Shown here piece after piece: positions 1 through 64,000 of a DNA stretch of 64,000 nt. Under the pieces are notes generated by a model. The model searched no databases and was not told the origin of the DNA. It saw nothing but the letters and a program-made list of their open reading frames with translations. How positions within the stretch are numbered: the stretch's first letter is position 1; every line of letters begins with the position of its first letter. This stretch comes from an uncultured Fibrobacter sp. GTDB taxonomy: Bacteria; Fibrobacterota; Fibrobacteria; Fibrobacterales; Fibrobacteraceae. The stretch is taken from assembly GCA_946405515.1 (NCBI GenBank), contig CAMJHM010000006.1, positions 1-64,000 of the forward strand, given 5' to 3'. The translations under genes were made by a program, and so were the position numbers.

Positions 1-3000
1 CGGGATAACTTCCTTTACTTCGCATGCGTCAGTAGTCAAAGAACCGGTTTCAGGATAACGAACAGACGCCCCTAGGGCATCCGTAACGCGAAGGTAGTAT
101 CTGAAACCGTCAGATTCCAGGGAATTCATAGGGACCATGGTTCTCCAAGTGTTGTCCCTGAATATAGAGCCAAAGGAATACTCTTGGTAAATGACATCAT
201 ACAAGCCTTTATAGTACAGCTGCGCTCCGTAAATTCCATTGTTATCAATCAGCTGGAAGGTAAACGTCTTGAGGTCGCTTGTGGAATCCTCACACACGAT
301 AGATACTTCCTTGACTACGGGGATATCGTTGCCGATGAAAATTGTGTAAGGTTCCTGGTTCGGATTCGGGACTCGCGGGGATTTGCCCTGTTGCCCGGCA
401 GTGTCTGTCGCAACGATGTAAAAGTCTATTCCCGGAGAGACAACCTGATTTGCCGGGACCGTGTATTCCCAAAGGCTGTCACTGACATGCCGCATGGCAT
501 ACGAAGTAAATTGCGTGTTCGATGTACTGGATTTCCGCAAATATAGGCTTGCGTTCTTGACACCCAACAACGTTGTGATATAAGCAGAAATTGTGACAGG
601 TGTGTTCGCCTGCTGCGGGTTCCGAATTTTATCCCATGTCTCTTCCGTCAAATTCACTCTCGGCGGAATCGCATTCTCGTTCCATTGGATAGAATCCTTG
701 GAAGTCACCATGTTGAATGTCATGCTGAGGACGACATTATGCACGTCGCCACTTTGGATTGTATCGGGCGTTTGGTAGCAGACAATATGTTGAGAGAGAA
801 TATCTTTACGCATATCGGCGTAGATATCGACCAATTCGTTTGCATCTTCGGCGGAGACAAATATTCCCCCTGTATTTAAGGCAAGTTCTTCCAGCGGAGA
901 TCTTGTTCTGGTTTCAAGCGCAATGGAATAGATGCTAACATTCTTTCTCTTGGCCACATTATAGACAGAATCCAGATTGGTAAGTCCATCATTGTTTTCC
1001 CCATCGGAGAAAATGATGAGTGCGGTCGTATTGGTTTCGTTGTTGATTTGTTCAAGACCTTTTAGTGCTCCATTGAGAACATTTGTGCCATTGCCATCTG
1101 TGGTGAAGGTGTTCAAAGCATTGAGCAATAGGTTTTTATCCGAAGTCATCGACTGGTGGACATACGTAGAATCACCGGACCCGCGAAAACCGACAATAGC
1201 AGTCCTGTCGTAAGGGCCCATGTCGAGGATAAAGGAGCGAATGGCGTCCTTGGTCTTTTTCATGCGATCATTTTGAGCCATAGACGGACTTTCGTCGACA
1301 GCGATGACGACCGAGAGACCGCTGATGCTTTTGATACTCGTAATCTGTGGCCGAACCGCTTGACTGTCTTGTGTCAGCACAATATCGTCAGGAGCAAGAT
1401 TCATGAAAGACCGTCCACTTTTGGCATCCGTGATCGAAGCATGGACACATATTTCGGGATAATCACTCATATCCAATTTCAAAATATCCACGAGGGGTTC
1501 AACCGTTTTGTCTTTGATGTAAGTCGCCCTGATTTTACAGACCGAATCCTTCAAGACAACATTCGTCTTTGCATCGCCTATGGAGGATATAGTCATATCG
1601 CCTTTGACTTTTTCCCATGAACTGAACTTGTAACCGACATTGGCAACCGCCGTTACACGTGTACTGATATTTGGAAGGGTATAAATCGGGTTAGACGGAT
1701 ATACAACCCCTTCCTTGGTCGGTTCCACATTCAACACATAAGGAGGCGAAATCCACGCAGCAAACGATTTGTCCAAAATTTTAGGAACAACATCCTGAAT
1801 AGTCCAATAGAGCGGAACGTTGCGATACCCCTTGACAACCATGCCTGTGGTACCATGTATTCTGGTATAAGACAAAGGATTTGAGAACGTACCATCGGTT
1901 CCATACTCATAAATAGCGGCATCGATATCATCAATAGGGTCAAAACGGAGAATGTAATAGGCAGAATCAGGTGGAGTCCAAGTGAGGCGAATTGCAGACG
2001 AAGTAGACTCGTCGTAATAATCCTTTTCATAGTTAAAAGTCTTTTTTGTCGTAGATAACGTGCATAAAGAAACAGGCTTGAAGGTAGCTTTGATTTCGGA
2101 ATTTGCAGTAACCATCGTGAGCGTATTGGGAGCATACTTGTCATCGATAACTGCAGAACCAGATACAATTTGCCAATCCGAAAAACGGTAGCCCGTATTG
2201 GCCGTAGCTCTGATTTCATACCTTGTATTCGGCAATGCAGTCGTACGGCCCGAAGGAGTGACACCGCCGTTACCATCTTGGGATAGCACAAGGTTATAGG
2301 CTCGTTGCGTTGAATAGTTGAGATAAAAGATACTGTCCGTTATTTCATAATTGTAAACAATGACTCCGATTGTATCCCCAGCGGCAAGGCTTACCGTATC
2401 GATATAAGTATCACAAACACTCACTAATCGATCTTCCGTCTTGAAATATCCACCAAACCGAAGATAACCGAAACAACCTTGCGATAATCCATTTGTCGCA
2501 TTAATATTGTAAGTCCCAGTAGTCGGAGCTACAAAGAAAAAACGGGCTCCAAGCCAGTGAGAAGTAGAGCTTCGTCCGAAATCATTCTTGTAGAAGTTGT
2601 ATTGGGTAGAGACATCGGTAATCGGATAGACAATCCCTAAACGAAATACAGCTTTTACCACACAGTTGCCAGTCATGTTGTGGACTTTTGTTTTCTTACC
2701 AACAGAATCTAGTACAGAACAGGGCCCGGATGTAACTTCCCAATGGTCAAAAACATAGTCCATGCCCGGAGACGCTTCAACATTCATCGAGTCGGAACCT
2801 AGAGCAAACCTGCAATATGGTTGAATTGTATCCAGGCAAGTTAAATAAACATTTCCGCCCCCCGAGCTCGTAATTAGAAGGGAACTGGACGGAACAACCT
2901 GAACAATCAAAGCATCTTCCTTGTCGGCATCAGGACCGGGCTGCAGGCCGATGAAAAGGTAGACCTTTTTTTTTAGGCGGAGTTTTGACGACACACCTAC

Positions 3001-3520
3001 CCGCACGGCAATCGATCTGCTTATAGAACACATAAGAGCGATCGACTGGAATGTCACTTGTAAAAGTTGAATCTTCGTAATAGTATATGAAATTGACAGT
3101 CTGATTTGTTTTGTAGATTACTGTGTAATCTCCACCAGTGTCGGTTTCAAAAAACATCCTGACGCCATAGAGCCCATTCTGGGAAATAATCGCACTATTT
3201 TCGTTAAAATAAAATCGAGTCGGCTGCTCCGATATTTCGTAAATAGGCAGGTTCCTAGTCACTCTCCTGATAACGACAGGGTCCGAGGAGGGAATGAATC
3301 CCGTAGAATCAGCATATTTATCTATAAAGGTTCCCGTTCCAGAGACGATTTCCCACTCAACGAAGTTTTCACCGACCTGGAGACTACTCATAGAAGTGAC
3401 GGGAAGCGTATCGCCAATGGCGACCGTGTAAGGAGTCGGCTCCCCTTCAATAGTCACAGCAGCGTTGGCTGTTGTGACAAATATTACAGAACAGAGAAGC
3501 GAAATAAAAAATAAAAACAC
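1..3520 (-). pseudogene. Giant VWA-domain surface protein, paralog A; runs off the left edge; frameshifted at an A9 tract (2966-2974), possibly phase-variable rather than dead
   Basis: N-terminus aligns to paralogs B and D (MFLFFISLLCSVIFVTTANAAVTIEG); after the A9 tract homology continues in another frame (VYLFIGLQPGPDADKEDALIVQVV...DYVFDHWEVTSGPCSVLDS) through a VWA motif (VVIAVDESPSMAQNDRM) to position 1. GTG start at 3520 by alignment; the listed ORF starts at an upstream TTG (3544). Confidence 0.8.
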
Positions 3521-3574
3521 CCAGCTCCCCCCCCCCTTCTTCAAATAAAGAAGAAAATGATAAAAGTCCGCCCT

Positions 3575-3593
3575 AAATATATACTTATTTTGT
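3575..3593 (-). promoter_or_regulatory. Promoter element shared by the VWA paralogs (ACAAAATAAGTATATATTT)
   Basis: Near-identical sequence upstream of all four paralogs (3575-3593, 8612-8629, 13781-13800, 18846-18864). Confidence 0.6.
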
Positions 3594-3627
3594 ATAAAAC
3601 GAATGAAAAAATTATTTTATTTTAAAT

Positions 3628-3817
3628 CTAGGGCCTAGAGACTAGAATCTAGAGGCTAGTGAAAAGAATCACGCACTTCGTGCGTCAATATAAGACGTCG
3701 AAGCCGTGATATTTCTCCCTAGCCCACCACCTAAAGGTGGCCATGCCCACATAAGTGCTAAAGCACTAAGTGGTCAAAGGTAGATTCTAGATCCTAACCA
3801 CTAACCACCAACCACTG
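3628..3817. repeat. Intergenic heptad-repeat element H1 with palindromic core
   Basis: CTAG at 3628, 3635, 3642, 3649, 3656 (exact 7-bp period); right end GATTCTA/GATCCTA/ACCACTA/ACCACCA/ACCACTG at 3783-3817; core CACGCACTTCGTGCGTC...GAAGCCGTGATATTTCTCC is shared (inverted) with 18700-18757. Confidence 0.85.
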
Positions 3818-3822
3818 TTTAC

Positions 3823-6800
3823 TTATTTCTTCTTGTGACCCCTGCGATAGATTCCCGTCTTGACTATCCTCGTTTCCTTGTGTCCGTCTTCGAACTTGAA
3901 GAAAATCTTCCAAATGTAGATGCCCGTACCCGCATGTCGGCCCTTCTCGGAACGCTTGTTCCAGTGCAGGTAGCCCTGCCGGAAGAGTTCGCCCGGCTTG
4001 CCGCGGACGGACTGGTCCATCTCGCCGTCGTAACCGAATTTCTGCTGGAAGTGCGTCACGTAGGTCGATATCCCGTCGAAGATGTACACCTCCGCGGTGT
4101 ACGGCATCGTCGCCTTCACGCTGATCGCCGACAGAGAATCCGGCAGCGATTCCCATTCGTCACCTCCGGGAGCTATCCACTTCGGCGTCTTGCCGATGCC
4201 ACTGACCGCCTGCAGCGGGCGCACCTCGGCCAGGTAGAACGAACCGTCCTTGCCTTCGATCTTGGCACCGCCACGGCCCATCGCGTTTCCCGCGAGGTCC
4301 TCGTAGGTGGCGGACGGGTCCGTCGAAAGGCAGAAGCCCTTCTTGACAGTATAGTCGTCCAGCACCAGCACCCACTGCAAGCCGTTTTCGCGGATCTTGG
4401 GAGCCTCCCTCAGCTTGAGCGGCTCCGTGAGGGTGTCGTCACACGATTCCGAGTAGCGGAAAAGCTTCTCCCAGCCCTTCTCGCTGCCGACATTGATGAT
4501 GGGTTCCGAAAGGGTCACGAGCAGCGTGTCGGGAGGCATCTCCGAATTCGGGTCCATGTACTCGTCGAGGCCTATTTTCCCCGGGAACTTGGTCGCGCGG
4601 GCGGGGACTGCGCCCACGCGGTCCAGCAGCCTCACGTTCTCCAGTTCCTCCGAATAAACCGTGGTGAAAGAGAGGAACGGCGGATGGGCAGAGTCGGCCT
4701 TGGTCAGGCCGTACCTGTACGGCTTGTTGATGTAGCCGCCGAACCACGTCCCGTCGGAGCGGTCCTGCTTGATGGTGCCTTCCGGCACGTACCGCCACTC
4801 GCCACGGTTAGAGTTCCAGAAAATCGAGTCGACGCTCGTGATGTTGTCGCTGCGCTCCTCCTTGAAGTGTACGCGCACGTAGTCCGCGCGGCCGTCCAGG
4901 TCCTTGTCGTACATCTCCGCGCTGTCCGCGATGAGCGAGTACACGATGGAGTCGCGCGGAGACGGCGGGAGGATGGAATCCTCGGGGATGGTATCGATGA
5001 AGGAGGTGTCGTTGTCCACGTAATGGATGCGGCAGGCTTCCGTCGCGAGGGTCCCCTCGCCCGGATGGCGAACTGTCGCGCCCTTGCCGTCCGTCACACG
5101 CAGGTAATAGACCAGCATGTCGTAGTCGCGCACGTTCGCGCGGAACTCGGCCGCCCACGTGTCGTTGTCGGCGGAGTACACGAGCGCCATCTCCTGGTAG
5201 ATTACCGCGCGGGAGTCCTTGTAGTAGAGAGTCGCGCCGTCGATACCGTCGCTGTCCTTGATGCCGAAGCGGAACGTCTTCAGGTCGGAAGTCGAATCCT
5301 CGCAGGCCACCGATACCGCCTCGACGGAGGGGATGTCGTTGTCCACGAAGATCGTGTACGGCTGGTTTGCAGGGTTCTGGATGCGAGGCGACTTGCCCGC
5401 CTGCCCCAGGACGTCCGCGGCGATCACGTAGAAGTCGAGGCCGGGAGCCATCACAAGGTTCGCCGGGACCGTGAATTCCCAGAGGCTGTCGCGCACGTTC
5501 TGCAACGAGTACCGGGCAAAGCCGCCAGTCGTGCCGGTGGTGCGCACATACACGACGGCATAGCTGATGCCGACCTGCGAACCGATGTACACGCCGAGCG
5601 TGAGCGGGTTGTTCGATTCCTGCGAGTTCTCGATCAGCCCCTTCGTGGCCTCGGTGAGCGTGACCGTCGGAGGCAGCGATTTCTCGCTCCACTGCGCCGT
5701 GTCGGTCGTGGTGATACTGTTGAACCTCGTGCCGATGGCCACCGTGTGCAGGTCGCCGCTCTGGACCGTGTCCGGGGTCTGGTAGCAGACCACGTATTGC
5801 GACATGATGTTGTCGCGGATGGCCGCGTAGATGCCGGCAAGTTCGCTCGCGTCGCTCGCAAACGTGAGCGTGCCGCCCGTGTTGAGTGCGATGTCATTCA
5901 GGGGATATTTGGTTTGCGTCTCGAGGCCGATGGAGTAGATGGACGTCTTCGCCGTGTTGGCGAAATTCACGACATCCTTCACTGACTTATGGCCGCTATT
6001 ATTATCACCGTCGGAGAAGATGATGACCGCCGTCGGGTTCGTCTCACTAACGGTCTGTTCCACGCCGACGTAGGCCCCGGTGAGGATGTTCGTCCAATCG
6101 CCACTTGGGTCTAGGCGGTCCACAGCGCTAGTCAGCAGGGACTTGTCCGAGGTCATGGTCTGGTGCACCACGGTCGAGTCGTCACCGCGGAAGCCGACGA
6201 TGGAGGTCCTGTCGCGGGGGCCCATGTCGTTCACGAAGCTGCGGATCGAGGCCTTCGCCTTCTCCATGCGGTCGTTGACTTTCATCGAGCCGCTCTCGTC
6301 CACCACGATCACCACCGAGACGCCCGTGACGTTGTCGATGCTCGTCACCTCGGGCTTGACTGCGATTCCGTCCTGCGTCAGGGTGAAATCTTCGGAGACC
6401 AGGCCGTAGAAGGAGTTCCCTGAGTTCTTGTCCGTGACGGATACCTGCGCGCAGATTTCCGGGTAGTTGCCCACGTCCAGCTTCGAGATGTTCAGCACCG
6501 GCTCCGCGGACTCGTCGTTCGTAAAGGTCGCCTTCACGCTGCACACCGAATCCGTCAGAGAGACCGCCGTGTGCGGGTCTTTCGGGGAGTCGATGGTCAT
6601 GTCACCCTCGGTGTTCACCCACGACTTGAACTTGTACCCGCCGTGCGGCCACGCGGTCAGGATGGTCTTGTTGCCGGGGGCGGTATAGACCGTCCCAGAC
6701 GGGTACGCGGAGCCTTCCTTCGCACTCAGCACGTTCAGCACGTAGGGAGTGGATATCCAGGCGTTGAAGGACTTGTTCGGTATGGAACTGCTGCTGTCCT

Positions 6801-8559
6801 GGAAGGCCCAGTACAGCGGGACGCCCGGTGTGCCGTGTACGGTGAAACTCGTCGTGCCGGAGACGGCGCGCTCCGAGACGGGGGTCGCGAAGTTCTTGTC
6901 GGTGCCGTAGTCCGTGAAGGTGCCACCCACCGGGTCGACGGCCTCGATGCTGACCATGTAGGAGCCCGTGTCGGGCGGGGTCCAGGTGAAGCGGATGGAA
7001 GAACGGGAGCTTTCGCTGTAGTAGTTGTCCTGGTGGTTGAATTTCTGCTTCGTCCGGGTGAGCGTGTAGACCGAGCTCGCCTTGAAGCGCGCCTTCAGCT
7101 CGGCGTCGCCGTTCACCGTCACGTACGTGTAGGGCGCGTTCTTGTCTTCGACGGTGGGCGTGCCCGAGACAGTCTGCCAGTCGGAGAAGCGGTAGCCCGC
7201 GTTGGCCTCCGCCGAGATGGAGTAACGCGAGCCGGCGTACGCCGTCGCGTAGCCGCCCGCAGGCAGCGCCTTCCCGTTGCCGTCCGTGCCGAGCGTTATC
7301 TTGTGGGCCTGCGTCGCGTAGTTGATGTAGAACGGGTTCGCGCCGCTGCCCGTGTTGGCGACGACGATCGCGACTTCCTGCCCCGCCGTGAGCGTCATCG
7401 GTTCGGAATAAGTGCCGAGGAATTTCTTTGTCGTGGCGGCCGTGACGAAGTCGGTGGCCGTATAACGGATGTACACGGCGGAATCCTGCGTGGTCTCATT
7501 CGAAACGACGATGGCGTAGGTGCCCGCACTCGGGGCCGTGAAGGAAAACCGCACGCCCGCGCTCCCGCTGGAGGCCTGCTTGGCGTAAAGGTGGTCCTTG
7601 AAGTTGTACTGGACGGGCGTGCCCGTAATCGGGTAGACCGTGCCCGCGCGGAACGCAGCGCGCACCGTGCAGTCGCTCTTCATGCCGACGACGTAAGTCG
7701 TGTCCTTGTCGCTATCCAGGATGGAGCACTGGCCGGACACGACCTCCCAGCTGTCGAACACGTTGTCGTTACCGGGGATGGCGTATATCCTGGAGGTGTC
7801 GGTTTCGACGACCCGGCTGTAGGACTGGACACCGGCAAACAATACTCCCGAACCCAAGGAGTCGACATACGCCGTTCCGTTGCCCGAATGGGTAACATCC
7901 AGGGTATAGGTACGGGCTACCCTGACAGTTACGGAATCCTTCATGTTGGCGTTGGGATAGCCGGAAGTATAGAGAAAGAAATAGTTCTTTGTATGGGGTT
8001 GCGTCCTGATGTAGCAATACCGGGTTCTGTCGAGAGTAGTTCGGCAATCCTTACTTTGACTAAAGGGGGTGGATACCGTGCTGGGTGGAGTCACATCGCT
8101 GAAAGTGGAGTCATTATAAAAGAACGATGGACTAAACGTCTGTTGATATGTATATACAATCGCATACTGGCTCCCCTCGCCGGATTCAAAATACGTGCGG
8201 ATACCGTAAAACGAATACAGGGGGATGATGGCGCTACTTTGGTTGATATAGAACTTGGTGAACGTTTCGGATAATTCGGTGACGGGTAAGGTTCGAGTCA
8301 CCCTCCTGATGACGACGGGGTCTGACGACGGGATGAAACCGGTCGAGTCCTCGGTCTCGTCGACGAAGGAGCCCGTTCCGGAGACGATTTCCCACTTGAC
8401 GAAGTTCTCGCCGACCTGGAGACTCTTACGGGATGTGACGGAAAGCGTATCGCCGACATTCACGTTATAGGGATTGGGATCGCCTTCGATTGTAACACTT
8501 GCGTTCGCACTCGCAGCAAAAATCACGGAACAAAGGAACAGAATGAAAAAGAATAACAC
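3823..8559 (-). CDS. Giant secreted VWA-domain protein with InlB-like repeats, paralog B (1578 aa)
   Basis: Signal peptide (MLFFFILFLCSVIFAASANA), repeats such as YSISAEANAGYRFSDWQ, MIDAS motif VVIVVDESGSM, DKDLDGRADYV, C-terminal GTGIYIWKIFFKFEDGHKETRIVKTGIYR shared with the paralogs. Confidence 0.9.
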   Translation of the reverse strand: MLFFFILFLCSVIFAASANASVTIEGDPNPYNVNVGDTLSVTSRKSLQVGENFVKWEIVSGTGSFVDETEDSTGFIPSSDPVVIRRVTRTLPVTELSETFTKFYINQSSAIIPLYSFYGIRTYFESGEGSQYAIVYTYQQTFSPSFFYNDSTFSDVTPPSTVSTPFSQSKDCRTTLDRTRYCYIRTQPHTKNYFFLYTSGYPNANMKDSVTVRVARTYTLDVTHSGNGTAYVDSLGSGVLFAGVQSYSRVVETDTSRIYAIPGNDNVFDSWEVVSGQCSILDSDKDTTYVVGMKSDCTVRAAFRAGTVYPITGTPVQYNFKDHLYAKQASSGSAGVRFSFTAPSAGTYAIVVSNETTQDSAVYIRYTATDFVTAATTKKFLGTYSEPMTLTAGQEVAIVVANTGSGANPFYINYATQAHKITLGTDGNGKALPAGGYATAYAGSRYSISAEANAGYRFSDWQTVSGTPTVEDKNAPYTYVTVNGDAELKARFKASSVYTLTRTKQKFNHQDNYYSESSRSSIRFTWTPPDTGSYMVSIEAVDPVGGTFTDYGTDKNFATPVSERAVSGTTSFTVHGTPGVPLYWAFQDSSSSIPNKSFNAWISTPYVLNVLSAKEGSAYPSGTVYTAPGNKTILTAWPHGGYKFKSWVNTEGDMTIDSPKDPHTAVSLTDSVCSVKATFTNDESAEPVLNISKLDVGNYPEICAQVSVTDKNSGNSFYGLVSEDFTLTQDGIAVKPEVTSIDNVTGVSVVIVVDESGSMKVNDRMEKAKASIRSFVNDMGPRDRTSIVGFRGDDSTVVHQTMTSDKSLLTSAVDRLDPSGDWTNILTGAYVGVEQTVSETNPTAVIIFSDGDNNSGHKSVKDVVNFANTAKTSIYSIGLETQTKYPLNDIALNTGGTLTFASDASELAGIYAAIRDNIMSQYVVCYQTPDTVQSGDLHTVAIGTRFNSITTTDTAQWSEKSLPPTVTLTEATKGLIENSQESNNPLTLGVYIGSQVGISYAVVYVRTTGTTGGFARYSLQNVRDSLWEFTVPANLVMAPGLDFYVIAADVLGQAGKSPRIQNPANQPYTIFVDNDIPSVEAVSVACEDSTSDLKTFRFGIKDSDGIDGATLYYKDSRAVIYQEMALVYSADNDTWAAEFRANVRDYDMLVYYLRVTDGKGATVRHPGEGTLATEACRIHYVDNDTSFIDTIPEDSILPPSPRDSIVYSLIADSAEMYDKDLDGRADYVRVHFKEERSDNITSVDSIFWNSNRGEWRYVPEGTIKQDRSDGTWFGGYINKPYRYGLTKADSAHPPFLSFTTVYSEELENVRLLDRVGAVPARATKFPGKIGLDEYMDPNSEMPPDTLLVTLSEPIINVGSEKGWEKLFRYSESCDDTLTEPLKLREAPKIRENGLQWVLVLDDYTVKKGFCLSTDPSATYEDLAGNAMGRGGAKIEGKDGSFYLAEVRPLQAVSGIGKTPKWIAPGGDEWESLPDSLSAISVKATMPYTAEVYIFDGISTYVTHFQQKFGYDGEMDQSVRGKPGELFRQGYLHWNKRSEKGRHAGTGIYIWKIFFKFEDGHKETRIVKTGIYRRGHKKK

Positions 8560-8611
8560 TCAGACCCCTCTTCAAAGGATAAACCAACAATCTTAAGATA
8601 AACTTTGTATA

Positions 8612-8629
8612 AAATATATACTTATTTTG
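8612..8629 (-). promoter_or_regulatory. Shared VWA-paralog promoter element
   Basis: CAAAATAAGTATATATTT on the minus strand upstream of 8559. Confidence 0.55.
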
Positions 8630-8663
8630 GTTAAAAAGCAACAACAAACAAACTCAACATCCT

Positions 8664-8699
8664 AAAAAAGGCGGACCCCGTAGGATCCGCCCTCTTTTT
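8664..8699. terminator. Intrinsic terminator for the 8708-10489 gene (bidirectional sequence)
   Basis: aaaaaaGGCGGAccccgtaggaTCCGCCctcttttt. Confidence 0.7.
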
Positions 8700-8707
8700 A
8701 CCAGCAA

Positions 8708-10489
8708 TTAGCGGATAGAGACTTTCTTCATCGCAATGAGTTTATCACCAGAAGTGACGCGAACCAGGAGAATGCCCTTGCCAGCAAACTTGGCAAAATC
8801 AACGTCCTTGGCCATGCCACTGATGGATTCGCTGTGAAGGAGCTTGCCGTTCATGTCGAACACGCGGAGCATCTTGGTACCGGCAACAGAAGAAGACACG
8901 TTGAGCGTGGTGTTGTCGACAGAAATTTCAGATTCACCGAGAGTCGGAACAGCCTTCGGAGCAGCCTTACCTTCGAACGCCGGAGCCGGACGAGCCGGAA
9001 GGGTATCCTGGCAAAGCATTTCAACCCACCACCAAGCATCATTGGCATCGCCATTCATGTAGATTGTGTAGCGGTTGATAGAACCATCAGCAATTCTTGC
9101 CGGATTCACAGAATAGCACTTGTCGGTTACGTGACCATTCAGACCGCTGCTGTAGCAGTGTTCGGTATAATGACCAGCACCATGGACATACTCAATGCAT
9201 TGATTATCGTGAAGTTCCCATTCACCCGGATTGCGCGGAGTGATAAATTCCTTTTCGCAAGGAGTCTGGACCCACCACCATGTATCGGCAGCATTGTTGC
9301 TCATGTGTCCAGAGACAGGAATTTGGTTACCCCTAGCCGGATTCGGCTTATAGCACTTGCCTGCCTGCATGTTTTCCAAGCCGGACTTGTAGCAGTGCTG
9401 ACGATAATTGCCCGAACCATTGACAAAGTTGATGCACTTGTCAAAGCAGTTCGGATCATCGGGATTGTTGACGCAGTAGTTGGGGTCACAAGCGCCATCA
9501 TCCGAATGGTTTTCACAGAACGCCTGGCATTCAGCACCATCGGGGTCCGTGACGCATCCAAGAGGACGCTGGGTAGAAGGCGTTGTACCAGTACCAGTAC
9601 CGGTACCAGTACCACTACCATCGTCGCAAGCCGCATCCGTAGGATTCAGCCCACAGAAAGCTTCACAGGCAGTACCATGACGATCCACTGCACACACAGC
9701 ACGACACTCCGTTTCCTTGGTCAGGTCGCCAAGACAAAGTGCTTCCGAGCAGTTGGAAGAAACGGTCGGATCAGCTTCGCAAGCCATAAAGCAAGACTGA
9801 TCAGCGGGGTTGCTGCAAACCGGCTGCGGGCCGCCACAGCTACCCGGGAACACAGTGCAAGTATTGTTCTGGCAGAATTCGTTCACCGGAAGACCAGTGC
9901 AGAAATCCTGACATTCCTGACCCGAAGGATTCGTGTTGCAACTTGCAGGCGGGTAAACCGGCACAAGGTTGTAGCATTCAGCCTCAACCCACCACCAAGT
10001 ATCATGAGCATTGTTGTTCATGTGCGCATTCTGAGGGAGAGAACCATCAGCGATTCTAGCCGGATTCACAGCATAGCACTTATCCTCGTCCATATTAATC
10101 AAGCCCGAATTGTAGCAGTTGTCTGCATAATGACCCGAGCCATTGTGGAACTGGACGCACTTCGGATCAAGGGTATAGGTACCCTGAACCGGCACCTGAA
10201 TCGGCACCTGAATGCATTCCGTCGTCTTCCACCACCATGTATCGGCAGCGTTGTCGTTGATGTACTGAGTATTCACAGAGCCATCGTTAATGCGCGACTG
10301 CCTTACATGGTAGCAAGTGTGAGGCGCCATGTTATGGAGACCGCTGATATAGCAGTTGTTGGCATAATTACCAGACCCATTCACAAAAGGTATGCAACCT
10401 TCGGCGGTGCCTGGGGTGTAACTTATTTGACCAAATGCAGCAGATGCGAGCATCGCTGCGCCGAGAGATGAATAGATAAGTTTATTCAT
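8708..10489 (-). CDS. Secreted Cys/Trp-rich repeat protein (593 aa): four ~62-aa NGSGxY...CYxSGL...DTWWW modules plus a C-terminal sorting-like domain
   Basis: Signal peptide; repeats C-x2-[FY]-x-[NH]G[SA]G[NH]Y-x3-CYxSGL...KCYxxNPAR...[DN]AWWWV; Cys-rich linker; C-terminus MLRVFDMNGKLLHSESISG...GKGILLVRVTSGDKLIAMKKVSIR. Confidence 0.85.
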   Translation of the reverse strand: MNKLIYSSLGAAMLASAAFGQISYTPGTAEGCIPFVNGSGNYANNCYISGLHNMAPHTCYHVRQSRINDGSVNTQYINDNAADTWWWKTTECIQVPIQVPVQGTYTLDPKCVQFHNGSGHYADNCYNSGLINMDEDKCYAVNPARIADGSLPQNAHMNNNAHDTWWWVEAECYNLVPVYPPASCNTNPSGQECQDFCTGLPVNEFCQNNTCTVFPGSCGGPQPVCSNPADQSCFMACEADPTVSSNCSEALCLGDLTKETECRAVCAVDRHGTACEAFCGLNPTDAACDDGSGTGTGTGTGTTPSTQRPLGCVTDPDGAECQAFCENHSDDGACDPNYCVNNPDDPNCFDKCINFVNGSGNYRQHCYKSGLENMQAGKCYKPNPARGNQIPVSGHMSNNAADTWWWVQTPCEKEFITPRNPGEWELHDNQCIEYVHGAGHYTEHCYSSGLNGHVTDKCYSVNPARIADGSINRYTIYMNGDANDAWWWVEMLCQDTLPARPAPAFEGKAAPKAVPTLGESEISVDNTTLNVSSSVAGTKMLRVFDMNGKLLHSESISGMAKDVDFAKFAGKGILLVRVTSGDKLIAMKKVSIR

Positions 10490-10635
10490 ATATTCCTTCT
10501 TTTGCCTTGGTTGTGAAGTGTTATTTTACAAGGCGAAAATTAATATAGTAAAAAAAGTTCATTTGAACGAAACAAACAAAATAATTTTTCACTTTATTTT
10601 CAATAATACATATTAATTATATAATAGAGAATTTA

Positions 10636-10800
10636 TCCGTAAGTAAATATTTCCACTTGTTTTAACATTCATAATTTTGTTCGTAAGTAAATATTTTCAT
10701 TTATTTGCAAATAGAAAATTTTATCTGTAAGTAAATCTTTTCAATTCATCAAACAATCGCAATTTCATTCGTAACAAAAAAATTTTCTTTTTATTCGAAG
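10636..10800. repeat. AT-rich degenerate tandem repeat, period ~44 bp
   Basis: CGTAAGTAAATATTT at 10638, CGTAAGTAAATATTTT at 10682, CTGTAAGTAAATCTTTT at ~10725, TTCGTAACAAAAAAATTTT at ~10768. Confidence 0.6.
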
Positions 10801-10804
10801 CAAA

Positions 10805-10843
10805 CAAAAAGGCCCCAACATGTCAAGTTGGAGCCTTTTTTAC
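10805..10843. terminator. Bidirectional intrinsic terminator
   Basis: aaaaaGGCcCCAACatgtcaaGTTGGaGCCtttttt. Confidence 0.75.
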
Positions 10844-10863
10844 ATCAACTTCGCGAATTCAGT

Positions 10864-10972
10864 TCATTTAACGCGCTTTTTGCGATAGACACCCGTCTTT
10901 ATGATACGCATCTCCTTGTGTCCGTCTTCGAACTTGAAGAAAATCTTCCAGATGTAGATGTCCGTGCCCTCG
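10864..10972 (-). pseudogene. C-terminal relic of a fifth VWA paralog
   Basis: Minus strand encodes GTDIYIWKIFFKFEDGHKEMRIIKTGVYRKKRVK*, matching the paralogs' C-terminus; no homologous sequence upstream. Confidence 0.75.
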
Positions 10973-11197
10973 CAGCAAGCGCTAGCAAAAAGAATAAAAT
11001 CTTTATAGACTCCCCACCGCAATCCTCTCCATCAATCCAACAACATTAAAAATGGAATTGCAGACAAAATATATAATTCATTTTCAACAAGTGTTCATTA
11101 TTCCCTAAATTTCTAAAATGGCGAAATTCGTCAAATTTCGGCATTGTGTTGCATTTTCACCATTTTTTTGTATATTTGGACCCAACCACTAATGACT

Positions 11198-11554
11198 GGG
11201 GGTGATCTGGTTTCGACAGGGTCGCCGAAGTGTTAGTTGCAAGCCGAGGTCTCAGACGGGGGCACTCGTTAAAAAGTCTGAAAAAAAATAAGTGCTGACG
11301 AAAACTACGCACTCGCTGCCTAATTAACGGCAACGCCGGGCCTCATTCCGCTCCCATCGGGATGTACGTCCGGACGCAATATGGGATAGGATTCTCGCAT
11401 GCCTGGGGCTAGAGTCCGAGATTCACTAGGCTGGTCAAACTCTGCGCCGACCTTCTTGGGCGTGGATAAGACGAGACCTTAAATGCGAAGGGAAAGCTTG
11501 TAGGAATGGACATGGAAGTGATTTTGGACAGGGGTTCGACTCCCCTCACCTCCA
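11198..11554 (+). ncRNA. ssrA: tmRNA
   Basis: GGGGGTGATCTGGTTTCGACAGG 5' end, tag ORF GCTGACGAAAACTACGCACTCGCTGCCTAA (ADENYALAA*, 11294-11323), T-arm GGACAGGGGTTCGACTCCCCTCACCTCC 3' end pairing with the 5' end. Confidence 0.97.
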
Positions 11555-11573
11555 CGAATACTCTCAATACAGA

Positions 11574-11605
11574 ATCCCCGGCTTATAAAGCCGGGGATAT
11601 TTTTG
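11574..11605 (+). terminator. ssrA terminator
   Basis: AATCCCCGGCTTataAAGCCGGGGATATTTTTG. Confidence 0.85.
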
Positions 11606-11756
11606 GGGGTAGGAGGAATTGAAACTCAAATAAAAAAGGAACACCCGTGCTAGCGCAGCACGAAAGCTCCTCTCAAAAAACAATCCAAATCATGGCTTAA
11701 AACGCCAGTAAAACAAAATCCCATACTAAAACATTCCTTATTACGTCTATAATATA

Positions 11757-11784
11757 ACAAAAATACCCGGCGGGAGGGCCGGGT
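11757..11784 (-). terminator. Terminator for the 11838-12302 gene
   Basis: Minus strand ACCCGGCcctcccGCCGGGTATTTTTG. Confidence 0.6.
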
Positions 11785-11837
11785 GGTTAATTTTCAGGGG
11801 AATGGACTACTGGTAGTGGTCCAACTGGCGCGGAGGC

Positions 11838-12302
11838 CTAGGCGTGAAGCTGTGTACCGGAGCGTTCAATGTCGAAAAGACGACGCAAATACTCCGTTTT
11901 GGCAGGATCGCGTTCATCGGGGAGCGTGAGCGGGCCCATCGACAAGGCCACCAGGATAGAACCCGGGTAGTTGTTGACACGCTTGATGAAATCACTTTCG
12001 GACACGCCTTCGGTGTAGAAATCCACGACGAACGTATCCCAGTCGTCGGCCTCGATCTGTTCGAGAGCTTCGGCCTCGGTGGCGACGGCCTTGAGGGTCG
12101 CCCCCATAAGGAGGTCGGACAGCACCTCGAGGCAGGCGTTCCGGCGAGCCTCGTCCTCTTCCCAAATCAGGATGCGGCGGTCGCTGTAGTCACGGACCTG
12201 CGGGACAAAACCTTCTTCGGGATCCTCGTCGAATTTCTCGAGGGCAGCCTCGTCCATTTCGTCGTCGTTTTCAAATTCGTCTTCAAATTCTTCTTTCAGC
12301 AT
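11838..12302 (-). CDS. Response-regulator receiver-like protein with an acidic N-terminal extension (154 aa)
   Basis: DRRILIWEEDEARRNACLEVL...AEALEQIEADDWDTFVVDFYTEG resembles a REC fold; MLKEEFEDEFENDDEMDEAALEKFDEDPEEG N-terminus. Confidence 0.6.
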   Translation of the reverse strand: MLKEEFEDEFENDDEMDEAALEKFDEDPEEGFVPQVRDYSDRRILIWEEDEARRNACLEVLSDLLMGATLKAVATEAEALEQIEADDWDTFVVDFYTEGVSESDFIKRVNNYPGSILVALSMGPLTLPDERDPAKTEYLRRLFDIERSGTQLHA

Positions 12303-12326
12303 AGTGCTCTAAATATAGTAAAAAAC

Positions 12327-13682
12327 TCACTTGCGGACAACTTTCACCACCGGGGCAGCGCCAGCAGCCGTCGCACGGACAATGTACACGCCCTTGGGCA
12401 TACGGTCTGGCACGACGAACCCGTTCGACGTGCCAAGGCAGTTGCCGTTCAAATCAAAAACCGCATAGCTTGCAGAAGTAACGCCAGGCACCGACGGGGC
12501 CAGAACAATTCCCACAGTCCCTGACGAATCCCCCACGGCCGACGTGTCCGCGGCCGACGCCGTATCCGACGCAGCAGTCGAATCCGCCGCAACCGTCGAA
12601 TCGGGTTTATCCCCGCCGCCAACCTCCCCCGCCCGTGCCTTCCGCACCTTGAGGCTAGTCGCCATGAAGTCTACCACAAACGTCCCGTCGGACTCCGGAG
12701 CGATAACGACGCCGCCCTGTTCCACGACGGCGTCTTCCCCGACACCTTGCGTATCGATTTTAACGCGCAGCAGCACCTTCTCGGGCATGTGCTCGTCCGG
12801 GATTTTCCAACTGACCGTAAACCCGTCATCTGCCGCGACCGATTCTGCCGCATCGATGACGAAATGCGCCCGGTAGTAGGCCGAAACCGTACCAAAACTC
12901 GCCGTCCAGAGTTTGTTTTCAATGGCGCGTTGCATAATTTTCTTGATATCGCCGGGATTGATGGAGTAATCGTCCCCCGTATCGTCGGTAACGCCGTGGT
13001 TCAGCACCACAAGCCAGGAGCCCCCCGTCACCTGAACATCCCACGGATTTGCGCCACTAAAATCGCCGATAAAGGCCGCCGTGTCCATCGCCGAAAGCAT
13101 TTCGGGCAAGGTCGCCCCGGAGCGCGTCCAAATCTTTGCCTGGATATTGAACATCTCGGGTTGCGTTTCCCACATGTTGCGCCCGTGCCAGCCACAGTTG
13201 CGGTTGTTGAAATGGCGTTTGGCAATAATTTTCTGTACAGATTCGTTTGTTTCGCAAAAAGGAGCCGCAAAAGACACCACTTTGACCTTCGCCCCGGCCG
13301 ATTCAAGCGTTTTTTCGATAGTCCCTGCAAAATCCACGATTTCGCCGTTCAGTTCCGACTCGCTTTGCCCCGTCATGTGGCCATGCGACTGCGTGTGGTT
13401 CCCGATTTCGTGGCCCGCGTTGGCCAGAGCCGCAAAACCGGCCGCATTCCCTTGCAGTCCATTGCTCATATTAGTGACAAAAAAAGTCACTTTAACACTG
13501 GAAAGTTCTTCGAGGATGGGTTTCAGGTTGTCAATCTGGTTCTTGAGCGCATCGTCGAAAGTAAAACTCACCGCCCCCACGTAGCCGTTCCAAGGTACCG
13601 TCTTGACTGGACCGGCCCAAACGAAAGCAAAACAAAGGCATACCAGCGCAAAAATCGCGGCAACCGGATTATTCTTGTACAT
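12327..13682 (-). CDS. Secreted polysaccharide deacetylase (NodB/CE4-like) with C-terminal sorting-like domain
   Basis: AVSFTFDDALKNQIDNLKPILEE, ATFFV-like VTFFVTNMSN, HEIGNHTQSHGHM; C-terminal YAVFDLNGNCLGTS...PKGVYIVRATAAGAAPVVKVVRK. Confidence 0.85.
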   Translation of the reverse strand: MYKNNPVAAIFALVCLCFAFVWAGPVKTVPWNGYVGAVSFTFDDALKNQIDNLKPILEELSSVKVTFFVTNMSNGLQGNAAGFAALANAGHEIGNHTQSHGHMTGQSESELNGEIVDFAGTIEKTLESAGAKVKVVSFAAPFCETNESVQKIIAKRHFNNRNCGWHGRNMWETQPEMFNIQAKIWTRSGATLPEMLSAMDTAAFIGDFSGANPWDVQVTGGSWLVVLNHGVTDDTGDDYSINPGDIKKIMQRAIENKLWTASFGTVSAYYRAHFVIDAAESVAADDGFTVSWKIPDEHMPEKVLLRVKIDTQGVGEDAVVEQGGVVIAPESDGTFVVDFMATSLKVRKARAGEVGGGDKPDSTVAADSTAASDTASAADTSAVGDSSGTVGIVLAPSVPGVTSASYAVFDLNGNCLGTSNGFVVPDRMPKGVYIVRATAAGAAPVVKVVRK

Positions 13683-13780
13683 AAAACCATCCTTAATCTG
13701 TCGTCACATAATATAGCTATCTTGAAAAGACCATTTTCTGCGAAATTTCCATACCAAAACAAATTTTAGCGACAGCCCGA

Positions 13781-13800
13781 AAAATAAGTTATATATTTAA
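13781..13800 (+). promoter_or_regulatory. Shared VWA-paralog promoter element (variant)
   Basis: AAAATAAGTTATATATTTAA upstream of paralog C. Confidence 0.5.
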
Positions 13801-13818
13801 AAAACAACGACATACTCA

Positions 13819-16800
13819 TTGATACGTTTTCTTTTTGATATAAGGGGCTATGTGGCGGCTTTTTTTAGAAAAATTCTGTATTCGCTTGCATTGATTGCAG
13901 TAACCGCCAGTGCGACGGTTACTATTGAAGGGGATACAACGCTCTATAACGCCACAGCCGGCGACACGCTCTCCATTACAGCCAGGAAAATTCTCAAAGT
14001 GGGCGAAAACTTCGTCAAATGGGAACTCGTCTCTGGAACGGGAACATTTACCGATGAAACAGCGGATTCCTCTGGATTCATCCTAGCTTCGGGCGATGCT
14101 GTCATCAGGATGGCGACTCAGACTTTGCCCACTTACGAAATAACGGAACAACTCCGAACTCTTAATTTCTACAAAAACAGCACCAAGATTCCCATGTCGT
14201 CGCAATACGGCATCCGGATGAACTATAAAGCCACCGAAGACGGGCAATTCGCTTTTATCTACAAGGCCAGTCAGGGGCTTACCCCTATGTATTTTGCCGA
14301 GGACTCCACTTTTACCAAAACAGCGGCGACGAATGTTTTTTCTGCAAACACAAACTGCACTTACACCTCCACTAGAGAAGTAAAATGTGTTTTTAATGCG
14401 ACAGCCAATACCGACAATTATTTTTGCGCAGCTCTTGCTTATTATCCCAATCACGACATGAAGGATTCCGCATCCTTTGGGATTGCCCGGACGCATACCG
14501 TGAGCGTTGCACATTCAGGGCAGGGAACGGCCTACATCGATTCGCTGAATCTCAAGGCCCTGTCTTACAGCAAGATCATTGACCTCGATTCAACCAAGAT
14601 TTACGCCACGCCGGACACGGATTACGTCTTTGACCATTGGGAGGTTTCATCCGGGACCTGTTCCATTCGCGACACCAAGAAAGAAACGACTCTGGTTTAT
14701 GACGTGAAGACCGACTGCAAGGTTAACGCCGTCTTTGCTCCAGGGACAATCTACACCATCACATCCACCCCGACCCAATACAATTTCACAGAGAACACCT
14801 ACGCAAAGAAAATTTCTAGCGGGCACTCCGGCGTGCGATTCACGTTCACGGCTCCAAGCGACGGCTCCTACACATTTATCACGTCGACAGATTTTTCTAG
14901 CGATTCTATCTACTATCTCCGATACACCAATTCCACCTATAGTACGCTGGCTCTTAGCAAAAAATTCAACGGAACGGTCTCCGACAAACTCACCCTCACG
15001 GCGGGACAAGTCGTTTCTATCGTCATTTCCAACACATCCAACAAAAAAGACAACCCCTTCTACATCAACTACGCAAGCCAAGCCTATAAAGTCGTTCTCG
15101 GCACCGATGGAAACGGCACGACAAAGCCTGCAGCCGGTTACGACACAGCCTATGCCGGTTCAAAGTATTCCATTTCCGCAGAAGCAAACGCCGGTTACCG
15201 TTTTTCCGATTGGCAAGTCGTAGCGGGCTCTCCTGTAATCGAAGACTCCGAAGCGCCCAGCACGTATGTCTCGGTGTCCGCTAATGCCGAACTGAAAGCG
15301 AGGTTCAAACCAAGCTCCGTGTACTCACTCACCAAGACAAAACAGACATTCAACTTCCAGAAAAACTACTACAACGAATCGTCTCTTTCTACAATCCGGT
15401 TCAGCTGGACTCCACCCGATACCGCCACCTACCTGGTCAGTTTTGAGCCCATAGACCCAATTAGTGGCATTTTCAATAATTATGGAACAGACTCGACATT
15501 TGCAAACGCCGAAGCCGTTAGCGCTATCAGCGGCACAATGAGTTTTACGATTAAAGGCTCTGCCGGCATTCCCCTTTATTTGACGCTCCAGGATAGCGCC
15601 AAGAACATCCCGAACAAATCATTCAAAGCTTGGATTTCGATGCCATACGTATTGAACGTATTGACTGCCAAAGAAGGTTCCGTAAACCCCTCCGGCAAAG
15701 TGTACACCGCACCAGGCACCAAAACGATTCTCACCGCATGGCCCTATGGTGGATACAGGTTCAAATCCTGGGTCAATACCAAAGGCGACATGACCATTTC
15801 TTCCCCGAAGAATTCCAGAACGTCCGTCACCTTAATAGACTCGCTCTGTTTTGTAAAAGCCACCTTCACAAATGACGAATCTGCAGAACCTTTGCTAAGC
15901 ATTTCCAAACTGGACATAAGCAACTACCCCGAGGTATGCGCACTGGTCTCTGTTACGGACAAGAGTTCTGGCCATTCCTTTTATGGGCTTGTTTCCGAAG
16001 ATTTCGCCTTGACTGAGGATGAAAAAAACATTCAGCCCCAAGTGGAAAGCATAAACAACGTTACTGGCGTTTCCGTTGTCATTGTCGTTGACGAAAGTTC
16101 ATCAATGACAATCAACAACCGCATGAATAAAGCGAAAGAGGCCATTCGGGAATTCGTTGAGAACATGGGCCCCTACGACAAGACCGCTATTGTAGGATTC
16201 CGCGGATACGACTCGACAACAGTCCACCAGACAATGACTTCGGACAAATTCTCGTTGATTAATGCCATTGATTCCATTAGTGCCGTGGCCGACATGACAA
16301 ACATCATCACGGGAACTATCGCTGGTTTAAACCAAATCGTGAACGAGACCAACCCGACTGCAGTCATCGTTTTCTCTGACGGAGACAGCAACAGCGGCTC
16401 CAAAGACGTGAGGGGCACCGTAAAACTTGCAAAAGACAAGAAGACCCCCATCTATTCCATCGCACTCGAAAGCGAAACGAAATATCCTCTCGAAAATCTC
16501 GCCCTCGGCTCAGGTGGGACATTCTCAATTGCAAGCGATGCCGAAGAACTGGCTGGCCTCTATGCCGGCATCCGCGACAACATCATGTCACAGTACCTTG
16601 TTTGCTACCAAACTCCCGACACCGTCCAGAACGGCGAAACGCACGACATTATCATCAGCACAAAATTCAACAACATTACAACAAAAGATTCGGCCCAATG
16701 GAGCGAAAAATCCATCCCGCCGACCATTATCCTTACCGAAAACACATGGGAGCTAATCAACAATTCCCAAGCCTCCAATAACCCGCTCACCCTCAGTGCC

Positions 16801-18558
16801 TACATCAGGACACAAATCGGCATCAGTTACGCAGACCTGTATATACGTACCGCAGGCACAACAGACGTCTTTACAAAAACGGCCCTACAAAACGTACACG
16901 ATAGCCTCTGGGAATTTACCGTTCCTGCAAACCTTGTCATGGCTCCGGGCCTAGAATTCTATATCATCGCGGGAGACAACCTCGGGCAAACCGGCAAAGC
17001 ACCAAAGAATCAAAATCCGTCAAAAGAGCCCTACACCATCTTTGTCGATAATGATATTCCCACCATCGAGACAATCTCTGTAGCATGCGAAGATTCTACA
17101 ACGGACATAAAGACATTCATTTTCAGCATCAAGGATAGCGACGGAATCAACAGCGTCGAGCTCTACTTTAGGGATTCGAAGACGATTTTCTTCCAAGAAG
17201 TGCCGCTCGCCTACTCTGCAAAAAAAGACAACTGGATTGTAGAATTCCCAGCCAACATCCGAGACTTCGATAAGCTTGATTACTATGTTCGTATCACCGA
17301 TGCAAGGGGAGCATCGCTCCGCAACCCAAGCGAAGGGACGCTCACCACAGACGCCTGCCGCATCCATTACGTGGACAACGACACATCCACCACAGACACA
17401 ATCCCCGAAGATACAATTACACCGTCGCCCCGCGACTCCATCGTATATTCGCTCATTGCCGACACCGCCGAAATTTACGACAAGGACCTCGATGGCCACG
17501 CGGATTACGTTCGCGTGCATTTCAAAGAAGAGCACGATGACAACATCACGAGCATCGATTCCATCTTCTGGAACTCGAACCGTGGCGAATGGAGATTCGT
17601 CCCCGACGGAATGATAAAGAAAAACCGCACAGACGGAAAATGGTTCGAGGGCTATATCAACACCCCATACAAGTATGGTTTGACCAAGGCCGACTCCGTG
17701 CGCAAACCCTTCCTCGGCTTTACAACGATCCATTCTGACAAGATGGAATATGTCATGCTCAACGACAAAGTCGGAGCCGTTCCTGTCAAAGCAACCAAGA
17801 TACCCGGAAAAGTCGGACTCAAAGAGTACATGAACCCAGGCGCGACAATCCCGCCAGACACGCTCATCATCAGGATGTCCGAGCCCATCAAGAATTTCGG
17901 CGAAGAAAAGGCCTGGAAAGACCTCTTCCGCTACTCATCGTCGTGCAAAGATACCGTCACGCAGCCTTTTAACCTAAAAGACGACCCAATTATCCGCGAG
18001 AATGGGCAAGTGTGGACTCTTATTCTCGATGATTTTTCAATCAAAACGGGATTCTGCCTGTTCTCCAACCCCTCTGCTTCTTACGAAGACCTGGTTGGCA
18101 ACAATCTCGGCCGTGGAGGCATCGAAATTGAAGGCAAGGACGGGATGTTCTATCTCGGCACTGTCAAGCCACTCCAGCCCGTCAGCGGAATTGGCAAGGC
18201 GCCCAAATGGATTCCGCCCGAAGGTTCCGACTGGGAAACCCTCCCCGACACCCTATCGGTTATCAGCGTAAAAGCGATGTCCCCCTATACGGCCGAAGTC
18301 TATATTTTCGACGGAATCGCAACTTACGTAACTCATTTCAAGCAAAAATTCGGCTATAACGGTGAAATGGAAGACCCGGCACGTGGCAATTCCAGCGACC
18401 CGACCAGACTAGGCTTCCTGCACTGGAACCAGCGCTCCGAAAACGGACGCCGAGCCGGAACCGGCATCTATATCTGGAAGATTGTCTTCAAGTTCGAGGA
18501 TGGGCATAAGGAGACGAGGATAGTGAAGACAGGGGTGTGGAGAGGGAGTAGGAAGTAG
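13819..18558 (+). CDS. Giant VWA-domain surface protein, paralog C (1579 aa); an internal GTG (MAAFFRKILYSLALIAVTASA) is an alternative start
   Basis: Same architecture as paralog B; VVIVVDESSSMTINNRM MIDAS motif; C-terminal GTGIYIWKIVFKFEDGHKETRIVKTGVWRG. Confidence 0.9.
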   Translation: MIRFLFDIRGYVAAFFRKILYSLALIAVTASATVTIEGDTTLYNATAGDTLSITARKILKVGENFVKWELVSGTGTFTDETADSSGFILASGDAVIRMATQTLPTYEITEQLRTLNFYKNSTKIPMSSQYGIRMNYKATEDGQFAFIYKASQGLTPMYFAEDSTFTKTAATNVFSANTNCTYTSTREVKCVFNATANTDNYFCAALAYYPNHDMKDSASFGIARTHTVSVAHSGQGTAYIDSLNLKALSYSKIIDLDSTKIYATPDTDYVFDHWEVSSGTCSIRDTKKETTLVYDVKTDCKVNAVFAPGTIYTITSTPTQYNFTENTYAKKISSGHSGVRFTFTAPSDGSYTFITSTDFSSDSIYYLRYTNSTYSTLALSKKFNGTVSDKLTLTAGQVVSIVISNTSNKKDNPFYINYASQAYKVVLGTDGNGTTKPAAGYDTAYAGSKYSISAEANAGYRFSDWQVVAGSPVIEDSEAPSTYVSVSANAELKARFKPSSVYSLTKTKQTFNFQKNYYNESSLSTIRFSWTPPDTATYLVSFEPIDPISGIFNNYGTDSTFANAEAVSAISGTMSFTIKGSAGIPLYLTLQDSAKNIPNKSFKAWISMPYVLNVLTAKEGSVNPSGKVYTAPGTKTILTAWPYGGYRFKSWVNTKGDMTISSPKNSRTSVTLIDSLCFVKATFTNDESAEPLLSISKLDISNYPEVCALVSVTDKSSGHSFYGLVSEDFALTEDEKNIQPQVESINNVTGVSVVIVVDESSSMTINNRMNKAKEAIREFVENMGPYDKTAIVGFRGYDSTTVHQTMTSDKFSLINAIDSISAVADMTNIITGTIAGLNQIVNETNPTAVIVFSDGDSNSGSKDVRGTVKLAKDKKTPIYSIALESETKYPLENLALGSGGTFSIASDAEELAGLYAGIRDNIMSQYLVCYQTPDTVQNGETHDIIISTKFNNITTKDSAQWSEKSIPPTIILTENTWELINNSQASNNPLTLSAYIRTQIGISYADLYIRTAGTTDVFTKTALQNVHDSLWEFTVPANLVMAPGLEFYIIAGDNLGQTGKAPKNQNPSKEPYTIFVDNDIPTIETISVACEDSTTDIKTFIFSIKDSDGINSVELYFRDSKTIFFQEVPLAYSAKKDNWIVEFPANIRDFDKLDYYVRITDARGASLRNPSEGTLTTDACRIHYVDNDTSTTDTIPEDTITPSPRDSIVYSLIADTAEIYDKDLDGHADYVRVHFKEEHDDNITSIDSIFWNSNRGEWRFVPDGMIKKNRTDGKWFEGYINTPYKYGLTKADSVRKPFLGFTTIHSDKMEYVMLNDKVGAVPVKATKIPGKVGLKEYMNPGATIPPDTLIIRMSEPIKNFGEEKAWKDLFRYSSSCKDTVTQPFNLKDDPIIRENGQVWTLILDDFSIKTGFCLFSNPSASYEDLVGNNLGRGGIEIEGKDGMFYLGTVKPLQPVSGIGKAPKWIPPEGSDWETLPDTLSVISVKAMSPYTAEVYIFDGIATYVTHFKQKFGYNGEMEDPARGNSSDPTRLGFLHWNQRSENGRRAGTGIYIWKIVFKFEDGHKETRIVKTGVWRGSRK

Positions 18559-18813
18559 ACAGTAGGAAGTGGTTAGACGAGAGAACGCCGCTGCGCGGCT
18601 ACAGACGAGAGACGAGAGAGAAAATTGTCATTGCGAGGGGCGAATAGCCCTGAAGCAATCTCCGTTAGAGAATCTAGAGGCTAGAATCTAGGGGCTAGGG
18701 AGAAATATCACGGCTTCGCCGTCTTATATTGACGCACGAAGTGCGTGATTCTTTTCACTAGCCTCTAGTCTCTAGTCTCTCAAAGACTCACTGCTCATAG
18801 CTCACAGCTCTCG
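18547..18813. repeat. Intergenic heptad-repeat element H2 filling the VWA C-to-D spacer
   Basis: AGTAGGA/AGTAGAC/AGTAGGA/AGTGGTT/AGACGAG/AGAACGC (18547-18588), AGACGAG x2 (18603-18616), CTAG at 18674/18681/18688/18695 and 18758/18765/18772, GCTCATA/GCTCACA/GCTCTCG (18793-18813). Confidence 0.85.
18624..18662. repeat. Short interspersed palindrome-like repeat (TTGTCATTGCGAGGGGC...GCCCTGAAGCAATCTC)
   Basis: Second copy at 37421-37456. Confidence 0.7.
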
Positions 18814-18845
18814 CCCCTTTAATTAAAATATTTTTTCCGATTTAA

Positions 18846-18864
18846 ACAAAATAAGTATATATTT
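18846..18864 (+). promoter_or_regulatory. Shared VWA-paralog promoter element
   Basis: ACAAAATAAGTATATATTT, matches 3575-3593 and 8612-8629. Confidence 0.6.
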
Positions 18865-18912
18865 AAGGTGGGATTTTAAATTTTTACTTCATTTTTCTGA
18901 AGAGGGGTCTGG

Positions 18913-21900
18913 GTGATTGTCTTTTTCTTGCTACTTCTTTGCTCCCTAGCTTTCGCAGCAAACACTAATGCGGCCGTGACGATCGAAGGGAACACGGCAT
19001 CTTACAACGTTGCTGTTGGCGACACACTCCCACTTGCAGCAAAGAACTATATCAACATGGGCGACAACTTCGTCAAATGGGAGATTGTCTCGGGTACAGG
19101 AAAATTCATCGACGAAACAGGCGATACAACGGGATTCATCCCGTCGTCCAGCAATGTTGTCTTGAGAGCGGTAACACGCACTTTGCCTGCGCACAAGGTA
19201 ACTGAAGCAGGAACCACGCTCCAAATACACGAAAATGCAATTATAGGCAGATTTAGACGTTATGGTATTTTTGCATACATCAGTGTCACAGAACCAAGCA
19301 ATTATGCCATCGATATCAATTTCAAGGGCTCTCGCGGCTACTATGAATGTTCTTCTAGCGAATTGGCAACCTGCGACACCCCCACCTCAATAAGTTGTTC
19401 CGTCAATAAATGCGACATTCCGATGAGAACAGCCGGAGACAAATACATTTTCATCTGGACCACGGATGTGTCCTCAAATATCACGAAGGATTCCATAACA
19501 CTCCGACTTTCCAAGGCTAGCACCTTATCAACATCTGTTTCAGGGAGCGGAACGGCAACCATAGATTCTTCATCAAAGAAAGTCACTATACATCGCAAAG
19601 TTTTCGACAACGATTCATTAACCATCACCGCAACACCTAAAGCCGACAACAACTTTGACCACTGGGAAGTCGCATCCGGGGCCTGTTCTATCAAAGACAG
19701 CAAAATGGATACGACCATTGTTTATGGAATAAAAGCCGATTGCCAAGTTAGGGCGGTATTTTCTGCAGGTAAAATCTACAACATCACCAACACTCCAACC
19801 AAATACATATTCGAAGAACATTTGTACGCAAAGACCGTTTCCCATGGCCAAGTCGGCGTAAGGTTCACCTTCACAGCTCCCAGCAGCGGCACTTATGCCA
19901 TTGTCTTGTCAAATACATTAAAACAAGATTCCATTATCTATATTCGCTACACATCTAGCGATTACACTACGCAAGCCACGTCAAAAAGAATATATGGGAC
20001 ATCCTCCGAATCCCTAACACTCACAGCGGGTCAAACCGTCTACATCATCGTCCAACCCAAAAGCAATGCCGCAAACAATTTCTATATCAGCTACGCAATA
20101 CAGTCATATCGGCTCGCGTTGAGTACCGACGGGAAAGGGACTATTAATCCGAATGGTGGCTATTCGACGGCCTACGCAGGCGCAAAATATTCCATTAATG
20201 CAACAGGAAACACCGGCTACCGTTTTTCCAATTGGCAGATTGTATCGGGTTCGCCAGTAATTGAAGACAACATACGCCCTTACACATACGCAGTCATCAA
20301 TGGTGATGCAGAAGTTAAAGCCATATTCAAGCCCGTCTCCATAAAAACACTCTCCTTGGCTAAACAAGAGTTTAACTTTGTGAAGGACTATTATTCCGAA
20401 GGATACGGGTCTGCGGTACATTTTACCTGGACTCCGACTGATACATTCACCTATTGCATCCGAATTGAACCCATTGATGAAATTTACGGATACTTCAGTG
20501 ATTATGGGAATGACAGTCTATTCCATCAAACCATTAATGGTGGCTTGGTCAAGGGAGCAACCGATTTCTATTTCCAGACCGAACCCGGCAAACCACACTA
20601 TTGGTCAATCATGGCATATGGTAAAGAGGCCCTTCCAGACTTAAGGTTCAATGTGTGGATTTCTATTCCGTACTCGCTTGATGTCCAAGCCACAAAGGGT
20701 GGCTCCACAAGTCCGTCCGGGAAGACGAACTACCGCACAGGGGAAACGGTCCAATTGACCGCATGGCCCCACGGCGGATACAAGTTTGATTCTTGGGAAG
20801 TCGTCAAGGGCGACGTCGATCTTTCGTCTACAACAGAAGCCAATATTATAGCCACGCCAAGAGATTCGATATGCATCGTAAAGGCGAAATTTAAAGAAGA
20901 CACTTCTACTGTACCTGCACTAGAAATTTTGCAACTCGACATAAGCGACCATCCCCAAATTTGCGCACAAGTTTCTGCTACAGACAAGAACACAGGCCTT
21001 TCCTTCTATGGGCTTGAGCCAAATGACTTCATCGTGACCCAGGACGGCACCCCAGTCAATACACAAGTTACAAGCATCGAGACGGTCATAGGGATTTCCG
21101 TGGTCATCGTTGTTGACGAAAGTTCTTCGATGCTATCCAACAACCGCGCAGAAAAAGCAAAGGGCGCAATTCGTTCGTTCATCAACAATATGGGCCCGTT
21201 CGACAGGGCCGCCATCGTCGGGTTCGTCGGGAACAAAGATTCGACCGTAGTCCGCCAGGCAATGACATCGAGCAAGGCTCAGCTTCTGAGTGCCGTGAAT
21301 ACCATTTCAACCAACGGAAGTTCAACAAACATCATCTCGGGCGCTCATGCCGCCTTACAGCAAATAACGAACGAGAGCAACGCAACCGCAGTCATCCTCT
21401 TTTCGGATGGAGAAAACAATGATGGAACAATCCAGCAAAAAGATGTCATAAGCCTTGCGAAAGCAAAAAAGACAAGCATCTATACCATTGGCCTTGAAAG
21501 CAAAACAAGACACCCCTTGGAAGACCTAGCCAAAGAGACTGGAGGCATATTCACTTTTGCCAAAGATGCAAGCGAACTGGAAGGAATTTACACCGCTATA
21601 CGCAGCAATGTCGCATCGCAGTACATGGTCTGCTATGAGTCACCTGACAACACCCTAAACGGCGACACGCACAACGTCGTAATCTCAACGACATTCAACA
21701 AGAAAACAGCCAAGGATTCCGCCCAATGGAACGAGGGGTCTCTTCCGCCAATAGTTACACTCACGGAAAACACATGGAAACTGATTGACAAGACCCAACC
21801 TGCAAACACACCGCTCACTATCAGCGTTTACATCAATTCCATGCTCAACATCGCCTCTGCGCAACTTTACCTACACGTAATCAATTCCTCAGACGGACAA

Positions 21901-23637
21901 TTCACAAGCAAATCCATGACGCACGTCCGCGATAGTCTCTGGGAATTTACCGTCCCGGCAAACCTTGTCACAAAACCCGGTTTGGAGTTCTACGTCATAG
22001 CAACAGATACTGCAGGGCAAACCGGGAAATCGCCGAGAATACCGACCCCGGGCAAAGAGCCTTATACGATATTCATTGATAACGACATTCCCGTTGTCGA
22101 GGAAATTATCGTGGCCTGCGAAGATTCTACGACAGACATGAAGACATTCACCTTCCGATTCTCCGACATCAATGGAATCGGCAAAACCACTCTCCACTAC
22201 AGGGACTCACGCACAACCATTTTCCAAGAACAACCCCTCCCCTATTCCTACTCAACCAGTTTATGGAGTACAAAAATTTCTGCGGGCACAACGAATTTTT
22301 CCAGCATCGACTATTACCTGCGCATCTCGGACTCCTTGGGTACAATACTCCGCTATCCGAGCAGCGGATTCTTAACTACGGAGGCTTGCGAAGTCAAGGT
22401 TGTAATACCTCCAGAAGACTCGACAGTAACGGACTCGACCGTAACAGACTCAACCATATCGGATTCTATTGCCGGAGACACCACCATAAACACATGGAGA
22501 GATTCCATTGTGTACTCACTCATTGCCGACACGGCTGAGATATACGACAAGGATTTGGATGGCCAAGCAGACTATGTGAGAGTTCACTTCAAAGAAGATC
22601 GTAGCGACAACATCACAAGCATAGATTCCATCTTCTGGAACTCGAACCGTGGCGAATGGCGCTATGTGCCGATGGGGACGTTGAAGAGAAACCGTTCGGA
22701 CGGCAAATGGTTCGAAGCCTACATCAATAAGCCATACAAGTACGGGTTAACCAAAGCAGATACGGTAAGGAAGCCATTCCTAGGCTTTACAACCATTTAT
22801 TCCGACAGCATGGAATATGTCATGCTCACCGACAAAGTCGGTGCAGTTCCTACGAAAGCGACAAAAATTCCTGGGAAAGTCGGTCTCAAGGAATACATGA
22901 ATCCCGAATTAAAACTTCCTCCGGACACGCTTATTATCTGGATGTCCGAGCCTATCAAGAATGTCGGCAACGAGAAAGGTTGGGAAACCTTGTTCCGCTA
23001 TTCAGCATCCTGCACAGACACCGCCTCGCAGCCACTCCTTCTGAAAGAAGCCCCAACTATCCGTGAAAACGGACAATTATGGACAGTCATCCTAGATGAC
23101 TATTCTGTAAAAGAAGGTTTCTGCCTGTCCACAGCTCCCGAAGCAAGCTACGAAGACTTGAATGGTAACTCCTTGGGTCGTGGTGGAGTCAAGATAGACG
23201 GAAAGGATGGTAAAATTTACCTCAGCGAGGTGCGTCCGCTGCAAGCTATCAGCGGCATAGGTGAGACACCTCAGTGGATTCCGCCGGGAGGTTCCGCTTG
23301 GGAACTCCTACCAGACTCGCTTTCTGCCATCAGCGTGAAATCTTCCATGCCCTATACGGCTGAAGTCTATATATTCGATGGAATCGCATCTTACGTAACG
23401 CACTTCAAGCAGAAATTCGGCTACGAAAGCGAAACGGACAAAACCAATCGCAGCTTAGCCATCGACGCATCCAAACAACTAGGATTCCTGCACTGGAACC
23501 AGCGTTCCGAGAAGGGGCGCAAAGTCGGTACAGGCATCTATATCTGGAAGATATTCTTCAAGTTCGAAGACGGACATAAAGAAACACGAATCATCAAAAC
23601 AGGCGTGTACCGGAAGAACAAGAAAAAAGGCCATTAG
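18913..23637 (+). CDS. Giant VWA-domain surface protein, paralog D (1574 aa)
   Basis: GTG start after an AGAGGGG ribosome-binding site; signal peptide MIVFFLLLLCSLAFAANTNA; VVIVVDESSSMLSNNR; conserved C-terminus. Confidence 0.9.
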   Translation: MIVFFLLLLCSLAFAANTNAAVTIEGNTASYNVAVGDTLPLAAKNYINMGDNFVKWEIVSGTGKFIDETGDTTGFIPSSSNVVLRAVTRTLPAHKVTEAGTTLQIHENAIIGRFRRYGIFAYISVTEPSNYAIDINFKGSRGYYECSSSELATCDTPTSISCSVNKCDIPMRTAGDKYIFIWTTDVSSNITKDSITLRLSKASTLSTSVSGSGTATIDSSSKKVTIHRKVFDNDSLTITATPKADNNFDHWEVASGACSIKDSKMDTTIVYGIKADCQVRAVFSAGKIYNITNTPTKYIFEEHLYAKTVSHGQVGVRFTFTAPSSGTYAIVLSNTLKQDSIIYIRYTSSDYTTQATSKRIYGTSSESLTLTAGQTVYIIVQPKSNAANNFYISYAIQSYRLALSTDGKGTINPNGGYSTAYAGAKYSINATGNTGYRFSNWQIVSGSPVIEDNIRPYTYAVINGDAEVKAIFKPVSIKTLSLAKQEFNFVKDYYSEGYGSAVHFTWTPTDTFTYCIRIEPIDEIYGYFSDYGNDSLFHQTINGGLVKGATDFYFQTEPGKPHYWSIMAYGKEALPDLRFNVWISIPYSLDVQATKGGSTSPSGKTNYRTGETVQLTAWPHGGYKFDSWEVVKGDVDLSSTTEANIIATPRDSICIVKAKFKEDTSTVPALEILQLDISDHPQICAQVSATDKNTGLSFYGLEPNDFIVTQDGTPVNTQVTSIETVIGISVVIVVDESSSMLSNNRAEKAKGAIRSFINNMGPFDRAAIVGFVGNKDSTVVRQAMTSSKAQLLSAVNTISTNGSSTNIISGAHAALQQITNESNATAVILFSDGENNDGTIQQKDVISLAKAKKTSIYTIGLESKTRHPLEDLAKETGGIFTFAKDASELEGIYTAIRSNVASQYMVCYESPDNTLNGDTHNVVISTTFNKKTAKDSAQWNEGSLPPIVTLTENTWKLIDKTQPANTPLTISVYINSMLNIASAQLYLHVINSSDGQFTSKSMTHVRDSLWEFTVPANLVTKPGLEFYVIATDTAGQTGKSPRIPTPGKEPYTIFIDNDIPVVEEIIVACEDSTTDMKTFTFRFSDINGIGKTTLHYRDSRTTIFQEQPLPYSYSTSLWSTKISAGTTNFSSIDYYLRISDSLGTILRYPSSGFLTTEACEVKVVIPPEDSTVTDSTVTDSTISDSIAGDTTINTWRDSIVYSLIADTAEIYDKDLDGQADYVRVHFKEDRSDNITSIDSIFWNSNRGEWRYVPMGTLKRNRSDGKWFEAYINKPYKYGLTKADTVRKPFLGFTTIYSDSMEYVMLTDKVGAVPTKATKIPGKVGLKEYMNPELKLPPDTLIIWMSEPIKNVGNEKGWETLFRYSASCTDTASQPLLLKEAPTIRENGQLWTVILDDYSVKEGFCLSTAPEASYEDLNGNSLGRGGVKIDGKDGKIYLSEVRPLQAISGIGETPQWIPPGGSAWELLPDSLSAISVKSSMPYTAEVYIFDGIASYVTHFKQKFGYESETDKTNRSLAIDASKQLGFLHWNQRSEKGRKVGTGIYIWKIFFKFEDGHKETRIIKTGVYRKNKKKGH

Positions 23638-23652
23638 GGCAAACCTAATGGC
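23623..23652 (-). terminator. Terminator for the 23676-24290 gene, overlapping the 3' end of the convergent paralog D
   Basis: Minus strand GCCATTAGGtttgcCCTAATGGCCTTTTTTC. Confidence 0.75.
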
Positions 23653-23675
23653 ACATAAAAAAGCGATTTAACAGA

Positions 23676-24290
23676 TTAATCAGAAGTCTGCTTGTAAATC
23701 TTGTCGCGAGAAACTTCGATATTCCACGCGAGCATAAGCCCTATGCGAAGCGAAGAAACTCTGAACTTGATGTCGTCATCCGAAAATGATTTTTGCATCG
23801 AAGAATAATCAACGCTAGCTTCTACCGTGATTCCCATGGGCAAAACAACACCCACGCCACAATTGGCGAAGTAATTAAGCGGGCGTTCCCACCAATTGCC
23901 GTCAAGCGTGACAGGAGCAAGATAACCGCCCCTCACCGACAAGTATGGAGAAACAATGCTTTCTCTCATGATTCGGCCAAACGAGAGCACGGCCCACAGA
24001 GGGATAGACGGCGGAGCGGCCTCCGAGCCATCACTTTGCTGCGCGCTGCGGAAGCCAATACCGGCTCCGTACCGCATCGGGCTAAATTCTGCCGAGAAAA
24101 GGGCCTCGATACCAGCCTCAATTACAAAATTCGTCTCCCACTCCTGTTCCGCGGCAATATCCATTGAATCCCTAGAGATGGTTGCATCCGTCGGAAAATA
24201 GAACTGAGCAAACGGTTTCAAGTCGAATGAATGAGAAAAGCCAAAAAGACAAAGGCCAATCAAAAGAAAAATTTTTTTATTCCAGGACAA
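23676..24290 (-). CDS. Outer-membrane beta-barrel-like protein (204 aa)
   Basis: Signal peptide plus alternating amphipathic strands (AEFSPMRYGAGIGFRSAQQ, SPYLSVRGGYLAPV, GVGVVLPMGITVEASVDYSS). Confidence 0.55.
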   Translation of the reverse strand: MSWNKKIFLLIGLCLFGFSHSFDLKPFAQFYFPTDATISRDSMDIAAEQEWETNFVIEAGIEALFSAEFSPMRYGAGIGFRSAQQSDGSEAAPPSIPLWAVLSFGRIMRESIVSPYLSVRGGYLAPVTLDGNWWERPLNYFANCGVGVVLPMGITVEASVDYSSMQKSFSDDDIKFRVSSLRIGLMLAWNIEVSRDKIYKQTSD

Positions 24291-24388
24291 ATCTAATCCT
24301 CCAGTTCTCGTATAAGATAAGAAAAAATCCCAATAAAAACAAACTCATGAAAAAAATTTACCGTTTTTCCGCTTGTTCTAAAAATTTT

Positions 24389-25012
24389 TCACAAGGGATT
24401 GTTCCCACAGGTCCGGTTCAACTTGACAAACGCGTTTACCGGGTCTGCATAATTCCAGATACCCCCGAGACTCGCGACCCCGGCAGGGGCAAGTTTTCTA
24501 AAGTTATCCATCGAATCCACGTCCACTCCGCCACAAAGGATCAACGCAGGCCGGCTGTCAAGATTTCCTGAATCAAAGAATTTCCCAGCCTGTTCCAGGC
24601 CAAGCGTCTCAACAGCGTCAATCGCCGAAAATGGCTGAAAAACAGGCCCCACCAATGCTCCGGAAACCCATCCGGGCAAATGGAGATATTCATCGACACT
24701 CGAGACTCTAGCAATACAATTCACCCGTTTCCAGCTTTCCGGGACCACCCCCGCCAACAGCCGCGCATCGCAAATGCAACCACGTACATCAAGCCTTTCG
24801 GCCATTCCTGGCGTACCGGACAACCAAATACGGTCGCGGCACTCCATCGGGAGCCCGAGCAGCCAACGTTCGTATTCATCGGTACCGGCACAACGGCCCG
24901 ATCTAGAGCGTTTATCTAAAATCAGCCGCGTGAGCCCACGGCGGAACATTTCCTCGATATCGTCGTATTCCGAGGCAAAATCATCTGGAGATGTAATGAC
25001 CCATAACCGCAT
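24389..25012 (-). CDS. Thiamine-phosphate synthase/TenI-like protein
   Basis: MRLWVITSPDDF start, GALVGPVFQPFSA, ILCGGVDVDSMDNFRKLAPAGVASLGGIWN typical of the ThiE/TenI fold; listed ORF extends to 25036. Confidence 0.65.
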   Translation of the reverse strand: MRLWVITSPDDFASEYDDIEEMFRRGLTRLILDKRSRSGRCAGTDEYERWLLGLPMECRDRIWLSGTPGMAERLDVRGCICDARLLAGVVPESWKRVNCIARVSSVDEYLHLPGWVSGALVGPVFQPFSAIDAVETLGLEQAGKFFDSGNLDSRPALILCGGVDVDSMDNFRKLAPAGVASLGGIWNYADPVNAFVKLNRTCGNNPL

Positions 25013-25134
25013 ACGCAAAATATAACAAAGATGCAAGTTTCACCCAATAAGTCCCCAAAACAACGCTAAGTGACCATTAAGCGCAAATTCTCAAATAAAT
25101 TTAAACGAGGCTGAATACAGGAAGAATAGAGGGA

Positions 25135-28100
25135 ATGTTACAAAATACTATTTTTGGGTTCGCTTATAGAGGTTTTATGAAGCTGAGCAAATACCCGAAC
25201 GTTATTGCCTTCCTGATATTCGTCTTTTGCAGTATTTTTGTGCAAATGGGGTTGTTCGTCCACTTCCAGCGCTGGCTGTCGTTCTCGTTCGAGGGCTCCG
25301 CATTCTGGTGGCGCAGCATGCTTCTTCAGGTCGCCATCTTCTCGCCAAGCATTTTCATGATGCCGGCAGCAAGCTATTTCGCCGGACATTTCCGCAAGGG
25401 CCGTGTCATGGCCTGGTCGTCGGTGGGGATGGTTGCGGCCGTTATCGCCATCGTTGTTTGTTATGTGGCAGGCGCCGAATGGGTGGCCTACGGCCTGCTT
25501 GGTCTTTACGGCGTTTTCCTCGCCATCCTCACTCCGGCAAAGCTCGGTATCATGAAGGAGATGGTCGAAAGCGAAGATCTGGTGAAGATCAACGCCTGGT
25601 ACATGGCCCTTTCTGTACTCGGTACGGCAGGCGCGGCATTCTTCGCCATGGGCCTTTCCGGCAGGCCGGACTCCCCCGTCAGCATCGATCTCACCCTCTG
25701 GATTTACCTCGGACTGAGCATTCTTGCTAGCATCTGCTGTTTCTGCATCAAGGTCGGAAAGATGCAGACGAAGCTCCGGATGCGTTCCTCCCGCCGTAAC
25801 TTCGCGGCCACCTGGAGGCACCCCATCGTCCGTCTTTCCATCCTGGGCCTTTCCGCATTCTGGGGCGTAACGCAGATCTTCCTCATCCTCATCCAGAACA
25901 TGACGGACATGCTCAACACGGCGGTCATCCCCATCTCGATGTTCATCGTCACCATGGGCTACGTGTTCGGATCGCTCTCCGCCAGTTGGGCATCCAAGGG
26001 CTTTGTCGAAACAGGCCTCATCCCGTTCTCGGCGGCAGCGTCGGCAATCACGATGTTTGCGCTCCCCTTCGTCCACAACGGATGGTTGCAGGCGGTACTT
26101 TACGGCATTATCGGCTGGAGCGCGGGTTGCGCATTCGTCATCCTCCGGACGGTCATCCAGAACTTTACCCGACCCGACACGGCAGGGCGCATCCACGCCG
26201 TTGCGAACATGATCCAAATGGCGTTCCTCGTGGTCATCATGGGCGGACAGACGCTGCTCCTGATATTCACGCCGGTGACGCTGGATTACTGCTTCATGAT
26301 CCTCGCGGTCATCCTCGCGCTCAGCTTCATCACGAACCTCCGCCACACCCCGATGCCGCTTTTGCGCGCAGCACTCCGTTTCGCATTTGCGTTCGTATTC
26401 CGCTACCGCGTCAAGGTCGTCGGCGTCCAGAATATTCCGGAATCGGGACCGGTCATTCTCGTGGGCCCGCATTTCAGTTTCATCGACTGGGCAGTGCTGC
26501 AGATGACATCGCCCAGGCCGCTCCGTATTGCAAGCAACCGCAACACGTTCGCCGACTGGTACCAGCGCTGGTTCTCGCACGGAAAATTCTTCATCAACAT
26601 CAACCGTCGCGACCCCGCCCCCGCAATGGAGCGCATCCACGAAGCACTGAAGAAGGGCGAAGCCGTCGTCATCTTCCCCGAAGGCGAAGTTTCCAAGAAA
26701 GCGTTCATGTCGTCGTTCTCGCTCGACTACTCGAAGGCATTTGAAGACACGAACGCCCCAGTAGTCCCGTTCTACATCCAAGGGCTGTGGGGCAGCCGCT
26801 ACAGCCACGCCTCCGAAAGCGTGAACCGCCCGCAAGCCTTTAACCGAGTCATCAGCGTCGGCTATGGCAAGATGCTTCCGGCAAACACACCAGAAGAGAC
26901 CATCCACAAGGAACTGGAATTCCTGGGGACCGACATCTGGAACGTCGCGATGGACCATTCGCAAACAATTGTCCCGCTCTGGTTCAAGGCGATGCGCAAG
27001 CGCCGTTTCCGCCCGATACTCATCGATCCCGCAGGCAGCCACGTGAACGGCTACGGCATGATCCGTCTCTGCCACTACTTCGGCCGCATCATCAAGTCCG
27101 CCACCAAGAGCGACAAGCACGTCGGCTTCATGTTGCCTACGAGCAGGGATGCAGCCCTCGGCATCATCTCGATTCTCGGCACGAGCAAGACTAGCGTGAA
27201 CCTGAACTATTCCGCCCCGGTCGACACCATCCTCGGATGCATCGACAAGGCAGATGTAAAAACGGTTGTCACAACGCACGCCTTCTTCGACAAGCTCTGC
27301 GCAAAGAATATCGCCTTCTCGCAAATTGCGGGCAAGTGCGCGATGATATACCTGGACGAAGAAGAAGCAAAGATTTCTACAGTAAGCAAGATCCTTTCGA
27401 CAGCGATTATCATGGCCTGTCCGGGAGGACTCCTGCGTAGGCTATGGTTCTCGGCCGCGAAGTTGAACGACGATGCTGTCATCCTGTTCAGTTCGGGCTC
27501 CGAAGGCACGCCCAAGGGTGTCGAGCTTACGCACAAGAACGTCATCTCGAATGCGCAGCAGGGAGACTATGTCATAAAGCTCTGCCGCACCGATGTCATG
27601 ACGGCCCTGCTCCCGCTGTTCCATTCCTTCGGCTTTACGCTCACCTTCATCTTGCCGCTCCTGGACGGCGTGCCGATGGTACTCTGTCCCGACCCGACCG
27701 ACATCAAGACGCTCGCCCGCGTGTGCGCCCAGTACAAGACCACCATCATGATGGGTACGCCCACGTTCCTGCGCGCCATCGCCATCAACCGCTGGGTTCA
27801 CCCGATGTGCCTTGATTCGCTGCGCTACATTATCGCCGGCGCCGAAAAGCTCCGCCCCGAAATGCGCGAGGCGTTCAAGCTCAAGTTCGGCAAGGACATC
27901 TACGAAGGTTACGGTTGCACAGAGCTTACGCCGCTTACGACAATCAATGCGCCCAACGTGTTGCTCGACGACTTCCTCACGATGGAAAAATGCAGCGACC
28001 CCACGAGTATCGGACTTCCGACCCCGGGTGCCGTATGCGCCATCATCGACCCCGAAACGAACGAATTCCTGCCGCAAGGCGCAGAGGGCATGCTTGTCGT

Positions 28101-28581
28101 GACCGGCCCGCAAGTGATGAAGGGTTATCTAAAAGACAAGGAAAAGACCGAGAACGTCATCCTCGAAATCGATGGCCGCCGCTGGTACAAGACAGGCGAC
28201 AAGTGCTCCATCACGAAGGACGGATTCGTGTTGATTCTCGGACGTTACAGCCGCTTCGCGAAGCTCGGCGGAGAAATGATTTCGCTTACTGCGGTCGAAC
28301 TCCGCATTGCCGAAACAAAGATTCTCGATGGTTCGGAATTTGCAGTGACGGCCGTTGCCGACTCGTCGAAGGGCGAACGCATCGTACTGCTTGTCAAGGG
28401 GGACCTCGATACCGAAGAAATTTCACGCAGTCTGCGTAAGTCGGGCATGCCTCCCCTGATGCTCCCCGGATCGGTATTCTGCGTCAACGAAATTCCGAAG
28501 CTCGGTTCTGGGAAATGGGATTTCCCCGGAATGAAGAAGATGGCGACAGAACTCGAAGAGAATAAGAAAAGGACAACCTAA
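25135..28581 (+). CDS. aas: Trifunctional fusion: MFS (LplT-like) + PlsC acyltransferase + AMP-dependent acyl-ACP synthetase (Aas-like)
   Basis: 12-TM N-terminal half; VGPHFSFIDWAVLQ...FPEGEVSKKA acyltransferase motifs; VILFSSGSEGTPKGVELTHKNV adenylation motif. Confidence 0.88.
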   Translation: MLQNTIFGFAYRGFMKLSKYPNVIAFLIFVFCSIFVQMGLFVHFQRWLSFSFEGSAFWWRSMLLQVAIFSPSIFMMPAASYFAGHFRKGRVMAWSSVGMVAAVIAIVVCYVAGAEWVAYGLLGLYGVFLAILTPAKLGIMKEMVESEDLVKINAWYMALSVLGTAGAAFFAMGLSGRPDSPVSIDLTLWIYLGLSILASICCFCIKVGKMQTKLRMRSSRRNFAATWRHPIVRLSILGLSAFWGVTQIFLILIQNMTDMLNTAVIPISMFIVTMGYVFGSLSASWASKGFVETGLIPFSAAASAITMFALPFVHNGWLQAVLYGIIGWSAGCAFVILRTVIQNFTRPDTAGRIHAVANMIQMAFLVVIMGGQTLLLIFTPVTLDYCFMILAVILALSFITNLRHTPMPLLRAALRFAFAFVFRYRVKVVGVQNIPESGPVILVGPHFSFIDWAVLQMTSPRPLRIASNRNTFADWYQRWFSHGKFFININRRDPAPAMERIHEALKKGEAVVIFPEGEVSKKAFMSSFSLDYSKAFEDTNAPVVPFYIQGLWGSRYSHASESVNRPQAFNRVISVGYGKMLPANTPEETIHKELEFLGTDIWNVAMDHSQTIVPLWFKAMRKRRFRPILIDPAGSHVNGYGMIRLCHYFGRIIKSATKSDKHVGFMLPTSRDAALGIISILGTSKTSVNLNYSAPVDTILGCIDKADVKTVVTTHAFFDKLCAKNIAFSQIAGKCAMIYLDEEEAKISTVSKILSTAIIMACPGGLLRRLWFSAAKLNDDAVILFSSGSEGTPKGVELTHKNVISNAQQGDYVIKLCRTDVMTALLPLFHSFGFTLTFILPLLDGVPMVLCPDPTDIKTLARVCAQYKTTIMMGTPTFLRAIAINRWVHPMCLDSLRYIIAGAEKLRPEMREAFKLKFGKDIYEGYGCTELTPLTTINAPNVLLDDFLTMEKCSDPTSIGLPTPGAVCAIIDPETNEFLPQGAEGMLVVTGPQVMKGYLKDKEKTENVILEIDGRRWYKTGDKCSITKDGFVLILGRYSRFAKLGGEMISLTAVELRIAETKILDGSEFAVTAVADSSKGERIVLLVKGDLDTEEISRSLRKSGMPPLMLPGSVFCVNEIPKLGSGKWDFPGMKKMATELEENKKRTT

Positions 28582-28591
28582 TTTTTAAGAC

Positions 28592-29161
28592 ATGGGAATC
28601 GTAGAAATCATCATCATCGCAATTGTCGAAGCGATGGACTGTTTCGCAGTCGCCATCGCCACGGGGCTTTCCAAGTCGGGCATTCCTTACAGCCGAGCCA
28701 TGCTCCAAGCGGTCAGTTTCGGCGTTTTCCAAGGCGTGATGACACTCCTCGGGTACTTTCTCGGCAGCTTTGCTGAACGCTGGTTCAACGCCATCGGGAC
28801 TCCCATCGCCTGCACCATCCTCTGCATTTTAGGTGCACGCATGATCTGGGGAGCCGTCCGTGGGGATACCGGCGAAGAAGAAGGTGAAAAAATCGCTGCG
28901 AAGAACCTCTCGATTACAAATATTTTTCTCCTTTCTGTGGCCACAAGCATCGACGCTTTTGCTGTAGGCATTTCGTTCGCCTTTGTGAATGCGAACATGC
29001 TCTTTGCCACATCGGCCATCGCATTTGCAAGCTTTGCCATGGGAATCATCGGCTACGAAGCCGGCCGCCATGCTGCAAAAAGATTCAAAACAAAAATCCC
29101 GGAGATTATCGCCGGGATTATTCTTATTGCTATCGGTATAAAATTAGTAGTGGGCGCTTAA
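28592..29161 (+). CDS. mntP: Manganese efflux pump MntP
   Basis: MGIVEIIIIAIVEAMDCFAVAIATGLSKSG; SIDAFAVGISFAF; 6 TM. Confidence 0.9.
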   Translation: MGIVEIIIIAIVEAMDCFAVAIATGLSKSGIPYSRAMLQAVSFGVFQGVMTLLGYFLGSFAERWFNAIGTPIACTILCILGARMIWGAVRGDTGEEEGEKIAAKNLSITNIFLLSVATSIDAFAVGISFAFVNANMLFATSAIAFASFAMGIIGYEAGRHAAKRFKTKIPEIIAGIILIAIGIKLVVGA

Positions 29162-29165
29162 GAAT

Positions 29166-32100
29166 TTATCTCACATTGATGCGCTGCGCCAACGAGCCCA
29201 CGCGGACCATATAAACACCGGATTTCGCAACTGGGATTTCGAAACTCGGGGCTTCGACCATGCCAGCCATCACGACATTACCTTGCATGTCGTAGACGGC
29301 ATACCGTTCACCCACCATAGAATTGTTCACCTGAATTCGACGATTCATGGCAAAGACTCTCAAGAACCTTTCGCTAGCTGCTGCCGGCAAAGCGTCCTTC
29401 TTTTCTTCCTTTTTAATCGTCAGGCTTCCATCTTCAATTTCAAAGACCACATTCGTGAAGTTTTCTGAAGAATTACTGAAATTCTTGGCGGCAAGACCCA
29501 TGGAATAAGTCTTGACCTTAGTACCAGAGGCAAGGGAATCGCCATCATAGCTTACGAAATCAGCAGAGTAGGCCTCGTTGCTGAACGTCATGTCGAAACC
29601 ATGCACCGATTGCTTTTCCCCGTTATAAACCACAGTATCCGTATGTCCCTTGACAGTGACTACGACTTCTGTTGTATCTGGATTAATCGTGAAAAGTCCC
29701 TTCTTGATATTCACAGAGTAGTTTGGGTTGGCATCATAATCAATCGTTGCCTTGATGGCGTATTCACCCACATCCTCGCCATATTTACGCTTCAATGTGA
29801 CATTTTTCAACTTATCCTTGGTTCCGTCAACCGTCACAAGCCCATCAACAGTGTACTTCAATTCGGGATCCTTCTTGCCGTAGGTCTTGGAGAGATCCGT
29901 CACAGTTAACACAACAGGTTTCTGCGTCACAACGAGATTTCCATCGGTGATATCAAAGGTAACGTTGGGATAATTGACCGACGTATTTACGAAATCCTTG
30001 GCGACAAGGCCCATGGAGTACGAATTCACATCGGTGCCAGATGCAAGAGAATCGCCCTTATAGCTTACAAAATCCAGCGAATAGATTTCGCTACTGGATT
30101 CTATGTCAAACCCATATACGGAGCGCTTCTTGCCGTTATATTCCACGGTATCCGTATGACCCTTGACTGTAACCACAATTTCGGTAGTATCTGGATAAAT
30201 CGTAAACACCCCGTTATTTACAGTCACCGCATAATTCGGATTGGCCGCAGAGTCTACAGAGAACGTGATAGCATAATCGCCAGCATCCTCGCCCTCTTCA
30301 CGCGCAAAATGGATTTTTTTCAATTTTTCTTTAACACCATTTATCGTCAGGAGACCCTCAACGTTATAGTCCAATATAGGATCCTTCTTGCCATAATTCT
30401 TCGAGGCATTTTCTACAGTTACGACAACAGTCTTCGGAACAATCGAGAATGTTTTCTCCTGATACCCCGCATAATCTCCCTTTGCCGAGAATTGCAGTCT
30501 TGCGGTTCCTACACTAATATTATCAAAGAATGCAATTTCATAATCTGTACCTTCCTTAAGTGTATCAGCGCCATCGGTCACAGTCACAATCGGTTTGGCT
30601 TCAAGGCCACTATACTCAAACTCATCCGAAGACAAGGCAATGGTCGGAGACACAACTTTCAGCTGCGGCAGGGAATCGGTTACAAACTTACCAACAACAC
30701 CAAATTTCTTATTTATCATAACCTTCAGGTAATCTACATATTCGCTAAAGTTTTTCCATTGTTTGGCACTATCAGGGTCAGGATGCACACCCCACCTTAT
30801 TTTGTCCACATCAGCAGCAACAATCAACGAATCTCGCATCATTTCAATTTCGGCATCAAAATCAAACAATTCCGAATACGTTTCCCAAATTCGCTTCACA
30901 GCGGCAATAAACAAGGGTGATTTGAACAGAGCATTGTAATACACATAGCCACGCAATCTAGTTGAATTCACCGAATCGACCAAGAAAGACCAATCGTGAT
31001 CCCAAACAGGGCCCGCCTTAAGAATACCGCTATCTTGATGATAGGTGAAATAACAACTCTTGGGATGGCGGAATTCAATATTATCCATAATTTCATTTAT
31101 CAACCAGAATTTCGCCCAGGTGTCAACGTCAATTATTTTTGAATAGGATTCATCGGGAGCCGCAGCGGAATCCAAATTCAATCCGCTAACATAATTAGGA
31201 TAAAGAAGATTTTCCAGTTTATTAATTTTAGCCTTGAATCGAGCAAGACGAGCCTTGCCTCCACTAGTCAACGAATCATTCTTATCAATCATGTAATCAT
31301 CATTCTTGATCATATAAGGCATTCTACGGATGGACGACCTGAATTTCACAGGTTCATCAAAATAAGCATCCATTTCGACCAGGTAATCTTTATCTTCTTC
31401 ATCGGTCATATCATCGCGGCCATCATTAATATTCACCCTATTCTTATCGACCTTAATCGCTTCGCCTAACCAGTAAAGGCCCCTATAAACACCATTGAAA
31501 TACAGATCGACAAATTGGCCATGCACAGTATAATCCATTCTGAATTTTTCGCTCATATAAAAAGCCATATGGTTTTTCAAGAAGCTGTTATCGGTATAAT
31601 TGGCAATAAGGACCCAGCGCTTGTGTTTGGGCATTCCCAAAATCTTTTGTTTTTCATCTAATTTAAGTGCGTAAGGTTTCTTGGCCTTGGCCCAAGTGGA
31701 ATTGCCTCGCCCACGAATACTTGTCGATACATTTTCAAAATTCCATTCATCTTTTCCAGCATTGGTCAAAGTCAACGTAGCGCCCTTTGTCCAGTCTTTT
31801 TTCGAAGTGATTTCAACTTTATTCGGGGTATTGACATAGAGCAACGGAAGCCCAGTGTATGCCACAGTAGCAATGCGAGACTTTACACTATTTTCATCAG
31901 ATGTCACAATGCAGTAATAGTAACGGATTTCCTTTTCAGAAAAAACATCCGTAGTGTACGCACTATCTGTGGCCCCTTCAATAGCTTCGTCTTCTACTAA
32001 TGAATCCTTATACGAACGATACCATTGGAAAGAAATCGCATTCTCGCCATCTTGTGCAGCAATAGACAAAGTTACCGAATTATCCTTTTGCGCAATAGAA

Positions 32101-32240
32101 ATGGAATCTGGCTGCATGGTAATTTTGAGTGAAGGTACAGCAGCAGAATCATTCTGTGCAAACGCAGTCGTTGTCAAAAGCAAACCGAAGACAACAGCAA
32201 GAAAACAATGTTTAAACTGCGTTGTTTTTAGATTTTTCAT
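29166..32240 (-). CDS. Secreted CotH-kinase-like protein with MBG-type repeats and C-terminal sorting-like domain
   Basis: SIRGRGNSTWAKAKKPYALKLDEKQKILGMPKHKRWVLIANYTDNSFLKNHMAF and GPVWDHDWSF CotH motifs; repeats VTVENASKNYGKKDPILDYNVEGL / VTVKGHTDTVEYNGKKRSVYGFD. Confidence 0.85.
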   Translation of the reverse strand: MKNLKTTQFKHCFLAVVFGLLLTTTAFAQNDSAAVPSLKITMQPDSISIAQKDNSVTLSIAAQDGENAISFQWYRSYKDSLVEDEAIEGATDSAYTTDVFSEKEIRYYYCIVTSDENSVKSRIATVAYTGLPLLYVNTPNKVEITSKKDWTKGATLTLTNAGKDEWNFENVSTSIRGRGNSTWAKAKKPYALKLDEKQKILGMPKHKRWVLIANYTDNSFLKNHMAFYMSEKFRMDYTVHGQFVDLYFNGVYRGLYWLGEAIKVDKNRVNINDGRDDMTDEEDKDYLVEMDAYFDEPVKFRSSIRRMPYMIKNDDYMIDKNDSLTSGGKARLARFKAKINKLENLLYPNYVSGLNLDSAAAPDESYSKIIDVDTWAKFWLINEIMDNIEFRHPKSCYFTYHQDSGILKAGPVWDHDWSFLVDSVNSTRLRGYVYYNALFKSPLFIAAVKRIWETYSELFDFDAEIEMMRDSLIVAADVDKIRWGVHPDPDSAKQWKNFSEYVDYLKVMINKKFGVVGKFVTDSLPQLKVVSPTIALSSDEFEYSGLEAKPIVTVTDGADTLKEGTDYEIAFFDNISVGTARLQFSAKGDYAGYQEKTFSIVPKTVVVTVENASKNYGKKDPILDYNVEGLLTINGVKEKLKKIHFAREEGEDAGDYAITFSVDSAANPNYAVTVNNGVFTIYPDTTEIVVTVKGHTDTVEYNGKKRSVYGFDIESSSEIYSLDFVSYKGDSLASGTDVNSYSMGLVAKDFVNTSVNYPNVTFDITDGNLVVTQKPVVLTVTDLSKTYGKKDPELKYTVDGLVTVDGTKDKLKNVTLKRKYGEDVGEYAIKATIDYDANPNYSVNIKKGLFTINPDTTEVVVTVKGHTDTVVYNGEKQSVHGFDMTFSNEAYSADFVSYDGDSLASGTKVKTYSMGLAAKNFSNSSENFTNVVFEIEDGSLTIKKEEKKDALPAAASERFLRVFAMNRRIQVNNSMVGERYAVYDMQGNVVMAGMVEAPSFEIPVAKSGVYMVRVGSLAQRINVR

Positions 32241-32302
32241 TTTTTTATCCTTATTTTGTTGACCAACAGAACACTACACATTAGTTCATTCAAAAACAAG
32301 CA

Positions 32303-32331
32303 AAGTTACAAAAATATTGCAAAAATGTCAA
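32303..32331 (-). promoter_or_regulatory. Sigma70-type promoter for the CotH-like gene
   Basis: Minus strand TTGACA-N17-TAACTT. Confidence 0.6.
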
Positions 32332-32445
32332 TATTTTATACAAGCAAAAAGTTTGTATAATTTTAATTAACATAAGGTTTTCTTGAAACATTGCTTTGGC
32401 GCAAAAAAAAGCCAAAAACAAGGATGCCGTCACAAGCGAACGTAT

Positions 32446-34404
32446 CTAAAGCATCCAGTCGTCACAACTGGCATCGCTAGGCATGCGCCAATCGGCGCGG
32501 GGCGATAGCGAAATCGTACCGACCTTCGGGCCATCGGGAATGCAACTGCGCTTGAACTGCTGCGTAAAGAAACGGCGCACGAAAACCTTGAGAGCCTTCT
32601 GCAATTCCTCTTCGGTGTATTTGCCCGCAAAGGCGTAATTCGCGAGGAACAAAAGTTTTTGCGGTGGCGCACCGTACTTTGCAAAATGGTATAGATAAAA
32701 ATCGTGGATTTCGTAAGCACCCAAGATGCTTTCGGTTTTCTGGGCAATCTGCCCGTGAGAATCGGCGGGCAAAAGTTCCGGCGAAACCGGCGTATCGAGG
32801 ATATCGCGCAACACCGATGCAAGTTCTGCGGCCTTTTCTTCGTCGGCAGAGAATTTCCGGGCATGGTCCGCATACCAGTTCACGGCATGGCGCACGAGCG
32901 TTTTCGGGATATCGCAATTCACGGCATACATCGACATGTGATCGGCATTGTAAGTGCTCCAGCCGAGAGCAATTTCAGAAAGGTCGCCCGTACCGATGAC
33001 GATTCCGTGTTCATTGTTTGCAATATCCATCAAGATTTGTGTGCGTTCGCGGGCCTGTACATTCTCGTAGGTCACATCCAGTTTTTCTGGATCATGGCCG
33101 ATGTCGGTAAAGTGTTGCAAGCAAGCCTTACGGATGTCGACGGTCCTGAGTTCTACGCCCAAAAGTTTCGCAAGGGAGGCCGCATTATCATGAGTGCGTT
33201 TCGTCGTGCCAAATCCGGGCATCGTCAGTGCGAGAATTTGATTGGCGGGGCGCTTTAAAAGCTTGAACGTTTCTGCAACGACGAGCAAAGCTAGCGTTGA
33301 ATCGAGACCGCCCGAAAGCCCGATGACAGCGCGGGCAGAAAGCGACTCTTCGAGTCGCTTTGCAAGTCCTGCGCACTGGATATTGAATATCTCGGTGCAG
33401 GACTTGTCGCGAGTTTCGATAGATGCAGGCACAAACGGCGTCGGCGACACAAAACGGTACTTGAGGGAATCCGTCGAACGAATTCCCTCGAAACTCGCCG
33501 CCCGCGCATACACACTCCGGCCATCGAAATCCTGGAACGAACCTTCGCTCAGGCGCAGCATGTTCATGCGATCCACATCCACATCGGCGTAGATGATTGC
33601 AGATTCGCGGCAGAACGGCTTGTTTTCGGCAATCATCATCCCATTCTCGGCAACCATCAGGTGCCCGCTAAAGACCATATCGGTCGTGGATTCATAGACC
33701 CCGGCAGAAGCGTAAACATAAGCGGCCATGCAACGCGCCGACTGGCTCATCACCAAGTTACGACGATAATCGCGTTTGCCCACCAGCGCATCGCTTGCTG
33801 ACAAGTTCACAATCACGTTCGCACCCGCCAAAGCCAGTTCCCCGCTCGGAGGGACCGCCGTCCACAAATCTTCGCAGAGTTCCACGCCCACACGGATTTC
33901 GGAACCATTCCCCTTTACCGTAAAGAAGTTCGTCACTGGCACATCGCCAAAGTAATCCAGATGGCAACGGAGCGCACTGCCATCCACTCCCCCACGCAGC
34001 AAATCACGGCCGCTCGAAAAATGGCGCTTTTCGTAGAACTCGCGCTGGTTCGGCAAGTGAATCTTGGGCGTTACTGCAACGAGTTTACCCTTCTGCAAAA
34101 AAGCGCCGCAGTTGTAAAGGCCACCAAACATGCGGAGCGGGAGCCCCACCGCGATTACGACATCGCTATCGGCAAAGGCATCGGCAATTCTCTGCAACGC
34201 CTCCAGACTCTTCTGGAGCAGCAGTTCCTGGTGGAAAAGGTCACTACAAGTGTAACCCGTGATGCACAGTTCCGGGAACACCACAAAACAGGCACTATTC
34301 TTGACAGCCTCGGTGGCGCAGCGGATAATTTCGTCCGTATTATAGGCGATATTGGCGATTTTTAACGTCGGGCAAACCGACGCAAAGCGATAAAAACCAA
34401 ACAC
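32446..34404 (-). CDS. nadE: Glutamine-hydrolysing NAD+ synthase
   Basis: N-terminal nitrilase domain (FPELCITGYTCSDLF, GVELCEDLW) and synthetase domain (GLSGGLDSTLALLV, GTGDLSEIALGWSTY). Confidence 0.95.
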   Translation of the reverse strand: MFGFYRFASVCPTLKIANIAYNTDEIIRCATEAVKNSACFVVFPELCITGYTCSDLFHQELLLQKSLEALQRIADAFADSDVVIAVGLPLRMFGGLYNCGAFLQKGKLVAVTPKIHLPNQREFYEKRHFSSGRDLLRGGVDGSALRCHLDYFGDVPVTNFFTVKGNGSEIRVGVELCEDLWTAVPPSGELALAGANVIVNLSASDALVGKRDYRRNLVMSQSARCMAAYVYASAGVYESTTDMVFSGHLMVAENGMMIAENKPFCRESAIIYADVDVDRMNMLRLSEGSFQDFDGRSVYARAASFEGIRSTDSLKYRFVSPTPFVPASIETRDKSCTEIFNIQCAGLAKRLEESLSARAVIGLSGGLDSTLALLVVAETFKLLKRPANQILALTMPGFGTTKRTHDNAASLAKLLGVELRTVDIRKACLQHFTDIGHDPEKLDVTYENVQARERTQILMDIANNEHGIVIGTGDLSEIALGWSTYNADHMSMYAVNCDIPKTLVRHAVNWYADHARKFSADEEKAAELASVLRDILDTPVSPELLPADSHGQIAQKTESILGAYEIHDFYLYHFAKYGAPPQKLLFLANYAFAGKYTEEELQKALKVFVRRFFTQQFKRSCIPDGPKVGTISLSPRADWRMPSDASCDDWML

Positions 34405-35930
34405 TAGTGGCCTGACTTGATTCCGAGCTTGTTCATGCGGTAGTTCATCATGCGCGGAGACACGCCCAAATCGCGGCCTGCGGCAGAAAGGTTACCGTTA
34501 TTGCGTTTGATGGCTTCGGTGATGATTTCACGTTCGTAATTGTTCAGCATCACCTCAAGCGGAGCCACCTTCGTATTGTGCGAACCAGCCTGGCCCGTAC
34601 TCAAGCTAGTCTGCAACGACGGAGGCAAGTTATAACTGTGAACACAGTCATCGGTTGCCGTGAGCACCGCACGTTCCATGCAGTTTTCAAGTTCACGCAC
34701 GTTGCCCGGCCAATGGTAGCTCATGAGCAAGTTGATGGCCGTCGTCGAAAGGCGTTGCACCTTCTTGTTGTAGCGCAAATTCATCTTTTCGATGAAGTGT
34801 TCCGCAAGCAAGATAATGTCGGATTTGCGCTTCGCCAAGTCGGGCATGGCAATCGGGAAAATGTTCAAGCGGTAGAAAAGGTCTTCGCGGAACTTGCCCT
34901 GCGCAATCAGTTCTTCCAAATTGCGGCTTGTGGCCGCCAAAAAACGCACATCGGAATGCAATTCCTCGTTGCTGCCCACGCGACTGAAGGTGCGTTCTTG
35001 CAAGAAGCGCAACAACTTGACCTGCGTTTGCATCGTCAGGTCGCCAATTTCGTCGAGGAAGAGCGTGCCCCCGTTGGCCGCTTCGGCACGGCCGATACGG
35101 CGGTTCACCGCCCCCGTAAAGGCGCCCTTCTCATGGCCGAAAAGTTCGCTTTCCACCAAGTTTTCGGGGAGAGCCGCGCAGTTGAGCGTAATGAAGGGCT
35201 TGTCCTTCCTTGCCGACAAATTCACAATGGCGCGGGCAATCATCTCTTTACCCGTACCGCTACCGCCACGAATGAGGACGGTCGCATCGCTCGGGGCCAC
35301 CTGGCGCACCTGTTCGTAAACAATCTGCATCTCGCGGCAGTTGCCCACAAGTTCGCCAGGGTTGTTCGAAAGCATGTCGCGAAGTTTGCGGTTCTCTTCG
35401 AGCATGGCCTCGCGTTCGTTATGCAGTTCAATACATTCGTTCGCCGCATCGCCAGTGATATTGGCGATGATTTCGAGCAAGGCAACATCGCGATCCAAAT
35501 CCGTCGTCCCATCTACGGGGCGGTCAATCGAGAGCGTACCGATCACCTGGCCGTCGTGAATCAACGGCACACAAATAAAAGCGACTTGAGATTCGTAATG
35601 GCGGCTCCCCGTGCGGTTCAGGAACCTGGAATCTTTGCGCAAATCAGGAATCACATGGCTAATGCCACGTTCGGCCACATGCCCCGTAATGCCTTCGCCC
35701 ATGCGATAGGAACCACGCTGTTTTTCTGATTCGTCAAGCCCGCGTGACGCCTCGATTTTAAGAGTATCGCCAAAGAGCAGCGCAAAAGTGCCGCGCAACA
35801 TGCCAAGTTCGGATTCCAGAATGCCCAATACGTTTTCAAGCAATTTCTCCACATTACGTTCGTGGATAATCGCGACGCTGATTTTCTGGACCACCGAAAT
35901 TTCGGATCTTACAGGAGAAGGCATGGACAT
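34404..35930 (-). CDS. Sigma-54-dependent transcriptional activator (GAF + AAA+ + Fis HTH, NifA-like)
   Basis: RGGSGTGKEMIARAI, ESELFGHEKGAFTGAV, GGTLFLDEIGDL, C-terminal NNGNLSAAGRDLGVSPRMMNYRMNKLGI. Confidence 0.93.
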   Translation of the reverse strand: MSMPSPVRSEISVVQKISVAIIHERNVEKLLENVLGILESELGMLRGTFALLFGDTLKIEASRGLDESEKQRGSYRMGEGITGHVAERGISHVIPDLRKDSRFLNRTGSRHYESQVAFICVPLIHDGQVIGTLSIDRPVDGTTDLDRDVALLEIIANITGDAANECIELHNEREAMLEENRKLRDMLSNNPGELVGNCREMQIVYEQVRQVAPSDATVLIRGGSGTGKEMIARAIVNLSARKDKPFITLNCAALPENLVESELFGHEKGAFTGAVNRRIGRAEAANGGTLFLDEIGDLTMQTQVKLLRFLQERTFSRVGSNEELHSDVRFLAATSRNLEELIAQGKFREDLFYRLNIFPIAMPDLAKRKSDIILLAEHFIEKMNLRYNKKVQRLSTTAINLLMSYHWPGNVRELENCMERAVLTATDDCVHSYNLPPSLQTSLSTGQAGSHNTKVAPLEVMLNNYEREIITEAIKRNNGNLSAAGRDLGVSPRMMNYRMNKLGIKSGH

Positions 35931-35941
35931 AAGATAGTAAA

Positions 35942-36123
35942 TAGGAGATAGGGGTTGAGATTTAGGGGTTAGGATCTAAAGGTTAGAATCTAGGGGCTAG
36001 GATCTAGAGGCTAGAATCTAGGGACTAGGGGTTAGGGAGAAATTTCACGGCTCCGCCGTCTGTTACTAACGCACGAAGTGCGTGAATCTTATTCACTAGC
36101 CTCAAGTCTCTATTCTCTAGCCT
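35942..36123. repeat. Intergenic heptad-repeat element H3 (14 consecutive TAG-type heptads plus core plus CTAG-type heptads)
   Basis: TAGGAGA TAGGGGT TGAGATT TAGGGGT TAGGATC TAAAGGT TAGAATC TAGGGGC TAGGATC TAGAGGC TAGAATC TAGGGAC TAGGGGT TAGGGAG at 35942-36039; CTAGCCT CAAGTCT CTATTCT CTAGCCT at 36096-36123. Confidence 0.9.
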
Positions 36124-36127
36124 CTTT

Positions 36128-37336
36128 TTACAATTTCTCCTTGATTCGCTGGAGTGCAATTTTCGTGCGTTCATAGTCACCGAAGGCGGTCAGGCGGAAG
36201 TATCCTTCGCCGCAGGGGCCAAATCCACTACCGGGAGTCCCCACGACTTCGCAAGTGGCGAGCAAGCGGTCGAAGAAGTCGAAGGACTTTTCGCCATCAC
36301 CGATTTTCCACCAGATGTACGGGGCATGTTCGCCACCGAACACCGTGTAGCCCGCAGCCGTGAGTTCCTGGCGGATGACTTTTGCGGTGCGCATGTAACC
36401 GGCAATGACGTCCTTGGTCTGCTGCCAACCGATCGGAGAATAAATCGCTTCGGCTGCACGCTGCGTCACGTAGTTCACGCCATTGAACTTGGTACACTGG
36501 CGACGGTTCCACATGGCATGCAGCTTCGATAGTTCGTGCGGGATGACCGTATAGGCGCAACGCACGCCCGTGAAGCCGGCCGTTTTGCTAAAGCTGCGGA
36601 ACTCGATAGCACAAGTACGCGCTCCCGGAATCTCAAAAATGGAATGCGGCAGCGTTTCGTCTTGGATATAGCAGTTGTAGGCACCGTCAAACAGAATCAA
36701 CGCACCCGTTTCGTTCGCAAAATCGACAAATTTCTGTAATGTCTCGCGGCTGAGAACCGTACCCGTCGGGTTGTTCGGGCTGCACAGGTAAATCAGCTGC
36801 ACCGGATTCTTGGGCAAGTCCGGCTGGAAGTTGTTCTCGGCAGTCGAAGCAAGGTAGGTCACTTCGGAGAAATGCCCGTCGGCCTGGAGCGTTCCGGTAC
36901 GTCCTGCCATCACGTTGGAATCCAAATAGACCGGATAAACCGGGTCCGGAATGGCAATCTTTACATTTTCTGAAAAAAGCTCCTGGATATTAGCCACATC
37001 GCACTTGGATCCGTCACTCACGAAGATGTCGTTCGGGTCCATTTCGATACCGCGGGCGATATATTCCCCACGGACAATAGCCTCGCGCAAAAAGTCGTAG
37101 CCCTGTTCGGGGCCGTACCCGCGGAAGGAGTCCTTCACAGCCATTTCGTCGACGGCTTTGTGCATGGCCTTGATGACCTCGGGAATAAGCGGAGTCGTCA
37201 CGTCGCCGATACCCAGGCGGATGATGTCGGCCTCGGGATGCACGCCCTGGTATTCCTTGATTTTATGGGCGATAGTAGAAAAGAGGTAGCTGCCAGGCAG
37301 GCGGTCGTAGAAGGAGTTGATGAAAGATTCGTTCAT
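36128..37336 (-). CDS. dapL: LL-diaminopimelate aminotransferase
   Basis: LGIGDVTTPLIPEVIKAMHKAVDEM, YGPEQGYDFLREAI, SPNNPTGTVLSRETL, SFSKTAGFTGVRCAYTVIP. Confidence 0.95.
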   Translation of the reverse strand: MNESFINSFYDRLPGSYLFSTIAHKIKEYQGVHPEADIIRLGIGDVTTPLIPEVIKAMHKAVDEMAVKDSFRGYGPEQGYDFLREAIVRGEYIARGIEMDPNDIFVSDGSKCDVANIQELFSENVKIAIPDPVYPVYLDSNVMAGRTGTLQADGHFSEVTYLASTAENNFQPDLPKNPVQLIYLCSPNNPTGTVLSRETLQKFVDFANETGALILFDGAYNCYIQDETLPHSIFEIPGARTCAIEFRSFSKTAGFTGVRCAYTVIPHELSKLHAMWNRRQCTKFNGVNYVTQRAAEAIYSPIGWQQTKDVIAGYMRTAKVIRQELTAAGYTVFGGEHAPYIWWKIGDGEKSFDFFDRLLATCEVVGTPGSGFGPCGEGYFRLTAFGDYERTKIALQRIKEKL

Positions 37337-37340
37337 AAGT

Positions 37341-37522
37341 TAGGGGATAGGATCTAGAGACTAGGATCTAGGGGGTTAGTGGTTAGGGGTTAGGAATAGA
37401 TGAAAGACGATGGGAAAAAATTGTCATTGCGAGGGGCGGCAGCCCTGAAGCAATCTCAGCAAATAATCTCACGGCTCACCGCTCGAGCCTCGAGCCTGGA
37501 GCCTCGGGCCTGGCGCCTCACA
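37341..37522. repeat. Intergenic heptad-repeat element H4
   Basis: TAGGGGA TAGGATC TAGAGAC TAGGATC TAGGGGG TTAGTGG TTAGGGG TTAGGAA TAGATGA AAGACGA (37341-37410) and GCTCACC GCTCGAG CCTCGAG CCTGGAG CCTCGGG CCTGGCG CCTCACA (37474-37522). Confidence 0.88.
37421..37456. repeat. Second copy of TTGTCATTGCGAGGGGC...GCCCTGAAGCAATCTC repeat
   Basis: Matches 18624-18662. Confidence 0.7.
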
Positions 37523-38384
37523 GCTCTATTTCTCCTTTAAATACTTCTTGTGCGGGGCCGGTCATGAGGACGGGGCCGTCTTCTTCGTGCTTGATGTGGA
37601 GCGTTCCTCCATCCAACACGATGTCGGCTTCAACGCCCACGCGACCCGTGCGCTGGGCCGCAACGAGGGTTGCGCAGCTACCAGTGCCACAGGCCATGGT
37701 GACGCCGCAACCCCGTTCCCAGACCCGCATGCGGATCTGGGTGGGCGCCACCACCTGCGCAAATTCAATATTGCATCTGTCGGGGAACTGTTTGTCGACC
37801 TCCAGGATGCTCCCCCACTTTTCCAGCTGGATCTTCTCGATATCGTCGACGAAGATGACCGCGTGCGGGTTGCCCATCGAGACCGTCTCGGCAGTAAAGT
37901 CGTAGCTGTCGGCGGTGAGCTTGATGGAGCCCAAGAAATTCCTCGGTTCTCCCATGTTGACGCATACGCGTCCATCGTCCAGAAGCGCAGGCTTCACAAG
38001 CCCGCTCTTGGTGTGCAAATTAAATTCCTTTGTATCGCTTGATTTCGCAAGCCCGCGGCTGATGATGAACTTGGCCACGCAGCGAGTCGCATTCCCGCAC
38101 ATGGCCGCTTCTGAACCATCCGCATTGAAGATGCGCATCTCGAAATCAATGCCGTTCGCAACCGCCTTAGACGCGGGCCCAACTCCAGCCTTGTCGATAA
38201 CTAGGCAGCCTTCGCCATCCATCGGAGTCACGATGACGACTCCGTCGGCGCCGATGCCGAAACGGCGGTCGCAGAGCCGAATGACGTTTTCTGTAAAACC
38301 CTTGCCGAAATCGGGAGTTTGCCCCGGTTCCAGAAGCACGAAATCGTTACCTAACCCGGTCCATTTTGAAAATTTCATAGGCAT
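37518..38384 (-). CDS. dapF: Diaminopimelate epimerase
   Basis: FSKWTGLGNDFVLLE, ADGSEAAMCGNATRCVAKF, ERGCGVTMACGTGSCATLVAA. Confidence 0.95.
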   Translation of the reverse strand: MPMKFSKWTGLGNDFVLLEPGQTPDFGKGFTENVIRLCDRRFGIGADGVVIVTPMDGEGCLVIDKAGVGPASKAVANGIDFEMRIFNADGSEAAMCGNATRCVAKFIISRGLAKSSDTKEFNLHTKSGLVKPALLDDGRVCVNMGEPRNFLGSIKLTADSYDFTAETVSMGNPHAVIFVDDIEKIQLEKWGSILEVDKQFPDRCNIEFAQVVAPTQIRMRVWERGCGVTMACGTGSCATLVAAQRTGRVGVEADIVLDGGTLHIKHEEDGPVLMTGPAQEVFKGEIEL

Positions 38385-38499
38385 TTTTTCTCGCTACGCT
38401 TAATTTTGTTAGGCAATTAGCAAAGAACATGCCAACTTTACAAAAAATGTTAAATACGACGAAAAACGCCATTACCGCCCAAAAGCAAGGGATTCAATT

Positions 38500-38550
38500 T
38501 TACAATTTATGTAAAAACAATATCTATATTTACAAAAATTGTAAATATAG
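38500..38550. promoter_or_regulatory. Two TTAC-N7-GTAA dyads upstream of dapF (candidate operators)
   Basis: TTACaatttatGTAA (38500-38514) and CTATATTTACAAaaaTTGTAAATATAG (38524-38550); weaker TTACaaaaaatGTTA at 38438. Confidence 0.5.
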
Positions 38551-38554
38551 CCTT

Positions 38555-41419
38555 TTACAAAGCTTTGCTATAGTCAAGCGTTTTCAGCAAAGAATCCAAG
38601 CGTGATGAAATTTTGGCCGCCCCGAATGCGCTAAGGTGATCGCGATTTGAGGCTTCCACGTCGCTATAATCATGCTTGCCCATCTTATTCTCATCCATCA
38701 AGTGGAAATATGGATTGGCCACCGCAAGGGAATCAAACCTTTCAATTATTTTTTTCGCAACGGAGCGCTGAATTCCGTACAAGCCAAAACTACCCGTCTT
38801 GCTGTATTGAGGAGCCTGCGGGAAAATAATCCCAATAAAGTGAATTTTCCGTTGCGCACATTCGTCGGCCAAGAAGAAAATGTCGTCCATAGCCTTATTG
38901 ATATATGCCATACGTTCTTCTGTCACCATAGAATCTTGAAGGACCTCGACTCCGTCCTTATCCCACGACCCAGATGCAAGAAGCCCCGCACCACGACTGG
39001 AATATCTTTCCCTGATTTCGGCACTTGGAGCATATGAATATTCAACCCTTTCTAAAAAAGCGCTCGGAATTCCATCTTTCCAGAAATCGTGGTTCCTATC
39101 ATAGACATATCCTGGGTAAGCTATAATTTTATCCAAAATTCCTTCAAACGGCCTCCAATAATCAAAATCCAAGGACATCGCTATAGCCTTAAGATTCTCC
39201 GAATGATTCAATCCGTAATTCTTCAAAAAATAAATTTCCCTATTTACATCAATGCCCATGACTCCCAAATTCAGCATATTCCAATCAGGGCATACATCAG
39301 GCTCCACACCGAGTTCCACACGAGAACTACCATAAACCAGCACATCCGAAGTACCGACGTTCTTCCAGAACATTTCCATTTTCACCCGATATATAGCCGC
39401 CTCTTCGGAATAAAACGGGAGCAAATAAACGCCGGCGCTATCAAGCGCCAACAAGGACGGAGGCTCATTACCAGACGAAGCCGGTTTAATCCACAAATGA
39501 GGATGCCACAGTTCATCCCCTTGAACAAGTTCCGTAACTTGGCCATCCGCAATATTAACCAACACCAATTTTTCATGAGCCCCATCAAAATTGACCAAAG
39601 ATGCTACAGCAAGCCCTGCTGGGGCATATTCGGAATTTTTCAAAGAAGCCCACTCGCTATGGTCAAAACTATAACCCGCAGGAGCCGGAAGCATGTGCAC
39701 AAGATTACCCGAACTATCAGCCACAAGAATCTGTTCGTGGCTCCTGTAGCGGGTTCCCGCAAAAGCTCGCCCTGTTTTCCCGCCAAAATCCAGGAAAATC
39801 GTACGTTTTGAACCATCCTTGGCAAGGCTCACGTTACAAGCCTGTTCCCCATTGTACCATACAGTATCAACGGAAGTCTCTGCGCCAACCACATGAGCAC
39901 GAAGAAGTTGCGAACCCGTCACAGCAAGTTGACCATCATCGCTCAATCCACCATGGTAATTTCCATCATAAAGTTTACTTGGGGTGCCAAACTGTCCGTT
40001 CGAAAAAGGCACCTGCCACGTACTATACGCAAGGAATTCAGCGTCATTCTTATTGTTCCCGGCATCGGAAACATAGACAATCATCGTATCCCCCTCCGGG
40101 GTCACCTTCCAGCGCGGAATTGCCGCCGATTCCACATTTAACTTGACAAGATCGCGCCCAGACGCACTCAAATTGCGGACATAGAGTTCCGACTTTCCAC
40201 CAACCCCCTCCGGGCGAGTACAGAAAGCGACCTTTTTCCCATTGGGAGAAATTTCGGGATGGTAAGAATCTATCGTATCCAAAATTTCCACAACAGAAGC
40301 AAGAGACCTATCAAAATAATCAATAAACGCCAAATTACCCGTAAGATCATTCCTGAACACAAGCTTCAATGCACTTGTGCCAACAAGATGCTCCAATTCA
40401 TTTGTTTCTGCAACAAGCGTAATTTGACTAGATCCACTTTTATCTTTCTTGCCGATAAACTTGGCATTGGGGATAGCTCCAAAAGCAAGTCGGAAACCTA
40501 CATATTCCGCACGAGTCGACGAAGTCACCGTGTAGACATCTCCCCTACTGTACAAGAAGATGGACGATGCCGCATTGCGGAATCCGCCCCCCTTAAGAAC
40601 GCGCTCACCGAGACCACCCCCATCAGGCGCTCCCGCATAATTCACAATGGTTGTATCCTGAAGGGAACCCAGCCAATCATTGGCCCATTCCATGACATTC
40701 CCAGCCATGTCGCACAAAGATGTCGAGCCGTTCTCTTGGATAGCATCTCCAGCCGTACAAACGTTGTGTAACTTATAATCCGAATTATCCGCAGTCCACC
40801 CTTTGCTCGGGTCCCAAGCCGACTGCGCTGCAAAAACCCATTCAGCCTCGGTCGGCAAACGGAAAGCCGCTCGTTCCGGGTGAAAAACGAATCCGTCCAA
40901 ACCAGTACAATGACCATCGGCATCTAGAATTATTTTTTTATACTCATATGCAGTATCGAGCCACCCCAAACGACTGCGAGCATTAGCATAAAGAACGGCA
41001 TCGTAGTAAGTCACGTTATTCGCAGGTAGTGAATCATTTTCGCAATCCAAACGGGCCATTTTCCGCCCATCCGCATTCATCAAATCAATTACCGAATTAT
41101 ACTCCCCACAAGTCACCTCATGCCGGCCAATCGAAAAGTCATACGAAAAAGCGACATTCATTTGAGGTTGATCTTTTACCCTAGCCGTAGCAAGATTCGT
41201 ACCTAGCGTTACCTGCGCATTTTTCGATGCAAGATTCACCATATCCTGCATCTGGGCATTCGATGTTATCGTGCCATCCCCAAAAAAAGAACTAGACGAT
41301 TGTTGGTCTGCAATGCTCAGACTTCCTTCAGAAGAACAGGAAGCCATCGCAATCGCAAGCATCAAGATAATGAGCAGACCAGCCATATTCCCCGAATCCT
41401 TTTCCCGTAAAAAACGCAA
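38555..41419 (-). CDS. Lipoprotein with formylglycine-generating-enzyme-like (SUMF1) domain; TIGR02171-like Fibrobacter paralogous family
   Basis: Lipobox AIAMASC; GRHEVTCGEYNSVIDLMN, FRLPTEAEWVFAAQ, DMAGNVMEWANDW, VLKGGGFRNAASS, EYVGFRLAF. Confidence 0.75.
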   Translation of the reverse strand: MRFLREKDSGNMAGLLIILMLAIAMASCSSEGSLSIADQQSSSSFFGDGTITSNAQMQDMVNLASKNAQVTLGTNLATARVKDQPQMNVAFSYDFSIGRHEVTCGEYNSVIDLMNADGRKMARLDCENDSLPANNVTYYDAVLYANARSRLGWLDTAYEYKKIILDADGHCTGLDGFVFHPERAAFRLPTEAEWVFAAQSAWDPSKGWTADNSDYKLHNVCTAGDAIQENGSTSLCDMAGNVMEWANDWLGSLQDTTIVNYAGAPDGGGLGERVLKGGGFRNAASSIFLYSRGDVYTVTSSTRAEYVGFRLAFGAIPNAKFIGKKDKSGSSQITLVAETNELEHLVGTSALKLVFRNDLTGNLAFIDYFDRSLASVVEILDTIDSYHPEISPNGKKVAFCTRPEGVGGKSELYVRNLSASGRDLVKLNVESAAIPRWKVTPEGDTMIVYVSDAGNNKNDAEFLAYSTWQVPFSNGQFGTPSKLYDGNYHGGLSDDGQLAVTGSQLLRAHVVGAETSVDTVWYNGEQACNVSLAKDGSKRTIFLDFGGKTGRAFAGTRYRSHEQILVADSSGNLVHMLPAPAGYSFDHSEWASLKNSEYAPAGLAVASLVNFDGAHEKLVLVNIADGQVTELVQGDELWHPHLWIKPASSGNEPPSLLALDSAGVYLLPFYSEEAAIYRVKMEMFWKNVGTSDVLVYGSSRVELGVEPDVCPDWNMLNLGVMGIDVNREIYFLKNYGLNHSENLKAIAMSLDFDYWRPFEGILDKIIAYPGYVYDRNHDFWKDGIPSAFLERVEYSYAPSAEIRERYSSRGAGLLASGSWDKDGVEVLQDSMVTEERMAYINKAMDDIFFLADECAQRKIHFIGIIFPQAPQYSKTGSFGLYGIQRSVAKKIIERFDSLAVANPYFHLMDENKMGKHDYSDVEASNRDHLSAFGAAKISSRLDSLLKTLDYSKAL

Positions 41420-42304
41420 CTAGGCAAGCCTGGGTTTGCCGGTCCAGCCGAGTTTTTCGCGGAGAGCGCCCACGAATCCCGTATGGCGCATGCGGATGAA
41501 CGTCGTCACCGAAGCACTTTCGCTCAAGGTCACGTATTCGCCCTGCTTCATCTCGACAAAACTGCGTCCGTCAAAGACGAGGTCCAGCGAGCCGTCCACA
41601 GCCGACTTGATTTGCATTTTCTTGTCGGTCAGCGAAAGCACCAAGGGCCGCACCGAAAGGCTGCTCGGGGCGACAGGGGTCAGCACCACGGCAGGCGTGT
41701 TCGGATGGATAATCGGGCCCCCTGCGGCCAAGTTGTAGGCCGTCGAGCCGGTCGGAGTCGAAATCAGCAGGGAATCGGCCCAGTATTCAGTGAGCTGGGT
41801 GCCGTTGTAAGCCACGTTCACGTTCACCATGCGCTCAGGCATGTGGGGGCGGATATGGAGCTCATTCAAAACCGTCTGCCGGGCAATGCACTTCTTGCCG
41901 CGATAGACAGCGACATCGATCATCATGCGTTCGCGGGTCGAAAAATCCCCGGCCAGCAAATCGTCAAGCGTTTTCGTGAGGCCTTCCACGCGGGATTCCG
42001 CCAAAAAACCGACGCGACCTACGTTCACGCCGAGAATGGGCGTATTGTGGCCGAGCGCGATATGCGCCGCCGAAAGCACCGTGCCGTCGCCGCCAATGGC
42101 GAGGAGCATGTCCATCTTGTGGAGCTCGGACTGCTTGACCGCGACAATCGGCTTCTTGATGAGTGCTCCGAGCGTATTGATGGCGCAGAATTTTATTTCA
42201 GGATGCACCTTCGCCCAGGCGCAAACCTGTTCCAGAGCAAGGACGAGGTCCGCACTCTTGTCTTTGAATCCGACAATGCCTATCCTTTTGAACGGAGTTT
42301 TCAT
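41420..42304 (-). CDS. nadK: NAD kinase
   Basis: LLAIGGDGTVLSAAHIA, GVNVGRVGFLAE, STPTGSTAYNLAAGGPI. Confidence 0.95.
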   Translation of the reverse strand: MKTPFKRIGIVGFKDKSADLVLALEQVCAWAKVHPEIKFCAINTLGALIKKPIVAVKQSELHKMDMLLAIGGDGTVLSAAHIALGHNTPILGVNVGRVGFLAESRVEGLTKTLDDLLAGDFSTRERMMIDVAVYRGKKCIARQTVLNELHIRPHMPERMVNVNVAYNGTQLTEYWADSLLISTPTGSTAYNLAAGGPIIHPNTPAVVLTPVAPSSLSVRPLVLSLTDKKMQIKSAVDGSLDLVFDGRSFVEMKQGEYVTLSESASVTTFIRMRHTGFVGALREKLGWTGKPRLA

Positions 42305-43680
42305 GCGCCCTCCTTTTCAGAATTTTCCTGGACCAGCACGCTCTTGAGCTTGTCGACAATTCCCGGGAAACACTGTTCCACGACCTCGACATGGCCGACA
42401 GGTTCATCGTTCTGGATAGCCAGCGAAAGCACCGTGAGCGCGAGGCCGACCTGCGGCCACTCGCCGCCATCGAAATCGCTGCCGTTGACAATGTTTTCCA
42501 TGCCGCGAATGACAATGCCATCGTCGTAAACGCCCACTTCGACGCCTGTCTTGCGCAGGTTCTCAGCCAAGAACTCGTTTACCGGCCGGATCTGCTCGCG
42601 CACTTCCTTGGGCAAACGGAGAATCGTCTCGCCACCCGCAAAACAGGCGGCCACCGAGAGCAACGCGTACTCCTCGAGCGAGGTCGAAATAATTTCTTCG
42701 GAAAAGCGGCGACCCTGCAAGCGTTTGCCGGCAGCGAGCGGGCGGATTTCCAAATCCCCGAATACGTCACCGAACTTTTCACGGCGAGAGACCGTCTCGA
42801 TGTTGGCTCCCATGCGCTTGAGGCAACCGAACGCCCCTGCACGCCCGCCATTCAGGTCGACATTCTTGACCTTCACGACCGTATCTTTATGGACGCCGCC
42901 GACCGTCACGAGCAAGGCAATCGCAAATGCTTCTGTCGAATCGCCGGGAATGTAATAATCGCGGGCGGTAATCACCTTCGTCTCCGAAAGTTCCGTCGCC
43001 TGGGTGCGTTCAATCTTTTTCCCTTGGGCCATCATCAAACGGCGTTCAAATTCGCTCAGCTGTTCCATGCCACGGCCTTCGTACTTGAGCGCTACACCGA
43101 AATACTGGAGCATACGCGTCAGCTGGTCGCGCACCACGGAAGCTTCTTCGAATGCAAGGTATTCGCTACGGACAAGCGTGCGCAAAAGCAGGCGATTTCG
43201 CATGATGTAAGGAACGTTGCCCAAAGAATCCTTCCGGATAGGCGGTTCGGCCATGTCGAAACAGAAGGCGAACCGAGCCGGTTCGTCGGCCTGCACATTC
43301 ACCTTGAAATATTTCTGGAGCAATGCCTTGGCGGCATTCACGGATGCAACGCCCGCTTCGTCGCCGTCGGCAGCGAAAGTATAAACCGTATCGCAGGACT
43401 TGCTTGCAAGCGTCCACAGAAGCACGCTCTCGTATTCCGGGAAACCAATCGGGAGCAGCGTCGGCACGGAATACTGGAACCCCTTGCCCGACACGACGAG
43501 TTGGTGCCCCTGCTGTTCGTACTCGAGACCGAACTCCTTCAATGTAGCGGCAAAGCGCTCGGCACCCGTTGCCCAGGCGAAATCCTCGAAGACGGTGCGC
43601 CCATTCACGAGCAGTGCCATGAGGAGAGCCAGTTTTGTGCGTTCGCGGTCCGGGTTAATCAACAAATCCATTTCAAACAA
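42301..43680 (-). CDS. EPSP synthase-like (enolpyruvyl transferase family) protein, divergent
   Basis: GDSTEAFAIALLVTVGG, LNGGRAGAFGCLKRMGANIE, RRFSEEIISTSLEEYALLSVAACFAGGET; adjacent to tyrA and chorismate mutase. Confidence 0.65.
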   Translation of the reverse strand: MFEMDLLINPDRERTKLALLMALLVNGRTVFEDFAWATGAERFAATLKEFGLEYEQQGHQLVVSGKGFQYSVPTLLPIGFPEYESVLLWTLASKSCDTVYTFAADGDEAGVASVNAAKALLQKYFKVNVQADEPARFAFCFDMAEPPIRKDSLGNVPYIMRNRLLLRTLVRSEYLAFEEASVVRDQLTRMLQYFGVALKYEGRGMEQLSEFERRLMMAQGKKIERTQATELSETKVITARDYYIPGDSTEAFAIALLVTVGGVHKDTVVKVKNVDLNGGRAGAFGCLKRMGANIETVSRREKFGDVFGDLEIRPLAAGKRLQGRRFSEEIISTSLEEYALLSVAACFAGGETILRLPKEVREQIRPVNEFLAENLRKTGVEVGVYDDGIVIRGMENIVNGSDFDGGEWPQVGLALTVLSLAIQNDEPVGHVEVVEQCFPGIVDKLKSVLVQENSEKEGA

Positions 43681-43703
43681 TCTCTTTACAAATAAATTGA
43701 AAA

Positions 43704-44888
43704 CTAACGTTCCTTGACTTCGTACTCGAGGTAGCGGAGCACGTTAACGGCACGGGCAGCCTCCTCGGGAGTCTTGAACGCGAGCAGCAAAGTCCCCGCC
43801 ACATTCTCGCGCACCTTCATCAGTTCGATGTCGCGGATATTCAAGCCTTCTTGGGCAAGCGGCTGCATTACGCTAAGGAGCGCACCCGGCTTGTCCTTGA
43901 GCTGCACGGTAATTTCGGAAAAAGACGCGGCGGCGTTCCGACCTGGGACAAACAAGCTCGCCCTCCCGTCGTTGCCGGCCTTGAAAATACGAGCCAGCGC
44001 CTCGGAATGGTCGTTCTCGCCCTCAGCAAGCGGTTTTGCGCCGTCCACCACCTCAAGCGAATTCATCGCATTAATCGTCTTGTCCAAGCCTTCGCGAACT
44101 TCGCGCAAGGCAAGCACGGTCTCGTCGCGGTTCGTGACGGCTATGTCGTGCCACATTCCCCAACCACTCGCGGCAATGCGCGTCATGTCGCGGAAGGCGC
44201 GCCCCGCATAGTGCTGGTAATTGTGCTTGAGCAGGCGCTCCGGCAGCCCCGCAGCAAGCGTAGAGCTCAGCATCTGCGGCATGTGGCTTACCCAGGCCAT
44301 GGTCCGGTCGTGATGTTCCGGAGGGAACACGACCGCATTGGCTCCCAAAAAACGCACCAGTTCCAAAAGCGGAGCATAAACCGATTCGTCCGTCCCTTCT
44401 GGCGGGCAGACGAACCAATAAGCATTCTCGTAAATCGCCGGGTCACTGAACTCGCAAGTTCTTTTCTCGGAACCGGCCATCGGGTGGCTACCCACAAAGC
44501 GGAACGGCCGCGGGAGCCTTGCACCGGCCTTGCAAATCTGTACCTTGGTGCTGCCGATGTCGCTCACCAGGCACGGCTTCGCGCTCTCGTTACCGGCCCA
44601 CGAAACATGGCCCAGCGCATCGAGCGTCTTGAGGATATGGAGAATCGGGGCACAGAGCAAAATCAGGTCGCAATCCTTGGCCCACTCCTCTACCTGACCA
44701 TATTCGAAACATTCGTCCACCAAGCCGAGATCCTGGGCGCGCTTCAAAGTCGAGGGAGAACTCACCGCACGAATCTTCGTGGGCAAACCGGCCTGCTTGA
44801 TAGCCGATGCGATGGAACCGGCCAACAGGCCGAAACCGACCAGGGCAATGCGCCCCGACGAAAGCCGAGTAGCAAGACCTTCTGCCAT
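43704..44888 (-). CDS. tyrA: Prephenate dehydrogenase with C-terminal ACT domain
   Basis: IALVGFGLLAGSIASAIKQAGL; VSDIGSTKVQICK; FVGSHPMAGSEKRT; ACT region ITVQLKDKPGALLSVMQPLAQEGLNIRDIELMKVRE. Confidence 0.9.
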   Translation of the reverse strand: MAEGLATRLSSGRIALVGFGLLAGSIASAIKQAGLPTKIRAVSSPSTLKRAQDLGLVDECFEYGQVEEWAKDCDLILLCAPILHILKTLDALGHVSWAGNESAKPCLVSDIGSTKVQICKAGARLPRPFRFVGSHPMAGSEKRTCEFSDPAIYENAYWFVCPPEGTDESVYAPLLELVRFLGANAVVFPPEHHDRTMAWVSHMPQMLSSTLAAGLPERLLKHNYQHYAGRAFRDMTRIAASGWGMWHDIAVTNRDETVLALREVREGLDKTINAMNSLEVVDGAKPLAEGENDHSEALARIFKAGNDGRASLFVPGRNAAASFSEITVQLKDKPGALLSVMQPLAQEGLNIRDIELMKVRENVAGTLLLAFKTPEEAARAVNVLRYLEYEVKER

Positions 44889-45161
44889 CTATTCCTCCAC
44901 CTTGCGGGTTTCTTCCATGATGACCCCGAAAATTCTCTTTATCGAGTCCGGAGTGAGCGGAGCACCCGACTCATGAGCTAGACGGGCCTTTTCTGCCACA
45001 GCATCCAAGACGCCCTGTTCCCTCGAAGCATCGAAAACTGGGAGCCCCTGCCGCTTTTTTATTTTACCAATCTCTTCGGCATAGGACGCCCGCTTGTTCA
45101 GGAGGGCAATCAGTTCGTCGGTTAACCCGTCAATCTTCGCGCGCCAGTCATTAATATCCAT
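44889..45161 (-). CDS. Chorismate mutase (AroQ type)
   Basis: WRAKIDGLTDELIALLNKRASYAEEIGKIKK...SREQGVLDAV. Confidence 0.85.
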   Translation of the reverse strand: MDINDWRAKIDGLTDELIALLNKRASYAEEIGKIKKRQGLPVFDASREQGVLDAVAEKARLAHESGAPLTPDSIKRIFGVIMEETRKVEE

Positions 45162-45224
45162 ACCCCCGAATGTAGAAAAAAACAGAAAATGCTTTTATAA
45201 AGCATAAGGAAAATTTTTTAAAAT

Positions 45225-45517
45225 GCGGGAGGGGACCGTGCGGCCTTCGCTAAAGTGAGCAAGTGAGCGTCGCAGCGGCAAACAAAACAGCCTAGCTTAA
45301 CCTTATACATCGTGAGATATCTGATTAGGTATAATGATAACGGGATAGCGTCTTGAGAATGGAGCGTCGGCCAAGGAAGGGGAGGGTGCAGGGAGGGGAC
45401 CGTGCGGCCTTCGCTAAAGTGAGCAAGTGAGTGTCGCAGCGGCAAGCTTGCTTGCCGATATGACCGAACGTAGCCACGGACGCCTTGGCGTCCACTCCGA
45501 GCTGGGTCCCCTCCCGC
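45225..45517. repeat. MITE-like intergenic element with 13-bp terminal inverted repeats and an internal 56-bp direct repeat
   Basis: GCGGGAGGGGACC (45225-45237) / GGTCCCCTCCCGC (45505-45517); GGGAGGGGACCGTGCGGCCTTCGCTAAAGTGAGCAAGTGAG(C/T)GTCGCAGCGGCAA at 45227 and 45391. Confidence 0.7.
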
Positions 45518-45628
45518 ATAATCTTCATAATTACGCATTAGAAAAAATAACCATGAATACTCAATACCCACCCACGTTCTCTCAAAACAAACAAATCAAG
45601 CCCTCGCAAAAAAGTTAAATTTCCTCGC

Positions 45629-46951
45629 ATGAAAAAGTCAGTACCTATTACACTGCTCACCGGTTACCTCGGAGCCGGTAAAACCACCCTCCTCAATTTC
45701 GTCCTCAACAACCAGCAAGGCTACCACGTCGCCGTCATCGTGAACGACATCGGCGAAGTGAATATCGACCAGACGCTCATCGAAAAGGGCGGAAACATCA
45801 CCAAGGAAGATTCCGGCAAAGTCGTCCCGCTCTCGAACGGCTGCATCTGCTGTTCCCTCAAGACCGACCTCCTGGAACAGATTGCCGAACTCCTCGAAAT
45901 GAACAAGTTCGACTACATCCTCATCGAAGCGAGCGGCATCTGCGAGCCCATCCCTATCGCCCAGACCATCTGCATGGCCGGGAGCCAGCTGCGGAGCCGC
46001 GACGGGCGCCCCCTCCCCTGCCACCTGGACAACATCGTCTCTGTGGTGGACGTCGCCCGCCTCGCCGACGAATTCGCCGGCGGCCAGAAACTCCTGGACA
46101 AGGACCTCGAAGAAGAAGACATCGCGAACCTCCTCATCCAGCAAATCGAATTCTGCAACACTATCGTGATGAACAAGGTCGATAGTTTGTCCAAAACCGA
46201 CCTGGAACACGTGAAGGCCGTGGTACGCGCATTGCAGCCCGAAGCCAAGATGATCGAGACAAACTACGGCAAGGTCGAGATGAAGGACATCCTCGACACC
46301 AAGCAGTTCGACTTCGAAAAAGTCGGAAACTCCGCCGCCTGGGCCAAGGAACTCATGAAGGAAACGGCTCCCGAAGACGTCGATGATGACGACGATGACC
46401 ACGACGAGCACGAGCATCACCATCACGACCATGACGAAGATGAACACGAACATCATCACCATGATCATGACGAACATGACCACGATGAGCATGACCACGA
46501 ACACGAGGATCACAGCCATTGCGACCATGAACACGGCGTGTGCCACTGCGGCCACCACCACGACAAGGACCATCCGCATGGCGACGAATACGGCATCAGC
46601 ACGTTCGTTTACGAACGCCGCCGCCCGCTCATCCGCGAACGTTTCGAAGTGTTGCTGGACGACTACCCCACAAGCATCATACGCACCAAAGGACTTGTGT
46701 GGTTCGAAGACGACCGCGACAACAGTTTCTTGTTCGAACAGGCCGGCAAGCAGGCTTCTGCCCAGAATTTCGGCCCCTGGTTCGCTTCCGAAAACGAAGA
46801 AATGCAAAAGCGCATTCTCCGCGAAAACCCGGACCTCGTGAAAGTGTGGGACGAAAAGTACGGCGACCGCATCATCCGCCTCGTATTCATCGGCCAGCAC
46901 ATGGACAAGAAGAAGATTATCGCCGCGATGGATTCCTGCCTCGGCGAATAA
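45629..46951 (+). CDS. CobW/P47K-family GTP-binding metallochaperone with long His/Asp/Glu-rich insert
   Basis: ITLLTGYLGAGKTTLLNFVL, SNGCICCSLKTDL, EASGICEP, HEHHHHDHDEDEHEHHHHDHDEHDHDEHDHEHEDHSHCDHEHGVCHCGHHHDKDHPHG. Confidence 0.93.
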   Translation: MKKSVPITLLTGYLGAGKTTLLNFVLNNQQGYHVAVIVNDIGEVNIDQTLIEKGGNITKEDSGKVVPLSNGCICCSLKTDLLEQIAELLEMNKFDYILIEASGICEPIPIAQTICMAGSQLRSRDGRPLPCHLDNIVSVVDVARLADEFAGGQKLLDKDLEEEDIANLLIQQIEFCNTIVMNKVDSLSKTDLEHVKAVVRALQPEAKMIETNYGKVEMKDILDTKQFDFEKVGNSAAWAKELMKETAPEDVDDDDDDHDEHEHHHHDHDEDEHEHHHHDHDEHDHDEHDHEHEDHSHCDHEHGVCHCGHHHDKDHPHGDEYGISTFVYERRRPLIRERFEVLLDDYPTSIIRTKGLVWFEDDRDNSFLFEQAGKQASAQNFGPWFASENEEMQKRILRENPDLVKVWDEKYGDRIIRLVFIGQHMDKKKIIAAMDSCLGE

Positions 46952-47088
46952 TTTTCGAAAAACCTTCAAAAACTATATCGACGCGCCCCGACCCAGTCGG
47001 GGCGTTGTTGCATAGGCGAGTACGTGTTTGTGCCAAAACTAACGGACGAATAAAATTGTTTTATATTTGGCGCAAAAAGGAGAGTTCA

Positions 47089-47403
47089 ATGAAACTGTAT
47101 ACAACTGATTTTATTACGGACAAAGAAATCGAGACGCTCCAGATGGTGCGTGGGAGCGTGGTCTTTAGCAAGAACGTGGTTCGCGACGTGTTTGCCGGAC
47201 TCAAAACGCTTGTGGGGGGAGAAATTGCCGGTTACACCGAAATGCTGAACGACGCCCGCAACATCGCCATTGAACGTATGGAAAAACAAGCCGGCATCAT
47301 CGGCGCAGACGCTATCGTAAGTGTGCGCTTCGCTACCGCCTCGGTGATGGCAGGTTCCGCAGAAATTATCGCCTACGGAACCGCCGTGAAATTTAAGAAG
47401 TAA
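47089..47403 (+). CDS. YbjQ/UPF0145-family protein (104 aa)
   Basis: GEIAGYTEMLNDARNIAIERMEKQAGIIGADAIVSVRFATASVM...IIAYGTAVKF; real start at the ATG following AAAAAGGAGAG, not the longer listed ORF. Confidence 0.85.
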   Translation: MKLYTTDFITDKEIETLQMVRGSVVFSKNVVRDVFAGLKTLVGGEIAGYTEMLNDARNIAIERMEKQAGIIGADAIVSVRFATASVMAGSAEIIAYGTAVKFKK

Positions 47404-47437
47404 GGAAATTTCCGATTAAGTCGGGAATGAGCGTTCG

Positions 47438-48190
47438 TTACTTCCCAGCGATTTCGTTAGCCTTCGCCTCGATTTCGGCGATGGCTTTTTTGCGGCCTTC
47501 GGCAGAGTTTTCGTTGCTGAGCACGATGTTCACGAACACGGAACCTGCGACCACGGCGTACACGTGCTTGCTGAGCACCTTGGACTGTTCGCCGTTACGG
47601 ATGCCGAATCCGCCGAGCACCTTCGCGCCCCCCTTACCGACCGTGTCGATAAAGTCGAGTGTCGCCTGGTCAATCGTGGTTTCGCTACCGGTCGTACCCG
47701 CGCGGAGAGCCGCATAGATGTACTTGAACCCTGCAGAAGCCATCGATTCGAGGCGTTCCTTCGTCATGGAAGGTGCTGCCACCGGGATGTTTTCGAGACC
47801 GTACTTCTTACAAGCTTCGGTGAGGCCTTCGTCGCAATCAAACGGCAGGTCGGGAATAATGCAGGCGGAAACGCCAGCGTCCTTGCACATCTTCACGAAG
47901 TTCTCGATGCCCGGAGTGAAGGCAAGCGAGCCATAGGTCATGATGTAGATGGGCGTTTCGGGGTGGCGTTCGTGAATTTTCTTCACGATTTCGAGTCCCT
48001 GCTTGGTGGAAAAGCCCTTTTCCAGTGCAACAGTGGATGCCGTCTGGATGGCGGGACCGTCGGCGCTCGGATCGCTGAAGGCAAGCTGAATTTCAAGGAT
48101 GTTGGCGCCACCCTTCACGAGGGCGTCGGCGATGGCGATAGAAGTTTCTGCGTCCGGGAACCCGGCAATGAGATGGGACATTAAGTTCAT
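47438..48190 (-). CDS. trpA: Tryptophan synthase alpha chain
   Basis: LIAGFPDAETSIAIADALVKGGANILEIQLAFSDPSADGPAIQ; IPDLPFDCDEG. Confidence 0.95.
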   Translation of the reverse strand: MNLMSHLIAGFPDAETSIAIADALVKGGANILEIQLAFSDPSADGPAIQTASTVALEKGFSTKQGLEIVKKIHERHPETPIYIMTYGSLAFTPGIENFVKMCKDAGVSACIIPDLPFDCDEGLTEACKKYGLENIPVAAPSMTKERLESMASAGFKYIYAALRAGTTGSETTIDQATLDFIDTVGKGGAKVLGGFGIRNGEQSKVLSKHVYAVVAGSVFVNIVLSNENSAEGRKKAIAEIEAKANEIAGK

Positions 48191-48194
48191 AGCT

Positions 48195-48389
48195 TAGACG
48201 ATAGACCGCTTCGCTGGTAGACGATAGACGAAAGATCTTAATTTCAATCTACTTCATCTAGAAGCATTGCTTGGTCTTCTCCTTATAGTTAAAGTTTAAT
48301 TGTTTATTAATTGGATTTATCCTTAAAATACGAGAAAATGAAAATTCTTTCGTCTTTCGTCTGTAGGACCGAAGGTCCGTTCTTTCGTC
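48195..48389. repeat. Intergenic heptad-repeat element H5 between trpB and trpA
   Basis: TAGACGA/TAGACCG (48195-48208), TAGACGA x2 (48218-48231); TTTCGTC at 48348, 48355, 48383 (all multiples of 7 apart) around palindrome GGACCGAAGGTCC. Confidence 0.75.
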
Positions 48390-49657
48390 TAGTTGTTCAT
48401 TATCTCCGCGTCGTGGATGTCTTCGTTATTTTCAAGGCGCTTGAGTTCCGCCTTCAGGAATTCCTTCCACTTTTCGGGGCGGAACACCGGGCTCGTGATA
48501 AAGATGTCCTTGTCGCCGCGACCACTCATGTTGATGACGAGCGCCTTGTCCTTCGGGAGTTCCTTCGCAATCTTCATGGCGGCGGCACCGGCGTGTGCGC
48601 TTTCGAGTGCGAACAAAATGCCTTCGTTGCGGGCGAAGAACTTGACCGCATCCAAGGCTTCCTTGTCAAGGATGCTCGTGAATTCCACACGTCCCGATTC
48701 ACCGAGGGCGGCAAGCTGCGGGCCGATACCCATGTAGTCAAGCCCTGCAGAAATGGAGCGGGTCGGCAGCGACTGGCCGTCTTCATCGATGAGGAAGCGG
48801 CTCTTGTAACCCTGCACAATTCCTTCGCGGCTCGCGTTACCCGTCATGCGGGAAGCGTTCTCGCCCATGTTCGGGCCGATGCCACCGGCTTCTGCACCGA
48901 TCAGGCGCACGTTCTTGTCTTCGATAAACGGAGTGAACACGCCGATGGAGTTGCTTCCGCCACCCACGCAGGCGACAACCGCGGCAATGTCGATGTTGCG
49001 CTCGGCAGCCTGGCGCTTGACTTCTTCGCCGATGATAGACTGGAACGTGCGAACGATATCCGGGAACGGGGCAGGGCCGAGAGCGGAACCGAGCACATAG
49101 TGCGTGTTCTTGAAATTCGTGGCCCAGTCGCGCATGGCTTCGTTCACGGCATCCTTTAAAGTGCGGCTGCCGCTCGTAACCGGTACGACCTTCGCCCCAT
49201 ACATTTCCATGGTAGCTACGTTCGGCTGTTGGCGACGCACGTCAACCTCGCCCATGTACACGACGCATTCGAGGCCGAGTTTGGCACAGGCGGCTGCGGT
49301 GGCGAGCCCGTGCTGGCCGGCACCCGTCTCCGCGATAATGCGGGTCTTGCCCATCTTCTTGGCAAGCAAGCACTGACCGATAGCGTTGTTGATCTTGTGG
49401 GCGCCCGTGTTGGCAAGGCCTTCGAGCTTGATGTAGATCTGCGCACCGCCCAGAAGTTCGGTCGCCGTCGGGGCAAAGTACAGCGGAGTCTCGCGGCCAA
49501 TATAGTCGCGCTGGATAATGCGGAGTTCTTCGAGGAATTCCGGATCGTGGATGTACTTGTTGAATGCCGCTTCGAGGTCGTCGAGCGGGCGGCGGATGAT
49601 TTCGGCAACGTACTTGCCGCCGAACTTGTCAAAGAAACCGTTGTTGGAGGTAATCAT
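48389..49657 (-). CDS. trpB: Tryptophan synthase beta chain
   Basis: LEGLANTGAHKINNAIGQCLLAKKMGKTRIIAETGAGQHGLATAAACA; VGGGSNSIGVFTPFI. Confidence 0.96.
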   Translation of the reverse strand: MITSNNGFFDKFGGKYVAEIIRRPLDDLEAAFNKYIHDPEFLEELRIIQRDYIGRETPLYFAPTATELLGGAQIYIKLEGLANTGAHKINNAIGQCLLAKKMGKTRIIAETGAGQHGLATAAACAKLGLECVVYMGEVDVRRQQPNVATMEMYGAKVVPVTSGSRTLKDAVNEAMRDWATNFKNTHYVLGSALGPAPFPDIVRTFQSIIGEEVKRQAAERNIDIAAVVACVGGGSNSIGVFTPFIEDKNVRLIGAEAGGIGPNMGENASRMTGNASREGIVQGYKSRFLIDEDGQSLPTRSISAGLDYMGIGPQLAALGESGRVEFTSILDKEALDAVKFFARNEGILFALESAHAGAAAMKIAKELPKDKALVINMSGRGDKDIFITSPVFRPEKWKEFLKAELKRLENNEDIHDAEIMNN

Positions 49658-49692
49658 AGTGGTTAGTAAACAGTGGTTGGTGATTAGTGGCT
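49658..49692. repeat. Heptad-repeat element H6 adjoining the trpB start codon
   Basis: AGTGGTT AGTAAAC AGTGGTT GGTGATT AGTGGCT, exact 7-bp phase. Confidence 0.75.
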
Positions 49693-49704
49693 GGGGTTAA
49701 ACGG

Positions 49705-49741
49705 AAAAAAAATTAAGGCTTTCGGAGAGTCCGAAAGCCTT
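49705..49741 (-). terminator. trp attenuator terminator, module 2 (trpB-proximal)
   Basis: Minus strand AAGGCTTTCGGactctCCGAAAGCCTTAATTTTTTTT. Confidence 0.9.
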
Positions 49742-49776
49742 TTGCAAACACTTGATGAAATCAGCAAAACCGGACT

Positions 49777-49833
49777 CTATGTTCTAGAGCCCCACCACCA
49801 ACGGTTGAAACGGATTGCTTCATTCATCTTCAT
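49777..49833 (-). CDS. trpL: trp leader peptide MKMNEAIRFNRWWWGSRT (attenuator module 2)
   Basis: Three consecutive TGG codons (49792-49800) followed by stop and terminator upstream of trpB. Confidence 0.88.
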   Translation of the reverse strand: MKMNEAIRFNRWWWGSRT

Positions 49834-49840
49834 GGCGCAT

Positions 49841-49869
49841 AATTTAGGAATGTCTTTTTTTGCTGGCAA
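49841..49869 (-). promoter_or_regulatory. Promoter of attenuator module 2
   Basis: TTGCCA-N17-TAAATT on the minus strand; aligns with the module 1 promoter. Confidence 0.5.
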
Positions 49870-49890
49870 GGGGTAGCCTTCAGAAAAGGC

Positions 49891-49928
49891 AAAAAAATTG
49901 AAGGCTTTCGGCAGTTCCGAAAGCCTTC
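49891..49928 (-). terminator. Attenuator terminator, module 1 (trpB-distal)
   Basis: Minus strand GAAGGCTTTCGGaactgCCGAAAGCCTTCAATTTTTTT. Confidence 0.85.
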
Positions 49929-50035
49929 TGTTAAACACTTGATGAAATTGGCAAAACCAAAATCCCGTTTCGAGAACTTCATCGCAAGCTGCGCAAGCGT
50001 CGAAGCGGATTGCCAATTTCATCTTTATGGTAAGC

Positions 50036-50064
50036 AATATATATACTAATTCGTTGTCTGTCAA
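50036..50064 (-). promoter_or_regulatory. trp promoter (attenuator module 1)
   Basis: TTGACA-N17-TATATT on the minus strand. Confidence 0.75.
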
Positions 50065-50169
50065 TAGGTTATAAACAGATTTTTGTAAAAAAATATTACG
50101 ATTACACCCAAATTTCGCATTAAATGCAATAAAGCGCATTTTCCTTTTGTCTATATATAATTTTGTCGT

Positions 50170-51204
50170 TTAAAAAAATCCTCTCAATAATTTTGCCATA
50201 TCCGGCGGGAAGTCGTGATTTTCAAATTCCCTGGGTTCTTCCCAATATGGGAGCAAAATCTGCACCTTATATGCAAAAAGCATCTGGTGATGCGCCCCCA
50301 AAACCCGGTAGTCTTCTTCACTCAGCTCTCCGCGGGTCATCTTGTCGTAATAGACTCCCCCATGGCTATAAAGGCGGTCGCCCACGATAGGGAAACCCAA
50401 TTCCAGCAGATGCGCACGAATCTGGTGTTTGCGCCCGGTCAAAAGTTCAGCCTCGACCACGTCGAGCATCCCCAAGTCCGGGTGTTCTACCGAGAATAGC
50501 TTGCGAAAGCGCGTATGGCAGGGCTTACCGTCATAAAAATGGTGCATGCGCAGCCGAATCGGGTCGGTAGGATCTTCGCGCAGCGGCATTTCGCAATCCA
50601 CGACGCCATCCTTATCCACCGAAACACGCCGACCGAGTTTCGCAAAAAAATGTTCTTCAGGAACAGGCCCGTCGGGGAAGCCCGCAGGCACGACAGCCAA
50701 GTAGAACTTGCGCAACAAAATCCGGTCCAGGTTTTTCTGGAAACGGGACGCCGTCGAGGCATCCTTCGCAAACAGCATGAGTCCGCCAGTATCGCGGTCG
50801 AGCCGGTGCATCGGGGTTGCCGACTCGCAGTCAAAGGCCCTGCGGATAATTGCAGCAAAGGTGTTGTAGAAAATACGGCCCGTATGGTGAACTGGGACAC
50901 CCGCCGGTTTTGCCACCAGCAAAAACTCGTCATCCTCGAAAACCGTCGTGAAGTTAGTCGGGACCTCAGGCTCGGTATAGTTCTCCACGTGGTAGACCAC
51001 TTTGTCGCCACGATGCGCGATAGACTCTACAGTGGCGACCTCGCCGTTCAACGTCACGAGTCCGCGTGTCAAACGGTCAAACCAGTCTTCGCGACTGTGA
51101 TAGGTAAAACGCTCGCACAGGGAATCCAACAAAAAGCGTCCGTCCTGTTCAGGGCGAATTTCGCTTTCGAAGAACATATCCGATGGGGCTTTCTCGTACT
51201 GCAT
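50170..51204 (-). CDS. RluA-family pseudouridine synthase
   Basis: LLVAKPAGVPVHHTGRI; PMHRLDRDTGGLMLFAKD; LLTGRKHQIRAHLLELGFPIVGDRLY. Confidence 0.93.
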   Translation of the reverse strand: MQYEKAPSDMFFESEIRPEQDGRFLLDSLCERFTYHSREDWFDRLTRGLVTLNGEVATVESIAHRGDKVVYHVENYTEPEVPTNFTTVFEDDEFLLVAKPAGVPVHHTGRIFYNTFAAIIRRAFDCESATPMHRLDRDTGGLMLFAKDASTASRFQKNLDRILLRKFYLAVVPAGFPDGPVPEEHFFAKLGRRVSVDKDGVVDCEMPLREDPTDPIRLRMHHFYDGKPCHTRFRKLFSVEHPDLGMLDVVEAELLTGRKHQIRAHLLELGFPIVGDRLYSHGGVYYDKMTRGELSEEDYRVLGAHHQMLFAYKVQILLPYWEEPREFENHDFPPDMAKLLRGFF

Positions 51205-51230
51205 AATCCTATCGTCCTAGAGCAACCCAA

Positions 51231-52721
51231 TCATTCAAGCTTGGTTCGAACGTATCCCGAAGAATCGCGGGCCCCTTCTTCGACTTCAAAGGCGAGCGCA
51301 CCGATAACGGCCCCATCCTTGAACGCCGTCTCTACGCGGTACTTGCCTGCCGGGGCGTTCGTCTTTTTGCTGTAGCTGCGGTAGCCCATCTCGCGACCAC
51401 CATTGATACGCATACGCCCAGAAGACACCCTGTCCGTCAGTTTGTATGTCGCATCGTTCGGGCCCTTGTAATACCAGCGGTATTCGATTTCGGCCTTCAA
51501 ATCGGCCGGGGCATACACAGAACTCAAGTAGTAAAGCGGCATGTCGGCATCGCGGTGTACCGACGATGACTTCAGACCAATTTTCTGCAAGAAACTCGGC
51601 GCATCGACATCGCAACTGTAATCCGTCTTGTCGAAGTTGATGCAGGCCACCTGCTGCTTGAGCACGAGCGGCACCGGCGGAACCCAGTTCATCACGTAAG
51701 CCGTAATCAAGGCCGCACTGATGGCAATCGGAGCAATCAAGACCTTTTTGCTGCGGCGGGACACCTTCTGGATAAACACGCATATCCCTAGCGAAAGCAG
51801 CGTGCTGAACACGAACAGAATAAGCCCGATTCTATGGACAAGGTAAGGAATGGTGAAATTCAGGAACATGGTGCCGAGCAGGCAGAGGAACGCAAGGCTC
51901 ACACCGAAACTTTCGTACTTCTTCTGCAAGAATTCGTTACCCACAAGGAGAATAGCAAGCAAAATCACCAAGATGAGCGAAGCGATGGAACCACTGCTCT
52001 TGAAATAGCATACCACAAGCGCACTGAACAAGCTACCGAAGCAGAATTGCACCGCCCAACTGAAGCGGTTTTTCCACGTTTCACTCCATTCGCGGTCCAA
52101 AAAGCGGTGTTCCACGACAATGGCGTTTTCGGGTATCGCCGTAGATTCGTAGCCAACGTCATTCGCAATTTTCTGTGCAACATTTTTCGCCTGGCTAGAG
52201 GCCGTTTTCAATTTTTCAGAAGCAGCATCCGTAACCGTCTTGAGCTTTTCAGAAGCAATCCCGGTCGCCGGCTTCGCGAGGTTCGACATCTTGGAAACGG
52301 CGGACTTAACCTGTCCAGGAATGATTGGACGGCTATCCCCATCCTTCCTTGCAAAAGGATTCAAACGGGAAACAAAACCCGTACGAGACGGGGCCTTCCC
52401 AACTGCCGCAGGTGCCGGCTTGGGCGAAACAGGAGCGGGTTTGGGGGCCACCTTCGCTTGCGGGCGCGGCGCGGCCGCACGGGCCGCCATGATACGATCC
52501 TTGGTCCAGCCTTCGGGGTGTTCCATGTGCGCCGACAGGAGAATCACAAGGATGAGCGCACCCGAATAATACGCAAGCAAGAAGATGAGGTCACTGTTCT
52601 CGACCATCTGCCCGAGCGTCACGGAATCCCAAAAGAATCCGCCCAAAAAAGCAATGGCCGGGAAGAACTTTTCCGCCTTCTGTACAAAAGGTTTCTGTCG
52701 CAGGTTATCAACGAATTGCAT
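51231..52721 (-). CDS. Multi-TM membrane protein with C-terminal DUF2914-like domain
   Basis: Several TM segments; YLSSVYAPADLKAEIEYRWYYKGPNDATYKLTDRVSSGRMRINGGREMGYRSYSKKTNAPAGKYRVETAFKDGAVIG. Confidence 0.7.
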   Translation of the reverse strand: MQFVDNLRQKPFVQKAEKFFPAIAFLGGFFWDSVTLGQMVENSDLIFLLAYYSGALILVILLSAHMEHPEGWTKDRIMAARAAAPRPQAKVAPKPAPVSPKPAPAAVGKAPSRTGFVSRLNPFARKDGDSRPIIPGQVKSAVSKMSNLAKPATGIASEKLKTVTDAASEKLKTASSQAKNVAQKIANDVGYESTAIPENAIVVEHRFLDREWSETWKNRFSWAVQFCFGSLFSALVVCYFKSSGSIASLILVILLAILLVGNEFLQKKYESFGVSLAFLCLLGTMFLNFTIPYLVHRIGLILFVFSTLLSLGICVFIQKVSRRSKKVLIAPIAISAALITAYVMNWVPPVPLVLKQQVACINFDKTDYSCDVDAPSFLQKIGLKSSSVHRDADMPLYYLSSVYAPADLKAEIEYRWYYKGPNDATYKLTDRVSSGRMRINGGREMGYRSYSKKTNAPAGKYRVETAFKDGAVIGALAFEVEEGARDSSGYVRTKLE

Positions 52722-52737
52722 GATTACCCCTTAAGAA

Positions 52738-53364
52738 TCAAACCCTATATAAGTCGTGTTCACGAATATAGTCGTACACACACTGTTCCAGACCTTCCGG
52801 CTTGTCGCTGCTGCAAAGCAACGCCTTCCGGATAGCCGTGCTCGAATAAATTCCATCAAAACCGTTTTCCGGGCCGAGCCAGTAGAGCGGCGCATAGCCG
52901 TTCGCCTCGTGTACCGCAAGATCGGGCTTGGGGTAGCCTCGACGCGAAAAAACAATCAGTTCGAAATCGCGCAAGAGCAAATGGCCGTTGTAGTTCGTGC
53001 CGTAAAAATTCAGCGGGTCACGCCAATGAGGGATGCCCTGGTAGCTGTCGGCCCCCACAAGCAAACGGAAATTCACATCGGGGAACTTAGCCTGAAGCCC
53101 CTGCAAAAAGACATACGTCCCGCGAAAATCCCCCTGCTGGATTTCTTCGTCCGACAAAACAAGGCGCGGGTCATCTCCTGTTACCAACTCAAGCATCGCA
53201 AAACGGTCTTCCGGGGAAGCACAGAGCGTCTTGTCCCAGCGATCGGGACTCGGGATAAACCAGACTTCGTCGCAAAGGCCCCGACGGAGGCAATGGCGCG
53301 CCACAGAAACATGATCCTTATGTACAGGGTCGAACGCACCACCCATAACAGCCACATTCTTCAT
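52738..53364 (-). CDS. nadD: Nicotinate-nucleotide adenylyltransferase-like
   Basis: VAVMGGAFDPVHKDHVSVAR; FRLLVGADSYQGIPHWRDP; GIYSSTAIRKAL. Confidence 0.85.
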   Translation of the reverse strand: MKNVAVMGGAFDPVHKDHVSVARHCLRRGLCDEVWFIPSPDRWDKTLCASPEDRFAMLELVTGDDPRLVLSDEEIQQGDFRGTYVFLQGLQAKFPDVNFRLLVGADSYQGIPHWRDPLNFYGTNYNGHLLLRDFELIVFSRRGYPKPDLAVHEANGYAPLYWLGPENGFDGIYSSTAIRKALLCSSDKPEGLEQCVYDYIREHDLYRV

Positions 53365-53391
53365 GACATGTTCAATCACAAACACAACCGC

Positions 53392-53970
53392 CTAGTAAAC
53401 ATACGTGGCAAAGCCAATATTGAACTGCAGACGAGTCCCTTCGACAGACTCGTTCAGGAACGGATCGTAATGATCCGACACCCAGCGGTAACTGATTTCC
53501 GCAAAGAGCATCGCCTTGCCAAAGAGAGACAGGATAGAACCTACACCGGCAGCCCATTCGTTCCACGCCACGTCACCGAGGTCGCTCAATTCCTTAGACC
53601 GGGAATAGCCGCCCATCATATAAAGTTGGCTCAAAAGGTGAACACCGAGTTCAATATCGAAGTCGGAATGCTCGATATCCGTTTTCTTACCATTGTCTGG
53701 TTTTTCGGAATAGTCAAAGAACCCGTAACCGGCGCGCAAGAAACCGAATCCGGGATACCAGAAACCAATCATCGGCTCAATCTGGCGAAGTCCAAGACCG
53801 CGCTCCTTCCCCACGCCCGTACCGCTACCAAAGCCGAGGGCTCCCCCCACGAATATGGGCACATGGATATTGACGGTCGTCGTAGACGAGGACCCCAAAT
53901 CCGTTGTCGGAGCCGTCTGCCCAAAGGCAACGGCCGCGCAAACAGCTATAATCGCAAGAAATCGTTTCAT
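53392..53970 (-). CDS. Outer-membrane beta-barrel-like protein (192 aa)
   Basis: Signal peptide MKRFLAIIAVCAAVAFGQ; strand-like Gly/aromatic pattern. Confidence 0.5.
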   Translation of the reverse strand: MKRFLAIIAVCAAVAFGQTAPTTDLGSSSTTTVNIHVPIFVGGALGFGSGTGVGKERGLGLRQIEPMIGFWYPGFGFLRAGYGFFDYSEKPDNGKKTDIEHSDFDIELGVHLLSQLYMMGGYSRSKELSDLGDVAWNEWAAGVGSILSLFGKAMLFAEISYRWVSDHYDPFLNESVEGTRLQFNIGFATYVY

Positions 53971-53971
53971 G

Positions 53972-54379
53972 TCACATTACCAAGATAATGGCGAACGCAA
54001 GGCCAACAACCACGTTAAAAACAGAGTCCACCTTGGCCAAGATAAAGAAATTCCTCGATATTCTCCCTTCGCGGATAATCCGCGTCACCATGGCATCGCT
54101 ACAGAAAAGCGAGATCGCTGCCTTGCATGCGACAATCAGCGTAATCCACCAGACAAGGCCCGAGAAAAAGGAGAGTAGCACGACAGCAACAGAGATGGCA
54201 AACGAGAGCCCGAAATTAGAATAGCGGATAGATGCGCCCGAAGACTCGCTCTGTGCCATCAGGTGCCGGAATTCATCCACTTTATCACAAACGGAGGCGT
54301 ATGCACTGATAGCCTGGGACATATTGTACCCCACCAGAATAACGGCAGCGACGATTGCGATTTTGATGACGATATCCAT
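53972..54379 (-). CDS. Small integral membrane protein (135 aa)
   Basis: Hydrophobic segments; co-oriented with neighbours. Confidence 0.5.
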   Translation of the reverse strand: MDIVIKIAIVAAVILVGYNMSQAISAYASVCDKVDEFRHLMAQSESSGASIRYSNFGLSFAISVAVVLLSFFSGLVWWITLIVACKAAISLFCSDAMVTRIIREGRISRNFFILAKVDSVFNVVVGLAFAIILVM

Positions 54380-54463
54380 TTATTGCACCTGAATACACCC
54401 AATATAATTTTTTAGACGGCGGTAAACTACATCGGTGCATTAAAAATGCTACATTGTAGCCGA

Positions 54464-55612
54464 ATGTTAGAAGACGACGAATTCGAAGGAGCCCAGGCAA
54501 AGCACACGTCAAAGCCTTCCAGACGTGACCACCGGTCCCGCCGCATTGACGCTATGCGCGAATGGAGCACCGGAGTCGTCGACGAGCGCCCGGTCAAGGA
54601 GCGTTTCAGCAGGGAATTCAAGAAACCCAAAATTAAGCGAATCAAGAATCCCATCGAAAACATCGGCGAAGAAAACTGCGAAAAGGGCCTCGTGGTGGAA
54701 GTCCACCGCCGCACCTGCGAAGTCCGCCTGGAAAACGACCCCTCCACGGTCGTCACGGCTATGTACCGTGCGACAACGACCAAGGAACTGGGCGAATTCC
54801 CCACCGTCGGGGACCGCATCCTTTTAGGCCAAGTCAACGACGGCGAAGACGACGGTTCAGGCGTCGGCTCGCAAAAATACTGCGTCGTCCGCGTTTTCCC
54901 CCGCAAGAGCGAACTCCGCCGCCCCGGCCCGCGCGACAGTTTTTACAAGCAACAGACTCTCGCTGCAAACATCGACCAGGTCATCATCGTCGCAAGCGTC
55001 GTCCAACCCGAATTCAACTACGGATTTGCCGACAGGTTCCTGCTCGCCGCAAACCTGAACAACCTCCCCTTCGTCATGGTACTGACCAAGATGGACCTAC
55101 TGGGGGACGCACCGATGCCCGAAGCCATCCAGGACTTCATCAGCATCGTAGACAAGTTTATCCCGGTGAGCGTCAAGACCGGCAAAGGCCTCGACGATTT
55201 GCGCAAAGTCCTCGAAGGGAAATCCTCCGTTTTCAGCGGGCAGAGCGGAGTCGGCAAGTCGACACTCATCAACGCGCTCGTCCCAGATGCAGAACTCCGC
55301 ACAGGTGACGTGCGCGAACGCGACGGCAAGGGCCGCCACACAACTACATCGTCGAGCCTGCTGGATTTCCCCGGCGGAGGCTACGTCATCGACACCCCGG
55401 GCATACGCAGCATCGGCCTCATGGACATGGAAGCAGAGACCCTCGCAAAGATTTTCCCCGGATTTTTCGAAGGCGACTTGTTCACATGCAAGTACAGCAA
55501 CTGCATGCACCTCAAGGAACCCGGATGCGCCGTAAAAGAAGCCGTCGAGAATGGGACACTCAGCCGCGCCCGCTACGAAAGCTACCTTAGAATTTTGAAT
55601 TCAGGGAAATAG
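54464..55612 (+). CDS. rsgA: Ribosome small-subunit-dependent GTPase A
   Basis: Circularly permuted GTPase: VLTKMDLL, FSGQSGVGKSTLINAL, GKGRHTTTSSSLLDFPGGGYVIDTPGIRSIG; C-terminal CKYSNCMHLKEPGCAVK zinc motif. Confidence 0.95.
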   Translation: MLEDDEFEGAQAKHTSKPSRRDHRSRRIDAMREWSTGVVDERPVKERFSREFKKPKIKRIKNPIENIGEENCEKGLVVEVHRRTCEVRLENDPSTVVTAMYRATTTKELGEFPTVGDRILLGQVNDGEDDGSGVGSQKYCVVRVFPRKSELRRPGPRDSFYKQQTLAANIDQVIIVASVVQPEFNYGFADRFLLAANLNNLPFVMVLTKMDLLGDAPMPEAIQDFISIVDKFIPVSVKTGKGLDDLRKVLEGKSSVFSGQSGVGKSTLINALVPDAELRTGDVRERDGKGRHTTTSSSLLDFPGGGYVIDTPGIRSIGLMDMEAETLAKIFPGFFEGDLFTCKYSNCMHLKEPGCAVKEAVENGTLSRARYESYLRILNSGK

Positions 55613-55615
55613 AAG

Positions 55616-56548
55616 ATGCTCGCCGCCCTTTTCAAGATGACCCGCCCCAAGAACATCGTGATTGCCGTAATCACGCTTGTAGTCGGATATGCGCTGCTAA
55701 AGAACTTCCCGTCCATACCGAGCCTCGTATTGCAATCGCTCGGCTTTGCATTCGCCATCGGGTTTGCAAACATCCAGAACGACATTTTGGACCTGGAAAG
55801 CGACAAGATGAACCGCCCCGAACGCCCGCTCGTGACCGGCAAGGTCTCGGTGAAGGCAGCCCGCAGGGCCTGGATCATCATGTTCGTCCTGATGCTCCTC
55901 TGCGGAGGCGGAGACAGCCTCATTCAAACCTTCAGCAACAACAACCAACTCTTTTTGGGAGAGAGCTGGGCTGCAACACGTTACCTTTTCTTCCCGCTAT
56001 GGTTTTTCCTGCTTCTCGGCTTACTCCTGATTGCCTACAACAGGTGGCTCAAGCATATTCCACTTTTGAAAAACATGACAGTCGCGTTCCTGTGCACGAC
56101 TCCCCTGCTTTTTGCCATACAGCATTTTTTCCAGTTCAATACAAGTTGCGTCCATACAGAATTCCTTTGGGCAATCATCCCTGCGATTCCATTCGCATTC
56201 CTGCTCACGACCGCTCGCGAAATCTACAAGGACCTGGAAGACGAAACGGGCGATTTGAAGGCGGGCATCATGACCTTCCCGCTTATCGCGGGCTCGGCGA
56301 CGGCGCGGAAGCTTGCCGGCGCGATTATCGTTTTCACATGGATTTCGTTACCAATTCCGGTATTCTACATGGACAAGGTATTCGGATTCAACTACCCGCC
56401 GCTGTTCCTGATTATTACAGGCATAGCGCTCACACCGATATTTGTCTATATTCTCGTGCAGGCGCACAAAACGCAATACAGAAAATCACAATCCGCTGTG
56501 AAAATTGCAATGTTTGCAGGACTCATCGCCCTCATAGTGAGTTGCTAA
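55616..56548 (+). CDS. UbiA-family prenyltransferase
   Basis: NIQNDILDLESDKMNRPERPLVTGKVS; REIYKDLEDETGDLKAGIMTFPL. Confidence 0.88.
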   Translation: MLAALFKMTRPKNIVIAVITLVVGYALLKNFPSIPSLVLQSLGFAFAIGFANIQNDILDLESDKMNRPERPLVTGKVSVKAARRAWIIMFVLMLLCGGGDSLIQTFSNNNQLFLGESWAATRYLFFPLWFFLLLGLLLIAYNRWLKHIPLLKNMTVAFLCTTPLLFAIQHFFQFNTSCVHTEFLWAIIPAIPFAFLLTTAREIYKDLEDETGDLKAGIMTFPLIAGSATARKLAGAIIVFTWISLPIPVFYMDKVFGFNYPPLFLIITGIALTPIFVYILVQAHKTQYRKSQSAVKIAMFAGLIALIVSC

Positions 56549-56589
56549 GGCATTTTTCATTTCGCAAATAACTTTCAGATCTATTTCAT

Positions 56590-57303
56590 ATGAACCATCT
56601 TTTTTTTACCATTTTCACCATAGCAGTCGTCACCAAATTTATAGCCTGCAGTGTTGATGCTTCGAGTAATCCACCATCAAGCGATGAAAAAAAGACAACA
56701 ATTACTACGAGTCAAACCCAAAGCGATGATTCCGTTACAGATCCTCGCGACGGTCAGGTCTACAAGACCACCACTATTGGCACGCAAACCTGGATGTCCC
56801 AGAACCTGAACTATGAAACCATAAACAGTTTTTGCTATAACAAAGATCCAGCGAACTGTTCCAAATATGGCAGGCTCTATACTTGGGCAGCAGCCGTTGG
56901 CCAACCCGAAGATTCGTGCGGCTACGGGAAATTATGTGTATTTGCAGAAAAGGTTCAGGGAGTTTGCCCTCCAAATTGGCACATTCCATCACTAGCAGAA
57001 TTTGAAATGATGTTTTCTACAATTGGGGAACCAACCTCTACTGCAAAAAAACTTAAAAATTCAAGTGGATGGAGCTACAACGGCAACGGAAGCGACAATT
57101 ACGGATTTTCTGTGCTTCCTGCCGGATACAGGTATGTCAACGGGCATTTCCTTGATGAAGGCGCAGCCACGTTTTTATGGTGCTCCGAAACAGACGGCAA
57201 CTACTATGCTTGCAGCATGAATCTAATCTTCTCCAATGATTATGTCACCATAAGCTTCGAATCAAAATCCGACGGTTTCTCCGTACGCTGCGTCAAGGAC
57301 TAA
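56590..57303 (+). CDS. FISUMP-domain (TIGR02145-like) lipoprotein
   Basis: DPRDGQVYKTTTIGTQTWMSQNLNYET...YGRLYTWAAAVG...CPPNWHIPSLAEFE...GFSVLPAGYRY...FSVRCVKD. Confidence 0.9.
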   Translation: MNHLFFTIFTIAVVTKFIACSVDASSNPPSSDEKKTTITTSQTQSDDSVTDPRDGQVYKTTTIGTQTWMSQNLNYETINSFCYNKDPANCSKYGRLYTWAAAVGQPEDSCGYGKLCVFAEKVQGVCPPNWHIPSLAEFEMMFSTIGEPTSTAKKLKNSSGWSYNGNGSDNYGFSVLPAGYRYVNGHFLDEGAATFLWCSETDGNYYACSMNLIFSNDYVTISFESKSDGFSVRCVKD

Positions 57304-59249
57304 ATTTTGCTATAGTAGGCGCCACGGGCCTTGGGCTTGCCCTGCAGTTTGCGGCCCTTCAGGTCGAAGTCGCCTTCCTTCTTGTACTGCTCGGCAACTG
57401 GCCTCGTGCGAACAAGAGCCGATGCTTTCTCGGCGATTTCAACGGTTAGGCTATTTTCCTTCACGTCGTTGTAATTTTCATCGCCTTCGACCTTATAGTA
57501 AACCGTGTACTTGCCCGCCTTTTTAGCGGTCGGGAGATCTTCCGAATACTTGCCGTCCTTGCCGAGTTTGTAGAGCAACGTGCCGTGTTCGGCCTTACCC
57601 GCCTTTATAAGCGTCTGCGCCTTGCCCGTATAGGCTAGGCCCTTGACGGCGCTAGGCGCTGTCGCGAGTTTCGAGTCCGCTTTGCCAATTTCTGCAGTTA
57701 GACTTTTCTCGTCGATACCATTGTAATTGGAATCGCCCTCCACCTTGTAATAAACCGTGTATTCACCCGCTTCCTTAGCGGTCGGGAGATTTTCCGAATA
57801 CTTACCGTCCTTGCCGAGTTTGTAGAGCAACGTGCCGTGTTCGGCCTTACCCGCCTTTATAAGCGTCTGCGCCTTGCCCGTATAGGCTAGGCCCTTGACG
57901 GCGCTAGGCGCTGTCGCGAGCTTTGAGTCCGCTTTACCAATAACAAATGTCTTCTGTATTTTTCCAGAGTAATAGCCTTTGCCTGCAATTGTGATTTTTG
58001 CGATGCCGACATCCGTATTGTCAGAGAACGTTACAGTATAATCAGTATCCTTGACAAGCTTAGTTTTACCGTCCATCAGAACAACTTCGGGCGTAATTGC
58101 CTTGCCTGTATAAGTCTGCTCGTCAATGGAGTCAACAGTAATGTCACTATGACTCAAAAGTTTACTCCACTGCGCATAAAGCGTAACTACAGCACCCGCA
58201 GAATCGGTGAGATTCTTGACAGAATCCTGATCGGCATACGCATCGCCCTTACCGTCAACTTTGGTATTCCATCCGTTAAACTTATAGTCTTTACGGGTAA
58301 ACTTATTATTAACGAGTTGGAAACTCCTTTCATAAACTAGGCGCTGATTTTCCATGGTACCAAAACCCCCATTGGAATCGAAGGCAACATCGTAAGTCTG
58401 GAATACAAAAACACTATCATTGACACCATCGGGATAAACAACGCCACCAATCGTTATTTCACCAATACTTCCTTCACTAATGCCAATACAATACGCTGAT
58501 TTAATAGACGTTTTCGTGCTCACTTTGGTCACACTATCCGTAATCAAGACATCTCCAGCAGTCCCCCTAAAGCCACCCCCAATAGCGGCTCCGCCATTAC
58601 CATTCACACTCCCTTCAGCAGTAACCATACCACCGCTAATCGTGATATTACCGACACTGCCAAAAAGCCCACTTCCAATACCCGCACTAGAAGAACCCGC
58701 CGCAACAGAAACAATTCCACCGCTAATCGTGATATTTTGACAAGAAGCCGATTGACCGGAGCCAATACCGGCAGCCGTATAAGTGCTCGATGCCGTAATA
58801 TTGCCACTTTCAATCACGATATTGCCACAATCTATTTCCAGACCACCGCCAATACCAGCTCCCGCAAGGCTACTGGCCTCAAGCGAACCGGTTCCCTTGA
58901 GGGTCAATGTATTATTAGGTGGCACATAAATACCTGGATAAGATTGATGGAAAGCCTTCACCCTGTTCGATCCCATAAGGATAATCGTACAGTTGCCTTC
59001 ACAGGAAATTCCCGCCCATGATTGCGCCTCATTATTCACTCTCTCAATAATTACATCGTCAAGTGTCACCGTAGCTCCATCGGCAATAGATATCCTATAG
59101 TTACCCGTTAATGAATCCGTCAGTACATCTCCATCTTGGGCAACCATGTCCGCCGAAACCAAAGACAAGTCGATATTTTCACCAGCAAAAGCAGCAGTCG
59201 AAGATAACAATAGTGCAGCAAGAATCGTCAGCCTATTCGTCAATTTCAT
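57300..59249 (-). CDS. Secreted protein with carbohydrate-binding-like GIGGG region, InlB-like repeat and MBG-type repeats (649 aa)
   Basis: AGIGSG repeats, FDSNGGFGTMENQ...YKFNGWNTKVDGKGDAY, tandem ADSKLATAPSAVKGLAYTGKAQTLIKAGKAEHGTLLYKLGKDGKYSE repeats. Confidence 0.8.
   Translation of the reverse strand: MKLTNRLTILAALLLSSTAAFAGENIDLSLVSADMVAQDGDVLTDSLTGNYRISIADGATVTLDDVIIERVNNEAQSWAGISCEGNCTIILMGSNRVKAFHQSYPGIYVPPNNTLTLKGTGSLEASSLAGAGIGGGLEIDCGNIVIESGNITASSTYTAAGIGSGQSASCQNITISGGIVSVAAGSSSAGIGSGLFGSVGNITISGGMVTAEGSVNGNGGAAIGGGFRGTAGDVLITDSVTKVSTKTSIKSAYCIGISEGSIGEITIGGVVYPDGVNDSVFVFQTYDVAFDSNGGFGTMENQRLVYERSFQLVNNKFTRKDYKFNGWNTKVDGKGDAYADQDSVKNLTDSAGAVVTLYAQWSKLLSHSDITVDSIDEQTYTGKAITPEVVLMDGKTKLVKDTDYTVTFSDNTDVGIAKITIAGKGYYSGKIQKTFVIGKADSKLATAPSAVKGLAYTGKAQTLIKAGKAEHGTLLYKLGKDGKYSENLPTAKEAGEYTVYYKVEGDSNYNGIDEKSLTAEIGKADSKLATAPSAVKGLAYTGKAQTLIKAGKAEHGTLLYKLGKDGKYSEDLPTAKKAGKYTVYYKVEGDENYNDVKENSLTVEIAEKASALVRTRPVAEQYKKEGDFDLKGRKLQGKPKARGAYYSKI
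57471..57974. repeat. Two-copy 252-bp in-frame tandem repeat within the 57300-59249 gene
   Basis: gtaatt... anchors at 57471 and 57723; long identical stretch ending ...ggcgctaggcgctgtcgcgag in both. Confidence 0.8.
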
Positions 59250-59393
59250 AATTCAGCCTTTTTCCCATTTGAAAAACGAGCAAACATACAATTTCAGCTT
59301 AAGTTTACATCTTTTTCAAAAAATGGTCAATACACAATCAAAAAGAACGGGAAAGACTCTGCTTTCCCGCCCTATTCCCCCAACCAAAATTCG

Positions 59394-61535
59394 CTATTCT
59401 GCCCGTTTCATCCTGCCGCAATAGGCACCACGAGCCTCAGGCCGCCCATGCAACTTGCGCCCCTTCAGGTCGAAGTCACGTTCCATCTTATATCGGTCTG
59501 CAACAACTTTAGTACGGCCAATAGAAGTCGGATTCTCAGCGATTTCAACCATTAAGCTATTTTCCGCTATATCGCTGTAATTCTCATCACCGAGAATCTT
59601 GTAATAAACGATGTACTTACCCTTCAAGGTCGCTTTCGGCACATCTTCTGTGTACTCACCATTCTTACCGAGTTTATATAAAATTGTGCCGTTTTCAACC
59701 TTACCCGCCGTAACAAGCGACTGTTCCTTACCCGTATAGACCAAACCACTGACAGGACGAGGCTCAATCTCAAGTATCGGAGTAATCCGGGCAATTTCCA
59801 CAACCAAATACTTCTCGCTTACATCGTTATAATTTTTGTCACCCACCACCTTATAGTAAACAACATACTTGCCTGCCGCTTCAGCCGTCGGGAGTTTCTC
59901 CGAATAATTGCCGTCAAATCCAAGTTTGTAGAGGACAGTTCCATTTTTGGCTTTGCCCGCCTTCACGAGCAGATGTTCCTTTCCCGTATAGACGAGGTTC
60001 TCAACGGCGCTAGGAGCATGCAAGAGTTTTGAATCAGCCTTGTCAATATTAAATTTCACCTTGACTTCGCCAGCATATTTGCCTTTGCCCACAACAGAAG
60101 CAATCATTGTACCTGCATCCTTGTTATTGAAATAGACCACAGAATAATCTTTATCTCTAGTAAGCACAGTCTTACCATCAATCACAACGATTTCGGGAGT
60201 AACAGGCAATCCTTTGAATGTTTGCATAGAGTCATAGAGAATGATAATATCACGATGGCTCAACATTTTATTCCACTCCGCATAAAGTTTCACCACTGCA
60301 TCGGGTTTATCTGTCAAGCTATTCACCTTGGCCTTGTTATCATAATGGACTCCCTGGCCATTTCGCATCGTATTCCACCCGTTAAACAAGAAGTTTTCGC
60401 GAACAAAAGTATTCTTTTTGAGTGGAACTTCTTCTCCATAAACAAGCGACATACCATCCATGGTACCAGTACCGCCGTTTGCATCAAAATAAATCACATA
60501 ATTATTAACCAACCACTGCGCATAGAGTCTCACCAAACCACCAGCCGAATCAGTGAGATTCTGGACTGAATCTCTATCGGCATAAGCATCGCCTTTGCCA
60601 TCGGGCTTCGTATTCCACCCATTAAACGTATATCCCTGACGGTAGAAAACCCCCGCATAAAGTTCCCTCTTTGGCCCATTATAAATGAAACGCTGGGAAC
60701 CGAACTGACCACTTGTTATGCGAGAACCGCCATTGCCATCGAAAATAACCTTGTATGTCTGGAATACATAAATGCTGTCGCTAACACCTTCGCCGTATTC
60801 CATACCACCGAGACTTATAAAACCGACTTCATAATCGCCTTCGGGGGCATTTGCGCCGATTCCAATACAATACGGGGCATTTTCTCCAGCTTTCGCCGTA
60901 ACTTTAGGCACTGTACTGTTAAAAACGATTTCTCCGACAGATCCACCAAAACCACCACCGATACCGGCAGCTGAATCACCACCTGTAGCCATGACGATGC
61001 CGCCGACAATTTCGATGGAGCCAATTGCTCCTTCGTAACCGCCGCCTATGCCAGCGCCACCGAAGCCACCCGAAGCAGTGATCATCCCGTCCTCAATCAC
61101 AATATTACCACCATTTATATTGTGACCGCCACCGATACCGGCCGCGTAACCGTTACTGCGAGCTTCCAACGAACCCTCACCCTCAATATAGAGGTCGTTA
61201 TCCTCAGGCACAAAGATTCCAGGGAACCCTTCATAGAACCCCGTAATCTTGTTTTCGCCTTTTAGGATAATCGTGCAGGATCCCTCGCAAGTGATTCCGG
61301 CCCACGAATAAACACTATCATTCACCCCATTGATGGTCACACCATTAAGCGTTACCGTAGCGCTGTCGGCAATCGATATCTTGAAATTGCCCCCCAGCGT
61401 GTCTGTCAACGTATCACCACTCTGGGCAATCGTATCTGACGTAACTAAAGACAAGTTAATGGTTGTGCCCGCAAACGCCGCAGCCGTAGACAGAACAGTC
61501 GTAAGGACTGCGATTGACATGTTAGTCATTTTCAT
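59394..61535 (-). CDS. Paralog of the preceding secreted repeat protein (713 aa)
   Basis: Same N-terminal INLSLV..D..AQ.GD.LTD.L.GN..ISIAD.ATVTL pattern, GIGGG repeats, two InlB-like repeats, C-terminal FDLKGRKLHGRPEARGAYCG. Confidence 0.8.
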   Translation of the reverse strand: MKMTNMSIAVLTTVLSTAAAFAGTTINLSLVTSDTIAQSGDTLTDTLGGNFKISIADSATVTLNGVTINGVNDSVYSWAGITCEGSCTIILKGENKITGFYEGFPGIFVPEDNDLYIEGEGSLEARSNGYAAGIGGGHNINGGNIVIEDGMITASGGFGGAGIGGGYEGAIGSIEIVGGIVMATGGDSAAGIGGGFGGSVGEIVFNSTVPKVTAKAGENAPYCIGIGANAPEGDYEVGFISLGGMEYGEGVSDSIYVFQTYKVIFDGNGGSRITSGQFGSQRFIYNGPKRELYAGVFYRQGYTFNGWNTKPDGKGDAYADRDSVQNLTDSAGGLVRLYAQWLVNNYVIYFDANGGTGTMDGMSLVYGEEVPLKKNTFVRENFLFNGWNTMRNGQGVHYDNKAKVNSLTDKPDAVVKLYAEWNKMLSHRDIIILYDSMQTFKGLPVTPEIVVIDGKTVLTRDKDYSVVYFNNKDAGTMIASVVGKGKYAGEVKVKFNIDKADSKLLHAPSAVENLVYTGKEHLLVKAGKAKNGTVLYKLGFDGNYSEKLPTAEAAGKYVVYYKVVGDKNYNDVSEKYLVVEIARITPILEIEPRPVSGLVYTGKEQSLVTAGKVENGTILYKLGKNGEYTEDVPKATLKGKYIVYYKILGDENYSDIAENSLMVEIAENPTSIGRTKVVADRYKMERDFDLKGRKLHGRPEARGAYCGRMKRAE

Positions 61536-61718
61536 TGTACATCCCCCTATTATGAACTTTGCAAAGACAAGTTATTGCAAAATTTCAATATAAGTTTACC
61601 TCTTTTTTACAAACAAAATCAACGTCTCTAAAAAAATGAAGGAATCCGTGATTTTTTTCTCATGTTTTCGTCTTTTTACATTCAGTCAGTCAAAAAAATC
61701 CCATTTAGGGGCATTTTG

Positions 61719-61745
61719 GGTATATTACATATTTTGTAATATACC
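61719..61745. promoter_or_regulatory. Perfect 10-bp-arm dyad upstream of purF (candidate operator)
   Basis: GGTATATTACatattttGTAATATACC; related half-dyad CTTACatttattGTAATACC at 61837-61856. Confidence 0.5.
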
Positions 61746-62043
61746 TTTCAGGGCAAAAAAAACGTTTCCGGAACCCAATATCTACCGAACAAGAGCCCAA
61801 ATGGAGCCAAAAATACCTCGTGGGAATAGGGGCTCCCTTACATTTATTGTAATACCAAATTCGCCTCAAACCCGCATAAATAAAGGGATCCAGCGGTTCC
61901 AGTCCAAGAAAAAAGTATAAGGAACCCGCAAGCCGAGGCCATACCCAATTCCTATATTTTCGCGCGACCGCTTCCCTGCTTGCACCCGTCCGGGTGGGCT
62001 GTGACCTTCGAGGTAGGGGGAGCAAACATTTCAAAGAGGCGTT

Positions 62044-63429
62044 ATGCTCGACGAATTGCACGAAGAATGCGGCGTTATCGGCATTTACAATGGCGACAAC
62101 GTTGTACGGAATATCACCATGGGGCTTTATGCCCTGCAGCACCGCGGCCAGGAAAGTGCCGGATTCGCGGTCACCGACGGAGACAAGGTGCGCGTCCGCA
62201 AGTCCATGGGGCTTGTATCCACCCTGCTCCGCGAACACAATGTCGATGAACTGCAAGGTTTTGCAGGCATTGGCCACGTACGCTACAGCACCACCGGGGC
62301 CTCGACACTTGCCAACGCGCAGCCGATTCTCGTGAGTTGCAAGTGGGGGCAAATCGCTGTCGCCCACAACGGCAATATCACGAACGCAAACGAGCTCCGC
62401 GCCGAGATGGAAGCCGAGGGGCACATCTTCCAGACAACATCCGATTCCGAAATTCTCCTGCACGAAATCGCACGCACCGAGGCCGACACCTTGGGCGATG
62501 CCATCAAGAAGGCAATTTCCAAATTTACCGGCAGTTTCTGCCTCGTTTTCATCTGCAAAGATACGATGTTTGTGGCCCGCGACGGCTTCGGGTTCCGCCC
62601 GCTCTCCATCGCCCGCATGGGGAAAGCCTGGTGCGTAGCCAGCGAGACTTGCGCCTTTGATTTGCTTGGCGCTCACTACATTCGCGATATCCAGCCGGGC
62701 GAATTTTTGACCATATCAAACAACGGTCTCCATTCCGAGCGGTTCACCCACAAAGACCGCCTCGCCCACTGCATTTTTGAATATATCTACTTTAGCCGCC
62801 CCGATTCCAAGATTTTTGAACAAAGTTGCGATAAAATCCGCCGCAAGATGGGCAAGCAGCTCGCCAAGGAATGCCCTGTAGACGCAGACATCGTGATTTC
62901 CGTGCCCGACAGCGCCACAACCGCAGCACTCGGGTACTCGCAGGCCAGCGGAATCCGTTTTGAAATCGGGCTCCTCCGCAACCACTATGTGGGCCGCACC
63001 TTCATCGACCCCACACAGAACGTGCGCGAACAAAAAGTGAAGCTCAAATTCAACCCCATCGAAGGGGTACTCAAGAACAAACGCGTGTGCGTTGTTGAAG
63101 ACTCCATTGTGCGCGGCACCACTCTAAAGATTTTGTCAAGGATGCTCCGCGATGCCGGCGCCCTCGAAGTCCACATCCGCATCGCATCGCCTCCGGTTGC
63201 ACATCCGTGCTTTTTCGGGATGGACTTCCCGAGCCAAGGCGAGCTTGCCGCCAGCTCCATGACGCCCCCCGAAATCGCGAAAATGCTGGGAGTCGAAAGC
63301 CTCGGCTACCTGAGCGTGGAAGGGATGAAGGAATGTACCGGCGAAGGCGAGAACTACTGCGCCGCCTGCTTTGACAACGACTACCCCGACTACATCGGGA
63401 CAGACACGAACAAAACTCGCTGTGGGTAA
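62044..63429 (+). CDS. purF: Amidophosphoribosyltransferase
   Basis: MLDELHEECGVIGIYNG (Cys after short propeptide), LYALQHRGQESAG, VVEDSIVRGTTLKILSRMLRDAGA. Confidence 0.96.
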   Translation: MLDELHEECGVIGIYNGDNVVRNITMGLYALQHRGQESAGFAVTDGDKVRVRKSMGLVSTLLREHNVDELQGFAGIGHVRYSTTGASTLANAQPILVSCKWGQIAVAHNGNITNANELRAEMEAEGHIFQTTSDSEILLHEIARTEADTLGDAIKKAISKFTGSFCLVFICKDTMFVARDGFGFRPLSIARMGKAWCVASETCAFDLLGAHYIRDIQPGEFLTISNNGLHSERFTHKDRLAHCIFEYIYFSRPDSKIFEQSCDKIRRKMGKQLAKECPVDADIVISVPDSATTAALGYSQASGIRFEIGLLRNHYVGRTFIDPTQNVREQKVKLKFNPIEGVLKNKRVCVVEDSIVRGTTLKILSRMLRDAGALEVHIRIASPPVAHPCFFGMDFPSQGELAASSMTPPEIAKMLGVESLGYLSVEGMKECTGEGENYCAACFDNDYPDYIGTDTNKTRCG

Positions 63430-63459
63430 AAGAAACGAAGGCAAAAGCCTTCGTTTTGA

Positions 63460-64000
63460 TTAAACTTGATCAAAGGTCCACTTGACGTGGTCCATCATGA
63501 AGTCATGCGCATCAAAGGCCAGGCCAAACTGGTCCTTAATTTTGCTGACATCGAAGAGCATCGGATCGTCGGACCAACCGAGATCCGTTTCCACGATTTT
63601 GGACTTGCAGCCAGGTTTCAGGGAAATCATCATCTCGGCGATTTCCTTCCAGCTAATCCACACTTCGCCAAGCCCAAGGAAAATTTCCTCGTTTTTGTCG
63701 GATTCCAGAACCTTCATGTAGAGTTCGGCTTGCTGACTCGCATGGATGAACTGCGTTCCGTCATTCTTGATGATATTGATATCCTGATTGTCCTTGACGG
63801 CGCGCGCCATGTCGAAAAAGCGCCTGTCGGGCTGGGAACAACCATCAACATACGCCGGATTGCCGAACGTGTACCCCGGACGGATGATATTGCGTTTCAT
63901 CTTGACATCGGGGAAATAGCGGCCATAGCCATGCGTAAAGCCTATCACGAAAGCCTCGCCCGCCGCCTTGGTCGCCCCATAGAGGTCCATCGGCAAGTTG
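63460..64000 (-). CDS. NAD-dependent epimerase/dehydratase, C-terminal portion; continues past the right edge
   Basis: MPMDLYGATKAAGEAFVIGFTHGYGRYFPDVKMKRNIIRPGYTFGN (YxxxK catalytic motif). Confidence 0.8.
   Translation of the reverse strand, partial: NLPMDLYGATKAAGEAFVIGFTHGYGRYFPDVKMKRNIIRPGYTFGNPAYVDGCSQPDRRFFDMARAVKDNQDINIIKNDGTQFIHASQQAELYMKVLESDKNEEIFLGLGEVWISWKEIAEMMISLKPGCKSKIVETDLGWSDDPMLFDVSKIKDQFGLAFDAHDFMMDHVKWTFDQV

Follow-up and report, generated by a model that had tools for sequence, protein, structure and literature searches.

In the window, by which we mean the whole 64,000-nt stretch of rumen Fibrobacter DNA that was analyzed, the minus strand carries, in order, a gene for an RluA-family pseudouridine synthase, two promoter-leader-terminator modules, trpB, and trpA. 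We refer to the distal module as M1 and to the trpB-proximal module as M2. The genes that surround them are as follows (all positions are those of the window).

50170-51204, (-) strand: RluA-family pseudouridine synthase gene, 5′ of M1
48389..49657, (-) strand: trpB (TIGR00263, E 4.8e-164)
47438..48190, (-) strand: trpA (TIGR00262, E 6e-57)

A sequence-only reading of this DNA had described the region as a tandemly duplicated trp attenuator. The arrangement itself is borne out, in that trpBA is preceded by two tandem modules, with the promoters, terminators, and M2 leader located as claimed, and both terminators are the best-scoring ones of the region. The two modules had also been said to align with each other, and indeed M2 was recovered at an E value of about 1e-17 when its genome was searched with an M1 covariance model, which establishes that their homology is real. 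Folding of each module gave structures that beat all 200 dinucleotide shuffles (z -3.35 for M2 and -5.93 for M1). A search of positions 49640-50200 at E values up to 1 yielded no Rfam family match for either module, and a study of Fibrobacter trp regulation was not found in the literature. Elsewhere in the window reside a tmRNA gene (RF00023, 11198-11557, (+) strand) and a Fibro-purF motif (RF02974, 61966-62040, (+) strand, 98.5 bits).

Comparison with other Fibrobacter trp loci, as the sequence-only reading had proposed, separated the two modules: attenuator parts are conserved among 22 distinct M2 copies from within the genus but not among 48 M1 homologues from 47 genomes. The parts of M2 in the window are listed below.

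49841..49869, (-) strand: M2 promoter TTGCCA-N17-TAAATT, conserved in M2 copies, with a 7-nt (6-8) gap to the leader ATG
49777..49833, (-) strand: M2 leader peptide gene, encoding MKMNEAIRFNRWWWGSRT and a stop, with WWW or WW in the copies and the stop in a hairpin
49772..49792, (-) strand: M2 1:2 hairpin GGGCTCTAGAACATAGAGTCC, with the stop codon inside (by folding)
49771..49778, (-) strand: M2 antiterminator arm AGAGTCCG, forming 8 bp with 49733-49726 (CGGACTCT)
49715..49741, (-) strand: M2 intrinsic terminator (by terminator search)

The 22 distinct copies encode peptides resembling MKMNSAIRFNRWWWGSTK before the stop, with three successive Trp codons (WWW) in 20 copies and two (WW) in the other 2, and the stop falls in the hairpin that follows. 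Because the leader ATG comes only 7 nt (6-8) past a TTGCCA-N17-(TAAATT-like) promoter, the leader mRNA is almost devoid of a 5′ UTR and is probably leaderless. The candidate antiterminator that had been proposed to compete with the M2 terminator is likewise upheld, since the 3′ arm of the 1:2 hairpin pairs with the 5′ arm of the terminator through a helix of 7 to 8 bp in 22/22 copies (mean shuffle p 0.025). In two genomes (G009 and G024), this pairing carries a compensated change (GAGUCUGG/CCAGACUC). With all of the expected sequence features in place, M2 can be classed, on these comparisons, as a Trp attenuator of the classical, ribosome-mediated type. What is established about trp attenuation leads us to infer that a shortage of Trp-tRNA would stall the ribosome on the (nearly) leaderless WWW peptide and thereby free AGAGUCCG, which would pair with CGGACUC(U) and block the terminator, and that plentiful Trp would let the ribosome get to the UAG in the hairpin, with termination as the outcome. 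One genome (G103, C4:163322-163453) has a deletion that removed the M2 -10 element, start codon, and P1 5′ arm and left M1 intact; this could be a variant in which M2 has been damaged naturally, or the assembly may be wrong here.

The genus has three predicted leaderless attenuators of the same build, located before trpBA (M2), trpE, and trpCF. The leader peptides of the latter two are MMNFVTSATMNRRWWRGL and MQIK...NRWWWGS, respectively, each followed by a stop. The trpE attenuator came to light when leaderless WW leaders were scanned for broadly, although that scan was otherwise too noisy. Two further candidate leader peptides, MDFGSYGKTWW and MEYGAYGRTWW, were rejected because they are the starts of long proteins.

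M1 has a different set of parts. Its predicted RNA comprises an extended P1 stem, a pair of inner hairpins, the linker AGUGUUU, and a terminator, and the RNA start site was placed by spacing from the promoter.

50036..50064, (-) strand: M1 promoter TTGACA-N17-TATATT, 11/12 consensus, with the spacer conserved as well
49893..50028, (-) strand: M1 RNA of about 135 nt, 5′-AUAAAGAUGAAAUUGG..., a candidate stand-alone small RNA (covariance model R1, 136.7 bits; covariation; gene context)
50010..50023, (-) strand: M1 P1 stem 5′ arm GATGAAATTGGCAA, perfectly paired with 49954-49941
49941..49954, (-) strand: M1 P1 stem 3′ arm TTGCCAATTTCATC, perfectly paired with the 5′ arm
49933..49947, (-) strand: M1 invariant block TTTCATC[A/C/T]AGTGTTT (covering the P1 end and the single-stranded linker), identical in 48/48 copies bar one variable base
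49900..49928, (-) strand: M1 intrinsic terminator, whose sequence has turned over extensively in relatives, with compensatory changes

When four genomes were searched with the extended M1 promoter motif, the full fit was found at M1 only, and two further sites had three mismatches.

The features that make M2 an attenuator are gone from M1. Where M2 has its start codon, M1 has ATA, ATT, or GTA, and ATG in 0/48 copies; tandem Trp codons (WW) are also found in 0/48, the stop before the linker is missing in 19/48, and the frame is disrupted by 1-nt indels and early stops. The leader peptide formerly assigned to M1 does not hold up in the window either, where its frame has no stop before M2 and stays open for 120 codons, through the terminator and into the M2 leader. 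The longest helix between the M1 body and the terminator 5′ arm is mostly 4 to 6 bp, at chance level (mean shuffle p 0.47). This longest-helix measure replaced a duplex-energy measure of antitermination, for which the extracted terminator arm had omitted the loop part of the pairing. A competing pairing that had been suggested for M1, GTTCtCGAAA/TTTCGGAAC, is limited to the source genome and its close relatives and is not conserved. Because the leader start codon, the Trp codons, and the antiterminator have been lost, M1 is without a switch, and its sequence identifies it as something other than a Trp attenuator. One point counts against reading M1 as a small RNA (sRNA), namely that one M1 subtype retains in many genomes a 15-codon GTG frame whose stop lies in the P3 loop.

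Our sample covers one genus, represented mostly by metagenome-assembled genomes (MAGs), and the named relatives are rumen Fibrobacter MAGs. Among the 80 genomes of the genus that were searched, M1 was found in 47 by script (48 copies) and in G062, G087, and G091 by covariance model. Within these genomes M1 is restricted to the surroundings of the trp locus, and outside the genus no convincing match was found. A contig titled Bacteroidales (JAGCNN010000173.1) has a Fibrobacter M1-M2 locus and probably comes from a misnamed or contaminated MAG. Five incomplete genomes of the genus (G015, G020, G021, G023, and G031) gave no match for trpB, reflecting either incompleteness or Trp auxotrophy.

M1 usually lies between trpCF and trpBA. 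In most genomes the next element downstream of it is M2-trpBA or gene X, which encodes a DHH/DHHA2 manganese-pyrophosphatase-like lipoprotein and sits between M1 and M2 in some genomes; cis effects of M1 through read-through are therefore possible. In G006 (L065 2761-6242), M1 occurs twice, and the genes after it, X′ and X, are both pyrophosphatase-like and related to each other. Most M1-bearing genomes are without X, and M1 is kept in most X-less genomes. When the presence of X is mapped on the trpB tree, at least six state changes are required, on a tree that is weakly or partly resolved and may mix recombinant histories; the numbers of independent M1 and X losses are approximate. In G001, G062, G067, and G085, an opposite-strand gene lies between M1-X and M2-trpB. 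In four genomes the genes that come next after M1 are convergent with it (G061, G087, G096, and G098); those of G061 belong to the ATP synthase subunit C family (PF00137), and trpB is located elsewhere in this genome. M1 is thus free-standing and not obligately a leader, and "RNA gene" is its most apt description, because it persists where there is no gene to lead. Since M1 lacks the start codon, tandem Trp codons, frame conservation, and antiterminator that define an attenuator and is not always upstream of trpB, the earlier description is right as to tandem modules and, for M2, as to a trp attenuator, but wrong in extending the latter term to M1.

An alternative is that M1 is a cis-regulatory leader of X, either a riboswitch or a protein-bound element, and by leftover also of trpBA. 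X adjoins M1 in the clade of G003, G010, G019, G036, and G100, where the M1 terminator ends about 15 to 20 nt before the X start, and the two M1 copies of G006 are matched by two X genes. However, M1 is conserved although X is absent from most of the genomes that carry it, and neither X nor trpB directly follows M1 on the same strand in G061, G087, G096, and G098. The inner loops moreover differ between M1 subtypes, unlike a strictly conserved ligand pocket, and M1 has no Rfam match. We consider a leader function for X unlikely.

Conservation of M1 as a structured RNA was evident from several measures. Over 49 distinct sequences, 98.6% of cells in P1 and the terminator are paired, and the covariation score of these elements is 0.283, compared to 0.158 when shuffled and at most 0.071 when slid. 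The P1 arms of each M1 pair better with each other than permuted arms do (0/300 permutations as good), and the M1 body folds better than shuffled sequence in 48/48 copies, with a mean z of -3.5. There are two M1 subtypes, distinguished by their inner hairpins, and the terminators diverge greatly in sequence, yet all remain terminators. M1 combines its own conserved promoter and intrinsic terminator with a conserved structure and no conserved reading frame. A decaying remnant, or a mere basal promoter or insulator between transcription units, would account for the loss of all ancestral switching parts and for the decay of the reading frame, but not for the superior folding of every copy or for a promoter, P1 covariation, terminator compensation, and AGUGUUU linker that are held through large sequence turnover, and we regard this explanation as quite improbable. 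Least probable is that M1 works as another ribosome-mediated attenuator, placed serially with M2 and responding to Trp or a different amino acid, since M1, despite its homology to M2, its own promoter and terminator, and the short frame VKSVIHSDRLREGFP (with stop) kept by one subtype in many genomes, has no start codon, tandem regulatory codons, or conserved antiterminator, has a broken frame in about 40% of copies, and is retained where no gene comes after it.

The invariant block of M1 (UUUCAUC[A/C/U]AGUGUUU) is also present in the M2 of 43/46 M1-carrying genomes. The M2 linker AAGUGUUU occurs in none of the M1-less genomes read (nominal Fisher p 8e-9, a value confounded by shared descent); the M2 copies of G009, G012, G024, G025, G028, G033, G035, G063, G069, G072, and G093 were noted with respect to this linker. 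Its presence together with M1 and its divergence in the M1-less genomes read may reflect functional coupling or shared descent. A co-evolved duplex between M1 and M2 was considered and rejected: the M1 5′ arm and M2 3′ arm give -18.9 kcal/mol, but 57/300 permutations between genomes are as low. A search of eight genomes for the reverse complement of the linker returned M1, M2, and scattered matches with two mismatches only, and no shared target.

On balance, we favor the interpretation that M1 is a stand-alone, translation-dead structured RNA that arose by attenuator duplication and most likely acts in trans as an sRNA. M1 would have been born by duplication of M2 within the genus and would then have lost the leader start codon, Trp codons, and antiterminator. 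It would thus be left without a switch, and most transcripts from its predicted promoter would stop at the terminator, giving an RNA of about 135 nt. Selection would keep the promoter, the structured body, the fixed single-stranded linker, and the terminator, the arrangement found in sRNA genes. The more specific proposition that M1 is a dedicated trans-acting sRNA gene, in which a terminated leader RNA was freed from switch and peptide and kept for the RNA alone, is advanced tentatively, at slightly less than an even chance. Trans action is inferred by analogy with S. meliloti rnTrpL, an attenuator-derived sRNA that acts in trans on trpDC mRNA (PMC7298713).

M2 resembles the trpL attenuators of enterobacteria and rhizobia in its short WWW peptide, in the stop located in the 1:2 hairpin, and in an antiterminator and terminator that exclude each other. 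The leader begins at or adjacent to the predicted 5′ end of the transcript, just as rnTrpL of S. meliloti begins with the ATG of trpL (PMC7298713). Fibrobacter differs from these systems in that trpE, trpCF, and trpBA each have their own copy and in that M1 is without the defining parts. Like rnTrpL, M1 has the body of a trp-attenuator RNA ended by its own terminator; however, rnTrpL remains a working attenuator and encodes peTrpL (PMC7298713), whereas M1 is a separate duplicate that neither switches nor encodes a conserved peptide. Salmonella mgtCBR also has a pair of serial attenuator units preceding a single operon, but these are within one leader and sense different signals (PMC3641672), whereas each of the Fibrobacter modules has a promoter to itself and only M2 can plausibly switch. 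The Fibro-purF motif is likewise a structured RNA of Fibrobacter, but its sequence is unrelated to M1 and M2.

Attenuator RNAs such as rnTrpL moonlight in trans, and to our knowledge the origin of small RNA genes from cis-regulatory leaders is mostly a matter of conjecture. About 50 genomes of the single genus Fibrobacter contain both a parent attenuator and its non-switching copy, and natural variants exist in which downstream genes have been gained, lost, or inverted; how an attenuator becomes an sRNA gene can therefore be tested directly. The findings also add a three-attenuator, leaderless trp regulon for Fibrobacterota. If our interpretation of M1 is true, the genus would possess a widely distributed sRNA gene derived from duplication of a trp attenuator, with the working attenuator alongside for comparison.
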